Below are positions 1 to 64,000 of a DNA stretch of 64,000 nucleotides, piece by piece (the stretch's first letter is position 1; the number at the start of each line of letters is the position of its first letter). A program made the position numbers and the translations under genes. The DNA is from Basidiobolus meristosporus CBS 931.73 (taxonomy: Eukaryota > Basidiobolomycota > Basidiobolomycetes > Basidiobolales > Basidiobolaceae). The notes under the pieces were generated by a model. The model was not told where the DNA came from. It searched no databases and worked only from the letters and a program-made list of their open reading frames with translations. The DNA lies in assembly GCA_002104905.1 (NCBI GenBank), contig MCFE01000387.1, forward strand, positions 1-64,000, given 5' to 3'.

Positions 1-291
1 TATGCAATCTGATACACCAATCAATAAACAAGGCTTTATCTAACTGGTATGATGTGACACATATGGATAAAATGCCAACTAGCCTCAACATTGATGGTTA
101 TACCATGTGAGGATGTGAATGCCAACTTGGTACCAACATCTCAACAAGATTCAAACATTCCCATGGATTTTCTTGTGGCAGCATTCAAATGCATGGCTGA
201 ACACCTGTATGAGCAGGGCTGACACGTCGAGTCATTGGAAAAATACACGGCGACTTTATTGGCATAATTAGGCGAGCCGAGGGCAATGTCC
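1..291. other. 3' flank of SET gene, no gene seen
   Basis: This is the window edge downstream of the SET/NAP gene. Only short shadow frames are present and no motif was recognised. Confidence 0.5.
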
Positions 292-1398
292 TCAGACCTT
301 CTGCTTTTTCGCAGGGGGGTCTTCAGACTCGTCGAGTTCATCCCCGAAATCGTCGAACTCCTCGTCATCCTCGTCATTATCAAACCCTTGGAAGTACCTA
401 GCATCAAAGGTGAGGGGACAGGCCATGCGCATCCGGTTAAAAGGGAGCCACCTACTTGACAGCATTGGGGTATAGATCGTTGGCGATGAGATCGCCAATC
501 TCGGGGTCCTCTTCAGAGAACCAGGTGAAAAAGCTGTCCTTCTTTTCCCCGTCAGATTGGGTTAGATCCTACGGGAAACCGGGTGAGTAAGCAGTCCGGG
601 CAGAAAACGTTGGGGAAAGGTTTACTTGGCCATCCTTCCAGAGAATTGGGTGGTTCTTGATGATCACCTTGCCCGACTCGTCGTGGGAAAATTCCTTGAT
701 GAGGGAATCATTTGAGAAGTAAGGGTTCTCGGAGAATGACTAGTTCCAGGAGTTGTGGTCAGTCCGGGTCAGCTGCAGGAAGAAATACGAGCACCGTACC
801 AAAATGACCTTGTATACTGTGCAATCGTCTGTGCTTCTGTCGATGGTGATGTCGGTAAGATGGTTGAAAACCTAGGCGTATGGATGGGTGGTATGGTGAG
901 TTGGGGAACGCATAGATACGAATGGTTTGGCTTCGGACAAACCTCGACATCCTCCGACTCGAGTAGTCCCTCTGTCATAAAAGCAGGTTAGCTAACATAC
1001 AAGGAGGAGTAGAATAAGCTCGCAGGACGTACGAAGCATGGGGTGGTTTTTGAACTGCATACAAAAAGTCAGTCAATGGCGTGAAGGAAGGCTCGCTAAA
1101 TGGTTGTCACGTACCGTGATGGTCCAGAAATTAGGGATCTGTCCAAGAAGCTCCTGGCGCTTTTTGTAGACAGGTCCTTTGGTGTTTTCGTATTTTGTGG
1201 TGAGTTTTCCTTGTTCCTTGACTACCACGACTGGTTCAATAAGATACTCATGGGTAGCGACCGAAAGAAAGCGTACTCACACAGTTTCTCGTTCACCTCC
1301 TCCATCTCTTGCTCCACGTTAAGGAGCTTGGCCCAGGTCTCCTCCATGACCGGGTCTTCAGAGGCATTTTTTCCGTTCTGGTTGATAGCTTTGGACAT
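292..1398 (-). CDS. SET/TAF-I/Vps75-type NAP-family histone chaperone
   Basis: A NAP-superfamily histone chaperone that probably binds H3-H4 or H2A-H2B in nucleosome assembly. Starting at MSKAINQNGK, the exons give an N-terminal coiled helix (NVEQEMEEVNEKL), the earmuff-domain stretch KKRQELLGQIPNFW then TITFKNHPML, the segment DITIDRSTDDCTVYKVIL joined to SFSENPYFSND, HPILWKDGQ, a DSFFTWF block and an acidic tail (DNDEDDEEFDDFGDELDE) ending in the basic KKQKV, a possible NLS. IPNFW and ENPYF followed by FFTWF are SET-family hallmarks. Two exons are very short (1033-1054, 22 nt; 943-971, 29 nt). An apparent TAG just before SFSENPYF is removed by placing an intron acceptor there. An in-frame upstream ATG at 1431 is possible. 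It is divergent from TRM82 across about 255 bp. Confidence 0.88.
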
Positions 1399-1653
1399 GG
1401 TGTAGGAGCTTTCTGAAGAACGCCTTGGCACGGTGGAAATTTGGTTTTATGGTGGGAATTTTTTCGAGTCTACGACTTGGCCAAGATCTACCACCTTGAT
1501 ACATGATTAAGTGCAGGGTAAAACCCACTTAAATCGCGCGGATGTTGGTTACATTTTTTTTTAGTTGTTGAAAAAAATGGGATTCACCATATCATACTCC
1601 TCGAGGCTGTGTACTTCCACGCGACACCTTGGTGCTTGAAAACGTATACTAAC
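1399..1653. promoter_or_regulatory. Divergent promoter of SET (-) and TRM82 (+)
   Basis: Only about 255 bp separate two start codons on opposite strands, so both promoters must lie here. The region contains T-rich (1553-1562) and A-rich (1570-1576) stretches. No clear TATA box was found. Confidence 0.5.
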
Positions 1654-3346
1654 ATGGTTAGACATCCCTTCACAAAGACCCTCCACAGCCCTACCGAGGA
1701 CCTCCTGGTGCTCGTGTGTGGCAAAGACTTTCAAGTGGTGGACACCAAGTTAGTTTATTGCGTACCGGTTTGAGTGAGGACGACCAATAGTTAACCTTCG
1801 TTTTCAGGGATGGCTCCATTAAAGCTAGCACCTGCGACGTTCCCGAGGAGATCAAATCTTCGGTAGTAGAAATTAAAGACGGTCACACCGACATGATTCG
1901 CACCTTGGCCTTTAGCCCAGACGGGAAATTATTGGCCACCAGTGGTGAAGATAAAACACTCAAAGTATGGGCTGTTGAGAACTGGCAATGTCTTAACACC
2001 AGGTAATTCTACCATACTACTACCCCATTTGCAACCGATTCTGACCACATGGCGAATACGATACAGACCGGTCATTAAGCGTTACAATGCCATCAAGTTC
2101 GCCGCACAGAGCGATGCCATCTTTGTAGCCGACAAGTTCGGAGATGTTTACAAGTAGCCGCCATACTCCTATTTTTCGAGTAGAACCCTTTAACCTAAGC
2201 CTTCTTTCCCCTCCGATAGACTCCAAATTGATCCTGCTGCTGGTCAAGAGGAGCTCCTTCTTGGTCACGTCTCCATGATCACAGATATGGTAATGATCGA
2301 GTCACCACCGCTGTTGCCGAGATCGAAAGTGACTCACTCTTCCTCAGGTTCTCTCCGCAGACAACAAGCACATCATCACTGCCGACCGTGATGAAAAGAT
2401 CCGAGTCAACAATTACCCAGATTCCTACAACATTCATTCCTTCTGCCTTGGCCACACCGAGTATGTCCTTCACTTGTGTTCCATAATCTATCGCCACTTT
2501 CGATGATTAACCGCTGGTGAGTAGATTCGTCTCGGCTGTTCGTCTGCCTGTGTTCTCCCCCGGAACCTTGATTTCCGGCGGTGGTGATGGGATGATTATG
2601 GTCTGGGATTACATGAACGGGTCTCTTAAGCAGGCGATTAACCTCCGCGAGACACTGGCTCAACATGGCGCTGAACCGGTAATGGCTTCAGACAAATTCT
2701 CGGGGGATGTCACGAAGTGGAGACGCTAACATCGGCGGGTTTTAGGTTCAAGGAAACTTCGTGTTTGTCACAAGCTTGGTGATCTCTCAACAAAAGGACG
2801 TCTTGGTGTTGATTGAAAAGTACCTTCCTTGAAAATCCCTCTTCTCAAGTGAACCCGAATTGACGTTTCTCCCGGACTCTAGGTACAACAGTGGATTAGT
2901 CTTTAGATGGAATGATCAATCTGGAACTTTGGAGTTCGCCCAGTTGATCTCCTTGAGTGCCGATCCTCTGGATGGGGCCTTCGACAACCAAGGAAACTTG
3001 TGGTTCTCGATCTCCGACAAATCGGACGATATGGTTGTGGCTTTCGACTACAAAGATGGCAAGGTAATCATCGCCCAGCAACAAGTGGTGGAGATATCTT
3101 ACTAAATGTATGTTACCTCTCAGTATGAGCAATCCGAAACCAAGCCTGTGAACCAGTTTGGCTCCTTCGAAGGTAATTCTCTTGATGCTAGCTGGACCGA
3201 ATTTCCGGAAACTAACCAAGTACATAGCCGAGTCCCTTCCAAACTTGTATCCCACCGGAACGCTGCGTAAGATCACCGTCCCAGAGGAGGAACAAAACGA
3301 GCAGGAAGAGGAAGAACAGCCCAAGAAAAAGGCGAAATCCGAGTAA
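1654..3346 (+). CDS. TRM82: tRNA (guanine-N7-)-methyltransferase non-catalytic WD40 subunit (Trm82/WDR4)
   Basis: The WD40 partner of Trm8/METTL1, required for m7G46 formation in tRNA and acting in the nucleus. The start ATGGTTAGACATCC is followed by several exons encoding [12 protein letters not shown], the WD repeat [20 protein letters not shown] with GEDKTLKVW, the tract [28 protein letters not shown], the family signature [16 protein letters not shown] and FCLGHTE, then [25 protein letters not shown] and FCLGH with SGGGD are characteristic of Trm82/WDR4 rather than generic WD40 proteins. The last exon ends in an acidic/basic tail ([20 protein letters not shown]). No Trm8 gene was found in the window. 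Intron boundaries are approximate but frames join without loss of conserved blocks. Confidence 0.9.
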
Positions 3347-3647
3347 AGCTTGCTTGGACTGTTGCGTCGTGGGAGATCCAACATAGTCCCAACGTACCCC
3401 ATCCCATGCCTAACGCTAGAAAGATTTCTCTTGAACCTTATCTATACATATCTATAGTTAGAATAAACATTTAGAAAATCTTACCTGCTTGCTCCCGATT
3501 TTGGTACTTGCTTTCCTAAACGTTGGCGGTTTTTTGACCAAAGGCGGGATTTTTTCTCCATCGTGCTGGTCACGTGATACCCACAGGTCATTAATTAGAC
3601 AGTGTACTTGCAAGTTGGTTGCACTAGTAACATATCGACTCCCAACC
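3347..3647. promoter_or_regulatory. TFB5 upstream region with GTCACGTGAT element
   Basis: This 301-bp stretch between TRM82 and TFB5 holds GTCACGTGAT at 3570-3579, a palindromic-core E-box of the Cbf1/TFE type, about 70 bp before the TFB5 ATG. The same 10-mer occurs at 9651. No coding sequence is evident. Confidence 0.4.
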
Positions 3648-4044
3648 ATGGTAAAGGCTATAAAAGGTATGTAGTGTAGTCGCTCTTCACGAATGCTAGA
3701 TTCAACAAAAGGATAAGCGGGCTGATTGGTTGGAACTTATATTAACAAAACTTGCTTGGCATTTCCCACTTTCCATTTCACGACAGGCATGCTGATTGAG
3801 TGGTAAGTGGTACCCTTCAGACTGATTTTGCCTGACAGGAGTACAACGAACTGAATCCATATATTTCTCGCTTAGCGACGAGGCAGTGAAGCAGATCGTT
3901 CTGAACCTAAACAACTCGTACCATTTTGTGATTGAAGATCTAGACGACACCCATGCGTTCATTGATGGGAGCTGGTTGGACCGATTGAAATACGAAGTAG
4001 AGAAACTACTAGACGAGAATACATACAAGCTAGAGGAGAAATGA
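3648..4044 (+). CDS. TFB5: TFIIH core subunit Tfb5/TTD-A (GTF2H5)
   Basis: The smallest TFIIH subunit, which stabilises p52/Tfb2 and is needed for nucleotide excision repair and TFIIH integrity. Three exons assemble to a protein of about 66 residues, the normal size for the family: 3648-3666 (MVKAIK plus one base), a 16-nt exon 3787-3802 (GMLIE), and 3876-4044 (CDEAVKQIVLNLNN, then FVIEDLDDTHAFID, ending EKLLDENTYKLEEK). The blocks MVKAIKG.LIECD, the hydrophobic QIVL and IEDLDDTH.FI match human and yeast orthologues. The reading depends on the acceptor TTAG at 3872-3875, which restores C-D-E-A-V-K in frame. Simple ORF finding misses this gene because no exon exceeds 170 nt. Confidence 0.88.
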
Positions 4045-4374
4045 GCGGGCAGTGTTTGTGGGGCAGGACACAGTCCTGTTCTGCGAATAACTTCTGTCTC
4101 CCACGGCCGTTCTCTGATGGAAGTAACTTGCCTTTACACAGACGAATACGGACTGTGGAATGGAGGTGAGGATGGCGGGGTTGAGTATTTTGTCTGCCTG
4201 TTGGGGTGGATGTGATGAGTTAATATTGCATTTATTGAAGGAATTTACATAAAACTCGCTATTCTTGTAGCTTTCAAAGATTCGAAAACAGACTATTTAT
4301 ATGCGAGCTAAAGGCCATCGGGAACTGGGGAGCAGTATGAGTATATATACGTGTGTGTTTCTCTGGTGTCCACA
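4045..4374. other. Convergent intergenic spacer
   Basis: The 3' ends of TFB5 (+) and the ankyrin/CCCH gene (-) face each other here. The sequence is AT-rich, and no coding or regulatory signal was recognised beyond possible 3' processing sequence. Confidence 0.4.
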
Positions 4375-5250
4375 TCATTGGACTGTGGCATTTGTCACTG
4401 ACCAGATAGTAGTGTATGGCTTGACCTTGCCGCTATTTGTAGGTTCTGGTGTGGACGTCCCATCGGAAAGATTATAATTGTTGATTAGTTCTTCCAATTC
4501 TTCTATGGAAGAGGTATCCTCGTCTTCATGAATGATCTCCCCGTGTTCAATTGAATTCGAGAATCTGTTGGGATCCCGAGTAGTGGAGTTCTCGTACACA
4601 ATGTGATGGATCTTCTTGAGCACATCGTAAGGCACACCCTTTCTGTACCGTTCGCACTTGGCTAAAGATGCGAGGACATCCCAAGCATTCTCGTCAGTGG
4701 GCCGAACACCTTGCGACAACAAAACCTGAACTTCGTCGTCGGTAAAGCCGCAGTTTCTCATGCGTTGCTGCTGCTCTACCATATCTTCCTCATCCTCCGA
4801 GTCGGTCAACTCTTCCTTCGGGTGAGTGAAGCTGCACCCGTTCCCGTTTGGACAGCTGCCTCTTCTTAAAAAAGGGCATTCCAAGGAGCCAGAGGAGGCT
4901 TTCCTGTCGTCAGTCACGTCAAACCCTGCTCCCTTGAACGTAGCGCTACCAGGAGTGGGCATTTCAGGGACTAAGCCCTCCCGTACGTCGGTGATCATTT
5001 TGACGATCTTCCCGTTGGTAGTGAGTTCGGTGGCGGTTCCGAGCTCGTTTCTTGCATCCGGATCGGCACCGGCAAGAAGAAGCTCACGAACGGCCTGGAC
5101 GTGGTTACGCTTGGCGGCGATCATAAGAGGGGTTCTCCCCAAAGCGTCGGGGGAGTCCAAGTACTGGGGAGTGTTGAGTAGCTCGAACCTAAGACTCTCG
5201 ATGTCACCTTCGTTTGCTGCTTTCCATATAGCGGTAATCATGATAAACAA
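4375..5250 (-). CDS. Ankyrin-repeat plus CCCH zinc-finger protein, copy A
   Basis: A single-exon protein of about 290 residues with a possible RNA-binding role; no named orthologue is assigned. Residues 8-70 form ankyrin-like repeats (AANEGDIESL, then GRTPLMIAAKRNHVQAVRELLLAGADP). Residues 125-143 form one CCCH finger with C-x7-C-x5-C-x3-H spacing (CPFLRRGSCPNGNGCSFTH). An acidic linker (DSEDEEDMVEQQQ) leads to a module at about 166-195 (NCGFTDDEVQVLL, then GV.P..ENAWDVL) also present in the downstream neighbour. The acidic C-terminal tail is unique to this copy. The start may be Met1 or Met4 (5241). A TTTATAAA element sits about 90 bp upstream. The next gene (5874-6662) is a paralogue in the same orientation, consistent with tandem duplication. 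Confidence 0.8.
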   Translation of the reverse strand: MFIMITAIWKAANEGDIESLRFELLNTPQYLDSPDALGRTPLMIAAKRNHVQAVRELLLAGADPDARNELGTATELTTNGKIVKMITDVREGLVPEMPTPGSATFKGAGFDVTDDRKASSGSLECPFLRRGSCPNGNGCSFTHPKEELTDSEDEEDMVEQQQRMRNCGFTDDEVQVLLSQGVRPTDENAWDVLASLAKCERYRKGVPYDVLKKIHHIVYENSTTRDPNRFSNSIEHGEIIHEDEDTSSIEELEELINNYNLSDGTSTPEPTNSGKVKPYTTIWSVTNATVQ

Positions 5251-5873
5251 CTACAATAACAATACCAAGAAATGAACGGGCTTCAATAGACTATTAACTT
5301 GCAAGATAGGTCGCAGCCACAGTTTTCATAGATTTATAAAACCGCGATCTAGAACAGAGGTCACCAATGAGTCAAGCTCCCCATGGGTGACTGTAGTCTA
5401 TGCCAGTGATTTAATCGCAGTTGGGCAAGTCACATATGCATATTAGGACCAATCCAATGGGAATCCAGCAGGGAATATGGTCAAGCGCGCATGTCTACTT
5501 GCACTCGGCAAATCCATTTGGAAATAGGATTTCGAAAGTGATGCCTCGTTTCAATTGGCAGGGCCCGGGGGATTACGTCTCTCAAAAATTGACTGATTGA
5601 CACCGAAAGGCCGTAGTTACGTTTGATTTCGTCGATACGTAATTAGGTGGCACGAGTCGATTGCATCCACTACAAAATGGTTGGAAGGGGGCCTGTCATT
5701 CCATAGATAATCTAAACTAGATGTAGAGTTGCTTCCCATCAATTCTTGGAAATGTCAAGGAATATTAGGTGTTATGTGCTGTTGGAACCAAGTAAATACA
5801 GGCTTTATGTGGTAATGGCAATGGTGAAGGCAGGGATCATGTAAATATCAAGGATGGTATTATTATAGGAGCT
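5251..5873. other. Intergenic between ankyrin/CCCH paralogues
   Basis: The region contains TTTATAAA at 5333-5340, placed as a TATA box for copy A on the minus strand. Otherwise it is non-coding with no repeat recognised. Confidence 0.45.
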
Positions 5874-6662
5874 TCAGTTTTGGATGGCTTTTAGTATCTC
5901 CCAGGCATTGCTTTCCCAGGGCATTACGCCGTAAGCTAGCAACGACAGGACTTCCTCTTCGCTGAATCCAAAATTCTCGATGCGCTCCTCAATCTCCCTG
6001 TCGTACTCAAACTCCTCCGAGCTGTATTCCTGACCTGGATAATTTTCTAGAGGTAGCAGAGGGGGTGGCATAGGGACATATGCGACGGGAAGCGGATATG
6101 GGAATGGCGCCGGGATATTTGGATTTACGTGAATAGGATGCTCATATCTACACTGGTTTCCAAAACGGCAGTTACCCTGCAACCAGAATCGACAGGTTGG
6201 CATTGGGTTACGTCGACCCAGATATGGTTCGGGTTGGCCTTGGGGCAAGCCTAACCCTTGGTGAGAGAATCTACAACTATTGCCAAAACGGCAATATCCC
6301 TTCATGAAGAAACGACATACTGAAGGTGAGCCAGAAGTAACGGAGTTTGGTGAATTCTCTTGGGAACGTGCTCTGGCATAACCTTCAGCCCTGGCTTCGG
6401 CGAGGATTCGAAGGATTTCCGGGTGCACGGTGAATTCAGAAGCAGTTCCGTTCGAAGAATAGGCATTAGGGTTAGCCCCGGCAAGTATCAAAGCACGAAC
6501 GCACTCTAAATGGTTCTCTCTTGCTGCCATCATGAGCGCGGTTAAACCTTGGGAATTGGTGACTTCAAGGTCACAGTTGGCGTTCTCAAGCTCTCGTTGA
6601 AGCATCTCCAGATCGCCTGTTCCTGCAACATAGCATATGGTCGGTTCGTTCATGATGCTCAC
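5874..6662 (-). CDS. Ankyrin-repeat plus double CCCH zinc-finger protein, copy B
   Basis: A single-exon protein of 262 residues (or 259 if Met4 is used). Residues 10-68 are ankyrin-like (YVAGTGDLEMLQRELENANC, then GLTALMMAARENHLECVRALILAGANP). Two CCCH fingers with C-x7-C-x5-C-x3-H spacing lie at 116-134 (CRFFMKGYCRFGNSCRFSH) and 157-175 (CRFWLQGNCRFGNQCRYEH). A proline-rich linker follows, then the shared C-terminal module at about 229-258 (NFGFSEEEVLSLL, GV.P.ESNAWEIL). CRF..xGxCRFGxxCRxxH is the tandem form seen in RNA-binding proteins. It differs from copy A by one extra finger and a proline-rich spacer. A TATATAG element lies about 85 bp upstream. RNA binding is inferred from the fingers. 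Confidence 0.82.
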   Translation of the reverse strand: MSIMNEPTICYVAGTGDLEMLQRELENANCDLEVTNSQGLTALMMAARENHLECVRALILAGANPNAYSSNGTASEFTVHPEILRILAEARAEGYARARSQENSPNSVTSGSPSVCRFFMKGYCRFGNSCRFSHQGLGLPQGQPEPYLGRRNPMPTCRFWLQGNCRFGNQCRYEHPIHVNPNIPAPFPYPLPVAYVPMPPPLLPLENYPGQEYSSEEFEYDREIEERIENFGFSEEEVLSLLAYGVMPWESNAWEILKAIQN

Positions 6663-7460
6663 AGAAATTCCGAATCGGCTTCAGAAACTGCCACTTGAAA
6701 CGAAAGGTGGATTAGTAAAAATTACGATACCCAGGAAAGTGCTATATAGAATCTATTGTGTACCAGTTAGGGCTTTCGGGAGGTTGACCACTCAAGAGAT
6801 GTTTAGTTCTAGTTTAACTGGCTTTGTTTAAAACCGGATCATGTCGAGATCCAGAAAATTCAGTATGCCTTGTTGATACCGGATTCAGGCAAAATTTAGG
6901 TGCGCTGTTACGTAATCGAAGCTGATCAGCGCCAGCTGCTTAGATAATGGTCACCCTTGATTTCAATTCTAGGTGGCTGTCCAGTGCTCAAATGAAGAGA
7001 TCAGTAGAAGATGCTTTACTTGGAAGGTTTCAAGTAGAGGGGATGCTTGATGAATGTTTGTTATGCCTACGCTACTCGTAAGAAATGAGGGATGATTTAT
7101 GAAGGGTAAGCCATCGACATTCATCTGCTATGAACGCGAACCAAAGGTGCACTGGAAAATCATACATTATGTAACAGAAAAGGTAGATCCATATGTACAA
7201 GTGATATGGAAATCATGACGAAGTAACAGGCATTGCTTGGAGTTGACTGAGCCACGATCAAAATAGGGATAGTTAGAATAATATGTATATGGAATCGATT
7301 GCCTTCGAGAGGTGCACTATCTTGTTTGCTCCGTGGAATTGTGTCCCAAAAATGCGGATAAGAACAAAGGGACTTTCATTCATACCCAACTGCTCCGGAT
7401 GTTCTGTACAATGAAAACTGGGGTGGGCGATTTTGGCACTAAGTCCTTCATACATACTGA
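6663..7460. other. Intergenic, no gene supported
   Basis: The promoter of copy B lies at the left (minus-strand TATATAG at 6742-6748). A 64-codon minus frame at 7273-7467 has no start context or similarity and is not called. Confidence 0.4.
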
Positions 7461-8063
7461 CTACCAAACTTGATACGAGTCTCGGAGGAATTTTCGAGGT
7501 GGCGGGCTGTTCTCAAATTTGCTACCCAGTTTCAATCGACTCAGCCTCCAGGAACCATCTTTGACTGGCTTGGGCAAGACTACCTGCTGCGATGATGATT
7601 TTGTTGTGGGGGCAGCCGGGTCGTGAAGGGTACCAGTTGGCGGGATGTGTAGACTTGCTGAGTACCCTTCTTCGGCATCCAGGATGGTCATGATCTCTTT
7701 GAAGTGCTTCTCGTTCACCTCGCAGATGGCGTCGGGGTCTGAATGTTTGGAAAAGGGGAGGTTTCTCGGTGGTTCAGGGAATATTTTATTCTTTCGTCTG
7801 CTAATAAGAAGATATACAAGGGCAACGAGCGCCATTAGAAGGAAAGAGCTCCCAAGGCACATGCCCAGTAGCAGGGTCGGGGTATCTTTTTTGGCATATG
7901 GATCAGCTTCCCGTCCCACTTCTTGATGAGGCATTACAGTGGAGTGCGGTGGAGTATCCATTGGTGCGTTGGCAGGAGAAAATCCTCTTTTGACTGACCC
8001 TTCCACGGCTCCCTGAAGTAATACAGTGACAAGGACTATTGGCACTAATCTTGGCAGGTTCAT
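7461..8063 (-). CDS. Predicted type I single-pass membrane protein, unknown function
   Basis: A 200-residue single-exon product; family not recognised. Choosing the ATG at 8063 (MNLPRLVPIVLVTVLLQ) exposes a clear signal peptide of about 22 residues; the longer frame from 8120 would bury it. A short extracellular part (23-60) is rich in Pro and His. A single transmembrane helix spans about 63-88 (LLLGMCLGSSFLLMALVALV) with a basic stop-transfer RRKNK. The cytoplasmic tail of about 110 residues contains proline motifs (FPEPPRNLP, IPPTG, LPKP, SPPPRKF). This layout suits a small receptor-like or scaffold membrane protein, but nothing in it names a function. Confidence 0.65.
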   Translation of the reverse strand: MNLPRLVPIVLVTVLLQGAVEGSVKRGFSPANAPMDTPPHSTVMPHQEVGREADPYAKKDTPTLLLGMCLGSSFLLMALVALVYLLISRRKNKIFPEPPRNLPFSKHSDPDAICEVNEKHFKEIMTILDAEEGYSASLHIPPTGTLHDPAAPTTKSSSQQVVLPKPVKDGSWRLSRLKLGSKFENSPPPRKFLRDSYQVW

Positions 8064-8780
8064 TCTTTGCGTAGAAAGACGAACGGTTACGTACAAACAG
8101 GGGTAGTGCCAGGCGGCCAAGGGGTTTAAATAGAAGCAAGTGGAACAGCATGAAGCAAGAGGCTTGGTGACTGCATTAGCTAGTGATTGAATAAAATGAG
8201 CGAATTTATTTATTTCCGAATTTGTTCAACTTGCCGAGGTTTAACTCATCTTCTGAGCTTGCATATACACGCATATACGCTATTCAGATACTGATCCAAA
8301 CCTCCGTCTGTATTCTCACAGGAAAACAATGGGATTTGGAGAGGGGACAAGGGGAGTAAGGAACCTAACACCTCAGGGTATAGGAGTGGTCATTTTGAGT
8401 GGTCATTTTGCCATTTTGATATTGCTCCAGTTTTCTGCCACATTAAGTAATCCCAAAGTGGCATCTGGTCCCTAACATTTTGATGCTGCACGCCCCTGAG
8501 ATGTCTTCCAACCGAAATTTACTCATTCGACGATCGTATGAATGCTCATCTTAGGGACAGATGGCCATGCAAGCAGCGTTGGGATCAAGATTTACCCTGA
8601 CAAGGCTGATTGAGCATTAATATATATATAGCTTTATTACATATTCCCTACAGAGGTAAGTGTTTCTAATTTGGACTGGATCCAAAGCTGTCCGGGGCTG
8701 AAGATAACACGAAGCCAGAGTCTACCCATTAATAAAGTGTTACGGATAGTAGCCGAAGGGCGAGTTCTTCCCACTAGGCT
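8064..8780. other. Intergenic with 13-bp tandem duplication
   Basis: The region holds a perfect 13-bp direct duplication (GAGTGGTCATTTT) at 8384-8409 and an AT run around 8622-8630. No coding exon was found. Confidence 0.4.
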
Positions 8781-9591
8781 TTAGACTAATCCGTCATACA
8801 ATGAGAGTGATTGAACAATGGTCGGGTCTTGCTTAGATCCCTCTTGGAATTCCTCCATTGATAATCTGCCGTCATTATTCTGCGATAACTGGTGTGAGAA
8901 ACTAGAGGGGCTCAGACGACGACTAGTTGGTATGGTACCTTATCCATGAGTCTGAAAATCTTATCCACTCGTTTCTCCGGAGTGTCTTCATCCTCTGGCA
9001 ACTTCACCATGCTGCCAACCATTTTATAGATGGCTTCCACGATAAGCAGCATCTCTTCGCGTGTGATAAAGCCGTCGCTGTCAATGTCGTACAGTTGGAA
9101 GGCCCCTGGACAACCTGATTAATACACGCGAGATGGTATTCACAATTACACCAAGCTTACAAAGCAGTTTCTCTTCGGTTTTGCCTCTGGATGTGACGGA
9201 AAGTGCGCATATAAATTCCTTAAAGTCGATGGTGCCATTTTTGTTTTCATCGAACACGTTGAAGACATATTCTGCAAAGCCTGTGGGATCGCCAAACGGG
9301 AAGAATTGTTTGTATATTTTTTTGAATTCGTTTCTGTCAAGATTTCCGGAGGGGCAATCTTTGATGAAACCTTTGTACCTGTGGATCGATACTGGGTGAG
9401 CGGTACATAACTGGTGTTTCAGGAGGCATAGGCTTACTTACCATTGTTGGAGTTCTTTCTTGTCAACTACGAGGTGCAAGGTTAGATGTCAGGCAATCGC
9501 AGTGAGTAAAAGAGACTGAACACCTACAGTAGGTACATTTCTGTAATTCGCCCAGCTGTTCAGGGCTTAGTTTACTTGTCTTTTGCCCCAT
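8781..9591 (-). CDS. NCS1: Neuronal calcium sensor 1 / frequenin-type EF-hand protein
   Basis: A recoverin-family Ca2+ sensor, in fungi a regulator of phosphatidylinositol 4-kinase (Pik1) at the Golgi. Exons read from the minus strand begin [13 protein letters not shown], giving an N-myristoylation site (Gly2). They continue with [16 protein letters not shown] and [14 protein letters not shown] (the degenerate first hand), [19 protein letters not shown] (hand 2), [17 protein letters not shown] (hand 3) and [16 protein letters not shown] (hand 4), ending [17 protein letters not shown] and the C-terminal LYDGLV are NCS-1 hallmarks. Length is about 190 residues, as expected. At least four introns are present. 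The gene is divergent from ATP23. Confidence 0.93.
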
Positions 9592-9936
9592 GTCGTAGAA
9601 TAGCGAGACGAGGTTGACCCAAAAACCATTTCAGTCTAGGCATTCATTTCGTCACGTGATAATTCACTATTTTTCCTAGAGAACGAAGCAACTGCAAATT
9701 GATTTGAATCGAAGATGTTACATTAATTGGGCAAGCCTGATCAAGGGGCTTGGGAATGAATGTAGACTTGATGTAAGCATTGAATTAATGAGGTTTCGAA
9801 AATCCAAAATGCTTCAATTGTCGACTGCCATATTAATCATGAATCTATGCAACACCGAATTTGCTAAAAAGTTTGTAGTGGGGGGGGGGGTACAGATAGT
9901 CATGAAACCTGTAGTAGCGATATCCATTAGATAGCC
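9592..9936. promoter_or_regulatory. NCS1/ATP23 divergent promoter with GTCACGTGAT and G11
   Basis: This 345-bp region between two opposed starts contains GTCACGTGAT at 9651-9660, identical to the element before TFB5, and an 11-base G run at 9880-9890 about 46 bp before the ATP23 ATG. Confidence 0.45.
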
Positions 9937-10875
9937 ATGGCCACTACTGTCGACAACCCGGAGGCGGAAGTTCCTCTAAAGCCCACAACAGAATCGCCAA
10001 TTCTATCCATCGACCTCTCCAATGAAACACCAGAGCAGAGAAGCAAGCGAGAAAAAGAGTGTAAGCTCTGCGAAGATTGGAAGGAAGAGATTATTCAAAA
10101 CAGTAATTTCCAGACCAGTAATATTTCTCGAGACCTGGTACTTAAATGTTCTTTCCAAGACCCTATGGTAAAAACCCTTTTGGGGGCCATGAATAGAGCT
10201 GGGTGCAATTTTGAAAAGAAGCATTTTCGTTGCGTACCTTGCAATAATTCCGGTTCCGGTGGGTTTTCTTCTGAGGAAGGCGTACGTTGTTTGCTTAATT
10301 GACACCACCCACACAAAGAGTACGTTGTTTATCGTAAGCTTTATAGATCATATTGTGCCAAAACCATTTTCGGAGTCGACCCCACATGGAGGAAACCGTT
10401 GTGCACGAGCTTATCCATGCCTTTGATTAGTTAGTATTCAGGTTTAGACAGGAACGACTCTGCTTTCTAACTCGAGCAACTTCCAATAGCTGCAAATACA
10501 ACGTTGACTTGACTAACCTCAAACATCACGCGTGCACTGAGGTATGCTTTTATTGCCCCGTTACTTGGCCTTTTGATTGAGCATATTTCGCTGGATAGGT
10601 ACGTGCAGCTAGCTTAAGTGGGGATTGCAAGTGGATGAGAGAATTCCTTCGAGGAAAATTCAACATCAAAAAGCAGCACCAGGTATTCTCCATTCCATTG
10701 TGACAAATTCTTCGGTCGCCAACCGTTTGCTTAGGAATGTGTCAGGCGGCGGGCCATCCTTTCGGTGAGATACAATCCTTATTGTCAAGATGAGGGCCAA
10801 GCCATAGATGCTGTGAACAGTGTATTCGATAGCTGCTACCAAGACACTACGCCGTTTGCAGAGGATCACAAATAA
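9937..10875 (+). CDS. ATP23: Mitochondrial inner membrane metalloprotease Atp23
   Basis: An M76-family zinc metalloprotease of the intermembrane space that processes the Atp6 precursor and assists F1Fo-ATPase assembly. Exon 1 gives MATTVDNPEAEV, CKLCEDWKEEII, LLGAMNRAGC and HFRCVPCNNSGSGGF. The next exons give RSRPHMEETVVHELIHAFD with the catalytic HExxH motif (HELIH), then TRATSNSCKYNVDLTNLKHH, ACTEVRAASLSGDCKW and RGKFNIKKQHQECV, ending with the Cys-containing FDSCYQDTTPF. The ordering of conserved cysteines and the TEVRAASLSGDC block is diagnostic. The stop is at 10873-10875. Three or so short introns are inferred (for example after SSEEG). Confidence 0.93.
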
Positions 10876-11025
10876 ACATGATTCAAATAGAACCAATCTT
10901 CATTAAATCCAGTGAGACTTGTTACACCATAATAGGCAATCAATCATAAAGCTGCCAAATGAAAGGGGCTTTCATCAACTCCAACTCCACTCAACAAGTG
11001 TTGTGGTAGTTTGCTTTAACGAACT

Positions 11026-12302
11026 ATGTTGGATACCGCTGGGAACACCTTTCTTGAGCTTCGGGTCGAGTGCCAGTAAGTTTCCTGCATCCAAAGGTCT
11101 CACTAAGGAATTCGGCATAAACTGGACCTCTTCGTCCATTTAGAATGTTGCCGAAGCTCGACTTCTTCTCTGAATCGGATCCAGTAGTAATTATGAGCTT
11201 GAGAAGTGACGAGCCTCCAAATCTCTGGCTGGAGTTTGGTAGAACTGAAGTGATTCAAGATACCCCTAATCCGCGGTTTACCAAGTGCTTTGTTTTGAGA
11301 GGAAAGGAAACGCAACTTAGGTTGAATCTCTCAAGACCACTTGATATGCTTTCAATCTTACCGTCTCTTTTGAAAACAGATTCGACGCTTTCGACATTGA
11401 CAATGAATCGGACAACATGGAGGAGCAAGACTATATAGGATTCCTGGAGACCTCTCTCGAAGATATATGTATGCGATATATTTCATTCTGTCCATGGCGA
11501 GATCTCACCGGATATGTTCAATTGAAGTGTTGACGAAGGGTAGAATACTGACTCAACCCTTAATCAATCCCGAGAGAGACTTCTCTGGAGAGATCACATT
11601 GATTGCTGAAGAAATGGCTGATACCCCCGAAAAAGTCACGTAAGATGAATTGTTTCCGACAACCTGAGAGGATGGATTGACAGGACTCTTCATTAGATTT
11701 CGATTTGCAGCGGAGAGCATTGAGGTTAATGTAAGAACAACCTCAACGATGCTTGTAGTGCGACCTCCAGATTAACACCCTCTAGCATGCTTCATATTTC
11801 TTTGAGATCTATCGCCGGCGTAAAGGTTTGATAACAATCTGATGAAGAAACCATCGCTCCACTCACAATTGAAATCATCAAGACGGGCGTTCTGTCGTAG
11901 TTTATCGGAGTAATCCTTGCAAAAAATCATCTAGCATCACTTGGGAGCCGTTTACCAGTAGGTTTGTTGACTTGGCTGCTATTTATGGAAATGCTGAAAG
12001 CCCTCTTCAGTCTCATTAGGGATGCTCGTCTACGGCGACTTATACCAAGACTTTACGGTGCAGCTATTCGGTTTCAATAAGAACGGCGGTAATATATACG
12101 CAGTACATCCAAGCGAAGCAACGAAAACTAACGACCATGTGCGATAGATCACCCGCCACTTGGGGCAGCTAAAACTTCCATAATTGAGCTTAAGAATGCC
12201 ACAGAGGCGGCGCCTTGTTCCTTTGACATGGTTGGCGAGTGGCGAGATGGAGCAGAAAGAGTGGGCTGTCTGCTCGTAAAGGAGTGTCAAGTCGCACTAT
12301 AG
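11026..12302 (+). CDS. Copine-like protein with two C2 domains, lacking the vWA domain
   Basis: A predicted Ca2+-dependent phospholipid-binding protein. Exons from 11026-11075 (MLDTAGNTFLELRVECQ) and 11144-11320 (MLPKLDFFSESDPVV, FGRTEVIQDTPNPRF) through FDAFDIDNESDN, YIGFLETSLED and TQPLINPERDFSGEITLIAEE form C2A. Further exons (FRFAAESIEVN, YFFEIYRRRK, VYRSNP, TWEPFTISL, then YQDFTVQLFGFNKNG, HPPLGAAKTSIIEL) form C2B, ending ERVGCLLVKECQVAL and TAG. SDP..EI.R, TW.PF.ISL and the closing VKEC.V are copine features. Aspartates of the C2A calcium loops are visible (D in FFSESDP, DID). C2B lacks an evident SDP, having HASYFFEI instead. A normal copine continues with a vWA/copine domain; none is found up to the next gene. 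At least eight introns are inferred, all short. Confidence 0.7.
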
Positions 12303-12939
12303 CGCCTCCACATCTACTTCCATGCCCCCTCGAATCATGAATAAACTCAGTGATATCGTCAATCTAATTATCGTTGCTTCAGATAATCACATCCCTGAGG
12401 TTGGTATCATAAGATGCGCTTAAAGATCAGTCGGCATTGATGCAATGTACCCGACTAACTAGAGGCATCACAGTGCTGGAGTAAAGCAAGGAAAGTGACG
12501 TATGATTGATCACTGGGCAGTTCAACAACACATTCCCTTGAAAAATTCCATCCAGAAATCACGATTGAATTTGTTTGGTCAAGACAAGCAGGCCCTTTGC
12601 CTCTTTTTCCATTTTCTCTACATTGACTGAACTGAGGTTTTTTTGTCCTTCGTCCCGTGCAAGAAAATTTTTCATCACCGTTTCCCCGTTGTTGCACAGC
12701 TTCCCCCAAGACCAAAGTTCAGTGGTAACCATCCTTCCCTCTCATCCCCTTTAACATCGTGATTTGACCTTGCCCAAATTGGTTTATGCTGTTCCTTGAG
12801 TCAACCTAAATTTCCCACCAATACAAAGGTACCTCTCTCACTCTTTTTCCACTAGGCTTGTGACCATTCATAACTGTCGTGCACGAACGAAGAGCTTCTT
12901 GTCGGTTTACTTATTTCCCCTTCTGAACAGTAATCCAAG
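12303..12939. other. Intergenic downstream of the C2 protein
   Basis: All frames were checked for copine vWA motifs (for example the ID.T.SNG block) and none was seen. The right part (12720-12850) is pyrimidine-rich and probably the promoter of the FYR-domain gene. Confidence 0.45.
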
Positions 12940-14462
12940 ATGCCACCCACCACGCATTATCACCATTCAAATAAACGCGACCGTTCCAACAGAGAAAAAG
13001 AGCGAGATTCCAGTCTGTCAGAGGAAAAATATCGCAAAATAAAGCGCAAGCTAAAGGAGGTGCTAGAGGTGAGAGTCAACCCAGCTGCTCAGCAAATCAA
13101 TTCAGTGTCGAGGCCGTGCTAACAACTGCCCTCTTGCGAAGGAAAATGATAAAGTCGTGGAGCAATTAGACAAAAGTAAAAGACAGATTCTCCGCTTGAG
13201 ACGGGAGAGAAAGTGTGCCCCTTGGTAAAAAATATTCATTTATTGACGTGATCCTGACTTCGTTTTGTTGTAGTCTATTACTAGAACGCATCGCAAAACT
13301 CGAAGATTCCGACTCGTCCAACATGTCAAGTTTGTCCTCTACCTCTGATTCCGAGGCTTCTGGTAGGCCAAATCTTGCTGACGTGCTTTAATCCAACCGC
13401 TAACCGTTAGTCACCTTCTAGATGATCATTTGTCCCAACGCAGTCCGCCAAAAAGAAAATCTGATAAAGCAGCACGTATCGTTAGTAGCACCAAACGTAG
13501 CGCCCCTACGACACCTGTTGCACCAGCACCAGTCAAAAAGAGACGTAAGAAGCGCAGCGAGATGAAGCCTCGTCGCGTTCAGCAGCTCGATAAAGACGAG
13601 AACGGAAACTACGTTCTTCCCGTCCAAATTGGTATCCTCACAGTCATCAGTCTTGGTAAAGTAGAATGGGAGCGGGATACCTTCCACAATGATAGATATA
13701 TCTGGCCCATTGGCTATACCGTCAGAAGGTTAGCATCATCCTTCGGTTCAACCCGGCTACCACTTGCACACGGACTTACATTTGTGCGTTAACTATAGAA
13801 CATACAGCTCCATGGTCGACCCCGAGAAGCAAACCACCTATGTGTGCAGCATTTCCGATGGTGGGGATGGGCCCAGGGTAAGTGAATCTCGTGTGATGTA
13901 AACGATTCAATATTGACCTTGTTGAACTTGCCAACAGTTTATCATTGAGCCCGAAGACCAAAACAACCCTATTATTGCGAACACTGCTACAGGTGCTTGG
14001 ACCACTGTCGTCAAGGTGGCGAACGCCATTCGCAAACGTGACCACAGCAATTCTGCATCGGGCCCTGATTACTATGGCTTCTCCCATCCAACCATAGCCA
14101 AAATGATCCAAGATCTCCCCGACACAGATAAATGTAAGAACTACGTGTGGCAAGAGTTCATTGTCATGCAAGGCCGTGGACCAGCGAATCGACCAAGATC
14201 ATTGCCAGCCACCCCAGTTCCAAACAAAAAGGAGGAGACCAGACCTGAGCCAGGTCACTCGGAAGAGGAAGATGCAGTCGAGGAGTTTGAAGAAGATTCC
14301 GACAACAACCTAGGCTCCTTCAATGAACAACCGAAAATCCGGCCCACCCACGGAGGCAAGAAGCCTTTAAGCTCACTAATCGGAAGGGACTCGAGCCCCA
14401 TCAGCTCAGGGGAAGAACTCGAGGTGGATGAAGGCTCGGAATCGGAATTGGCGTCCGACTAA
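12940..14462 (+). CDS. FYRN/FYRC-domain nuclear protein (TBRG1-like)
   Basis: A chromatin-associated protein family (TBRG1/NIAM and fungal relatives). The N-terminal basic, charged coiled region (EEKYRKIKRKLKEVLE, VVEQLDKSKRQILRLRRERK, LLERIAKLE) precedes an NLS-rich linker (PVKKRRKKRSEMKPRR). FYRN is GNYVLPVQIGILTVISLG, then RYIWPIGYTVRR, TYSSMVDPEKQTTYVC. FYRC includes FIIEPEDQNNPI, ATGAWTTVVKVANAIRK, YYGFSHPTIAKMIQDLP and YVWQEF. An acidic C-terminal tail follows (EEEDAVEEFEEDSD). YGFSHPTI and WPIGY are the FYRC and FYRN hallmarks. Six or so exons are present with the stop at 14460. There is no SET or PHD domain, so it is not a trithorax-type FYR protein. Confidence 0.87.
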
Positions 14463-14848
14463 CGGCAACTAGTGTTTGTTTTTGGCAACAGATATAGACC
14501 CTTCTACGTTCCCTGTTTATTTTAGTCCTATGATCTCTTTTGAAATATATACATATATCTTGATACAACTGGTCCATCCAAATCGTAATATAGCAGTGTG
14601 TTTGGGTGGCATCCCGGCTTGATTGATCTTGGTCTATTGGGTCGTAGTTGATCAAGAAGTTAACCGTGATTTGCAAATAAACTGATGACGTTTTGTCAAA
14701 AATTTGGCTACTGTTAGCTCTTCACAACCTTGATTCTGACCACATCGCTATTTTCCTGAGGGAATATACATTTTTGGCAAGCTCTCAGCACTTCACCTAG
14801 ATAACCTCTCTCTCATCCCACCTTCACCTTCTAACCCAACCAGCCAAG
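14463..14848. other. Intergenic, promoter of ARPC2
   Basis: This 386-bp tandem spacer has a CT-rich tract (14794-14842) directly before the ARPC2 start. No other signal was recognised. Confidence 0.4.
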
Positions 14849-16105
14849 ATGATTCTTCTCGAGCCCAACTCTATGATTCTGGAGGACACCCTCTTCAAAA
14901 TCCTCAACAGGTACTTGGCAACATTTTGAGCCAGCCATCCGTACTGCCCTTTCCAATCAAGGCCCAAATCTTTTCATCTGACCTTGTTTTCTTTCGGTTT
15001 CCTTTCCATAGTGAAAAGCATGAGGTGGTGGATTTGATTCTTGCTGACTACGACTCTGTATCCTATCACATCTCCACCCCGGAGACCAAAACCCAGCTTC
15101 TCATCTCGATGGCCATGAAATGCTACAACGACCTCGAGCAATACGGAGCACGTGAAATCCTCGAACGTGAATTCAGCTCGTATGTGACTAATACCGAGCA
15201 GGGTTACAACTTCTCCCTTGCAGTGGACCTTGAGAACTTCTCCGAAGACAAAAGTAAGTGCTTCAACTTTCCCGTAAACCTCACTGGTTGCTTTTCGATA
15301 ACCATGTCCTCCCCACTGGTTACTAGCCGAGTTCTCCAAGAAGATTGGTCTCTTGAAACGCTACGCTTTCGCTGCACCTTTCGAAAGGGCATTCCAGGAA
15401 CAAGCAGCCGAGAACGCTAATGCTGACTTGATGACCATCAATTACCGCGAGAACGAGTCTTTCTACATCAAGCCCTCGGCCGACCGCGTTACTGTGGTCT
15501 TCTCCACCGAGTTCCAAGAGGAGATGGATCGTGTGTTTGGCAAAGTCTTCTTGCAAGTAAGTACCCCACCGGATATTCCTCGATGGCGCCAGTGTTTAAT
15601 CGGATGATTTGTCAGGAATTCGTTGATGCTCGCAGACAGCCAGCGATCCAAAACGCCCCACAAGTGCTCTACTCGAGCCGTGAGCCACCTCTAGAAATCC
15701 GCGGCATCCCAAAAACATCGGATTCCGAGGGCTTTGGCTACGTTACTTTTGGTAGAGACCGCTCTTATTTACTTCCATGCCGATTGCCACTAACTCCCCC
15801 CTTCACTCAGTCCTGTTTCCTAGACACTTCATAGAGGGAGATATCCGTGAGAACACCATCTCTCAAATCCAGCTGTTCCGTGATTACCTTCATTACCATA
15901 TCAAGTGCTCCAAAGCATACATGCACTCCCGCATGCGTCAGCGCGTTAGCGATTTCTTGAAGGTTCTAAATCGTGCCAAGCCAGAAGTGGCCAACGCCGA
16001 GAAGAAGACCATCACGTAAGTACTTGAGCAGTCCTCGTAAAAGTGACTCTGAACTAATGATTTCGACTTCGCGTTACTAGTGGTCGTAGCTTCCGACGCC
16101 AATAA
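14849..16105 (+). CDS. ARC35: Arp2/3 complex 34-kDa subunit ARPC2
   Basis: The structural core subunit of the Arp2/3 actin-nucleating complex, which with ARPC4 contacts the mother filament. Exons give [37 protein letters not shown], the block [29 protein letters not shown], the tract [48 protein letters not shown], the [14 protein letters not shown] motif, [15 protein letters not shown] and [17 protein letters not shown], ending ITGRSFRRQ. Nearly every conserved ARPC2 block is present in order, and the length of about 300 residues is normal. Five to six introns split the gene, including one after the acceptor at about 16079 that adds the last GRSFRRQ. It is convergent with the uL1 gene. Confidence 0.95.
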
Positions 16106-16443
16106 GTCATCAAAGCTTCGGAGAATGATGGTGGAGACACCCTTGAATGTCTAACCCACTTTTCCTCTCCGCCTAGTAACATGATTAATCCATATTGTCA
16201 ATAAACCCAAAACTATCCATAAACCACTGGTATCCTCGAATCGACTCCATTTTGCCCATTGGCCATAGGTCGAATGAAACCTACGGATTGGTAGAATGTG
16301 CACAAGCAGTCGGTGTCCATACGAAAACGAACTCGCAAAAAGAAACATGCATTATGATTTATGTTGTTTATTCAAGTATTACTACTCTAGACAGCAATCT
16401 CAAAATAGTCCGGCAGGAATATTCAAGAAAAACCACCGACCGT
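16106..16443. other. Convergent spacer ARPC2/uL1
   Basis: The 3' ends of two highly expressed genes face each other. The region is AT-rich with no coding signal beyond shadow frames. Confidence 0.4.
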
Positions 16444-17200
16444 TTAGTAAAGACGTTGGGGCTTGCCCATGGAGGACTTGATGTAGAGGGACTTGACGTT
16501 TTGCCAGTTCTTCTTCAAGAGGGAAACCAAGAAGTTGACAGACAACATGATGTTACCGAGGATTTGGTCCTCAGTCATCTCAACGTGACCGACAGCAACA
16601 CCGAGGCAAAGAACCTTCTTAAGTTGGAACTTGATGGTGGAACGGAGCTCGTTGGCCTTGTCGGACAAGTTGTCGTTGTGGGAAACGGGGGTAGGGAACT
16701 TACCGGCCTTGTGGAGACCAGGACCCAAGAGACGGGGGATTTGCTTGATCAAGGCTTCGGAAGCAAGGAAAGCATCGTACTTCTTGGCGAGCTTCTTGAT
16801 GAGCTTCTTGTTCTTGTTCAACTTCTTGAGGTCTTCAACGGACATGGATTCCAAACCTTGTTCCTTGGCTTGATCGCAGTGATGAGCATCACCAAGAATG
16901 CAGACAGACATCTTGGGGCGGGGAACGTGGGGAAGCTTGACAGTTCCAGAGAAACGTTTATCACGTTGGGGATCGTAGTTCTTGAGACCGATTTGGAGCT
17001 CAACGGTTTCGGTGAACTTGCGTTGTTTCTCTTTGGATTCAGCCAAGAGAGTGCGGACGCATTCTCTGACAGCGGCGACGGAGACCTTGCTGGGAATCGA
17101 TAAATATACAGTTAGCTCATGCACATCACATCAGCACACCCGCGTCATCAACGGATGGATTGTCGATTCGCGATGGATATTGTGGAATAACATACCTCAT
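16444..17200 (-). CDS. RPL1: 60S ribosomal protein uL1 (L10a/Rpl1)
   Basis: The uL1 subunit of the ribosomal L1 stalk. The main exon encodes [74 protein letters not shown] and [13 protein letters not shown], essentially collinear with yeast and human uL1 at about 216 residues. The first coding exon is only ATG AG (17196-17200), followed by an intron whose minus-strand donor is GTATGT and whose acceptor precedes CAAGGTC; joining gives M-S-K-V-S. A longer frame that starts in the intron ([12 protein letters not shown]) is rejected. Codon use is strongly biased (GGT, GTC, AAG), as for a highly expressed gene. Confidence 0.96.
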
Positions 17201-17478
17201 GTTGACGATTTACTGTCTGAACAGAAAAGGAGGTGGAATGGAGAAATGGCGTCAGGCTTTTATTACTCTACCTAACAGGGCTCCTGGAATTAGGGGCCTT
17301 TTTTTTCCACCTAAAATGCTGATTTTCGTTTTTTTTTTCATCCTCATCATCCATGCTCACCGACACCCACGGGCTCTTTCTAATTCTCTTTATTCATTAA
17401 TAAATAACTCTTTCTAAATCATGGATTTGAGGATCGATAGGGAATAAAAATTAACCACATTCTGGACCATGGATGGAG

Positions 17479-17938
17479 TTACTGCTCGCATATCGTGAAT
17501 TTTCCGGATTCTGCTTTACATATCTGGCCATCCTTGGTGATGCCACGAACCTCCAGGACGTGTTCGACATTGGGGATGAAGTCCTTGGGTAACTGTACAG
17601 TTGTCTGGCCCAACTTGCTGGGCACATTCTCGCTTTGAAGTACAACCGAGCGACTCGAGGACGCTCCATCACTCTCTACTTTACTAACCAGCTCGACGTT
17701 TACTATTTGTTCTACACACGAGTCACCTAGAGCCCACTTTATGGTTTGTGGGGTACCCGCGCCAAGCTTCAAATCCTTGGCACACGCGTTAGGGCTGGTT
17801 ATCGCGAAGCCTAAAAGATGCTGTTGAGCAATGTGACGCCTACTGAAAAGGCGGACAAACCTTACCTGCACACCCGTCAGCAGCGAAAACGGAGCTGGCT
17901 GAGGAAACAATAGACAAGAAAAGGACGGCGAGTCTCAT
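17479..17938 (-). CDS. Secreted Kre9/Knh1-type Ig-like domain protein
   Basis: A small secreted or cell-wall protein of about 130 residues. Exon 1 (MRLAVLFLSIVSSASSVFA) is a typical signal peptide. After a short intron ending at TTTTAG the mature part reads GFAITSPNACAKDLKLG, then TPQTIKWALGD, VELVSKVESDGASSSR and VPSKLGQTTVQLPKDFIP, ending SGKFTICEQ. The ITSP..G...TI.W...LP..F.P...FTI pattern matches the yeast cell wall synthesis Kre9/Knh1-like N-terminal domain found in Ser/Thr-rich GPI proteins. There is no Ser/Thr-rich stalk or GPI signal, so it is the minimal domain alone, probably soluble. A TATATATAG box lies about 85 bp upstream on the minus strand (18019-18027). Confidence 0.75.
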
Positions 17939-18844
17939 TATAAGAGTAGTTGGTTTGGGGGATATGTTTTATCTGGAGCGTATCAAGGTTGCGTGTCAGA
18001 GGAAGTGGTTTTGCTTCTCTATATATACTCGTTCCGCCTCAGATATGTTGGAGCCTCAGTAAGGTCAGGTTAGGTGCATTATTGAAGCTGACTCTACATA
18101 CGGAAGCTCTAATGCCACTCTCCACACCAGAACAAACCAGTATATAGTATGCAGCATTCATCCCATTTCTCACTTTGATCACATCCCTGCTTCACTGATT
18201 CCCTATTCGAGAATTTTCCGGTCACCATATTCCTTCCCTTGGTCGGAGGATTTTTCAAACCATGCATTTGCTGAGGTGGGGATGGTACGTTGGATATCTA
18301 TTAGATATTTGACACCTCGTCCATGTCTTAAAGCACTGGGCCAGATTGATCTATACGTATATATCTCATCAGTCGGTGTATTTACCCAAACTTGAAGGGG
18401 CAACGAGACACAATAAATCACTGGAGACGTCCACTGTTCCATGGCTGCTGGATGAATAAACATACTAATCCCTGGGAGAGCATGATTCCAAATACGGTTA
18501 GTGTTTTGCATAGAATCCAACTGATCATCAAGCCTTCACAGATCTAGACGATATAAATGGGCGTTACACCTGACTTGAAACATACATCGTGGTGACTGTA
18601 GGAGGGTGAATCAGAATGGTGGAAATTCTGAATAATGGGGGGCAAGCCACATAGGATACTCTATAAAGTAATCATCGCTTTGGAAGTTGGGGTATCTTAA
18701 GAGCAGTTACGTGTAAAGTGGGAAAATCATTCGTACGACTAAACTTCATTCCACTATTTATACATCCACTGCTGCCCTGCGCTTAGTCCTCGGTCGTAAT
18801 TTTGGGAATTCTTTTGTACATTATTTTCAATCACTTGCATAAAC
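17939..18844. other. Intergenic with promoters at both ends, no gene supported
   Basis: The minus-strand TATA at 18019-18027 serves the Kre9-like gene, and TATTTATAC near 18756 precedes the small gene at 18845. A 105-codon minus frame (18203-18520) has no recognisable domain and is not called. Confidence 0.4.
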
Positions 18845-19326
18845 ATGTATTTAGTTCAGAAATTGTCACCTGCAACCAAGCCTTTGGCAGGTTCAGCATC
18901 CCCTTTGGTCGCAAGGTTCAGAGGGTGTGGCGGATTTGTTCACGGAAAAATCTTCTCCACTTTTCCCGCCAACTCCACCACCTCCGAAGATGATTGGGAT
19001 GACCTTCCAAACCATTCAAAAAGCATTACTTTCACCCAAAAGTATCAGCCTGCCAACTCTGCTTCGGGTTCCATCCGTTCCACATCCTGTTCGGGACTAG
19101 ATCTTACCCCTAATTTATTGGTGCAACAAATGCTCTTCAATCCTGACTCCGAACCAAAGAGTAAGTTTTCATTTGGGTGTTACCACACGATTCACTATTG
19201 ACTCCTTCTCTTTGCACCTCAGAGCATATCACAGCAGATAAAGATGACGACGACGAATACTTCGTTTCTGGCGCACCCACTACACTATTCTACACTTCTC
19301 CATCTCCGGTGTCGCCTTCTCTTTAA
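18845..19326 (+). CDS. Small two-exon protein, unknown function
   Basis: A predicted protein of about 140 residues; family not recognised. Exon 1 (from MYLVQKLSPATKPL) runs to DSEPK. A canonical GTAAGT donor and CCTCAG acceptor then join to KHITADKDDDDEYFVSG, ending TSPSPVSPSL. Splicing keeps the frame open with consensus sites and an acidic DKDDDDE stretch, supporting a real gene. The composition (Ser/Thr/Pro-rich, with DDWDDLP and SITFTQKYQPAN) suggests a disordered cytosolic protein. No signal peptide or membrane helix is evident. A short, AT-rich promoter with TATTTATAC lies about 90 bp upstream. Confidence 0.55.
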
Positions 19327-19914
19327 GCGTACTTATTTTGCAATTTATCAGTCAAAGGGGTCACTGGTCTGAATTTCTACTTTCTATCTTGTACATTTCC
19401 AAAGCAAAATCATTGTTAATACCTCCTATCCATGAAGACCACACATAGTGATTTTTTTGTACCGTCTAGTACTATTTGCACAAATATACAATAAATACTA
19501 TTATTCAGCCTCAAAGATATCCCAGATAGACAGTCATGAATAGCCTGTTAACAAGAAAGGGCAGCCCTTCCCACTCGAGCTGCCTACCTCAACCATTTAT
19601 GAGGGTAGATTTAGCTATAGCAGAGAACCAAATCGCCACCAAAAATACGAAATATCTGGTTACATTAAATCATCAACACCATCCGTTTTATCTGTAAAAT
19701 GGGGGGGGGGGCTGTGGGTAATCGATATATCGAATGAAATGGCTGAATGTAGAGCACAAAAAATACACACTGTAAATGAAAGACGCATGGAGGCAATAAT
19801 GTTACGAGAATCGAACGAGAGGTCAATAGTATTCACAATTTGAAGAGAGGAAAATAGATTTGGGAGAAAGGTATCCAAGGCAAAGCAGGGGTAGGTCGGG
19901 ATCAGGGATAGATA
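19327..19914. other. Convergent spacer with G11 tract
   Basis: An 11-base G run lies at 19701-19711. A 72-codon minus frame at 19660-19878 spans it and is not considered coding. Confidence 0.4.
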
Positions 19915-22521
19915 TTAACGTCGACGTCTGCTCCTCTTTCGTTTGCGGTTTTTCACTCTCTCCAAAGTATTTGGTGGGTCCTCCAACATATCATCATTAG
20001 CAGGCACACAAAAAAGAGCCAGAAGCGGGTCGGTGTCCTGACCAACTTCTCTTCCTTCCTCGTATTCGTTCAAATTATGACTGGTAGCATAATTATGAAC
20101 ATGCGAATCAAGTACAGGGTACAACAAGGGTGAGCAGCCATGGTTGATGACAATCTTTCCAGTTGTATTTCTTTTGGCAACATTCAGCGTATGATCACTC
20201 AATAGGGTGGTGTTTGGCGTTTTCATGGCAGAAGACACTGAAAGCTTTGGCGCACTTGTACGACGACGACTGCGTCGGAAAGTTCCAATGGGGATGCGAT
20301 CCCATCGTGATAAAGCTTGCAAATACTCCTGGTACTGCTTAGAGCTTGGCTCGGGTGAGGGTGACCGAGACGAAGACGAACTATAGAGCTTTTCGGTATC
20401 GACCACCTCATCGATTGGAATAATCGTAGGTGGATCAGTCTCGCTCACCTTGTCCGAACCAGCTCCAACGGAACTGTTTCTTCGCCGCTTTCCTGCGGAT
20501 GACTAAAGTGATATGAAAGTCAGATTCTTACAATTTGGCTCGTAACAGAATTCAATTGGAACTTACAATAGAATTAGAAGTCAGGGATGAAATGTTTGAT
20601 GTCTGATGTCTTGATTGAGCCGGTGTTGGCAATGGGCTCGGATCTTCATTAGTGCCGTTGGGCCTAGAATACAGCTGCTGATTTGAGAGAGATGTGGATA
20701 GTAACGAGGGCGGTGGTGGATTAAGCGGTACGGTATTTATAGCACCAAGTTGATGCGATGTCATAAGGAGAGGGTCTGCTGGGGACGTTAAGGCGGAATG
20801 ATTGGCGTTGGCGGTCGTAAAATCCGAGAGCGACGAAGACGTGGAGGCTAGCCCAATCAAGGCTTTTGGAGGGGTTTCTAACTTCGGCACAACAGCATGG
20901 CTCGCAGAATCATAATCAGATAGGAGAGTCAGCGAGTAAGCGTTAGCCATAAGTAGTCGCGTCATGTCGGTCTGGGATCCAGCACTATCTGACGACTCGG
21001 TATCAGACCATCCTGATGGAAAATCCGAGTACTCTTCAAAACTGGAGGACTCCCATCCTGTCCTTGTGAAAGGTGCTTCTTCCACCAAATCCTCCATAGT
21101 TTCAACCGCAGTTTCGTTGAATTCCATTGGAATCTCCGGCATGTCATCAGATTCCGCTTCATCTGAGCTATCGGTCAATCCCTCAATGTCCACGAAATCC
21201 GAAGAAACGCAGCTGAGGGACCCGAGTTCATCCTCACGAGAGTCGTCGACCACTATGTCTATCATCAACGTCGTATCACTCTGGAAGAATGTCGCTGAAT
21301 GGTTAACACCGGGCAATCAGGAAAAGAGTCGAATTGCCGGAAACGCTGCTTACCTCTGCTTCGAGAATACTTGGTTTGACATTGTTTTTGGATTTGCAAT
21401 CGATGACTTCGTCCTCTGCTTCTTTTTTTTCTTTTGCTGGGAGCTTTTTGCTTTACTCCTCTTGTTGTTTTTGGCTTTCCTTTGAGATCTCACCCACTCC
21501 TGCTTGTTATCCGAGTCCTCCGAGTCCGTTGTTATGGATAATGCGCTAATAGAGAATCGACGCCTACGTGTAGGCATTTTTTTCCGGGATATCAAACTAG
21601 AATCCGGTCCGTCGCTTTTGTGCGTTTGGGCCTTTTTGACGTTGCTTCCCATCCCACACGTGCATTCAAGTTCACACACGGGGCATATATCATCGCCATC
21701 CAAATCATCTTCGAGCACATCTATAGTTTCTTCTATATCAGAGCTTGCCTCTAGTTTAATAATAGACCCGGAGAACTCCGGTGATTGGGGTCGTTTAGAG
21801 CCTAGAATGCACGGTTGGTTAAATTGATAATTGACATAGGTACCCTGTCTTCCTCCACTATACCTGGTATACGTTTGGCTTGTATTTTGTTGTCTTCGCT
21901 CAGAATCACTGAGCCAGGGTGTAGCATAGATCTATTTAACGAAGTCAAACAAACTGTGCAATAGTGATGCTGATCAACACTACTATCATCGGGAGTCAAA
22001 CCTACACAGTCTCCGTGAAACCATTCTAAATGTGAGAAACTACATTAAGTATGGCGGTGATATTGAGTAAAAGGATAGTTAGATCAACTACCTTGACAAC
22101 CATCACATTCCACCATCAATTCAACTCCGTCGTAGCCATTCCGACAAAAACAATAGACAGGCTGACCCTGTGCGTCAGCCTTTATGGGTCGAGACACCGC
22201 TCTAGGTGAATATTCCAGCTCTTCATCGGAGTGAAATAAATTACGGGTGGTGGACGATTGGGGAACCGCCTCTTGGGGGAAGAAACTTTTCGTAGCAGAC
22301 ATGCTCGAGGTGTAAGGAGCTTTTCTTGGGTAGTTTGAGGGGATTTTGCGAGGGAGTATTTGGAGGTGTGGTTCGGAATCATCGTCTTCATCGTCGGAAG
22401 AGAGGGACGAATTGGACGACAGCTCACTACCGGAAATATCGACATCTTCTGGCGAGTACGTACTTGCGTGGTTACGAAACCGGGTGTTATTTGTGTGGAA
22501 ATTGATGTCTCGAGTGCTCAT
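19915..22521 (-). CDS. PHD-finger chromatin protein with Cys cluster and basic tails
   Basis: A large multi-exon nuclear protein. The N-terminus (MSTRDINFHTNN) is acidic and Ser-rich (ELSSNSSLSSDDEDDD). A C4HC3 PHD finger is split by an intron: VYCFCRNGYDGVELMVECD, then GCQEWFHGDCVGLTPDD, HYCTVC. CD.C.EWFHG.CVGL plus the preceding hydrophobic residues resembles H3K4me3-binding fingers of the Spp1/CFP1 type; this is inference. A second small cysteine cluster (DDICPVCELECTCG) follows an acidic stretch, then strongly basic segments (KKMPTRRRRFS, RKAKNNKRSKAKSSQQKKKK). The remainder is Ser/Asp-rich and probably disordered, closing in KNRKRKRSRRRR. No orthologue name is assigned. Start at 22521 (Met6 of the longest frame) or 22536. 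Confidence 0.75.
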
Positions 22522-22536
22522 AGCAGCAACCAACAT

Positions 22537-23253
22537 TTCCGTTCGAAACTCTATCCACTTTATTGACGCTTGTAATGCCTGACAAACCTCTTATTAAAGC
22601 CGTGCTGTTCGGTGGAAAATACGATGAGCCTGGTAAGGAGGGCTTTCGGGGGGAGTGTCGTTTTCTTAGCTTTCAATTGAACTGTAGCGTCTTATGTGAC
22701 GAAAACTATGGGACTTGATATTTCCAAGAGAAAGCCACCTAGCCATCAAAAAAAAAGTGGAACTACGACGATTATAATCATGTTTAACGAAATTTGAAAT
22801 ACCTAAAGATCTCCAGATAAAAGAAGTAATGTAATTCGTTGGCTCGAGATTACCAGAGAGATTTTTTTATTTGAAAGGAACGTTTTCGTCGGATTTCTTG
22901 ATTAGCGCTGTGAGCTCTTCATCCACCCAGGCCAGTCCAAATTAGTTCTCGATAATTGGCTACTTCGTAACTCTCTTGATCGAGGAAAAAAATGGGAGCT
23001 GCTTCCACCTTGAATATAATACAATGGCAAAAGGCATGGTTTAATTGTAATCATGGCTCAGTTTAAGCCAACCTAGACCCATATTTTTAATCAACTTGTC
23101 CAAATTTATCGCTCTTATTAATGAATATCCCATATATCAGTATCATTTGTAATATTCGAGTGCCAAATTTTTACATGTGGTAGTCGATAAGCTCAAGCTT
23201 AGAACTTATATAATACCTACCTTGGTTCGTTTGGTTTACGTTATCAGATAGTT
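22537..23253. other. Divergent promoter region PHD gene/CPOX
   Basis: This AT-rich 0.7-kb spacer separates two opposed starts. No motif is strong enough to call, and no coding frames beyond noise were seen. Confidence 0.4.
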
Positions 23254-24651
23254 ATGAACTTCACTAGCAAACGTATCGGCTCGGCTCTATGGAGTCTTGG
23301 AAGGTAAGATGGGTGATGAGTTTCCCCATCAACGTCACTTCCTAACCTTCTTGCTATCAAATATAGCCGCCAGTCCACACATACCTTGAGAAGGGGCATG
23401 TTCAGAGCAGGCCTCCATACTAGGCCAAATATCGTGAAATCGGGCATCTCGATTCCGGCAACTATTGCTGCCATAGCGCTTGGTGCTGGCGTTGGGTATT
23501 ATCAGCTGGTTAGTGTATTTATGCGGCAGTTGACTCCATGTGCCTTTTATGTATATTGGTTCAGAATAGAGTATCTTATTCCGAGCAACAAAAAGCACCG
23601 GGTGCTACTTCAGTGAAGGGTGAAGCATTGCCGGTACTACCCTTTGCATTAGCTTTTATCATGCATGTTCTAACTCGAGCTTTAGACATACGAGGAGCTT
23701 CTTCCTAACGTAGAAGTCAGCGAACACTCGCCTATGCGCGAGCGGATGTCAAACTATATCCACACCCTACAATACAACATTGTAAAGAAACTCTCCGAAA
23801 TCGACGGAAAACCCTTTCTAGTCGATAAATGGACACGCCCCTCCGGGGGAGGCGGTGTTACGTGCGTTATCCAGGATGGTAATGTTTTTGAAAAGGGAGG
23901 CGTTAATATCTCCTTGATTACCGGAACTCTTGCTGACGGAACCGTGCGCAATATGCGTTCACGTGGAAAAGAGTTGAAGGGAGACGGGCCATTTCACTAT
24001 TTCGCTGCTGGGCTATCTTTGGTGCTTCATCCACATAATCCCATGGCACCCACCGTGCACTTGAATTACAGATATTTCGAAGTGAACGACGAGAAAGGCC
24101 AATTGATCTGCTCATGGTTCGGTGGTGGCTCGGATCTTACACCGAGCTACCTGTTCGAAGAAGATGCCACCCACTTCCACAATGTTCTCAAATCCACCTG
24201 TGAGAAGCACGATCCGGAATACTACCCAAGATTTAAGAAATGGTGCGACGAATACTTCTACCTGCCACATCGTGGTGAATCTCGAGGCATTGGTGGGATC
24301 TTTTTCGATGATTTAGCCTCAGCCAACCAGAATCAAACCTTCAGCTTCTTACGCGACTGCGGTGACTCTTTCCTTGACGCTTATGTACCAATTTTGGAAC
24401 GCCGCAAGGATATGGCATTTACTGAAGAAAACAAGCGCTGGCAACAGCTTCGACGAGGCAGATATGTCGAATTCAACCTGGTCCATGATAGAGGCACCAA
24501 GTTCGGCCTTCTGAACCACGGCACAAGAATCGAAAGCATCCTTATGTCTTTACCGCTCACCGCTAGATGGGAGTATGAGCACAAGCCGGAGCCCAACTCA
24601 AGAGAGCAGGAGCTACTAGACACATTAAAAGCCACCAAGGAGTGGGTCTAG
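23254..24651 (+). CDS. HEM13: Oxygen-dependent coproporphyrinogen III oxidase
   Basis: Catalyses oxidative decarboxylation of coproporphyrinogen III to protoporphyrinogen IX in haem synthesis. Exon 1 begins MNFTSKRIGSALWSLG. Following exons give an Arg-rich presequence (RQSTHTLRRGMFRAGLHTR), a hydrophobic stretch (SGISIPATIAAIALGAGVGY), NRVSYSEQQ, YEELLPNVEV, then one long catalytic exon: KWTRPSGGGGVTCVIQDG, VFEKGGVNISLITG, LVLHPHNPMAPTVHLNYRYF, WFGGGSDLTPSYL, CDEYFYLPHRGESRGIGGIF and RGRYVEFNLVHDRGTKFGL, ending KATKEWV. All CPOX signatures are present. The presequence and hydrophobic segment imply mitochondrial intermembrane-space targeting as in animals, whereas yeast Hem13 is cytosolic. 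About 400 residues. Confidence 0.96.
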
Positions 24652-25537
24652 GTTTCTACGGCATACCATGTATCTAGCATCACCAATTCATCAAATGAAA
24701 TGTATACAAGTTTACCTTGGGTCCCGGATTCATATACAATATTAAACGCGGCTCGGTTAAATGCGTCAACAAGGCCCATTGTTCCGGTTTCTGTGGGATG
24801 GAAATAGCAATCGGGAATTTCTTGGAAAATCAAGCAGAATGCCAAGACTTAACCACTGGATTCAACCACTTCCGAAATATGCGGGAAAACTATGCAACAT
24901 TCCCCGGTAGCTAGGGGGATTTCATTTGATATAAACTAGTTTAATATGGAAATTAGTTTAGCTACTTCAAGTCACAGCCAAGCCCTGACGAGAATACCTC
25001 TATTCCTTGGCATACAACCTGCAGTGGCCAATTCCAAACAAAGTATGAATCAGCTTCGAGAGGCTTGGACCATGAAAAGTATGTGAAACGTCGCTCAAGG
25101 ATCCAGTTGATAATATGACAACCAACCATATCCCACTAAACGCGACCTTACCACGGTGCAAAAATATCGAGTACCTTGTAAGAATGATCGAATGAGATGC
25201 GATATGTCGTCATTGGGATCAGAAATCCATGGTTTTTGATGACTAAGTGATCGATTAAATGACCCTTATTAGCCAATGGTTACCTAATGCCATATCATTC
25301 ACCTTAATCAACAAATCGATCCTATTTTTCGAAACGAGCCTGGATAAGGTTAGAGATCATGAACGGGACCATTTCTAGAACAGTATCCGCAGAAAAGCTT
25401 TGAATCGAAATCTAGGGCAGATGAAAGCTGTCAAAAAACTATAAAAGAAAAAGGTTGCACTTCGCCATACTCCAACATAAGATTTCCCAAGATTTCGATC
25501 CTGTTGAAATTGCCAGTCCCAACAGCTAATATTCAAA
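24652..25537. other. Intergenic between CPOX and cyclin, TATA near right end
   Basis: TATAAAAG at 25440-25447 is a good TATA box about 90 bp before the cyclin ATG. The rest of the 0.9 kb shows no gene or repeat. Confidence 0.45.
25440..25447 (+). promoter_or_regulatory. TATA box of cyclin gene
   Basis: TATAAAAG lies 91 bp upstream of the start codon at 25538. Confidence 0.5.
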
Positions 25538-26374
25538 ATGAATACATTATATTCTTATCCAAACGCCATGACAAATCCATTTATCACAATGCCTTCACAA
25601 AGACAACCCACGGCAACGGTCTACCCGACTTCAGCCCGAAGCCTTCAATACGACCTACCAAATAGCTATTCTGGTTCTATTGAACAAATTCTCGAAACGA
25701 CTGCCCAGAATTGTCCGGGTGTGCTTGCTGACCTCGTGTCCAGCCTGACCTACTCCCTCAGCTATTCAACCATTGTCCAGTGTGACTCGACAAATACAAC
25801 GGGCATGGAGTTCCGTGAGTTTTGCCGTGGTTTGCTTCGCCGTGCACAACTCTCCACACGAAACATTATTATTGGTCTTCAATACCTATATCGTCTTCGA
25901 AAACGCGCACCAGAGCTATGTGCTCAGGTTGGATCGGAACGCCAGCTTTTGACGGTGTGTCTAGTGCTCGGAATGAAATATCATGAAGATATTCCTTACT
26001 TTAACGGAACCTGGAGCAAACTATCCGGAATCCCACTGTCCATATTGAATGGCTTGGAGATGCAGGTGCTGGAAATCCTAGGGTTTGACTTGTACTTCTC
26101 TGGCGAGGAGTACGAAAGATGGGTTTGTGAGCTGGAAGGAATGGTCCGATTGATCAGAAATCCATTCTCGCAAATCGTCTACCAACAAGAACAGTACGCT
26201 GCCCAGTGCATGCCTGGCGGCGGATATCCTATGCCATTGCCATACCAACAAACCAGCATGATGCCGGAGTATCCACAGCTTGGCAACTCGGAATCATGTA
26301 ACTGCAAGCTGGACTCCTGCAACGATCTAGTGCCATGCCCATTACACCTGGCCGAATACCACAGTCTGGTGTAA
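25538..26374 (+). CDS. Cyclin-domain protein, Pho80/Pcl-like
   Basis: A single-exon protein of 278 residues, probably a cyclin partner of a Pho85/Cdk5-type kinase. The cyclin box covers about 60-195: LADLVSSLTYSLS, EFCRGLLRRAQLSTRNIII, LQYLYRLRKRAPEL, ERQLLTVCLVLGMKYHED, then WSKLSGIPLSILNGLEMQVL, EILGFDLYFSGEEYERW. The order of LQYLYR, L..LGMKY..D..Y.N..WSK..G and LE...L..L.F.L.....EY..W follows the PCL/PHO80-type cyclin fold. The C-terminus carries a Cys cluster (CNCKLDSCNDLVPCPLH) of unknown role. The N-terminal 50 residues are low complexity (Ser/Tyr/Pro). Exact subfamily is uncertain. Confidence 0.83.
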   Translation: MNTLYSYPNAMTNPFITMPSQRQPTATVYPTSARSLQYDLPNSYSGSIEQILETTAQNCPGVLADLVSSLTYSLSYSTIVQCDSTNTTGMEFREFCRGLLRRAQLSTRNIIIGLQYLYRLRKRAPELCAQVGSERQLLTVCLVLGMKYHEDIPYFNGTWSKLSGIPLSILNGLEMQVLEILGFDLYFSGEEYERWVCELEGMVRLIRNPFSQIVYQQEQYAAQCMPGGGYPMPLPYQQTSMMPEYPQLGNSESCNCKLDSCNDLVPCPLHLAEYHSLV

Positions 26375-26805
26375 TGGCTTTTTCAATTCTTGTATTTTTA
26401 GTATTTTCCTCTACATACTCTTTCTAATGTAATGTTAATCAACCTTGTAATTTTTTTGTCCAACTGACCATTATAATCCTATATAAATGACAAATCCAAA
26501 CAACATTTCAAATTGACCGAACCGCCGATTTCTCCATGACCCGGTATCATCCGAAGTAATATTGGATGCGTCAACTTGGAACATGACAGGGTAGATATCC
26601 TGACCAATGGGTGTTGGACCAATTTACTGTTGCCATATAGACGGAAGGGCATACTAAATATAGATTTTTGGCGATGCTTCTTAATTTCTGGTGTATTGGA
26701 TAATGATATGTGTACAAGAACATGTGATTGTGAGATGAATGGGTTCATCTCCTAGTGAATTCTAATCAGTAAGTATAAACAAGTATCTTTCAAGATGGTA
26801 AAAGG
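26375..26805. other. Convergent spacer cyclin/transporter
   Basis: The region carries the 3' flanks of both genes. An 89-codon minus frame at 26479-26748 has no support. Confidence 0.4.
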
Positions 26806-28449
26806 CTAAGCGGAATCGTGGCTAATTGCTGTCTTGGTTCTATTGGGAGCACCGATGTTGCGTACATCATATCCGTTCTGTGCCAAGTACTCCTTGAATG
26901 CCTCATCCTCTTCCTCGAGACAGTCCTTGGAAAGATTCGGAACGAAGAACCATGTGAGGATGGCTCCTAATAGTGCCAAGCAACATCCAATAATAAAAGG
27001 TGAACGTTGGCCGTTAGTCGTGTTCGGTCCCCCAAAGGCATCGACAATCGGTTTGAACGCGGCGGTGCCAACACTAGCCCCAACTTTTCCAATAGCAGCT
27101 GAGATACCGTACGCAGTTCCACGCACTGCAGTCGGGTAGCTCTCGGCACTTATGAGGCCTATGCAGTCACCAGGTCCGAACTCGCCAAATGCAAGGTAGA
27201 TCCCATACAGAACCTAAGAGTATATTTAGATGTCTATTCGTTCCGTTCCATTCGTTTTGAACACTTACCACGAACAATGGGAAAGCGTTTTCAATCAACG
27301 GCTTGTAGGCAACTCCTATGGCAATTCCAACAATCCCTTGAAGGGCAAAGCCAATGGCCATGGTTCGCTTCCGTCCAATCTTGTCGGAAAAGATGGCACC
27401 GCCAACCACACCCGGGAGGTAGAAAGAATAAAGTAGGAGGTTCCAACTAGTGATCTTCATCAGTGAATCGTCAGGCACCGCCTTACTCAGAATCGTCGAG
27501 GAAAACACTCCAGATGGATAGGATATGAAATCGTAAAAGAACCACAGGCCAGCAGTGGTCAATATACGGGGCCAATACCTCTTGAAGATGAGTATATATG
27601 GGACATTCCGTTTGATTCCATCGGATTCATATCGAGCAGAATTATTCATCTTCATTCGGACTACAACATGCATGTTAGCGACTAGCTTCAAGGTAGAGGT
27701 TGAGAGAATCCTACTAACAGTAAAAAACGGAAAGCGGGGGGATCGCACCGAGCCCTAAGGCGATTCTCCAGATGGCCTCGAGGTTTTCATGGAAAATAGC
27801 TAGCAAGATGATAGGGACCAAAGCAGAGAGAACGTATCCAAAGTCGATGACAAAGGCGGTTACCTATACGAACAGAATTGATTCAGCGCTGCCGGACGGC
27901 CGAGAAGTCAACAGTTGCTCTTACCATCACAAACAAACAGCCTCGATTATTCGGCCTAACTTCATCTGCAGACTCGCTGGCACTTACCGAGCTGCATGGG
28001 TACTCTCCTCCTACTCCCACTCCTAATATACCACGGCAGATGGTCAACATCCAGAAAAGTCCCGATACAGAACCACCAGCACCATAAGATACAGCAGATA
28101 GAATGGCACCAATGATGACCAGTGCTGTCGTAGACATCATTCCTACTTTTCTCCCAATCCTATCGCACACCAGACCAAAGCCCAATTGCCCAATGATCAT
28201 TCCTACAAAGAGAGCATTGCTGATCCTGGCTGAGATTTCACTGGTGTATTCTGTAGGATGAAGTTTGGTCAAAACAAGATTCACAAAACTAATGACACCA
28301 GACTGATATCCGTCCGATAGCAAGGCAAATCCGGAGAATATGACGGTGAAAAGAGCTGAAATACGACTCTTTCTTCTCGAATGATAAGCAACTTCTTCGC
28401 TCGTCGGCTTCGAGTTTACAGTGCTGTACTCTGACTTGAAGTCGGACAT
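26806..28449 (-). CDS. MFS transporter, Git1-type (glycerophosphodiester/phosphate family)
   Basis: A major facilitator with 12 predicted helices in the plasma membrane. Starting at MSDFKSEYSTVN, the first exon shows FTVIFSGFALLSDGYQSGVI, then GMIIGQLGFGLVCDRIGRK (motif A) and CRGILGVGVGGEYPCSSV. Middle exons contain a cytoplasmic loop and RILTTAGLWFFYDFISYPSG, GGAIFSDKIGRKRTMAIG (second motif A). The last exons have YLAFGEFGPGDCIGLISAE and AVRGTAYGISAAIGKVGASVG, ending TKTAISHDSA. GDGY..G, GEYP.SS and RGT.YGI.AAIGK.GA are typical of Git1 glycerophosphoinositol and Pho84-related permeases. The substrate is inferred from family only. Four or so introns. A TATATATAT run at 28495-28503 lies about 45 bp upstream. 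Confidence 0.9.
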
Positions 28450-28455
28450 TTTCAA

Positions 28456-29490
28456 CCGCTGGGTAGGAACGCTGTTTCAGAAGCCAGCCTAGGGTATATA
28501 TATGTTATTCCCCAATGTGACCAGCCTTAGGGATTTTTGGACAGGGACTTCGATCGGTCTGTACACGAGAAAATACCAGTCTATCGATTGGTGCTTGAAT
28601 CACCATAACATCACCAATTCCATAAAAACTGTCTACTCTCCGACCTCAACCAATACTCTGCGGTCACGTAACACCAAACTTGTAACAGTTTATCCATATC
28701 GATCACAAGCGAAAACTCCCTATTTTGGATGCTTGCCAACTGCAGCCACAGAATTGTAGCTATTCCAAAGACTCGCCAGATAACTTTGCTATGGAAGATG
28801 AAAGAATGCCGAAGTAGTGAACCCTGGAGGTTACGGAAAATTCCATGCTACCGTTGAGGATTGGGGCGCCTGTAATATATGTCAACCGTTGGCCTTTATC
28901 TGTAGGTTCTATATAAAGTATACGACAGGAAAATAAGAAACGGCGATTAGTTGCTTGTCACACTGAAGCTTCGAGAAATTTTGTTGTTTCCAAGTGCCCC
29001 AACCTCATTTTTTCCTTTGGTTGTCCTTAAGTAGGCCGAGATTGAGGACTGCAGTCAATGTAATATAGCCAATTTCTGAATGCGTTAATGGATATGATAT
29101 CGGTGGGACCTGATGCCTTAATTAGTATTTGTTAGTAGATTAGGCTTGCCAATTTTCGAGCTACCACGCTTTCACGTGAAACTGCCCGGGTTTGTTGTTT
29201 ACGTAAAATACAGACCAATTTCGACCGAATGTGAGTTTCGATTCTACATTTCGGCTTTTCGGCACATGGTGGCTAGACCTGTGACAGCTCCTAATGAATT
29301 CGTACATATTCCATTCAAATTGCTACAATGTGGTGTATTGTGTAAGGTATTAGCCAAGGTTTATTCTTCATTATATTGCATGTCCACAAAATGGACCATT
29401 CCAATTGACTACTAAAAATGATACAAGAAATTGACTGATTACAAAAAGGACGACCGTTGATAATAAATAGCCAATGGAGATTAATCAGCA
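28456..29490. other. Intergenic 1.0 kb, palindromic E-box
   Basis: A TATATATAT run at 28495-28503 serves the transporter, and TTCACGTGAA at 29171-29180 is a perfect 10-bp palindrome with a CACGTG core. Two frames of about 85-89 codons (28502, 29146) lack support. Confidence 0.4.
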
Positions 29491-31009
29491 TCAACGGCGA
29501 GAGTTTCTATTAGGTGCGCTACCGGCTGAAAACAACTGTCTGGGTGGGTTGATCAGCCTGGAGGTCGCTTCGTTATCACGGGGCTCCTCTTTGATGAATT
29601 GAACGTCATCTTCAGAAGATTCACCTCGCGGCTCGCTCTTAACCACTACGTTCTCATCTGGTGGTGCAATTCGACCGGGCGTGCGCACGGCGGTTTGAGG
29701 CTTTTTATGGGATTGCGGGCGGGGTGGACTCTCAGGCTCCATATCATCGCTATGATCTCTAGAGCGCTTCGTTGGTGGAACCCGGTTTTTCATGTGAGCC
29801 GGCATGCGGTGCTTTCTGCTTACCAGATGAACTTGTTCGTAATCGTAGTTGTCGATGTTTAGGACGAACTCCATCATATGGTTGTAAGTTATAGTGTTGA
29901 AGCGAATGTCGATAAATTCGCTACGAACATGCTTGCGCATCTGCAGAAGGTCATTCTTCAATTGCTCCAGTGTTCTCTCCGGGTAGCGAGCGATGATGTA
30001 CCCGAAAATTACAAACTCGATGGGCGCCATGATCGTCGGGACGAAGAAAATGTCCAAGGAGTCCTCCACGAGCTTGCTGTACTTCCTGAAGGTATCAGTG
30101 CACCTGGCTCGAAAGTCAGGGTCGATGGTGATATTGGTCCTGAGGAACTTCTCGATATTGCTGGAGCTGGATTGCATTTTCATGGGCTCGTAATAGATCA
30201 TGTGGATGGTTTGCGCTGCAAGTAAGTAGGGACGTGCACGACGATTGTCCATGATCTCTAATACGCGAGGATACTCGTCCAGCAACGTACGTACAAATTG
30301 CGCCATGGGGGTGGCAACTGCCTGAAGCTTTTCCGCAGCAGTAAGGGCGACGCCCATTTGTACTCTTGAGAAAATCTCATTCTAAAAATGGATTAGTCAG
30401 CCGTCGCGAGAGCTAAATCCTGGCTCATTCACAGTACCTCCTGCTCCATGGTTAGACCGTAATATTCAACGCAGATAAGCTCAGAGTAACGGAAATCTTC
30501 GCGCTCACGTTCAGTCAACACATGTCTTCGGCTAACGGTAGGGTCCTCGTTGAACCAACGTTTGACAGCAACTGGGCTGTTTGGATCAATATGAGGAATG
30601 TCGTTATTCATAAAGCTAAATGTCGATTGTGAGTATCAGTGCTTCTAGTGTGTAAAGGAACACAAATGAAATACCGTCTAATGGAAGACAAGCGCTGTTT
30701 TCCATCAATGCATACTTTCAAAAGTCTGCCATCAGGTAAACGCTTGCAAGAGAAGATAACCGGAGGAACATAGAAATTCTTCAGGATGGAATCTATCAGG
30801 TAACTCATTCGCTTTTCGGGCCACACAACGTCACGCTGAAACTCCGGACCTTTGGTAAGAGGATTAATAAGTGTGAAGTGGTGCCTAGATCAAATAAGCC
30901 ACTTACAAAGATCGATAAGATTATTCTCCATCATTTCGTGAAGCTTGTAAAGTTGATGCGTGACATTCCTCGGTTTGTTGAGAGCCTCTACGGCAGGAAG
31001 GCTTGACAT
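29491..31009 (-). CDS. DUF262 (GmrSD N-terminal-like) domain protein with basic/SUMO-motif tail
   Basis: An intron-bearing eukaryotic DUF262 protein of roughly 440 residues; molecular function unknown. Exon 1 MSSLPAVEALNKP, then YKLHEMMENNLIDL, is joined to PEFQRDVVWPEKRMSYLIDSI, FYVPPVIFSCKRLPDG and VCIDGKQRLSSIRR. A third exon (MNNDIPHIDPNSPVAV) follows, then EIFSRVQMGVALTAAEKLQA, which starts a long helical region. QR..VW, DGKQR and EIF.R...G..L...E are the DUF262 core motifs; in bacteria the family includes GmrSD-type restriction enzymes. The tail is disordered and basic (RVPPTKRSRDHSDD) and holds two psi-K-x-E sites (VVKSE, FIKEE). Three introns show it is a resident nuclear gene, not contamination. 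Confidence 0.82.
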
Positions 31010-31316
31010 AGGAAACGAGAAGGCTGATTTAACGGTCTTGGAAGAGGATATTCAATCACAATCTAAGAAAGAGTATCTCATTAAAAACAGCCAGGTCGAG
31101 GAAAATAAAAATAATCAGAATATGACAATGTGGAGCAGACGTCTTTGATGGAATGTTTTCCTATCGAATATAGTCAATAACTTGTATCCCCATTGTTCAT
31201 AGCAACCAATGGCTTTGGTTAACTGATTTAAGTGAGATTGAGTAATTTCATTTATTGTATCATCCATTGTCGCATGTTTCCTGAGAATTGCCTGGGGACT
31301 GGATCCTCTTCAAGAA
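31010..31316. other. Divergent promoter DUF262/APT genes
   Basis: About 307 bp lie between the opposed starts of the DUF262 protein and the thioesterase. It is AT-rich, and no element is strong enough to call. Confidence 0.4.
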
Positions 31317-32504
31317 ATGATCAAATTTGGGTGTGCATTTCTCTTTGTCTGCCTCGCCTACTTTTGGGTCGACTTCGATTACAGCAATAGCCAGCCAAAT
31401 ATGTCCGCAAGAGCATTGACTTCAGTGATTCAAGCAGCTAAAGGAAAGCACAGCGCTACGGTTATCTTTCTTCACGGATTAGGGGATAGTGGAAATGGAT
31501 GGTAGAGAGATACGCTTATATACGAAGCTACTTGGTATACCAACCTAGTTTTTTTTGTTAGGGCGCCTGCCACCGCCGCAATCGCACCGCTACTTCCTCA
31601 TGTAAAGTTTGTCTTGCCTAACGCGTATGTATTCTATACAGACATATCTTCGAGGTGTATGTTGCTTATTCATTGAAATAGCCCCGCCCAACCGGTAACC
31701 CTCAATTTCGGGATGGCCATGCCTTCATGGTAGATTTACATTCATGTCTTTTTGTATTCAACACAAGTGACCTTTATCAAAACCACGACAGGTACGACAT
31801 TTACTCTCTTGATAGTATCAATAGAGAGGAGGATGAGAAGGGCTTGTTGGAGTCTTCCAGAATCAGTTAGTGATGTAGCCGCAAAGTTTGGCTTTTGAGC
31901 ACATTTGGCTAACATCATTGTATAGTCAATACCCTTATCCAGAAAGAAATCGATAATGGAATCCCTGCTAATCGCATCGTGTTGGCTGGGTTTTCTCAAG
32001 GTATTTACTGTAAATAGCCCTCTAGGCACGGGTCATATTTAACCATGAGATATTGCCTAGGATCGGCCATGTCTTTGCTGACTGGATTGACCACCGAGTA
32101 CAAGGTTGCCGGTATTATTGGGTTGAGTGGTTACCTGCCAATCCGCAACAAAATTTTCTCCGTAAGTAATCGTCAAACAGGATGTCGCGAGCCCGTACTA
32201 AACCACTGCGATTCCCTGTAGATGGTATCCGACAACAAGCCGCCTATTTTCATGGGCCATGGTACCTCAGACCCTGTAAGTTTATTGCCAGTTTCTTGCA
32301 ATCCCTATGAACCATTCTGACCAGTGATTCTCTCCTGACCACCAGGTCGTTCAATTCCAATTTGGCCAAGGATCTAGCGAGCTGCTTGAAGCCAAGGGCT
32401 ACAATGTGGAGTTCCACGCCTACCCTGGAATGGCTCATAGCTGCTGTGACGAAGAGCTGAGCGACATGGCCAAGTTCTTGGAAAAGGTCATTCCACCTGA
32501 ATGA
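31317..32504 (+). CDS. Acyl-protein thioesterase 1-like (LYPLA) with N-terminal signal anchor
   Basis: An alpha/beta-hydrolase that removes palmitate from S-acylated proteins. Multiple short exons give TVIFLHGLGDSGNGW, APLLPHVKFVLPNAP, MAMPSWYDIYSL, NRIVLAGFSQGGSAMSLL (nucleophile Ser in GFSQG), GIIGLSGYLPIR, PIFMGHGTSDPVV (acid Asp) and VEFHAYPGMAHSCC (His), ending FLEKVIPPE. The catalytic triad and the HGLGDSG oxyanion motif are intact. The frame from the first ATG adds a hydrophobic start (MIKFGCAFLFVCLAYFWVDF) before MSARALTSVIQAA, the more usual cytosolic start. This could be a membrane anchor or signal peptide, absent in yeast and human APT1. Use of the internal Met at 31401 is the alternative. 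Confidence 0.9.
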
Positions 32505-32961
32505 TTCTGAAACCCTGATTTTGCATTCTGTTCAATAAAACCAAGCCATTCAGAGTTTTTTATTCACGATGACGTGATTCCCGACCACCCGACCTCTGTC
32601 AGGGACCAAAAAATTGAATAAATTGATTGCACGAACACGGTGTGCAGCGCATCTCCTCTTAGATTCCTTCCTTTTCGTTGGTCGATCGGAAGACGTGTCG
32701 AGGAGTAAAGAATGAGCAACCCGAATCATTCGTCTCGTGCCAACTTCACTGGTGTTTTCACGGGTTTTCGGGTGCTCGAAACTACATCTACATCTACATC
32801 TACATCTCGACCATGGGAAAGTTTGGCTGTGTTTATTCGTTAGGCTATTAGACATTGTGTTGGTATTTATGCGGTGATTTGGACTTGATGGATGCCCGAT
32901 CTAGTTTTGTTTATCCTCTCTATATACTACCGCCCAATCAAGTCCCATCCGATGGCATGGT
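32505..32961. other. Convergent spacer with CTACAT microsatellite
   Basis: A (CTACAT)n-type tract of about four units lies at 32782-32806. A 101-codon minus frame crosses it, producing a repeated Cys-Arg stretch, and is judged spurious. Confidence 0.45.
32782..32806. repeat. Hexanucleotide microsatellite (CTACAT)4
   Basis: Four contiguous copies of CTACAT are visible between the thioesterase and WDR59 genes. Confidence 0.8.
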
Positions 32962-35900
32962 TCACGAAGCGCCAAAGCCTCCGTTATTAAGGATACATAG
33001 ACATCCACAGCCAGTAGGGCACATCTGGTTGCTGCTAAACCAGTCACGTATGTGGTTGCTGTGGCCACCATGGAGACAGAGTAGACAGAAATTGGTCAAG
33101 CCTAGTGGGAGTTGACGATGGCCATTAGCAGGGTGTAAAGAAATTGGATGATTTGAATCGCTACCTTTTACAGTTACTCGACATATGACACATTTCAATC
33201 CCGCCCGTTTTCTATCGCAGATAAAGCATTTGCTACCAGGTGGAAGCTCTTTGTTGCACTCGGAGCAGTAGGTTGCAAATTCTGGAGAAGAGTTTCAATA
33301 AGATGAGTATATGGTCCAAAAAACACAACCACGAACCAAGTCCGATTTGTCTACTCTCCGCTCGAATCAGTGAGTTCCAGGGCTTGTGGATGGCAATGAA
33401 TTTGAGGACCTCTGCTCGCGCATCCAACAGCCCCCAACGATAAAGCGTTTCCGCGTATGCAAGACGATAGCAGTCGTAGCGAGCGCCTAACGCAGGATCC
33501 AAGAGTGTAACTTTGGCTGGGCTAATATTGTGTTGAATGGTTTGGTTAGTAGCTATGCATTGAGCGATGTATCTAACAGCTTGTACCGTTTGTCCTCGTC
33601 GAATTCATCTTCATTCATCATGACAACCTTGACCGTCTCGATAGGTACTATGCTGGGGGCCGGTCTTCGTTTGAACACAGATAACGAGGAGCTAAGGTTG
33701 TCGTAGTTTAGTGATCCCCGGCGGCTTCTGTTGCCCAAAAAGGGCGTATACATGGGTTGGTTGTATGCAGACATGGTAGAGTCCTTTCTAAATGGATGTA
33801 ACGGTCCATTGCTAGCTGCACTGCTTCCACCACCACTTCCAATTCCCGGAGGGACATGACTTTGACTTGAAAGCGCACCACGAGGGGTCATAAAGCTCTG
33901 TACTAAAAAGTAGGGAAAATCAACATTAGCTTCGCTATAATACATCAAATGAAGTAGGGGCTGTTTAGAACCTTCGTACTGCTGGTATCCTCGAGGCGAG
34001 TCATCTAAGGTTGGGTAGGCTGGTCGACTGGAGAATTGGGATGAAAGAGAGCTCGATCGAGGTATCTTGGCAGGAACAGTAAACGGAGTTCTCAAAATAT
34101 GATCTATAGCGGAGTTTCCATTGCTATCGCCCCAAGAAGGGTTGTTGAAATTGGACCGGTAGCTTCTGATGTTAAAGTAATCCGTAGATCCCAGCAGATC
34201 CGGCTATATCAATGGAAGTAAGGATAAATCTCCCAAAAAAATACTCATTGATGAGCGTTACCTGTGCACGTTCCAGTACCATGTTGTCTCGTGGTGGGAA
34301 TGGTTGTGAGAATACGCACGCCAAAAGCGCAAGAGTTTGAATGTCCCCTAGTTTCTCAAAGTGTTGCATCCTTTCCAAATCTAAATGTTAGAATCCATTT
34401 TGAAGAACCCCAAGTAGACTTAACCTACAGACTCTGGACCATAACCCGTCCAAATGGGTGTCCTCCCCAGCCAGACATTTCCAAAATTCTCTTGCCGTCA
34501 ATGAGAGAGCTCATGCTTTCATGCGCCCTCTCCTCATCTAGTAGACCTTGTATTTTGGCAGGGTTCTCTACGCTGCCGACGCACTCGGTTAATATCAAAG
34601 CCGCCAATGACCAGACCTTAAACAGATCATCTCTGTTATGCGCAAGCGCTGCCTTCGCGTTGTGTCGGCATACTTTGACGGGGTCATCACCGAGTAAACT
34701 AAGAGGTATGAGTATACGAGTGGGGGAGCGCAAAGCTATCAAGACACAACTAACGTGTAATGTGGAGCCAGTTCCCGATTGATTGGTAATAGCCCACTCA
34801 CATCCATCGTGCTAACAAAGTTTCCAGAACTTTGTTGCTTTGCACCTGGATAGAGTGCAACATCACCCGGTGTCTCAGCGGTGGATATACCCCTGGTAGG
34901 TTGTAAATTCTACAGATGTCGTATGGTTAGTTGGAGAGAAAACGCACTGTTCAGATCCGGGGTTACCTTTGGTTTGAAAAATAGTGACGGAATAGTCAAC
35001 AGCTCGTCTTCATCTTGGTCCTGGTCTTCGTATGGTGTATCTTCTTCCAATCTACGAGTGGTGATGCGCTTTGGTAATCTCGACACAGCCTTGAATTGTT
35101 CTAGCGAATCATAGGAGCGTGGGTGTACGTATGTGTACGAGGACTTCATACTACTCTTCGACTTTCCAGGTTTTGATCCCATTGTCCCCAGATTGGGCAA
35201 GCGCAATGAAGAGAAAAAGTAGACGAGTTTGTCTTACTTTCGGTTAGTGGTGAATTCAACGGCAGTTCTGGATACATTATGCTTACCGTTCCCGGTGAAT
35301 ACTGCACCACACATGCGCGGAAACGGGACACTCTGGTCATCTTTGTCAGCAATCACTGACGCCAGCCTTCTGCCCTCACGGTGCTGTATAGATTCGTCAT
35401 CAGAATCATCCATGTTAAGTTTATCCATGCTATCATCTGGGAACGTTTCTCCCAAAAGGAAGCTGATGCATTCATCAAGGCAAGATGTCTTGTGGGGCAC
35501 GTGAGCGGCAGAGATCTGTTGTAATTGCTAATAAAAAACCGACTTCAGTCATAGTCCACAGGGTGATAATGTTCTCAAAAGGGAGATACCTCCAGAAGAT
35601 GAGCCAGACTCGAGTCCTGCAATACCCCAGTTTTTTGAATGTCGAACAAAGGCGGCGTATCGTCGGGATAGTCAGTAGGGAACGTGATGTTTACTCGTAA
35701 AAACGCCGAACCATTGTCAGACCAGGGGCCATTAAGTGTGAGAGTACATGTACGATTGGTCAAGTTAATCTTCTCAAACTTGACCAGGTCTTGATACTTC
35801 TTAGATATCCAAGCAAACTCTTCTGCCAGGTTGTGTGGATTGCCGGAAAACACCTCACTATCTTCGCCACCTGCTTTTAGCATACGTACGCCTTGCATCC

Positions 35901-37722
35901 AGCCTAGGGGCGACATTGAGCGTCTTTCTCGGTGGAGTATTGAGCTTGTATTTCCGGGTGAAAATCCGGCGGTACCACGAGTTAAGGCTGCTAAGGTTGA
36001 AGGGCGTATGACCGAAAATGTAGGACCGATATTCCGCTCATGGCCATGGCCAGCAAAATACGAAGACAACGGCGGAGAAACAACATGCCCTGAGCTTCCT
36101 CTGCCACTTCCTTGTCTGTAGGAAACAGTCTGCGCATTTAGCGTAATGGGAGAGACAGGCTGGGAGACAGCAGATTTATGACCTACAGCCTGGAGAGCAG
36201 CTAAGTATATAAACGATTGGTTGCCATTTCAGCACCTCTTACTTACAACGAAGTTGGGATCATCGATGGGCCATAGTCGGAGGTGTTGATCATTTGACCA
36301 ACTCACTAACTGAAATTCCCGAAAATCTTGAAAGGTTTCTTCATGTTAGACAACAGTGGAATTGGGTGCGAAACAACAATCTACCTTTATCGCCCATCGT
36401 GTCGCCTCGAATGCGCCATACAAACTCTCGAATGGTGTCTGTGTGGCCCTCGAACTTACATACAGGTTTGCTGAGGTCGCTACGGCTCCACATATACAGG
36501 CTGGGGTCACCGCGTTGCGGCATCGTAATAATACCGTCTCCGAATGGCTGGTTGATTTCAAGAAATGTTAGAAATAACATTTCATACCCGGATTTATGAA
36601 AGTACAAGTACTGACTGTAAATCTTGCCCGACGTATAGGTGAATTCGTAGTGATGGTTCCGCGACATACGGATGGATCATCGATGTTCCAGATCTAACAA
36701 AACGTTCGTTCCATGCGATAAGGATGGAACGTCCCAAGGTTTCTTCACTCATTAATAAGCTTACCTTGACGGTCTTGTCTAAACCGCACGTTAATATTTC
36801 CTTCGGGTTGTGTGTGTTCCAGTTAATGCCGAAAATTCGATTGTTTTGGGGCGAAAACTTTATAACTGGTTCGGTTCCTTTCTAGAAGACATCAGCAATC
36901 GATTAATAACCATCTTTCACCAAAATAATGATGGATACGTGCTCTGCAATCCCATATGTTAAGCTCTGTTTCATGCGAGGAAGCGATCATATATTCGTTG
37001 TTTGGGTTGAAGTCAATCTGTGTAGCACCAGCTTCGTTGTAGATGTTATTATTTGTCCCTAGTAAACGTGGCAGCTATGTTCGTATTGTACCTGTCCATG
37101 CGCAAAATGACTGGCTTGGCTTGGAAGGGGTTCTCAAATCCCATATATGTACAAAAGTATCGATTGAGGAGGTTCCGAGAAGCTGTGGATCAATCGGGGA
37201 CCAAGAAACATCGGTGATGGCTCTCGAATGACCATGCAGAACATATTCGATAGATCTTGGTGCTGATGAGGCCACATTCCAAACAAGCGTTTTTTGGTTG
37301 GCCTGTGTGGTTAACAATACAGTGAACAATAATTCGTGGCAATCTGATGTTATAAATGAGTACCGTGGAGACAATCCAAGTATCTCGAGAATTATGGGGA
37401 TTCCACATAACATCTGCCACATCCCATCGGGAATAATGGTGAATGACTCTAGGCGGCTTATAAGGCGTTTCCAAGTCCAATATGTACAATCCTACACGAC
37501 TTTCACATATTTATCAGCACTGAGAACCTGAAACAAATTACGAAGCAACAACACCCACGAGGCGAGCACTATATCTCGGCCAGACGGTGATATGGACATA
37601 TTCCTGACTGGCGTATCAATGCGTATGGAAAGCTGTTGATAAAAAGAGGACACTGCCGACGAACTTTTTCGCCTAAACGGGGGCTCCTCCAATACCGGTT
37701 GTTTTAGTTCCTCCACTGTCAT
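32962..37722 (-). CDS. SEA3: GATOR2/SEACAT subunit WDR59 (Sea3/Mtc5)
   Basis: A large subunit of the SEA/GATOR2 complex that regulates TORC1 at the vacuole. From MTVEELKQPVLEE the N-terminal WD40 propeller includes VADVMWNPHNSRDTWIVST, HGHSRAITDVSWSPIDP, SSIDTFVHIWDLRTP, NNRIFGINWNTHNPKEILTC and FEGHTDTIREFVWR. An RWD domain follows (LAEEFAWISKKYQDLVKFEK, CTLTLNGPW, LRVNITFPTDYPDDTPPLF). The long helical part contains LLARWM, HNAKAALAHNRDDLFKVWSL and YDCYRLAYAETLYRWGLLDA. A C-terminal zinc module closes it (CSECNKELPPGSKCFICDR, CVICRVTVKG, FCLLCLHGGHSNHIRDWF, CPTGCGC). WD40-RWD-RING order and YRWGLL.R..VLKF are diagnostic of WDR59. A dozen or more introns; over 1,100 residues estimated. Ser-rich linkers are poorly conserved. 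Confidence 0.92.
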
Positions 37723-38234
37723 TTCTCGCCTTTATGATGTGTGTTCCTCCTATTAAAATCTTGCAATAATCCAGCTATCAGGGCATTAACGTATAGAGCA
37801 AGGTGACTGGGAATTCGTTTTAATAGTAGAGCCGTATCCACGTGATGAAAGTATTTTATCCACACATCCATTAGATGTCGAGAAATAATCTCGTTGGAAA
37901 TAATTCCTCACAATATTAGCGAACCCCCGCAAATAGAAGATAAACATTGCCTGCCAGAAGTACGCACTAATCACGAAGGCGATCTTGGATACATATTCAA
38001 TAAGCCTCCATAGCCCAGAGTCGATTCATTTCATGAATACTAGGATTATGATTTGTGAAATTTATTTTTACACGGACAACATAATGAGCCCAATACTGCA
38101 AGAAATCTGCTACATTTTCCGATTCGGACTTGGCGAACGAATTATACAAAACTCATTCAATACAGAAGACGAACATCACTACTACGTACTAATTCTAATG
38201 GGGTTGTAATGGCACGTTTTGTGCAGCCGAAGGT
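37723..38234. other. Intergenic WDR59/RPB11
   Basis: This tandem minus-strand spacer holds the WDR59 promoter and the RPB11 3' end. No further feature was recognised. Confidence 0.4.
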
Positions 38235-38847
38235 TTAGAAATCCAAGTCGGCAGCTTCGGTATCCATTCCGGTGTGCATGTCAACAAACTCGGCACCACC
38301 AGCAGCTCTGGCTTCTTGTTCCGCACGAGCGCGAGTTAGATCATACTATATTTTCGACCATTGTTGAGTTTATGAAGCACGTAACAGGTAACCTGGATCA
38401 AGTGCTTACCTCAAACCTTTGTCTAATAGTTCCGTATTCCCCGATCAATTCGTTGATGGCATCTGACAGGGCAGCGACTGGGGTTGTTTCGGGTGTAGTT
38501 TGGATTTTCAGTTGGAAAAGATGTTCCAATGGATGTGGGGCCTTGTAGCCAGCGAACAATACACGGGGATCTTTTAGAAGTTGGCTACACGAGATACATA
38601 TTATTAGATATAGCTCCAGCTAAGCATCAATCCTTCACTGGCACTTACAAGCGCAAAATATTTGCTAAAGTGTGATCTTCCTTTTGGATCGTAATAGTCG
38701 CGGCATTGGGAATTTTGTTATCAGGCTCTACCGAAACCCTACAAAACGAAGTAAGAATCACGGGAGAAAATTTTCAGAGTCTGGAGGCAAGTACTTTTTA
38801 ACGCCCTCTGGAAGAATAAATAATTCGAAACGATCTGGTGCGTTCAT
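38235..38847 (-). CDS. RPB11: RNA polymerase II subunit Rpb11
   Basis: An alpha-like subunit that pairs with Rpb3 in RNA polymerase II assembly. Exons give MNAPDRFELFILPEGVKK, then SVEPDNKIPNAATITIQKED, HTLANILRLQLLKDPRVLF, AGYKAPHPLEHLFQLKIQTT and PVAALSDAINELIGEYGTI, followed by a C-terminal extension (LTRARAEQEARAAGGAEFV, then DMHTGMDTEAADLDF). NAPDRFELF, KEDHTLANILR and AGYK.PHPLEH..QL.IQTT are hallmark Rpb11 blocks. The acidic tail is longer than in yeast. Three short introns interrupt it, so no exon is long enough to stand out as an ORF. Confidence 0.93.
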
Positions 38848-39470
38848 TGTAGTAGTGAAGTTGTCTGGGAAGAGTTAATACACTCTTTAGGAAAACCTTA
38901 TTGCTGGGATGATATCGAAATATATCGTGATTATTCAATCGAAATCATGTTAAATGTTGAGTAAAATTTTGTGATGGTCATTATTGAGATAAAAATGAGC
39001 CTATAAACAATACTACGTTTAAGCAGAGAGCAACTTTCAACAAGCATCCGCTTTTGATAAACCACTTCCATTGGCATGTTTTCCTTCGTGATATTACTTG
39101 ATTGTTACAAATACTTCATATTCTGGAGATATAATAACATCATTCAGAGTATAAGTAACTCTCAGAAAACAGTATTGCTTTATGATAATATGTCTGATGG
39201 CGAAGTTCAAAGTACATGTGCCAACATATATTGTGAATTTCCCTCAAAGACTTGGTTGTGCTAGACATTGAACATGAATACAAATATGTGTAATCGTTAA
39301 AACACATTCAGTTGTATTGACCACGTTGACTTGTTGGATACTATATGATGTAAAATCTGGTGATAATGGGTCACTGAAGCTCATATATATCGAAGTTGAT
39401 CAAAGCGAATGTCATTAAGTCAAAGATTCCGCAGGTGGGTGTTCACCATGAAGAATACGTGCGCTCACAT
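38848..39470. other. Intergenic RPB11/DnaJ, no gene seen
   Basis: AT-rich sequence. A 62-codon plus frame at 39076 shows no domain and is considered noise. Confidence 0.4.
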
Positions 39471-40491
39471 TCAATCAATCTGGATAGATTGCTTGGGTGG
39501 TCCGTCTTCAATTTGGACAACTCCGTTGATCTCAGTTTGTGAGTGTCCATTGGGAAAAACGGTTGTGGTTGTTACGTTGCCCTGAACACACACATTATTA
39601 GTAGTTATTTCTACGTTGCTGCTGCAATGAAATGGCAAGTTACCTGGGCATCGGTTGTTCGTGTTACGGTCGTTCTCTGGCCGTTTACGATACGAGTTGA
39701 AGTTGACGACGATACTCCCCCACCGTTGAAGGATCCAAAATTACCGAACGAGGAGAAGTTAGAGAACGAGTTGTCGAACCCAGAGTTGTGGAATCCGTTC
39801 ATTGGAAAGGGCGGCTGAAACGCATTTCCAAAGAAACCGTTGTTCATCCCCCCAAAGGGGGCCATGGGTTGCGCAAAAAAGGGATCTCTGCCAAACATGC
39901 CACCATCTGTGTAACCCGGTTAGTAAAGCCTCGCGCTCCCTATTTTGTTGAAGCAACTTACGGTTTCCAAAAAAGTTGGCGAACGGATCCTGGCCATTGA
40001 AGAAAGTTCTGAAGATTTCGTCAGGAGAATGGAACTATTCAAACACGATTAGAAGCACCCCAGAAGTTGATTAGTGAGTTCAAAAATACCTGGAAGCCAC
40101 CAGAGAAACCTGGGTTTGTACCATATCCACCAGATGAGCCCCCATTTTTGAGGCCTTGCTCTCCTACATAGCAATATTTAGCGCACTGAATGTACTAGAA
40201 GAAATTCTGGAACTTACCGTAGCGATCATAGATAGCACGCTTCTCCGCTATACAAAAAATGGGTCAATGCAAGGGTTTACGTGAATAAAAATAAATGGCG
40301 ACAATACCATCTCCCAGCACTTCGTATGCTTCTGCCAGTAGTTTGAACTTATGCTCTGCTTCTTCCTTGCGATCTAGATTTCTATCTGGGTGCCACTGCA
40401 AAGAACCCTTACGATAGGCTTTTTTGATGTCGTTTTCAGTGGCATCTACAGAGACGTTGAGGATTTCGTAGTATCTGGTTTCAATTGCCAT
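39471..40491 (-). CDS. DNAJB-type (class B) Hsp40 co-chaperone
   Basis: An Hsp70 co-chaperone. The J domain begins at the start: [36 protein letters not shown] (HPD motif intact) and [13 protein letters not shown], then [16 protein letters not shown] Gly/Phe-rich region follows ([45 protein letters not shown]), a Ser/Thr-rich stretch ([16 protein letters not shown]) and [19 protein letters not shown], ending in [11 protein letters not shown]. No zinc-finger region is present, so it is not class A. The layout resembles DNAJB6/B2, in which the S/T-rich segment suppresses aggregation; that role is inferred. Five or so short introns. Confidence 0.88.
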
Positions 40492-41442
40492 GGCTACTAT
40501 GAATTACGAGTGTAAATTACAAAGGATAAGCGACATGTAGGGCACAGAGGTAATGTTATCCTTAAACAACAAATGCTGCAATGACATCACAGTCGCAATC
40601 ACCATGCAATCAATCCTGTATCAGGAATGAAGGCAATCAATGCCGGCTTCAATATTATTGGCTAGTAGAAATATACGGATCAAGTGGCATTTAACCTTGA
40701 CAGTCCAAATTCTCGATACGCACCCACACTTTGAAAAGCAGGCCGGCAAATGTAAATGTGGAGCCCCTCCCCAATATTCCCCACCAATCCTCTAACACAA
40801 CATCGGAGCAGAAAGTATAACCAAATGATATTAAACTACGCATTGATTTGTAGGTATTATAAGCAACATTTCCCAACAGTTCAGGGAACAGATTCATCCC
40901 GTTATTATTTATATGATTCCCGAGATAAATGCTGGACTTGGAGACCTGCTGCTGGCGACAAGATCAAGATGAAGATGGAGTATGACCAATACTGACGCCT
41001 CCATCAGGGCCAATGGGAGTTCAAGCTCATTTTTCGTCACATGGGGATTTTGGAAATGATCATTGTGAGTCACTACTTCCATGCTCCAGGTGTGGTAACA
41101 GCCGATTAATACGTTTCACGAGAAGGGCTTTCGAAGAGGAACCGGTATATTTATATTCATTTGTGTTCAGAGGAGTAGGCTGATTGTACTAGGCAGTGGC
41201 CAACATGCGTTCCACATATAGTACGGGATTAGCTTTGACAAACTATCAAGCCACATGACTCAAGAATCATGAGTTCCTTTCTTGGGTATAGCCTTTGATT
41301 ATCAGTGCTGGTCATTGTGATTTGCATAATATTCTGCAAAATGCTACTTATTACTGGGTCTCGAGAGAGTACTTAAATTCAGCACCCCCACTGATTTATC
41401 AACCATTCTTGACCTTTATACAATCTCTGTTGTAACTGCGTC
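40492..41442. other. Divergent promoter region DnaJ/ILV3
   Basis: Almost 1 kb. A 79-codon plus frame (40756-40995, ending in a Tyr- and Lys-rich tail) is the only notable frame but has no supporting promoter or homology. Confidence 0.4.
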
Positions 41443-43542
41443 ATGTCGCACCTTACTTCTATTCTAAATTCAACAAAATGTTGCAACCTGTCTCAGACCG
41501 CCAAAAGGTATGTTCAGTTTTGGATTCCAGCAATCTGGCTCCTCATTAAAGTGTGCCTTTTGCAATTCAGAGCGTGCTGTGCCTTGCCTACAGCTATCTC
41601 TAGCACCACTCGTGCCTACTCTTCAGACAGCAAGCCCATCAACAGGTTCAGCGCCAAAATTACCCAGCCCAAATCCCAAGGCGCCTCTCAAGCTATGCGT
41701 ATGTATCCCCTTCAATACGCTCAAGTAACCCGATCCAATATCAATTATACGTTGCTCTAGTTTATGCAACCGGTCTCCAGCCTGAAGATATGAACAAGGC
41801 ACAAGTTGGTATTTCCAGCGTGTGAGTACATGTCCCTTTTTGTTATGACAGCATGGTTATTAAATTCCTATTCATCTTAGCTGGTATGAGGGAAATCCAT
41901 GCAACATGCACCTTATGGATTTGGCCAAAGTCGTGAAGGACGGAGTCGCACAAGCCGGACTTATTGGATATCGTTTTAACACCATCGGTGTAAGTGATGG
42001 TATCAGTATGGGGACCAGAGGCATGTCATACTCTCTACAATCTAGAGATATTATTGCTGATTCCATTGAAACCGTCATGAACGGACAATGGTATGATGCC
42101 AACATCTCCCTTCCCGGTAAGCATTTCCCGTTTTTGTATCCTGGCTACTTTGGCTGACGTCTAGCTAGGCTGTGATAAGAACATGCCCGGTTGTTTGATT
42201 GCCATGGCCCGCGTCAACCGCCCCTCATTGGTAGTTTATGGTGGAACCATCAAACCTGGTAAATCTGGTTGTGGTGGTGGCTCCCTTGATATCGTTTCTG
42301 CATTCCAATGCTATGGCCAATATCTTGCCGGTTCTATTACTGAAGAGCAACGCAGTGACATCGTCAGAAATGCCTGTCCTGGTGCTGGTGCTTGCGGAGG
42401 AATGTACACTGCTAACACAAGTAATATGATTGTATATGTAGTTTTCTGATAGCGCAATATGCTAAACCTTTACTTTAGTGGCCAGTGCTATTGAAGCTAT
42501 GGGAATGTGCCTTCCTTACAGCTCCTCCACCCCTGCTGAGTACCCTGAGAAACTTCAAGAATGTCTTCAGGCCGGTGCTGCTATCCGCAACCTTTTAGAG
42601 AATGATATCAAGCCTAGAGATATTATGACCAGAGAGGCCTTTGAGAACGCCATTACTTTGATCATGGCATTGGGTGGCTCTACCAACGCTGTTCTGCACT
42701 TGATTGCTGTTGCTAGAGCTTGCAATGTAGAGTTAACTATTGATGACTTCCAGAAGATCAGTGACAAAACTCCATTCATTGCCGATTTGAAGCCAAGTGG
42801 TAAATATGTCATGGAAGACGTTCATACCATTGGTGGCACACCAGCCATTCTCAAGTACCTGATGGAAGAAGGGTTGATCCACGGTGATTGTTTGACAGTT
42901 ACCGGAAAGACCCTGAAAGAAAATCTTGCTGAGGTTCCTGGATTGAAGGAAAATCAAGATGTTATTCTGCCACTTTCCAAGCCCATCAAAGCCACAGGCC
43001 ATCTCCAAATCCTTCGTGGTAACCTTGCTCCCGAGGGATCTGTAGCCAAGATCACAGGTAAAGAGGGATTGAGATTTGATGGTACCGCTCGTGTATTCAA
43101 CTGTGAAGAAGACATGTTGAGCTCTCTCGAACGTAAGGAGATTCAAAAGGGCGATGTCATCATCATTCGCTACGAAGGTCCAAAGGGTGGACCAGGTATG
43201 CCAGAAATGTTAACACCTACCAGTGCCATTATGGGTGCTGGTCTTGGTAACGACGTTGCCTTATTGACTGACGGTCGATTCTCTGGTGGAAGTCACGGAT
43301 TCATTATTGGTCACATCACGCCCGAGGCTCAAGTCGGTGGACCCATCGCTTTGGTAGAGAACGGCGACAAAGTTACCATTGATGCTGAAACCAAGAAGAT
43401 GACTGTTCATGTCAGCGATGAGGTGTTTGCCGAGCGTCGTAGCAAGTGGACGCCTCCCGCCCTGAAAACCAACCGTGGTACTCTTCATAAATACATCAAG
43501 AATGTCAAGTCTGCATCTGAAGGATGTGTTACCGATGAGTAA
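41443..43542 (+). CDS. ILV3: Dihydroxy-acid dehydratase
   Basis: A mitochondrial [Fe-S] enzyme of branched-chain amino acid synthesis that converts 2,3-dihydroxy-isovalerate to 2-ketoisovalerate. The N-terminal exon ([21 protein letters not shown]) and the next ([19 protein letters not shown]) form a Ser/Arg-rich transit peptide. Then [50 protein letters not shown] (cluster ligands), [11 protein letters not shown] with the third Cys, and a 354-codon last exon with [48 protein letters not shown] and [16 protein letters not shown]. All catalytic signatures are present and the length is normal. Five introns fall in the 5' half only. Confidence 0.97.
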
Positions 43543-44055
43543 TTTTTTATGACTCCATCTTCCGAAAGCATAATGGCCAAGCACCCATCCATGATTATTA
43601 GTTAACACGTTGTTGATTTTATATTTCGGATTCAACATAGCATCTTTCATCACATCCTTCATGTAAACATTTCACCTAATAAACTTATCTAGAAATCCAA
43701 TACCGCTTACCTGGTCATTGATTGGTTGGATAAGGGTGGATTTGCAACCACTCTGGAAAATATAAATGAGGATAAACTCTCCATATCGATCAAGAACAAT
43801 TCAAATTCCATTACTAAATCCATGCAGGATAGCACACCAATGGAGCAATGATACGTTGCATCATATATCCTTTGTGACCGGCATTAAAAACCAGCCATAA
43901 ATTCTTAAAGCTTGTTTGGTTTGAAGACAATATTTATTGTGTGTATTCAAACAGGATATGGGAATTTAAGAGTATGTATGAAGGCATGCCTTGATTATTT
44001 AACTACTTAAGGGCATGTAGCTTATTTGGACATCTATATGAATGGATGGGAGGTA
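43543..44055. other. Convergent spacer ILV3/calmodulin
   Basis: The region is the 3' flanks of two strong genes. No other element was seen. Confidence 0.4.
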
Positions 44056-44618
44056 TTAGTTTTCGCGCTGAGGAAAGAGGAAGCAATAGTGCCAAGAATA
44101 CATACCATCATCTTGACGAATTCGTCATAGTTGATTTGACCGTCACCATCGACATCAGCTTCGCGGATCATCTCGTCAACCTCCTCATCAGTAAGCTTCT
44201 CTCCGAGGTTGGTCATGACGTGACGGAGTTCGGCAGCAGAGATGAAACCGTTGCCATCTTTGTCGAAAACTTTGAAGGCCTCCTTAATCTCTTCCTCGGA
44301 GTCGGTGTCCTTCATCTTGCGAGCCATCAAGGTCAAGAATTCGGTAAAGTCAATTTGACCGTTGCCGTCGGCATCAATCTCACTGACCATATCTTGTAGC
44401 TCGGCCTCAGTTGGGTTTTGGCCAAGGGAGCGCATGACAGTTCCTAGCTCCTTGGTAGTGATGCTGCCATCACCATCTTTGTCAAAGAGAGAGAAAGCTT
44501 CCTTAAATTCGGCAATTTGCTCTTCGGTAAGTTGGTTGGCCTATAGGATAAGGAGAGCTTAAATCAATACACTGATACAGAGACTGTGGAGGATGACATG
44601 GTGGTCAACACATACCAT
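44056..44618 (-). CDS. CMD1: Calmodulin
   Basis: A four-EF-hand Ca2+ sensor. The first coding exon is only the ATG (44616-44618), followed by GTATGT. After the intron the protein reads [56 protein letters not shown], then [34 protein letters not shown]. All four loops are canonical, and sequence similarity to animal and plant calmodulin is very high. After KMM a donor GTATGT leads to a last exon of 12 nt, coding R-E-N and TAA, so the C-terminus is KMMREN rather than the usual MMTAK or MLSK. If the intron is retained, the frame runs on for 23 residues. About 149-150 residues. Confidence 0.96.
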
Positions 44619-45222
44619 AGTGATAGAGAAAAGCAAGAATGGGATTCTACTCTTGCATCATGAGAATGGTAAGCTCTATAAAGGGGACATGTGGGCACAT
44701 TTCAGACAACAAATCAGCTACGTTCAATGTTGGCAGCCCAATCAGAGGGAATTCAGCAAATCTGGTACATAAACTTCGTTCAACTCAAAGCTGCACACTT
44801 ACGTTGGCTTTGTGAAAGGCTCAGTAGAATGGAGATATATATGTATAAATGGACATACATTAAAAACTCGATCAATCTCAGCCTAGTTTCAATTGCAATG
44901 GTTATGCTGTGGGCACCAATTAATGGGGTAAGCCGAAGACACGTACTGTAGGATTTGCCAAAATTATGATGTGCTGACCCGAATCAGATGATCGGAAAAT
45001 TTTGGAATCGGCTGGCTCAGAGGGTTGGTGAGGAAGAGTATTGAGATGGGTTCAACAGCCATTGAAATTCCTTCTCCTTCAATTTCTACTTTTGTTGACC
45101 ACGGTACGTTAGCATATCATCAAAGGATGAGATCCATCCAACAAGTAGCCGTAGCTAGTTGGGATCTAAAGGACGAAAATGACAGCGTCAGGACTAACTC
45201 TCTTTAAATAAGGATAGCAATC
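44619..45222. other. Divergent promoter calmodulin/NAC-beta
   Basis: This 0.6-kb spacer contains the promoters of two highly expressed genes. A 60-codon plus frame (45025-45207) ends 15 bases before the NAC-beta ATG and may be an upstream ORF or noise. Confidence 0.4.
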
Positions 45223-45757
45223 ATGAACCCCGAAAAACTTGCCAAGCTTCAATCCCAAGTTCGTATTGGTGGTAAGGGTACTCCTCGTCGTAAGGTCAAG
45301 AAGGCCACCAAGGCCTCCGGTACCGACGACAAGAAGCTTCAAGGTGTTATCAAGAAGTTGAACGTCCAACCCATCCCTGCTATTGATGAGGTCAACATGT
45401 TCAAGGATGATGGCAAGGTTCTTCACTTCACCGCTCCCAAGGGTACATATACGCTCCAACAAGATCCACACGAAGTGCCCATGACTAACGACGAATTTAT
45501 TTATAGTTGCTGCCTCTATCCAATCCAACACCTTCGTTATCTCCGGAAAGGGTGAGGACAAGGAACTTACTGAGCTTATTCCCGGAATCCTCCACCAACT
45601 TGGTCCTGAGTCCCTTGCTTCCCTTCGCAAGCTCGCTGAAGCTTACCAACAAGCTGAGGGTGCTGCTGGTGCTGCCGAGGATGATGAGGATGTCCCTCAA
45701 TTGGTTGAGAACTTCGAAGAGGCTTCCAAGGATGAGGAGAACAAGGAATCTGCTTAA
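45223..45757 (+). CDS. EGD1: Nascent polypeptide-associated complex beta subunit (BTF3/Egd1)
   Basis: A ribosome-bound chaperone subunit that shields emerging nascent chains. Exon 1 (45223-45442) gives [39 protein letters not shown] with the RRK.KK ribosome-binding motif, and [17 protein letters not shown]. Exon 2 from 45507 gives [39 protein letters not shown] and [12 protein letters not shown], ending with an acidic tail ([20 protein letters not shown]). It encodes 156 residues, the usual size. Strong codon bias is seen (AAG, GTC, CTT). One intron, spliced after CCC AAG G. Confidence 0.96.
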
Positions 45758-46363
45758 ATTAGCATAATTCCGGTCGGCACATTGTTGTTTTATAAAAGCT
45801 CATAAAAACCATTTGTAGATGCTAATATTGTGCCTAGTTGACCCTTCTTGAAGTAACTCGTCAAATAAATTTGCAATTAGCTCGAGTCTTTATTCATTGG
45901 CCATCGCGGCGTGTTGTCATTAATGCTCCTTAACGTATAGCCCTCCAATTTGCCAGAATTCAAGTCTCACCTCAGGTATTATTATTTCTATTCTGTCCAG
46001 ATATATATATACTGCCTTACGCCATCATTCAACCGGTGAAGTGGGCATCAACCAATTTAGGAACCAGCCCAAGGAGAGTATATGTACGTGTATTTGATAG
46101 CATATATGATGATTGACGTATTATGTATAAATATTATGGTGATAACGATTATTTTGGGATATTTCGATTTTTTTGATGTGTGCTTTGCTATGATGTTTAT
46201 TGCTACAATTGGCTTGTTATCCATTTATTGATTTTTATAGCTGGATTCGCAGTGTCCACTCATAGAGTTCTCATATCATCAATATACAAACGAGTCTTGG
46301 ATTTGAACTCTTCCCCACCCACTATCTCCGGCTGCTTTAGGTTTCACATTATTCTGAACTTCA
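45758..46363. other. Intergenic NAC-beta/ArfGAP
   Basis: AT-rich 0.6 kb with several ATATAT runs (46001-46013 and 46081 region). No gene was recognised. Confidence 0.4.
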
Positions 46364-47828
46364 ATGTCAACCGTCAACTTTAAAAAGGTGCTAGCTGATC
46401 TTCAAACGCAAGAAGGGAACAAGGTATTACTATGTCTACTTGCCATTTTTCGTAGGCCATCTTGCTTACGTTTGACTCAAATAGAATTGCATTGACTGTG
46501 GAGCTCCCAACCCACAATGGGCTTCAGTGACCCTAGGGATCTTCTTTTGTCTAGAGTGCTCTGGTGTTCATCGCTCTCTAGGCGTGCACATCAGGTAGTT
46601 TTTTAATGAGTTTGTTGTAGTAGCCATACATTAACAAAGAACAGCTTTGTCCGCTCTGTAACTATGGATAAATGGTCAAAGGAACAGTTGAAGCGTATGG
46701 AGGTACAGTTACTTTCAGTGAGACTTTGAAGTTCACCTTCACTCAATGGGTGCCTTTTAGTTGGGTGGAAATAAGAGAGCCTTAGAGTTTTTCGAGAGCC
46801 AACCTGATTATCGCGAGGGAATGTCAATTCGCGATAAATACACGAGTCATTTTGCCGATCTGTACCGTGAGAAGGTATTTGCTAAGGAATGTTTAAGGAT
46901 GTTCGTACGATTAGAGTATTGAGTGTTTTTGTAGCTTTCAGCAGAATGCGAAGGTCGTAAATTCAGCGTATCGTCAGCTCCAGTTTCTCGTTCAGCCTCA
47001 CCACGAATTGCGAGCAAAAAGCAAACAGCAACTTCACCAAAGCTAGGACATTCACAGCGTTCATTTTCGAGCTCCTCTTTCAATAGTAATCCTGCTAGCG
47101 AGGTGGAGCAAAGCGATTACTCTCAGAAGTCAAAGAATGAGGACTACTTTGCTCGCATGGGAATGCTTAATGAGAGTCGTCCTGATAACCTGCCTCCTAG
47201 TCAGGGCGGTAAATATGGTGGGTTTGGGAATTCCGCATACCAACCAGTCGATAGATCTACTTCAATGAACCCTCAAGATATTCTTGCAGACCCTATGAGC
47301 TATCTCTCGAAGGGTTGGTCTATGCTATCAGTTGGGGCATCGACTCTTGCCTCCGAGGGGGCTAAGCTTGCCGCCGTTGGTGCAGAAAAATTGCAAGAGC
47401 AAGTGCTTAAGCCAGCCACAGAGACTGTCACTGATCCCGATTTTACGAGAAATGTATCCAACTATGTGTCTACTTTTGGCCGAACTGTAACTGAGACCGG
47501 ATCTCGCGGTATCTCAATGTTTTCTGATTATGTTAATTCAGTCTCTCAAGGAGGACAGAGATCAACCAGCTCTTACGAGTATTCAAACCCTAATGAGAGC
47601 CATGATTATGATTCGTATCAGAGCCAGTCGAGGAATAATTACGATCCTAACCCTAGCTACAACTCCAATACTCATGATGAACCAAACAATGAAAACCACG
47701 GCTTACTGACCTCTAAAAGTAGCAGCAGTCCTCGTGCAGGCGCAGCCCGACTTTCACCTAGAGCTAGAAAGAAGACCCCCGTCAACAAGAATGATAGCTG
47801 GGATAATGAAGAATGGTCGTCATTCTAA
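46364..47828 (+). CDS. GCS1: ADP-ribosylation factor GTPase-activating protein (ArfGAP1/Gcs1-like)
   Basis: Stimulates GTP hydrolysis on Arf in COPI and Golgi traffic. Exons give [55 protein letters not shown] (C-x2-C-x16-C-x2-C zinc finger with the Arg finger in HRSLG), [11 protein letters not shown] and [16 protein letters not shown], then LYREK and [10 protein letters not shown]. The last, long exon is Ser-rich with an amphipathic ALPS-like stretch ([35 protein letters not shown]), a second repeat-like region ([16 protein letters not shown]) and the terminal [11 protein letters not shown], a WxxF/W-type adaptor motif as in yeast Gcs1. Length of about 390 residues fits. Confidence 0.92.
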
Positions 47829-48275
47829 GGCATCATTTTATCTCGCTGCAAGATGAGCAACCCCGTTTTTTCATTTCTTTTCTTATGTTTGTGTTGGGCA
47901 AATATCCACCAATTTGATACCAGCGAGCATTTACCTGACTTTTTATGTAAGTTCCGAATACACACACTACTTCCCTGGGCCACAACTATATTTACCTCGT
48001 TATTGTTTGTAAAATTGTATTAATCTATTTAAAAGCCATTTGGTTCCAGTAATCATTGCTTTACAATCTCCTAATAAATGATAGTGTTTGGGTAAGTGGG
48101 ATTTTCTAGATCAGGGCCTAGCCTAACAGTGACTAAATTTCGAAGTCAATAGTGTTGCTCCACTAATGATTATTCAAGCAATAATGAATTTTTTGGGATA
48201 GTTACCGATTACTGATATCATATCGTTCTTTCAAACGAATTTGTAGGTTTCGTTTCATCATTCTCTATAGCTGTT
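47829..48275. other. Spacer ArfGAP/DUF3605 with a possible upstream exon
   Basis: A candidate short first exon (48078-48090, ATG ATA GTG TTT G then GTAAGT) and an acceptor at 48246 would add about 15 residues to the following gene. No other feature was recognised. Confidence 0.35.
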
Positions 48276-48817
48276 ATGCTTACTACCTCCAAACCCCTTG
48301 ACTCTCAGTTAACTCCTGAGAATTGGGAGGCTCCTTTGTTAACCTGGGAACTGATTCGGAATCGTATTGGTAGTGTCTAGTATTTTTCATCTCACTGAGT
48401 GCACTTGAGCTTAGTATTATTTCTGTAGAGACCGATTCAGTCCATCTACTACGTCGCTCGCTAAATGCCGAAAGAAAATACCGTGACTGGATTGTGAAAA
48501 TTAAGGAGGAATATGGGAGCACAGATGTGTATGTCCAACAGGTTGCCCTTGGTTGGCAGGATTCCGAGGGACGTACAGTAAAGGGACCTGACTATAAGTT
48601 TGTTCCGAACGACTTCCCTTATAATATGGAGGAAGGCCTAAGCCATTGGGTATTCTGGTATCGGAAAGACTACTCTTTGGAGGACATAAAGAGAATCTTA
48701 CAGCATGAGCTACCCGGCAAAGAATTCCAGTTTTTCATTAATCCCAAAGCTAGACAATCTGTCAAAACTGTTTCTCATGCACATGTCATGTTCAGAGAGA
48801 AAACTGCCGAAGAGTAG
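48276..48817 (+). CDS. DUF3605-family protein
   Basis: A fungal protein of the DUF3605 type, biochemical role unknown. The coding start MLTTSKPLDSQLTPENWEA is followed by LLTWELIRNRIETDSVHLLR (split by an intron with donor GTAGTG), NAERKYRDWIVKIKEEYGS, YKFVPNDFPYNMEEGLSHWV, FWYRKDYSLEDIKRILQHEL and FFINPKARQSVKTVSHAHVM. The PNDFPYN.EEG..HWV.W and FFINP...SV....H.HV blocks are the conserved core. Intracellular, single domain, about 160 residues. A spliced 5' exon at 48078 could extend it by a short hydrophobic segment (MIVFGFVSSFSIAV). The stop is at 48815. Confidence 0.8.
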
Positions 48818-49127
48818 GTACCTGGTCTATTGAGCTCCACTCCACTGAATATGTATATGTATATAGTCGTGTATCATACAGATAATATACCGACATCATA
48901 ATACATTGTAGTGTATTGCCAGGTTGAGCTCGACACATCTTAAACATTAATAAAACACTGATGATTAAAGTAAAACCAAAATTCCACGATCATCCAAGGA
49001 AATTTCTGGGAAGTGAATATTGGCTATGGCGCAAATCGGTAAATCGTCGAATCTAGACAGTGTGATATTAAAGGAAAGTTGCTTCTAATGTCCTTGGTCC
49101 CACTCAACTTGGTCTTTCTTTTGCAGT
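48818..49127. other. Spacer DUF3605/LMW-PTP
   Basis: About 310 bp including AT repeats near 48850-48900. TTGCAG directly before the PTP ATG leaves room for a 5' intron. Confidence 0.35.
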
Positions 49128-49842
49128 ATGCCAGAAACAAGAGTGCTTTTCGTGTGCCTTGGTGGGTGTTTTTATTGTTTCTAGCTATATGTTTAGTTTT
49201 TAATTCTTCTTCTCAGGCAACATATGTCGCTCACCCATGGCCGAGGCGGTGTTTGCACACACCGTAAAATCAAAGGGCCTAGGTGACAAATTCTTTATCG
49301 ATAGTGCCGGTACTGCAGCTTATCATGTCTGGATATTTCTTAAAAACCGAATTTTGTTAAGCAAATAATTGACACTGACGAGACAGGTTGGAGAAACTCC
49401 TGATTCAAGATCGGCTGCAACTTGTAGAAAGCACGGAGTTCCAGTTAACTCACGGGCTAGACAAGTTAGTGACACTATTTTTGCCGTGTTTTCGAAGATC
49501 CCTAGGGTTAACCAATTAACTTCTATAGGTGAGCGCGAAGGATTATACTGACTTTGATTACATCCTGTGCATGGACGAATCCAACCTGGCCAATTTGAAG
49601 GCGCGCAAACCCAAAAACTCAAAGGCTACAGGTAATCTTATATAGAAAAGCTTCCTATATCACAAGGTACCAGTTAGTTCTAATACCCTTGTCTACACAC
49701 AGTTGAGATGTTTGGTCGATTTGACCCTGAGGGCGAGTTGGTTATTGAGGATCCTTACTACGGAGGTCAAGATGGCTTCGAACACAACTTTAGACAGGTC
49801 ACTCGCTGCTCTCTGGGTTTCTTGAAGAGCTTAGGGTATTAG
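49128..49842 (+). CDS. LTP1: Low-molecular-weight protein tyrosine phosphatase
   Basis: Class II Cys-based phosphatase. Exon 1 MPETRVLFVCLG joins after an intron to NICRSPMAEAVFAHTVKSKG, giving the P-loop VCLGNICRS (C-x5-R). Then FFIDSAGTAAYHVGETPD, SAATCRKHGVPVNSRARQV, the stretch DYTDFDYILCMDESNLANLK, FGRFDPEGELVIEDPYYG with the general-acid Asp (DPYYG), and EHNFRQVTRCSLGFLKSLGY. The fold is complete at about 155 residues. Four introns. The preceding TTGCAG could be an acceptor for a non-coding 5' exon. Confidence 0.94.
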
Positions 49843-49935
49843 GGCTTTTAGATTATTTATTTATCATCCATTATGCATACAAGCTTGAAAATGCAAATAA
49901 AGTACGTCTAGTGTCTATATGCTCTGGTGGGCGTC

Positions 49936-51726
49936 TCAAACTGACAATAGTTTCAGAATGTAAACAAGTGCACCCACCATGGTGAACATTCCAAATAAAT
50001 ATTGGAAGACCAATATAGTGGCCACTTCTTTAGCCTCACCGGTTGGGCTAAAAAACTGCGACAAAATCATTATCGAGGTTGCAGTAGGTACACAGGATGC
50101 AAACATGGCCAGGAAACGCAATGGCTTGTCCTCCACGGGGATCCAGTGTATCGTGTAAGTAAGAAATTGAATGGTTAGAATCCCGATTATAGGCGTGATG
50201 ATTAACTTCACCACGACGAAAGATAGCGAAATATACAGCGGTATCGCGTCAATACTGAATTTTGCTAATGCTCCGCCCAAGTTGGCTAACGACAAAGGCA
50301 AGTAGGCCGAGCCTATCATCGAGATAACCTCGAACAAGAATTCTAGCGGTGGCTCGAATGGACTGTTGGGGGTTTCTCTAATCCACATACGTTTCAAAAT
50401 CGGTATTAGCCCGATCACTATCCCCGCGATCACTGCGATGTTGGGTGGTGAAAAGATGACCGACAAAATGTCAACCATGCGAGTGCTTAGCTTCGCTGAG
50501 CGTGGTGGCATTGCCTTATCAAAGTCTGTTATACCACTAAAGGTGGTCCGTGTGCGTATTGGGTGCCCTATCACACTTGGATCAAGACCCTCCTCTTCAC
50601 TGATGACATGGAAGCTGGAAATAGTGGTGCATGTTCTTTTGAGATTTCCCGGTACACTGATTGGGTTCGTTAGTATACTGCTGTTGGAGTATTTTCGACT
50701 AATAGGAATGTTAGCCGGTTCTGATGAATGTCGTATCATCGGTTGTCTGGTGGAGATACACTTGGAGCTCTCCGTATCGCTGAAAGTTACTCTGGAGCAT
50801 CTTCGTTTACTGGAGGGCTCCGAATATGTTGGGGGACCCATTTTCTCACACGAAGGGTATCCTTGCGCCATGTCATCAGTATCCATCTTGTCTAGCGTGG
50901 CGGTCCGGCCCTCCTCATCCAACTCTGCGTCTTTATAATCATGTTCTACCAATTTGTATCCCCCTAGTGTGAACAGACTGAGATTGAACAGCATGATCAG
51001 GACTGACATGTAGGCAACCCCGATGGAGCTATCCCCTGGCTTGAAAGGCGGACTGTCTCCCACTGAAACCATTACCGCCAAAGGCAGATCGCCCTATCAA
51101 ATCATCGTCAGGAAAATAGAAGAAACGGTATATCAATGATGGAATTATACCCAGTTAGCCCAAATCGACGCCGCTTTGAAGACAAAAGTCGGTTACTAGC
51201 ACAGTTGAATTGTAGGGGGTTGAATGATTTACCAACAAAGCCATTCCGAAAGTTCTTTGGCAATGGCACAAAGGATTTATAGGCCAGACCAAACACTCCC
51301 CCTAGGAAGATATAGAACAGCACCACGCAGGCCAACATTCTTTCGCTTAGTTAGCTGCGGCTCAATGTCGAAGTGGGCTTGTAAAAGCTCTTACCCCATT
51401 TGTGAGAGATTGTCTACATTTATGCTGGTCACCATTTTTGAGAACAGCAAGCATGGTAGCAAGAAGTTGACAATGATCTGGTTCAACCCAAGTTAGCCTA
51501 TATCAACGAGGAGGTAGATTGGACTGGCTACCTTTGACAATCCCTTTGATGTAACCGGATTCAGAATACCACTTCTCGCCAGAAACACGCCAAAACCTAC
51601 ATTCGAATCTGTACAGTATTTGAGCCGGCATATATGCTTCTACATATTCTTACCAACATTGATTACTAGCTTTAATATGGGTTTCAGAGCTATCCAGACT
51701 ATATTCAACGTGTTAGTAGCGGACAT
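49936..51726 (-). CDS. Auxin-efflux-carrier-family membrane transporter (ECM3-like)
   Basis: A membrane transport protein of the AEC family. Starting at MSATNTLNIVWIALKPILK, exons give GFGVFLARSGILNP, IIVNFLLPCLLFSKMVTSI and ACVVLFYIFLGGVFGLAYKS, then WANWGDLPLAVMVSVGDSPPF and YMSVLIMLFNLSLFTLGG. A hydrophilic central loop follows (acidic then Ser-rich, with PISRKYSNSSILTN), then the C-terminal helices (FSPPNIAVIAGIVIGLIPIL, PLSLANLGGALAKFSID, FLAMFASCVPTATSIMILSQ). N..NLP.A..... and the ASCVP.ATS..I region are AEC hallmarks. Similar to yeast YBR287W and Ecm3; substrate unknown. Five or more introns in the N-terminal half; one large last exon. Confidence 0.88.
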
Positions 51727-52190
51727 GATCTCAACTCCGCCCTTGTTCAGATGAAAGAAACCAGCAAACAATAGAAAGGCTGCTTTCTTATATTTGCAGG
51801 TACGGTAGATCATGATTAAACATCGTTTCAAGAAGAGCACTCGCTATTGTTGTCACCCAGTGATCGTAAATCATTTCGTCCCCTCCTAAGCTTTAGGGCG
51901 ACGATGGAGGATGGGGATGGGGGATTGGAAACAATAGACCCATACTTCACTCATCATGCGCTTTGCCACACTGCCCTGGGATGACACATATATTTGAAAC
52001 AGACATAATAAGTGGCAAAGTCATTTGTAATTTACTAGTAGACAACCTAGATGGATACAGACCATCCAGTGGGTAATTAATGTAGTGGATCTTCCAAACA
52101 GTCCTTGATCAACAAGTGCATATTCAGGCCGAAAAAAAATACAAAAAAGAAAGGAGCGTGACATTATACTAGAAAGCACGACAACGTTGA
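51727..52190. other. Spacer AEC transporter/small ORF
   Basis: This is the transporter promoter on the minus strand. No other element was recognised. Confidence 0.4.
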
Positions 52191-52460
52191 TTACATCGCA
52201 AGACTGCTTGAGGATCGGTCGCCCCGGGGAGTGTTCGCTCTTGCCATATATTCCTCGAGTCGCATCGACAAATCCACCATGGAAGGCTTGTTATGGATGT
52301 GTTGACGTCTGTTATTGAGGCAAAAATTCTTCGCCTGCTCCATGTTCCTTCGATGTTGGATTCTTCTAAGAGGGGTATATGTGTTGTTCGTTCTTTGCGA
52401 TAGCAGAAGGAAATATCTTTGGGCGTTATCGAGAAAGTGGCGCGTTATTTTATCGTCCAT
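52191..52460 (-). CDS. Small basic protein, 89 aa, unknown
   Basis: A single uninterrupted frame from MDDKITRHFLDNAQRYFLLL to RGDRSSSSLAM, family not recognised. It is predicted helical in the first two thirds, with Arg/Gln/Asn-rich sequence (RRIQHRRNMEQAKNF, NNRRQHIHNKP). No signal peptide or membrane helix is present. Amphipathic spacing (FLDNAQRYFLLLSQ) and a later VDLSMRLEEYMA segment argue for a real helical protein, but a chance frame is possible. Confidence 0.42.
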   Translation of the reverse strand: MDDKITRHFLDNAQRYFLLLSQRTNNTYTPLRRIQHRRNMEQAKNFCLNNRRQHIHNKPSMVDLSMRLEEYMARANTPRGDRSSSSLAM

Positions 52461-53307
52461 AATAGTAAGGTGTTAAGTGAATTATGCGGGTTCGTTTATT
52501 TGATTTGCCGTGGCAAAGGATTCTGGATATGACCTTGGCGGTTTGTTCCCTTCGAAGAGATTTTATATTGACTTGAAACTTCGTCTTGGGACTATCTCAC
52601 TAATCGGCTAACCCTAACCGAGCCGTTTCTCAAGTGAAGTCTAATCCCATTGGCTGAATTCCTACAGTGAACTGATGTTATCTCTCAGCCTAATACTGAA
52701 ATCCGGACCATGCCGGTTTTAAACTTGCCAAGCGATAGAGAAAGTCGATGAATTCCACATGGAGCCATTGATTTTGTCGATACTTTCAATACGTGTATTC
52801 TATCTTGTAACCTTCTTAATTTTTCTTATGGCAATTCAACTTTTTTGTTCCCACATTGAATTCCCCCCCAAAACAACTACTTGTATTGGCCATTTCTACC
52901 ATCACAAATTCACCCACAAATGACTGCCCATGATTTCTCCGGAAGTTGGCCAGGTTACTCACCCAGGTCCCCTAGCCCTAAATCCTCGACCATGAAGGTG
53001 GAGAAACTTGTAATCTTATGATTACCAAGGCGTCTAAGCCACCAAATGATACCACTGCTGTCAAATAAATTACCACACGAAATATCTACCCAATTTGAAA
53101 ATTCCGTCTCTAGAAAATCCCGAAAACCTTACCAAACTCACTAGTATAGGCAGAATTATGGTTAGATAGCCCAAGGAGGTTTGATAATCGCGTAGATTCA
53201 GTCAGTGGCTTAGATGCCTACTATGTTGCAAGCAGTATAAAAGTATCCACCTTAGTCCTTGAAAAAGTGTGCTCAACTTCGCATTGAAGAAATCCTCCTT
53301 TGAAAAC
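52461..53307. other. Upstream region of the tandem-repeat gene
   Basis: It contains an AACCCTAACC stretch at 52610-52619, a C7 run at 52863-52869 and TATAAAAG at 53236-53243. No coding exon was found. Confidence 0.45.
53236..53243 (+). promoter_or_regulatory. TATA box of tandem-repeat gene
   Basis: TATAAAAG is located 72 bp upstream of the ATG at 53308. Confidence 0.55.
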
Positions 53308-54357
53308 ATGTCCTACAACCGCTCACCTCTTTCCCGTTCTCGCCAAAACGTTGGAAACAACTACGATGAGGAGCAGAACCGTAATCAAAATCGCTATGGT
53401 CGTGGATTAGGTCGTCAGTACGACAATGAATATGAGCAATATCCTCGCAGCGGTCGCTATGGTCGCAACTTGGGTCGCCAATATGAGGATGAGGAAGAGC
53501 AAGAATATCCTCGTAGCCGTCGCTATGGCCGCGGCTTCGGTCGTCAGTATGAGGATGAGGAGCAAGAATATCCCCGCAGCCGTCGCTATGGCCGTGGATT
53601 TGGTCGCCAATATGAGGATGAGGAACAAGAATATCCTCGTAGCCGTCGTTATGGCCGCGGTTTCGGTCGTCAGTATGAGGATGAGGAACAAGAATATCCC
53701 CGCAGCCGTCGCTATGGCCGTGGCTTAGGTCGCCAATATGAGGATGAGGAGCAAGAATATCCTCGTAGCCGCCGCTATGGTCGTGGCTTTGGACGTCAAT
53801 ATGAGGATGAGGAGCAGGAATATCCCTACAGCCGCCGCTATGGCCGTGGACTTGGTCGCCAATACGAGGATGAGGAGCAAGAATATCCCTACAGCCGCCG
53901 CTATGGCCGTGGACTTGGTCGCCAGTACGAGGATGAGGAGCAAGAATATCCCTACAGCCGCCGCTACGGTCGTGGCTTTGGACGTCAATATGAGGATGAG
54001 GAGCAAGAATACCCCTACAGCCGCCGCTATGGCCGTGGACTTGGTCGCCAATACGAGGATGAGGAACAAGAGTATCCTCGTAGCCGCCGCTATGGCCGTG
54101 GCTTTGGACGTCAATATGAGGATGAGGAGCAAGAATATCCCTACAGCCGCCGCTATGGCCGTGGCTTAGGTCGCCAATATGAGGATGAGGAGCAAGAATA
54201 TCCTCGTAGCCGCCGCTACGGTCGTGGCTTAGGTCGCCAATATGAGGATGAGGAGCAAGAGTATCCCCGCAACCGTCGCTATGGCCGTAATCTGGGCCGC
54301 CAGTACGAAGGTGAGGAGCAATACCCCCGTAACCGCCCATACGGCCGCCAATACTAG
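53308..54357 (+). CDS. Tandem 21-residue Arg/Gly/Tyr-acidic repeat protein
   Basis: A single-exon protein of about 349 residues; no family recognised. The N-terminus (MSYNRSPLSRSRQNVGNNYD) is followed by 15 near-identical 21-residue units and one partial unit. The unit is R-R-Y-G-R-G-(F/L)-G-R-Q-Y then an acidic half E-D-E-E-Q-E-Y-P-(R/Y)-S, so each alternates an RG-aromatic block with an acidic block. The end PYGRQY lacks the acidic half. The underlying DNA period is 63 bp. No signal peptide, so intracellular. The pattern of Arg/Tyr stickers and acidic spacers resembles RGG-type low-complexity proteins that form condensates or bind RNA; that is inference. TATA box 72 bp upstream. All repeat units lack stop codons on both strands, producing long shadow frames. 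Confidence 0.8.
   Translation: MSYNRSPLSRSRQNVGNNYDEEQNRNQNRYGRGLGRQYDNEYEQYPRSGRYGRNLGRQYEDEEEQEYPRSRRYGRGFGRQYEDEEQEYPRSRRYGRGFGRQYEDEEQEYPRSRRYGRGFGRQYEDEEQEYPRSRRYGRGLGRQYEDEEQEYPRSRRYGRGFGRQYEDEEQEYPYSRRYGRGLGRQYEDEEQEYPYSRRYGRGLGRQYEDEEQEYPYSRRYGRGFGRQYEDEEQEYPYSRRYGRGLGRQYEDEEQEYPRSRRYGRGFGRQYEDEEQEYPYSRRYGRGLGRQYEDEEQEYPRSRRYGRGLGRQYEDEEQEYPRNRRYGRNLGRQYEGEEQYPRNRPYGRQY
53430..54330. repeat. 63-bp tandem repeat array within the coding region
   Basis: About fourteen full 63-bp units occur in tandem. They differ mainly at third codon positions and at the F/L and R/Y alternation, indicating expansion with purifying selection on the protein. Confidence 0.85.
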
Positions 54358-55062
54358 GCGATCTTATCATATTGCCAACGTAAGAAAACCCCGTTATATA
54401 ACTATTGTACCTAACTAAGCTTTTTTATCAAAACGGTAACGGTAACTGTTCATTCGAGATAAAATAAAATCCCAAAAAACCAATTCTGCCCGGGTCCTAG
54501 CAACTGATTTTCCACATCTTCACCGATTCCTAGACCGCAAACAGATTAGCATTGCATGTGCATGCCTTATCTAATCATCTAAGGAACCGTGAATTGGCAA
54601 ATAGCGGTAAATCCACCATACCTAGCTGTAATGAGCTGTCAAATAACCATCCACTCCGGTATGTCGGAATATAGGCTATTTCCATTAACAGAGCCTCTGT
54701 AGCTAGAATGGTACTGTTTCAAAAATTCCCATACATACCTCCAGGAATGATTCGGTATAATAGTTCATCTATATTCCGATATTCAGTTCAAAGGAAATGA
54801 CATGCAAGAAACACTGTAATTTGGCTTGCGCTTAACAACATAGGTATCTTGGATGACAAGATCATTCGAAACAAATGAATTATACAAGGAAACGGAGTTG
54901 TTTATTTGCTCCGTTGTGGATTTCTCATTGAACATTAGTTATTATGGATAAATAAACTGGAAAAATAATAAGTACAAGCAGGCAGAAGAAGGTCACATCG
55001 CAAGCAATTATAGCTCTATGCTGGGACAAAACGATATCTATGTATAATCCACGCTACTGTCC
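54358..55062. other. Convergent 0.7-kb spacer, no gene seen
   Basis: AT-rich 3' flanks. No coding or regulatory element was recognised. Confidence 0.4.
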
Positions 55063-55311
55063 TCACGCTTCAGCCATTTGTGGAACGGAGGTGCGATTCA
55101 TCAAAAGAGAGTAGAGGTCCTTCGAAAGGACTGGCTTTCTTACTATGTGGGTGTGCTTTTCTCGAACCATTGGCACACCTCCAAGGTGAATATTTCGAAG
55201 TGATTTGACAGAACCATGTGGGAATTGCGGATTGGACTGGGAAGAAACCTGGCTTGGTAGGTTACTTGGCTGGGTGTCAAGCGTATTAGCGTCCGAAGAG
55301 AAAGGTGCCAT
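55063..55311 (-). CDS. Small protein, 82 aa, unknown
   Basis: An uninterrupted minus-strand frame from MAPFSSDANTLDTQPSNLPS to TSVPQMAEA; family not recognised. The N-terminal third is Ser/Gln/Pro-rich, the rest basic with short hydrophobic patches (LRNIHLGGVPMV, VLSKDLYSLLM). No signal peptide. Support comes from a minus-strand TATATAAA-type TATA box about 75 bp before the ATG (55383-55391) and the terminator position. It could be a real short gene or chance. Confidence 0.42.
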   Translation of the reverse strand: MAPFSSDANTLDTQPSNLPSQVSSQSNPQFPHGSVKSLRNIHLGGVPMVREKHTHIVRKPVLSKDLYSLLMNRTSVPQMAEA

Positions 55312-56623
55312 TGAGATATTATTATAAGTTTAGGTTGTAATATACAGTGATATGAGCGATGCGAACTTCGAGGCCAGGCAGGATTTATATAAACCTCAGT
55401 GCACCCGCGGGTAGAGCTGTACCGTCCAATCAACTTTCAATGTCTCACATTCTACATTGAGCAATTGTTCTAAATATAGTAATAGAAGTGTCACCACCAA
55501 AAGTATTACGGATACACGGATGTGATTCTGGAGAATTTTACTACGATTTATACCAGTTCATGCAACCTGGCTTCAGTAACTAGGTTCCATTTTTCCCGTT
55601 CTACAATTGTAATAACGAGACAATCGCGACGTAGATGTTACCGAACGAAGGTAAAACCACACAATCACACTTCCGTGTCCTTCATAATCACATTAAATCA
55701 CATATATGTAAGGGTAGTGACTGTAGTGTAGTGGTAATGTGTATACCGTTTGTTGAAGTTTTTAAGGTTTTCAAGATTTTTGGTTACTTTAGGAATATCA
55801 AACCGGTACTGACGAATCCCTCAGATCGCTGGATAATGCGATCATTTAATGGAATACTTCCAAATGTGTGCATTGCCCGTTACAATATGATGGTTACTTT
55901 GATAAAAACCAAACTCATTATGCTAGGTGTTGTGTATGGAAGCTAGCCCTTTCGTATCGTTTTTTAGCAGACATAATTCAGCTCATATGCTTATCAGCTG
56001 ATCATTAGAAATTAGACCCAACTTACGTATAATAAAATAGAACGACTGTTTCATGATGGTGCTAATTTAGGAGGCACTTGTGCCTGGCAGCATGCACTTT
56101 TTCCAGTGTCTTTTCCAACATGTGGCTTTAACACACATCTATTTATATTTATAAAAGCTTATTTAGCCGCAAGTCATGATTTTCATATGTCGGGCAGATA
56201 ATAAAAGCCTATAATTCGCAAGGCAAACCATTGGTCAACAAGTCGCTTCTCCTCAGCCAATATTGAACGCATTCGTTCATATTCTATTTAATCATCTTGA
56301 TTAGCATTTGAATCAAAGTATGATTAGATTCGCTATCCCTCTCAGCATCCGCTGCTAAGCCAAGAAATCCGGAAATTGTATCTCTGGTAGAAAGATTTTC
56401 TTCGATCTTTAGGGCCAAATAATTTTTGGAGAATCATTCCAATGAATTCGGTAGATAGTCACGTGTCGATGCGAGACGATTAACCAATCAAGTCTCGTGT
56501 AATCAATACAAAGTGAGGACGTTCAAATGCAGGTTCAATCCTTTTCCGTTAACTCTCTTCGCCTGTGGTATCAGACGTTAGTTAATTGCTCATCAGCAAT
56601 AGAGGAAACTTACACTATCCAAT
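55312..56623. other. Intergenic 1.3 kb, GTCACGTGTC element
   Basis: The promoter of uS3 lies on the right; GTCACGTGTC at 56458-56467 is about 160 bp upstream of its ATG. A 103-codon plus frame at 55635-55946 (Cys/Val/Ile-rich middle) has no supporting features. Confidence 0.4.
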
Positions 56624-57635
56624 ATGGCCGCACAAATTTCCAAGAAAAGAAAGGTAACTAATCATTCACAACCCCCTCCACTTGGATGGATGGCACAGAG
56701 AAGCACGATTGGATTCACCCATCCTTTCGAACATCGGCCATTGTCATAATGATGAGATTTTGATTTCTGACACCTCTTGTTTGAATGCCTGCCTTCGGGA
56801 ATGTGGCATAATGCACTGAATTTTATTTATATCTCTGATATGACATTATACATCCAATCCTTACCTCAACCGCCACTTTATCACACAAGGAATCCGCTTT
56901 ACTAATTGATCTGTCGTTTAGTTCATCGCTGATGGTGTTTTCTATGCCGAACTTAACGAGTTCTTCACCCGCGAGCTCGCCCAAGAAGGTTACTCCGGTG
57001 TCGAAGTTCGTGTCACCCCTGCCCGTACCGAAGTCATCATCCGTGCCACCCGTACTCAAGATGTTCTCGGAGAGAAGGGACGTCGTATTCGTGAATTAAC
57101 TGCCGTCGTTCAAAAGCGTTTCAACTTCCCCGAAAACACTGTCGAGCTTTATGCCGAACGTGTTGCTAACCGCGGTCTCTGCGCCATCGCCCAATGCGAA
57201 GCTGTTCGTCACAAGTTGCTCGCTGGTCTTGCCGTTCGTCGTGCTGCCCACTCTGTTCTTCGTTTCGCTTTGGAATCCGGAGCCAAGGGTGCTGAGGTTG
57301 TCATCTCCGGTAAGCTTCGCGCTGCCCGTGCCAAGGCCATGAAGTTCGCCGATGGTTTCATGATTCACTCTGGTCAACCCGTTCGCGACTACATTGACAC
57401 TGCTGTTCGTCACGTTCATCTTCGTCAAGGTGTTCTTGGTATTAAGGTCAAGATCATGTTGGATTGGGATCCTTCTGGCAAGATTGGACCTAAGAACCCT
57501 CTTCCTGATATGATCACTGTGATGGAACCCAAGGAGGAAGCTCGCATCACTGAACCTATCTCTGAAGATTTCCAAAAGAAGGTCGAAGCACCTGTTGAGC
57601 CCGAGGTCGCTGAACAAGCCACTGAAGCCCAATAA
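56624..57635 (+). CDS. RPS3: 40S ribosomal protein uS3
   Basis: A universal small-subunit protein at the mRNA entry channel. Exon 1 (56624-56653) [10 protein letters not shown] is separated by a 268-nt intron from [58 protein letters not shown] and [20 protein letters not shown], including the KH-domain GxxG loop (GEKGRR). The C-terminal [20 protein letters not shown] and [14 protein letters not shown] are invariant uS3 blocks. 247 residues in total, near the expected size. The first intron is the longest well-defined intron in the window. Strong codon bias indicates high expression. CAATAAA near 57647 is a likely polyadenylation signal. Confidence 0.97.
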
Positions 57636-58692
57636 ATATTGAAGCTCAATAAACAAACACCTTCACGTATCATAAATTTCAAAGTAATAAACCTCTCCAA
57701 TTTATTTTGTTTCAACTTGCCTATGTGTTTCCAGCGTTGCTGAGCCCTGAAGTATGCACAAAGGTCTTTCCCTGCATGTATCAAATTTACGCCAGGCAGG
57801 AATCCATCCGCGTGTTTGAGCCTCTGTAACGCGCTTAGTGTAACATTTCATAAGAACAAATCAAAAATTGAACGCGTATAACGTGAATAGTGAAGGTTAC
57901 CACTTGTATATAGGGTGTGCCAACACTCCGTCTCAATATACAAGGAAGATAACTTTGTTCCTTGTGCCATCTACCATCCAGAGTGTAATGGGTTGTTTCG
58001 CTCGTTAACACTAACCGTTCCATTCCATTATGGCAATATTCTACGCAATGATGCCTAATATATTGATGTAGGTCGCCTTAGGATTATGGCAACTCTATCT
58101 ATCTAGGGCTGCAAACGGGGTAAGCTTGAACTCCATTGGACACGGGGAGGTACACAATTTAATGGGATGTATTTAATGTTACATCGATTAGATAGTGTAC
58201 TTAGGGGCATCCAGAGCAACGTTCCTCAATTGAGGTTAATTTACGAATCAAGTTTATTTATGAAATGGCTAAACATTATTTCCCTTGATAACTCAAGGAA
58301 ATCTCCAAGGGTAGGATTCTAAAGGAGGGGTGGCTTTAAAATCCATTTCACCTTTTTTCAACTGGTGGGCTGAAATGGAATTGTACAATAATAACGCAAT
58401 GTCGGTGATAATATACTGTGAAGTCAAGTTATTTTACTACAGAGTAAACGAAAGTCTATGGATTGTGATAGCGTGTAAGGAGTTGAAACAAGTTCACCAG
58501 GCTATTCTTTTTTGACTCAGTCAATAGCGAATGGCTGCGATCGTGACTAGATGATGAAAGCCAGCTGAAACAATGACTCGTCACGAAAGCGCATAGGGAG
58601 AGGTTTGATCTTAGTATGTACAGGGTCGAGGATATATAGATGGAATTCAATCGATGAAACCTATAAACATCAGGTGGGAAGGTAGAGTAGCT
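57636..58692. other. Convergent 1.0-kb spacer, no gene seen
   Basis: AT-rich sequence after uS3. Minus and plus frames of 60-64 codons have no support. Confidence 0.4.
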
Positions 58693-59484
58693 TCAAGCAC
58701 ATGCTGTAGAAGCTCTACGGGTCAAAGTGGGGGTATTCGGCTCCGCGAATTCGACCCCTTTGTGTTCGAGATTCAGTGTCTTTTCAAGATCAACCAGTTG
58801 ATAAACCAAGCTCATGTTGGGCGAGATGGTAGAACTACGGGCCTTTACGAAAGAATACGCTTCGTTTACGTTCATTCGAAGAGTGCGCATGACGTAGGCA
58901 ATGATCAAACTAGCCGATCGAGACACTCCACATTGACAGTGAACCAGCACTGATAATCCACGAGAACGAGCTTCGTCAATGTAAGAGAAAGCTGTTTCGA
59001 AAAAATCAGATAAATTCTCTTGATTATGTCCCCAGGCAAATTTCTTATAGCCCAATCGACGAACATCTGAACCATCTTCTACCGTGAAGGTCGCATCTAC
59101 ACTCTGAGGATCCGCCAACAATGGGTTTTTCACCTCCTTCGCCACATTGAGAATAAAATGTATGTCGCATTTGTTCAAGTTGTCCTTACTGGAGGCATTC
59201 TGCTCAGTTCCAAGATAGAGATAAGGAAGGATGCACACAGGCCCATTGACATAAGGTGAATCGTAATTGGACAAATTCTCCTTGGTTGGAACTTGGGAGA
59301 TTGAACGGCGGAATGATGTGGCTGGAGTCCTTGGGGTTGCGGGAACAACAGAGTTCGCGACGGAACCAGAGAGAGCCAAGGATAAATTCTTGGAGTTTCT
59401 GTTTTTCATCGACATCAAAGGTTTTTTAGGCAAAGAGGTTGAGGAGAGGCGGTTTGTCGAGTGGTTAGATAAGGTAAAAGTCAT
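58693..59484 (-). CDS. Dual-specificity (MAP kinase-type) phosphatase
   Basis: A cysteine-based phosphatase of the Msg5/Pmp1 group acting on MAP kinases. The N-terminal 80 residues are basic and Ser-rich with a MAPK-docking-like run (KKPLMSMKNRNSKNLSLAL). The catalytic domain begins at PVCILPYLYLGTEQNASSK, then KCDIHFILNVAKEV, VRRLGYKKFAWGHNQENL, FFETAFSYIDEARSRGLSVL, the P-loop VHCQCGVSRSASL with Cys and Arg, IIAYVMRTLRMNVNEAYSFV and SPNMSLVYQLVDLEK. The general-acid position reads W-G-H-N where many MKPs have Asp, a feature to verify. Single exon. Upstream ATG at 59502 is an alternative start. A TATATAAC box lies about 75 bp before it. Confidence 0.88.
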   Translation of the reverse strand: MTFTLSNHSTNRLSSTSLPKKPLMSMKNRNSKNLSLALSGSVANSVVPATPRTPATSFRRSISQVPTKENLSNYDSPYVNGPVCILPYLYLGTEQNASSKDNLNKCDIHFILNVAKEVKNPLLADPQSVDATFTVEDGSDVRRLGYKKFAWGHNQENLSDFFETAFSYIDEARSRGLSVLVHCQCGVSRSASLIIAYVMRTLRMNVNEAYSFVKARSSTISPNMSLVYQLVDLEKTLNLEHKGVEFAEPNTPTLTRRASTACA

Positions 59485-62113
59485 GATAGGACAAGAGATC
59501 AAGCTACGAATCTATGAAATAATAATCGTGGTGAATAGAAGTCAAGCTGAAGTATCAGCGACACTTGGAAACTGTTATATAGAAAATGGAAAGCGGCAGT
59601 CATTGGCTGGGGAAATTACGAAACAAAAATAGACAAAGGGCTGCATTGCTGAATAAATGAATCAAGTATTATAACATGATGCATTCTGTGCTGTATCGAG
59701 AAAAGTACCGAATCAAATAAACCCAGAACTGCCCCCCTTTGGAGATGTTTAATTGTCTACCATATATGGACGCGAATAATAATTGTGCCACGAATATAGA
59801 TTAATTGCCTCACAAAACCTACGGACGGATGCTCCTTAATAAGCTATTAATACGAATGAATTAAGTAAAGCTGACAACATTGAAACATCTCTTGTTTGTG
59901 ACAGACGCGATAATCGTCGGTGGATTAATGACTTCCCTCTATGTCGCAGGTTGTGGCATATGGCTTAATGATGTCCATTAATCCCCAATACTTACCACAT
60001 AGCGGAGCTCGCTACAAGTGCTTTGTGGTCGAACTTTCGATAGAAGAACATTGATCGGCCTTGTGACACAGCAGGACATATTCGTATTACTGAACTAAGG
60101 GGTAAGGCTTGGTATTCTGCTGAACGTCTGATTGTTGGTCTCTTCAGCGTTCTGTGCGTTTGATTCAGAGAATCACGCTTGCTCAGCAAATCAACATGTC
60201 CATTATGTGAGTTGTGGCTTTCTAGAACTGTCTCATTAACTAATTAGAATCTGAGTTGGTGAACAGTCACTGTCAGAATGGATTGAATCAACCATTTATA
60301 AGCGCCAATACAACTTGCAATACATGACTCTTACACTGCCCAGAGTCGTGGTTTCAATTGACTTGATTGGGCCTAAAAGGTTTCCAAGCGTGGCATATAT
60401 TTATATACATTAACTATTGATCGACAAATTATACAACCGAAACAGAGTGTTTCCTATTAATGATTATCGGACCAACAAGATTTCCCAAGCCTAATTTGAT
60501 TATTGACTGGGTGCGCCGAGTGTTGAAAGGAAAGCTAGTGAATGGATGGCAAATGAGGTTAGCAAGTAGCACAGATCTTGTGCTGGTTTTTCCAGAGGCC
60601 TAGACCTTTTGCTCTTCTTCTACAAGCAATCTTGTCAAGAACCTTCCCAAACGACTTGGCTTACGAATTAGGAAATGTATTTACACTCCATCTCCATATG
60701 CACGCACAGCAATATCCACTGTTTTCTGCACAATCTATACTGCTTGATTAGGAAAAAAATCTCGATATGAGGAGGTACTATGCACGAAATTTGTAGACCG
60801 CACAAGGTTGCAACTGGAATACTCCGGAGGACATTAGCCCTAACTGTATGGGATTAAGGGAGATAATTGTAGGAGGGCAGCATCGAGGTGGATGATAGTC
60901 AAAGCAGTGCAGCGGGGGATCTATTTTGTGTGGGTTGCACATGAAGGCATCCTACACTAGGCGATGATTAGAGGGAGACTAAGCTTAATTGAGCCACGAT
61001 CAGTTAAGCATGGAGCTATCCCATCAATGATATGATGCGCGAAATTATTTTGCTGCGCAATCTTGTGAAAATGTCCCTGAAGACAATGAAAGCTGTTGTT
61101 CCAGCACCAACCAGCTGGGTGAATTAACTGAGTGAGTGCACGTATGTATGTGATGCACCGCACCTGCCTGCTTATTGATTTCGAAAAACTTCATCCTACC
61201 TCGATTCTTGATGTTGATGTAATGATATACATACGGCTAACAAGACTACCCCAGACCTATCATTGGAGGGATTCTTTTTATATTTGTCCACTAAGCCAAA
61301 CTAACCAGTAAGGCGTATGGCTGGTTTCGCGCCTTTATCCCCTGCTGCGTTCTTTTCGAATAAAAAAGTAAAGGGAATTTTGCTAGGCCATCTCAAAGCT
61401 GCAATATAATAAAAAAACAATTCTTTCAGCATCAAACATTCCATCGTACTAACTACGCCCAAGGAGGTGTTGGTGTTAATTATTTGTAACGCAAACAAGT
61501 TGTGCACGAACTTTTTGATCTCCCACTTACATGTTAGTCGATAATATATCCTTGATGATGCAGTCGGATTGCCACGGCATCAATCAATTATTTCCCAATG
61601 CAGATTTATTGGGTTTTATTTCCCAAAAATCAGCTGTTTGAGTTCAGTCCCTAGAAAATATCACATTGCATATCTTAGCATCAAAATATTTACTCAAGCT
61701 GATACTGTGACGAGGCAGTGACCAAGTGAAATGGGCAAACAAATATGAAATACAAGCATGTACTCGAATTACTGAGCAAGTGAAGCCCTCAATCTTGGGG
61801 ATTGCCAATCATTGCAAGAGATTAGGGTTAGACCTAGTTATGCATCTATGCCGAGAAAGATTCTTTCAAGTTCATCAGAATCGTGAAAGTACCGAAATAT
61901 CCCAAGTATGACATACATGCCTACGCTTGGTGAATGAGTTCAACTGAAAGCATGTTCATTTCTTTTTCTAAATACACTAAGAAGCGATAAACCTTTTTCT
62001 TTAAATAAGCCAAATCACTTTCATTGTCTGCTAAATTTGGCTGAATTTAACGAGACCCCTGGTGAAGGGAAGTGTGAAATGTGTGGATTGATGCATCGTT
62101 GTATTAAGAATGT

Positions 62114-62601
62114 TTAGGTATGCACTAAATATTCATATGGTGACCTCATATTTGAAATTAATAAGCAGTTTCCATATCGTCCAAAAGCCCCCATAATTAC
62201 AAACATTCTTTCAAGACCTTTTTTCATAGTTGATTTTTCAGTACCTAAATTAAATGAATAATTTACCAACTGAATATCATGTTTTCTTGTAGCCCCAGCA
62301 AGTTTTCTACTTGCTTTATCTATCCCATTTAAAATATACACACTTCTTTCCATGAATATGGCTATTGGCTTAATACTCTGAGATGGTGTGAATGTGGGTT
62401 CAACAAACCTTTTTTTGGTATTCTAAACATACACCAAGTTGGGGGGGGGTGGCATATTTCATTTGACATCACAACAGTTCTAGATGAACCTTGGTAAACA
62501 TTGGATACCGAGTCAATCATGAGCTCTAGCGAAAAGCCATTTACTTTCCAAATCTTGATCATATTTACCGAATATGGTGATAATTTCCGGAAGTATTGCA
62601 T
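62114..62601 (-). pseudogene. Possible decayed or spliced coding remnant
   Basis: Two open minus frames adjoin. One starts MQYFRKLSPYSVNMIKIWKV and runs to the G9 tract. Another, open from TTTAG at about 62424, contains NTKKRFVEPTFTPSQSIKP and IYILNG-like sequence before GLERMFVIMGAFGRYG. Their register is separated by a homopolymer where indels are likely. Family not recognised. A chance frame is possible. Confidence 0.25.
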
Positions 62602-63580
62602 GTATTTTCAGAATCAATTTTGATTTTCATCGACTACTCGATCAGCCGATCAGGACCAAGGTAGTCGATATCTGGAAAAACGTTACCTTGATATAGGCAG
62701 GAGGTCGGCACTGGTAGGTGGCCCCCGTATTTCCCCCGACCCTCCACATTGGGAGGAAAGAGGCCCTCACCCATGTAAAGGGTGGGTGGGGAATCGATGA
62801 GTTAGACCTGCTTAGCCTGTAATGTCAGTTTTATGTGACTCTACCAAGTTGGTTACTTAAACTAATCGACTCAGACCACATTGAAATTGCAACTAGAAGC
62901 AACTGAGCAACCTTATGATTCTGAAAAGACCACACTAAATTTTGAATTGACAAGAGTTTCTGAAAGGCTTCTTTAAGCCTTAGCTTTGCTAGTAGATGGG
63001 TGGGCCGAGGTCTCATATATTTTACATTTTAACATATTTATCTAAAGCAGAGGGGGGATGATACCGCTATGCTATATATTTGCGGGTTGTTTTTGTACTC
63101 GAGGGTTTTATAGAAGGGCTAAAGCGCCACATTTATTCTTACTGCTCGGATGATATTTATACAGTAATAGGTCAAGGTAAACAAGTTAGAGTAGTCATAT
63201 GATAGCTCTTATTGAGGTTAAGTTTGAGGTCATGGAAATCTATTGACTACTTTTGGGAATAGCTTGGTGTGCGTTCGCTCCGGAATGACCATTGCACTAG
63301 AAGGCTTGCTCCGTGAATGATTATACCGGAACTCACATATGTATCGCGGGGAATTTAGGAAAAGATGAACGGCTCTCTAACTTGGGGAATTCTTGAAATA
63401 GGCTCACCTGATGGAATTACCGTTATTGGTTTCCAGGTGTTACCACTATCCTAATCCGAGACCATGAAGGGTGGCTAAAATGTGGAACGAGGATTTCACA
63501 ATAAAAATGACCATACGATCGGAGGAGAACGGGTTATCATGAGGAAAAGTAAAAGATCTCCAGATAAACCACCCGAAAAC

Positions 63581-63588
63581 TATAAATA
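63581..63588 (+). promoter_or_regulatory. TATA box before the small gene at the window end
   Basis: TATAAATA lies 85 bp upstream of the ATG at 63666, typical spacing in this window. Confidence 0.45.
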
Positions 63589-63665
63589 CTAGCCCAACAG
63601 CATTCCCATTCTCAGTTTCATCTCAACTACTGTATTGTACATCTGTCCCTCGCTTCTCCAACTCA

Positions 63666-63935
63666 ATGATCGCTTTACCTGCCAAACATTACACCGGAAG
63701 CTCCCAGTGCTCAGACAAAGGGCCCTCCGTGAAGTCGTTTTTTGGAAATGCTCCATTTTATCAACAGGAGCTGCCAGTCGATCTACTCCGGTGCCCGAAA
63801 TTATCCCAATTCAAGAAACAGTCCCCTCCTACCAAGGTCGAGTTCAGTAAACTCAACCAGGATGAAGCCATTGATGTACTCTACGATTTGCTTAGCGATA
63901 CATTCGACAAACTCGTTGAGCTCGCTCACTCCTGA
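63666..63935 (+). CDS. Small protein, 89 aa, unknown
   Basis: A complete frame from MIALPAKHYTGSSQCSDKGP through a basic middle (SQFKKQSPPTKVEFSKL) to NQDEAIDVLYDLLSDTFDKL, ending VELAHS. The C-terminal third is an amphipathic acidic helix. No signal peptide or known family. A TATA box 85 bp upstream and the ordered helical C-terminus support a real gene; homology is unknown. Confidence 0.55.
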   Translation: MIALPAKHYTGSSQCSDKGPSVKSFFGNAPFYQQELPVDLLRCPKLSQFKKQSPPTKVEFSKLNQDEAIDVLYDLLSDTFDKLVELAHS

Positions 63936-64000
63936 GTCTGAAGTTGCCTAATCCATATGCCAAATAACACTTGTTTATCATGGATCGGAGCTCTTCTTTA

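Follow-up and report, generated by a model that had tools for sequence, protein, structure and literature searches.

Condensate proteins of the RGG/RG-motif class, such as those of the FUS type, combine arginine and tyrosine stickers with glycine spacers, and the class is defined by RGG or RG motifs clustered within four residues of one another. Polyampholytes that undergo phase separation are characterized by a high charge fraction, segregated charges, and aromatic and arginine stickers. Fungal proteins comparable in composition include the septal-pore disordered proteins called SPA in Neurospora and SPP in Aspergillus, which are arginine-biased and lysine-poor and accumulate or aggregate at septal pores (PMC10023807). 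Several SPA and SPP proteins are reported to be specific to Pezizomycotina, their composition is biased against glycine and towards histidine, and no tandem unit is mentioned, the term ‘tandem repeat’ being absent from the paper text (PMC10023807).

The Kex2-processed repeat proteins (KEPs) of fungi carry tandem repeats and dibasic pairs and are defined by an endoplasmic reticulum signal peptide. With 43 KEPs, Basidiobolus meristosporus CBS 931.73 reportedly exceeds every other strain surveyed, and its KEP type S-3 has seven copies (PMC7329392). A further group, the hydrophilins and LEA-like proteins, contains more than 6% glycine and is very hydrophilic and probably disordered (PMC11277543). 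The gene analysed here lies in a 64,000-nucleotide stretch of the B. meristosporus CBS 931.73 genome (hereafter the window) and belongs to a selected multigene family of charge-block proteins, which resemble each of these groups in some respects and differ from each in others.

A tandem-repeat gene with alternating charge blocks

An initial annotation of the window described 15 nearly identical units in which an Arg/Gly/aromatic block alternates with an acidic block. Fifteen repeats of roughly 21 residues with this alternation are indeed present in an open reading frame (ORF) that begins with an ATG at 53308 and ends with a TAG at 54355–54357, but near identity holds only for the inner units; divergence is seen in the first two units and in the partial one at the end. 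The features of the coding region and its 3′ flank, in window coordinates, are as follows.

53308..54357, plus strand: intronless coding sequence of 349 codons for a 349-aa blocky Arg/Gly/Tyr and Glu/Asp tandem-repeat protein, assigned from the ORF, the substitution pattern and open paralogues
53308..53394, plus strand: non-repeat N-terminus of 29 aa lacking a hydrophobic stretch
53395..54354, plus strand: 15 repeats beginning YGR[GN][LF]GRQY, of which 13 measure 21 aa, one measures 22 aa and the last is partial, ending in YGRQY and the stop codon
54463..54468, plus strand: AATAAA polyadenylation-type signal, 105 nt 3′ of the stop codon

Tandem Repeats Finder places an array with a 63-bp period at 53438–54288 (13.5 copies, 86% matches, score 1143), and the three other tandem arrays in the window score 51–54. 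The core YGR[GN][LF]GRQY occurs 15 times in the protein, at spacings of exactly 21 residues in 13 of 14 intervals and 22 residues in one. The protein contains 74 Arg, 55 Tyr (16%), 47 Gly (13.5%) and 75 acidic residues and entirely lacks Cys, Trp, Ala, Thr, Ile, His and Lys. Searches with this protein returned no Pfam family at E values up to 1 and no PDB sequence at E values up to 0.1, in agreement with the earlier statement that it carries no domain.

An antisense ORF of 365 aa spans the repeat array (53273–54370, minus strand) and is probably a by-product of codon choice. Other window ORFs with Pfam support encode, among others, calmodulin-type EF hands as well as the ribosomal proteins S3 and L1/L10a. 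Two adjoining ORFs at 4375–6680 on the minus strand resemble ankyrin-repeat plus CCCH zinc-finger proteins by eye, and this pair is probably a tandem duplication.

A gene family with signs of purifying selection

The repeat DNA had been said to differ mainly at silent positions while the protein is conserved, and the substitution pattern bears this out. Among the 13 full 21-residue units, third codon positions make up 19 of the 28 variable columns (hypergeometric P = 1.5 × 10^−7), and 568 of 750 pairwise differences fall at codon position 3. The between-unit pN/pS ratio is 0.12 in the sense frame, 1.81 and 3.08 in the two other sense frames, and 0.13 in the antisense frame that shares wobble positions. 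Because of this last value, pN/pS alone does not decide the strand, and the sense strand was chosen on the basis of the ATG and stop codon, the TATA box and promoter, the AATAAA signal (present in all 13 family genes checked) and the open paralogues. A chance long ORF is ruled out by the paralogues together with the substitution pattern.

The window protein matches 33 stretches of its own genome (89,006,234 bases in 1,311 contigs), which were resolved by six-frame reading. The window gene thus belongs to a multigene family, a point missed in the initial annotation. The family comprises three subfamilies with 13 open genes, four more on a near-duplicate contig (C1147) and several broken copies. 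Open genes of the first subfamily reside on C632, the contig that carries the window gene and three others at 75–81 kb, and on C977, C591 and C535. A Met-rich subfamily is represented on C730 and C447, and a third subfamily, built from the unit YPRSRYGRQYEQDEYDNEYERG, has open genes on C568, C994 (31.7 kb), C276 and C635. In a ten-member alignment, the window protein is 43–72% identical to the nine other members. Depending on the gene, units are most often 20, 21 or 22 aa long, with the differences located in the acidic block, and across subfamilies units span roughly 18–31 residues by eye.

The near-duplicate contig ends (C632:67.5–83.3 kb and C1147:14.1–30.4 kb) lie in opposite orientation. 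They share a block of 8.3 kb at 97.5% identity and another of 5.4 kb at 98.0%, between which the repeat cluster is rearranged, and may represent haplotypes, a recent duplication or assembly redundancy. The four open family genes of C1147 encode 315–442 residues.

Aligned gene pairs within the family yield pN/pS values of 0.12–0.26 in all eight comparisons, including two near-identical C632/C1147 pairs (0.21 and 0.13) that have few changes each, and a cruder all-against-all comparison of units between genes gives 0.14–0.40. These ratios are evidence of purifying selection on the protein and support the view of the initial annotation that the repeat is under selection. They also bear on a quite different explanation, in which the array is a neutral or selfish tandem repeat that stays open through chance and gene conversion. 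Such a repeat could account for the variable unit number and for the broken or decayed copies and remnants on C632 (74.4, 78.6 and about 82 kb), C600, C994 (29 kb), C633, C387 and C3, those at 74.4 and 78.6 kb being present on C1147 as well. However, it does not predict low pN/pS in eight of eight pairs or a promoter element that persists where the upstream kilobase of the window gene is otherwise unmatched (below), and we consider it highly improbable.

Frame-disrupted relatives had been named in advance as evidence that would count against a selected gene. They make up a minority of copies, and the 13 genes and the four on C1147 stay open. Because the open copies keep low pN/pS, the broken ones appear easier to reconcile with birth and death in a gene family than with a spurious gene, and assembly errors could lie behind some of the frame breaks. 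Since several copies are broken, no single copy need be essential.

The flanks of family loci that were read have no gene type in common, although by eye C977 and C591 have a similar stretch nearby. At C632:70.5–73.3 kb (L009:6532–7320 and 8360–9334), two NicO-type nickel transporter sequences lie side by side and are nearly identical; the second was assigned to PF03824 by test, and a similar pair is found on C1147 (L031). C1147 also carries a siderophore-type pair, an ornithine/lysine monooxygenase (PF13434) and an Acetyltransf_8 sequence, at 10170–12465 (L011:2170–4465), some 2 kb away from the first gene of its repeat-protein cluster. NRPS condensation domains number at least 77 genome-wide (from 120 candidates scored), many of them in frames open for 1,000–7,000 codons. 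In a survey of 69 Mucoromycota and Zoopagomycota genomes, Basidiobolus reportedly ranked first in the number of secondary-metabolite clusters, with 30 NRPS or NRPS-like genes listed for the PacBio-sequenced B. meristosporus CBS 931.73 (PMC7466969).

Searches beyond the genome

The family is new to the protein, genome, PDB and literature searches made here. As the sequence collections apparently contain few or no eukaryotes, these negatives have little bearing on other fungi or on the initial suggestion of a lineage-specific invention. The window protein, itself absent from the protein set, has no match at E = 0.001 among 7,998 candidates scored of 5.8 billion proteins, and the C568 member has none at E = 10 among 7,997 candidates scored. 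No relative was confirmed among 95 pattern matches in prokaryote genomes or 34 in viral contigs, and none was found in phage records. Five repeat peptides of the family likewise yielded no mention in the literature searched.

A profile of the family produced seven matches among 7,990 candidates (P0001–P0007, E = 1.6 × 10^−27 to 8.8 × 10^−9). They are bacterial or phage-like proteins, 619–699 aa long, in which many SRRYGRRYGRRF repeats alternate with Asp/Glu runs. E values alone would allow homology between these repeats and those of the family. However, the six sequences read by eye have long conserved non-repeat N- and C-termini with no counterpart in the fungal proteins, the N-terminus being reminiscent of a prohead protease. 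PHROG and Pfam matches in the three sequences scanned are weak and mostly inside the repeats. We judge the likeness to be convergent.

A shared promoter element

The region upstream of the window gene contains three sequence features.

53205..53213, plus strand: promoter element GTGGCTTAG, 103 bp 5′ of the ATG
53034..53042, minus strand: second copy of GTGGCTTAG, inverted, 274 bp 5′ of the ATG
53236..53242, plus strand: TATA box TATAAAA, 72 bp 5′ of the ATG

The sequence GTGGCTTRG is found within 600 bp 5′ of the ATG in all 13 family genes checked (12 forward; C447 inverted only), against a background of three copies in 130,858 bases. A TATA box (TATAWAW) lies at −64 to −88 in the same 13 promoters, two of which (C632b and C632c) are near-duplicates of C1147 copies. 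The window contains five copies of GTGGCTTAG where shuffles predict 0.29, two in the 5′ flank of the gene and three in its coding repeat, the latter being judged a coincidence. Apart from a match to the coding repeats of C591, the upstream kilobase of the window gene matches nothing else in the genome, and the element has thus been kept amid a diverged flank.

The same element emerged when the motif was not preset. GTGGCTTAG is the commonest 9-mer, present in seven of nine promoters (400 bp) and in none of 300 background windows; this set omitted near-duplicates, though C1147b and C1147c within it still resemble each other. Because C568 had been found through the element, the unbiased count is six of eight promoters. 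No 9-mer is common to more than four windows in random sets of nine, and four was reached in two of 300 draws.

A whole-genome scan for GTGGCTTAGN{15,45}GTATAWAA gave 15 matches, compared with two for a reversed-pattern control, and every one of the 15 lies ahead of a family gene or a broken copy. Eight are upstream of previously found members, including the broken copy at C632:82 kb, and the other seven led to loci of the C568 subfamily (four open, three broken) that had been missed by the protein search. An ATG occurs 59 bp past the match end in six of these seven loci, C633 lacking it. This uncovering of unseen family members by a promoter pattern is the strongest single result of the analysis.

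A variant scan ending in TATAWAAG returned seven matches (control, two), of which six belong to the family and one, on C691, does not. The C691 gene is cyclopropane-fatty-acid-synthase-like, with PF02353 in two downstream exons, and has a TATA box at −50 and the element at −103, the same position as in the window gene (L064, C691:124000–125600, at about 1476, minus strand). It is the only non-family gene found with both GTGGCTTAG and a TATA box, and its promoter match could be due to chance. Collectively, the promoter data indicate that the family is very probably co-regulated, and we predict common control by one factor that binds GTGGCTTAG.

Predicted location and expression

On the Kyte–Doolittle scale, used here in place of a signal-peptide predictor, none of 17 family proteins has a hydrophobic 10-residue stretch within residues 1–50, which argues for a cytosolic location. 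The most hydrophobic such stretch of the window protein scores −1.16, consistent with the initial view that it has no targeting signal. A TATA box 64–88 bp before the ATG leaves little room for an upstream exon. An upstream exon encoding a signal peptide was accordingly judged unlikely, given this distance in 13 of 13 genes and the hydrophilic N-termini of 17 of 17 proteins. One doubtful case, in which a signal sequence may exist, is the C447 gene (L030, minus strand, upstream of 5791), where an in-frame ATG at −96 is followed by a hydrophobic stretch; we discount this ATG because it lies 5′ of the TATA box of that gene (−66).

These N-termini are relevant to the possibility that the family encodes Kex2-processed repeat proteins or secreted adhesives, with each unit freed as a peptide at a dibasic site. 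The family is fungal and shares tandem repeats and dibasic pairs with KEPs, most units carry an RR pair (13 pairs in the window protein), with HR, RH or RQ in its place in some paralogues, the strain is rich in KEPs, and the C447 upstream ATG would be in keeping with secretion. KEP type S-3 may overlap the charge-block family, though a signal peptide would be needed. However, the signal peptide that defines KEPs is not seen in the 17 N-termini, and the space 5′ of the ATG is limited. The dibasic arginines are kept in 97 and 98 of 108 blocks, no better than other positions. We therefore regard Kex2 processing as very unlikely.

All 74 Arg codons of the window gene are CGY. The same holds for 33 of 34 Arg codons in three genes of the same window (uS3, 21/21; uL1, 8/9; calmodulin, 4/4), whereas in nine further ORFs of the window CGY accounts for 59 of 131. 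The match to ribosomal genes in codon usage extends to Gly and Pro as well as Arg, is partial for Gln and is lacking for Glu, Asp and Tyr. The exclusive use of CGY suggests that the gene is highly expressed.

Charge segregation and sticker conservation

The window protein has a fraction of charged residues (FCR) of 0.43 and a kappa value of 0.43, against 0.15 for shuffled sequences, so the charge patterning and Tyr/Arg-rich composition noted at the outset are upheld. Kappa is 0.29–0.43 in all 12 proteins tested (0.14–0.16 in shuffles; z = 6.6–13.8), and in none of the 15 proteins measured does the net charge per residue depart from zero by more than 0.031. Charge balance and segregation are kept although aligned members fall to 43% identity to the window protein. 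Arg numbers 50–94 per protein and Lys 0–5, apart from seven Lys in C535, the one exception among 15. In 108 blocks, Tyr occupies position 7 in 107 and Arg position 9 in 102, whereas position 11 drifts among F, L, Q and S; the regular expression that picked the blocks fixes position 2, limits several others and favours Tyr at position 7.

This pattern, in which Tyr, Arg and charge balance are kept and the rest is free, fits the needs of a self-associating blocky polyampholyte. Indeed, the charge fraction, charge segregation, and aromatic and Arg stickers that characterize phase-separating polyampholytes are all found in the sequence of the window protein. The variation of unit length from 20 to 22 residues by gene, which falls in the acidic block, argues against a fixed-period fold. 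AlphaFold2 run on the single sequence gives a mean pLDDT of 39 and no secondary structure, which is weak evidence in the same direction, and the family proteins are very probably disordered.

The initial annotation had suggested a condensate-forming or RNA-binding scaffold. Self-association remains the best reading of the composition, but RNA binding fares less well. As an RNA-binding or nucleolar RG protein, methylated on arginine and scaffolding RNP granules, the window protein would be expected to resemble the FUS type, and it does carry a single RG dipeptide in each of 13 units (13 in all) and has a similar Tyr/Gly/Arg content. Unlike that type, it has no RGG, no two RG within four residues and no RNA-binding domain in the Pfam search, and an equal acidic content brings its net charge to about zero. 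Across 12 members, one has a single RG pair within four residues and two have one RGG each. We consider this role improbable.

A hydrophilin-type stress protectant, abundant, hydrophilic, disordered and induced by water loss, would shield proteins or membranes without forming a matrix. Family members contain 11.3–21.4% Gly in 12 of 12 cases, above the 6% of hydrophilins, and the window protein is devoid of Cys and Trp. Its hydrophilicity relative to the index of 1.0 depends on the scale, with a Kyte–Doolittle mean (GRAVY) of −2.37 and a Hopp–Woods mean of 0.86, the latter falling short. A multigene family driven by TATA boxes is compatible with stress protection, and the C691 cyclopropane-lipid-synthase-like gene, with its family promoter layout, could fit a membrane-stress programme. 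However, the abundance of Tyr and the replacement of Lys by Arg are unlike LEA and hydrophilin proteins, and a protectant does not require strict block segregation. Such a function seems to us unlikely, albeit worth keeping in mind.

The SPA and SPP proteins, compared by their reported composition, resemble the charge-block family in being fungal, disordered, Arg-biased and Lys-poor; the family differs from them in being Gly-rich and built of tandem units.

A possible self-associating cytoplasmic material

The interpretation that we favour, tentatively and with confidence a little short of even, is that the family members are cytosolic blocky polyampholytes that self-associate through Arg–Tyr and charge-block contacts, a mechanism deduced from composition. 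Each tandem unit is composed of a positive sticker block, YPRSRRYGRGxGRQY, and a negative one, EDEEQE, and units of separate chains would bind each other without a fixed register. Cation–pi contacts between Arg and Tyr, together with electrostatic contacts between basic and acidic blocks, would join the chains. By polymer principles, from which the self-association step is argued, neutral multivalent chains of this kind may demix into a homotypic condensate or gel, with no need for RNA or another partner. The likeliest role would be that of a plug or a matrix that fills cytoplasm in bulk, with septa and spores as examples of where it might act.

A more specific proposal, which we regard as doubtful though conceivable, is that this early-diverging fungus has a dedicated intracellular coacervate or gel, homotypic and RNA-independent, formed by a dozen or more neutral paralogues that are switched together by one factor reading GTGGCTTAG. 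Such a material might plug wounds, seal septa or form a matrix in spores, and would have evolved independently of both Woronin bodies and the septal-pore disordered proteins already known.

If the proteins do self-assemble, the family would constitute a natural library of more than 12 block polyampholytes, all with net charges near zero but varying in the length and number of their units and in spacer residues, and sequence rules for coacervation could be read from its evolution. The promoter element, which alone led to seven further family loci, offers a handle on the timing of production of the material. Woronin-body genes are reported to be specific to Pezizomycotina (PMC10023807). If the role is that of a plug, the family would bear on how cells are sealed in a lineage outside that group.
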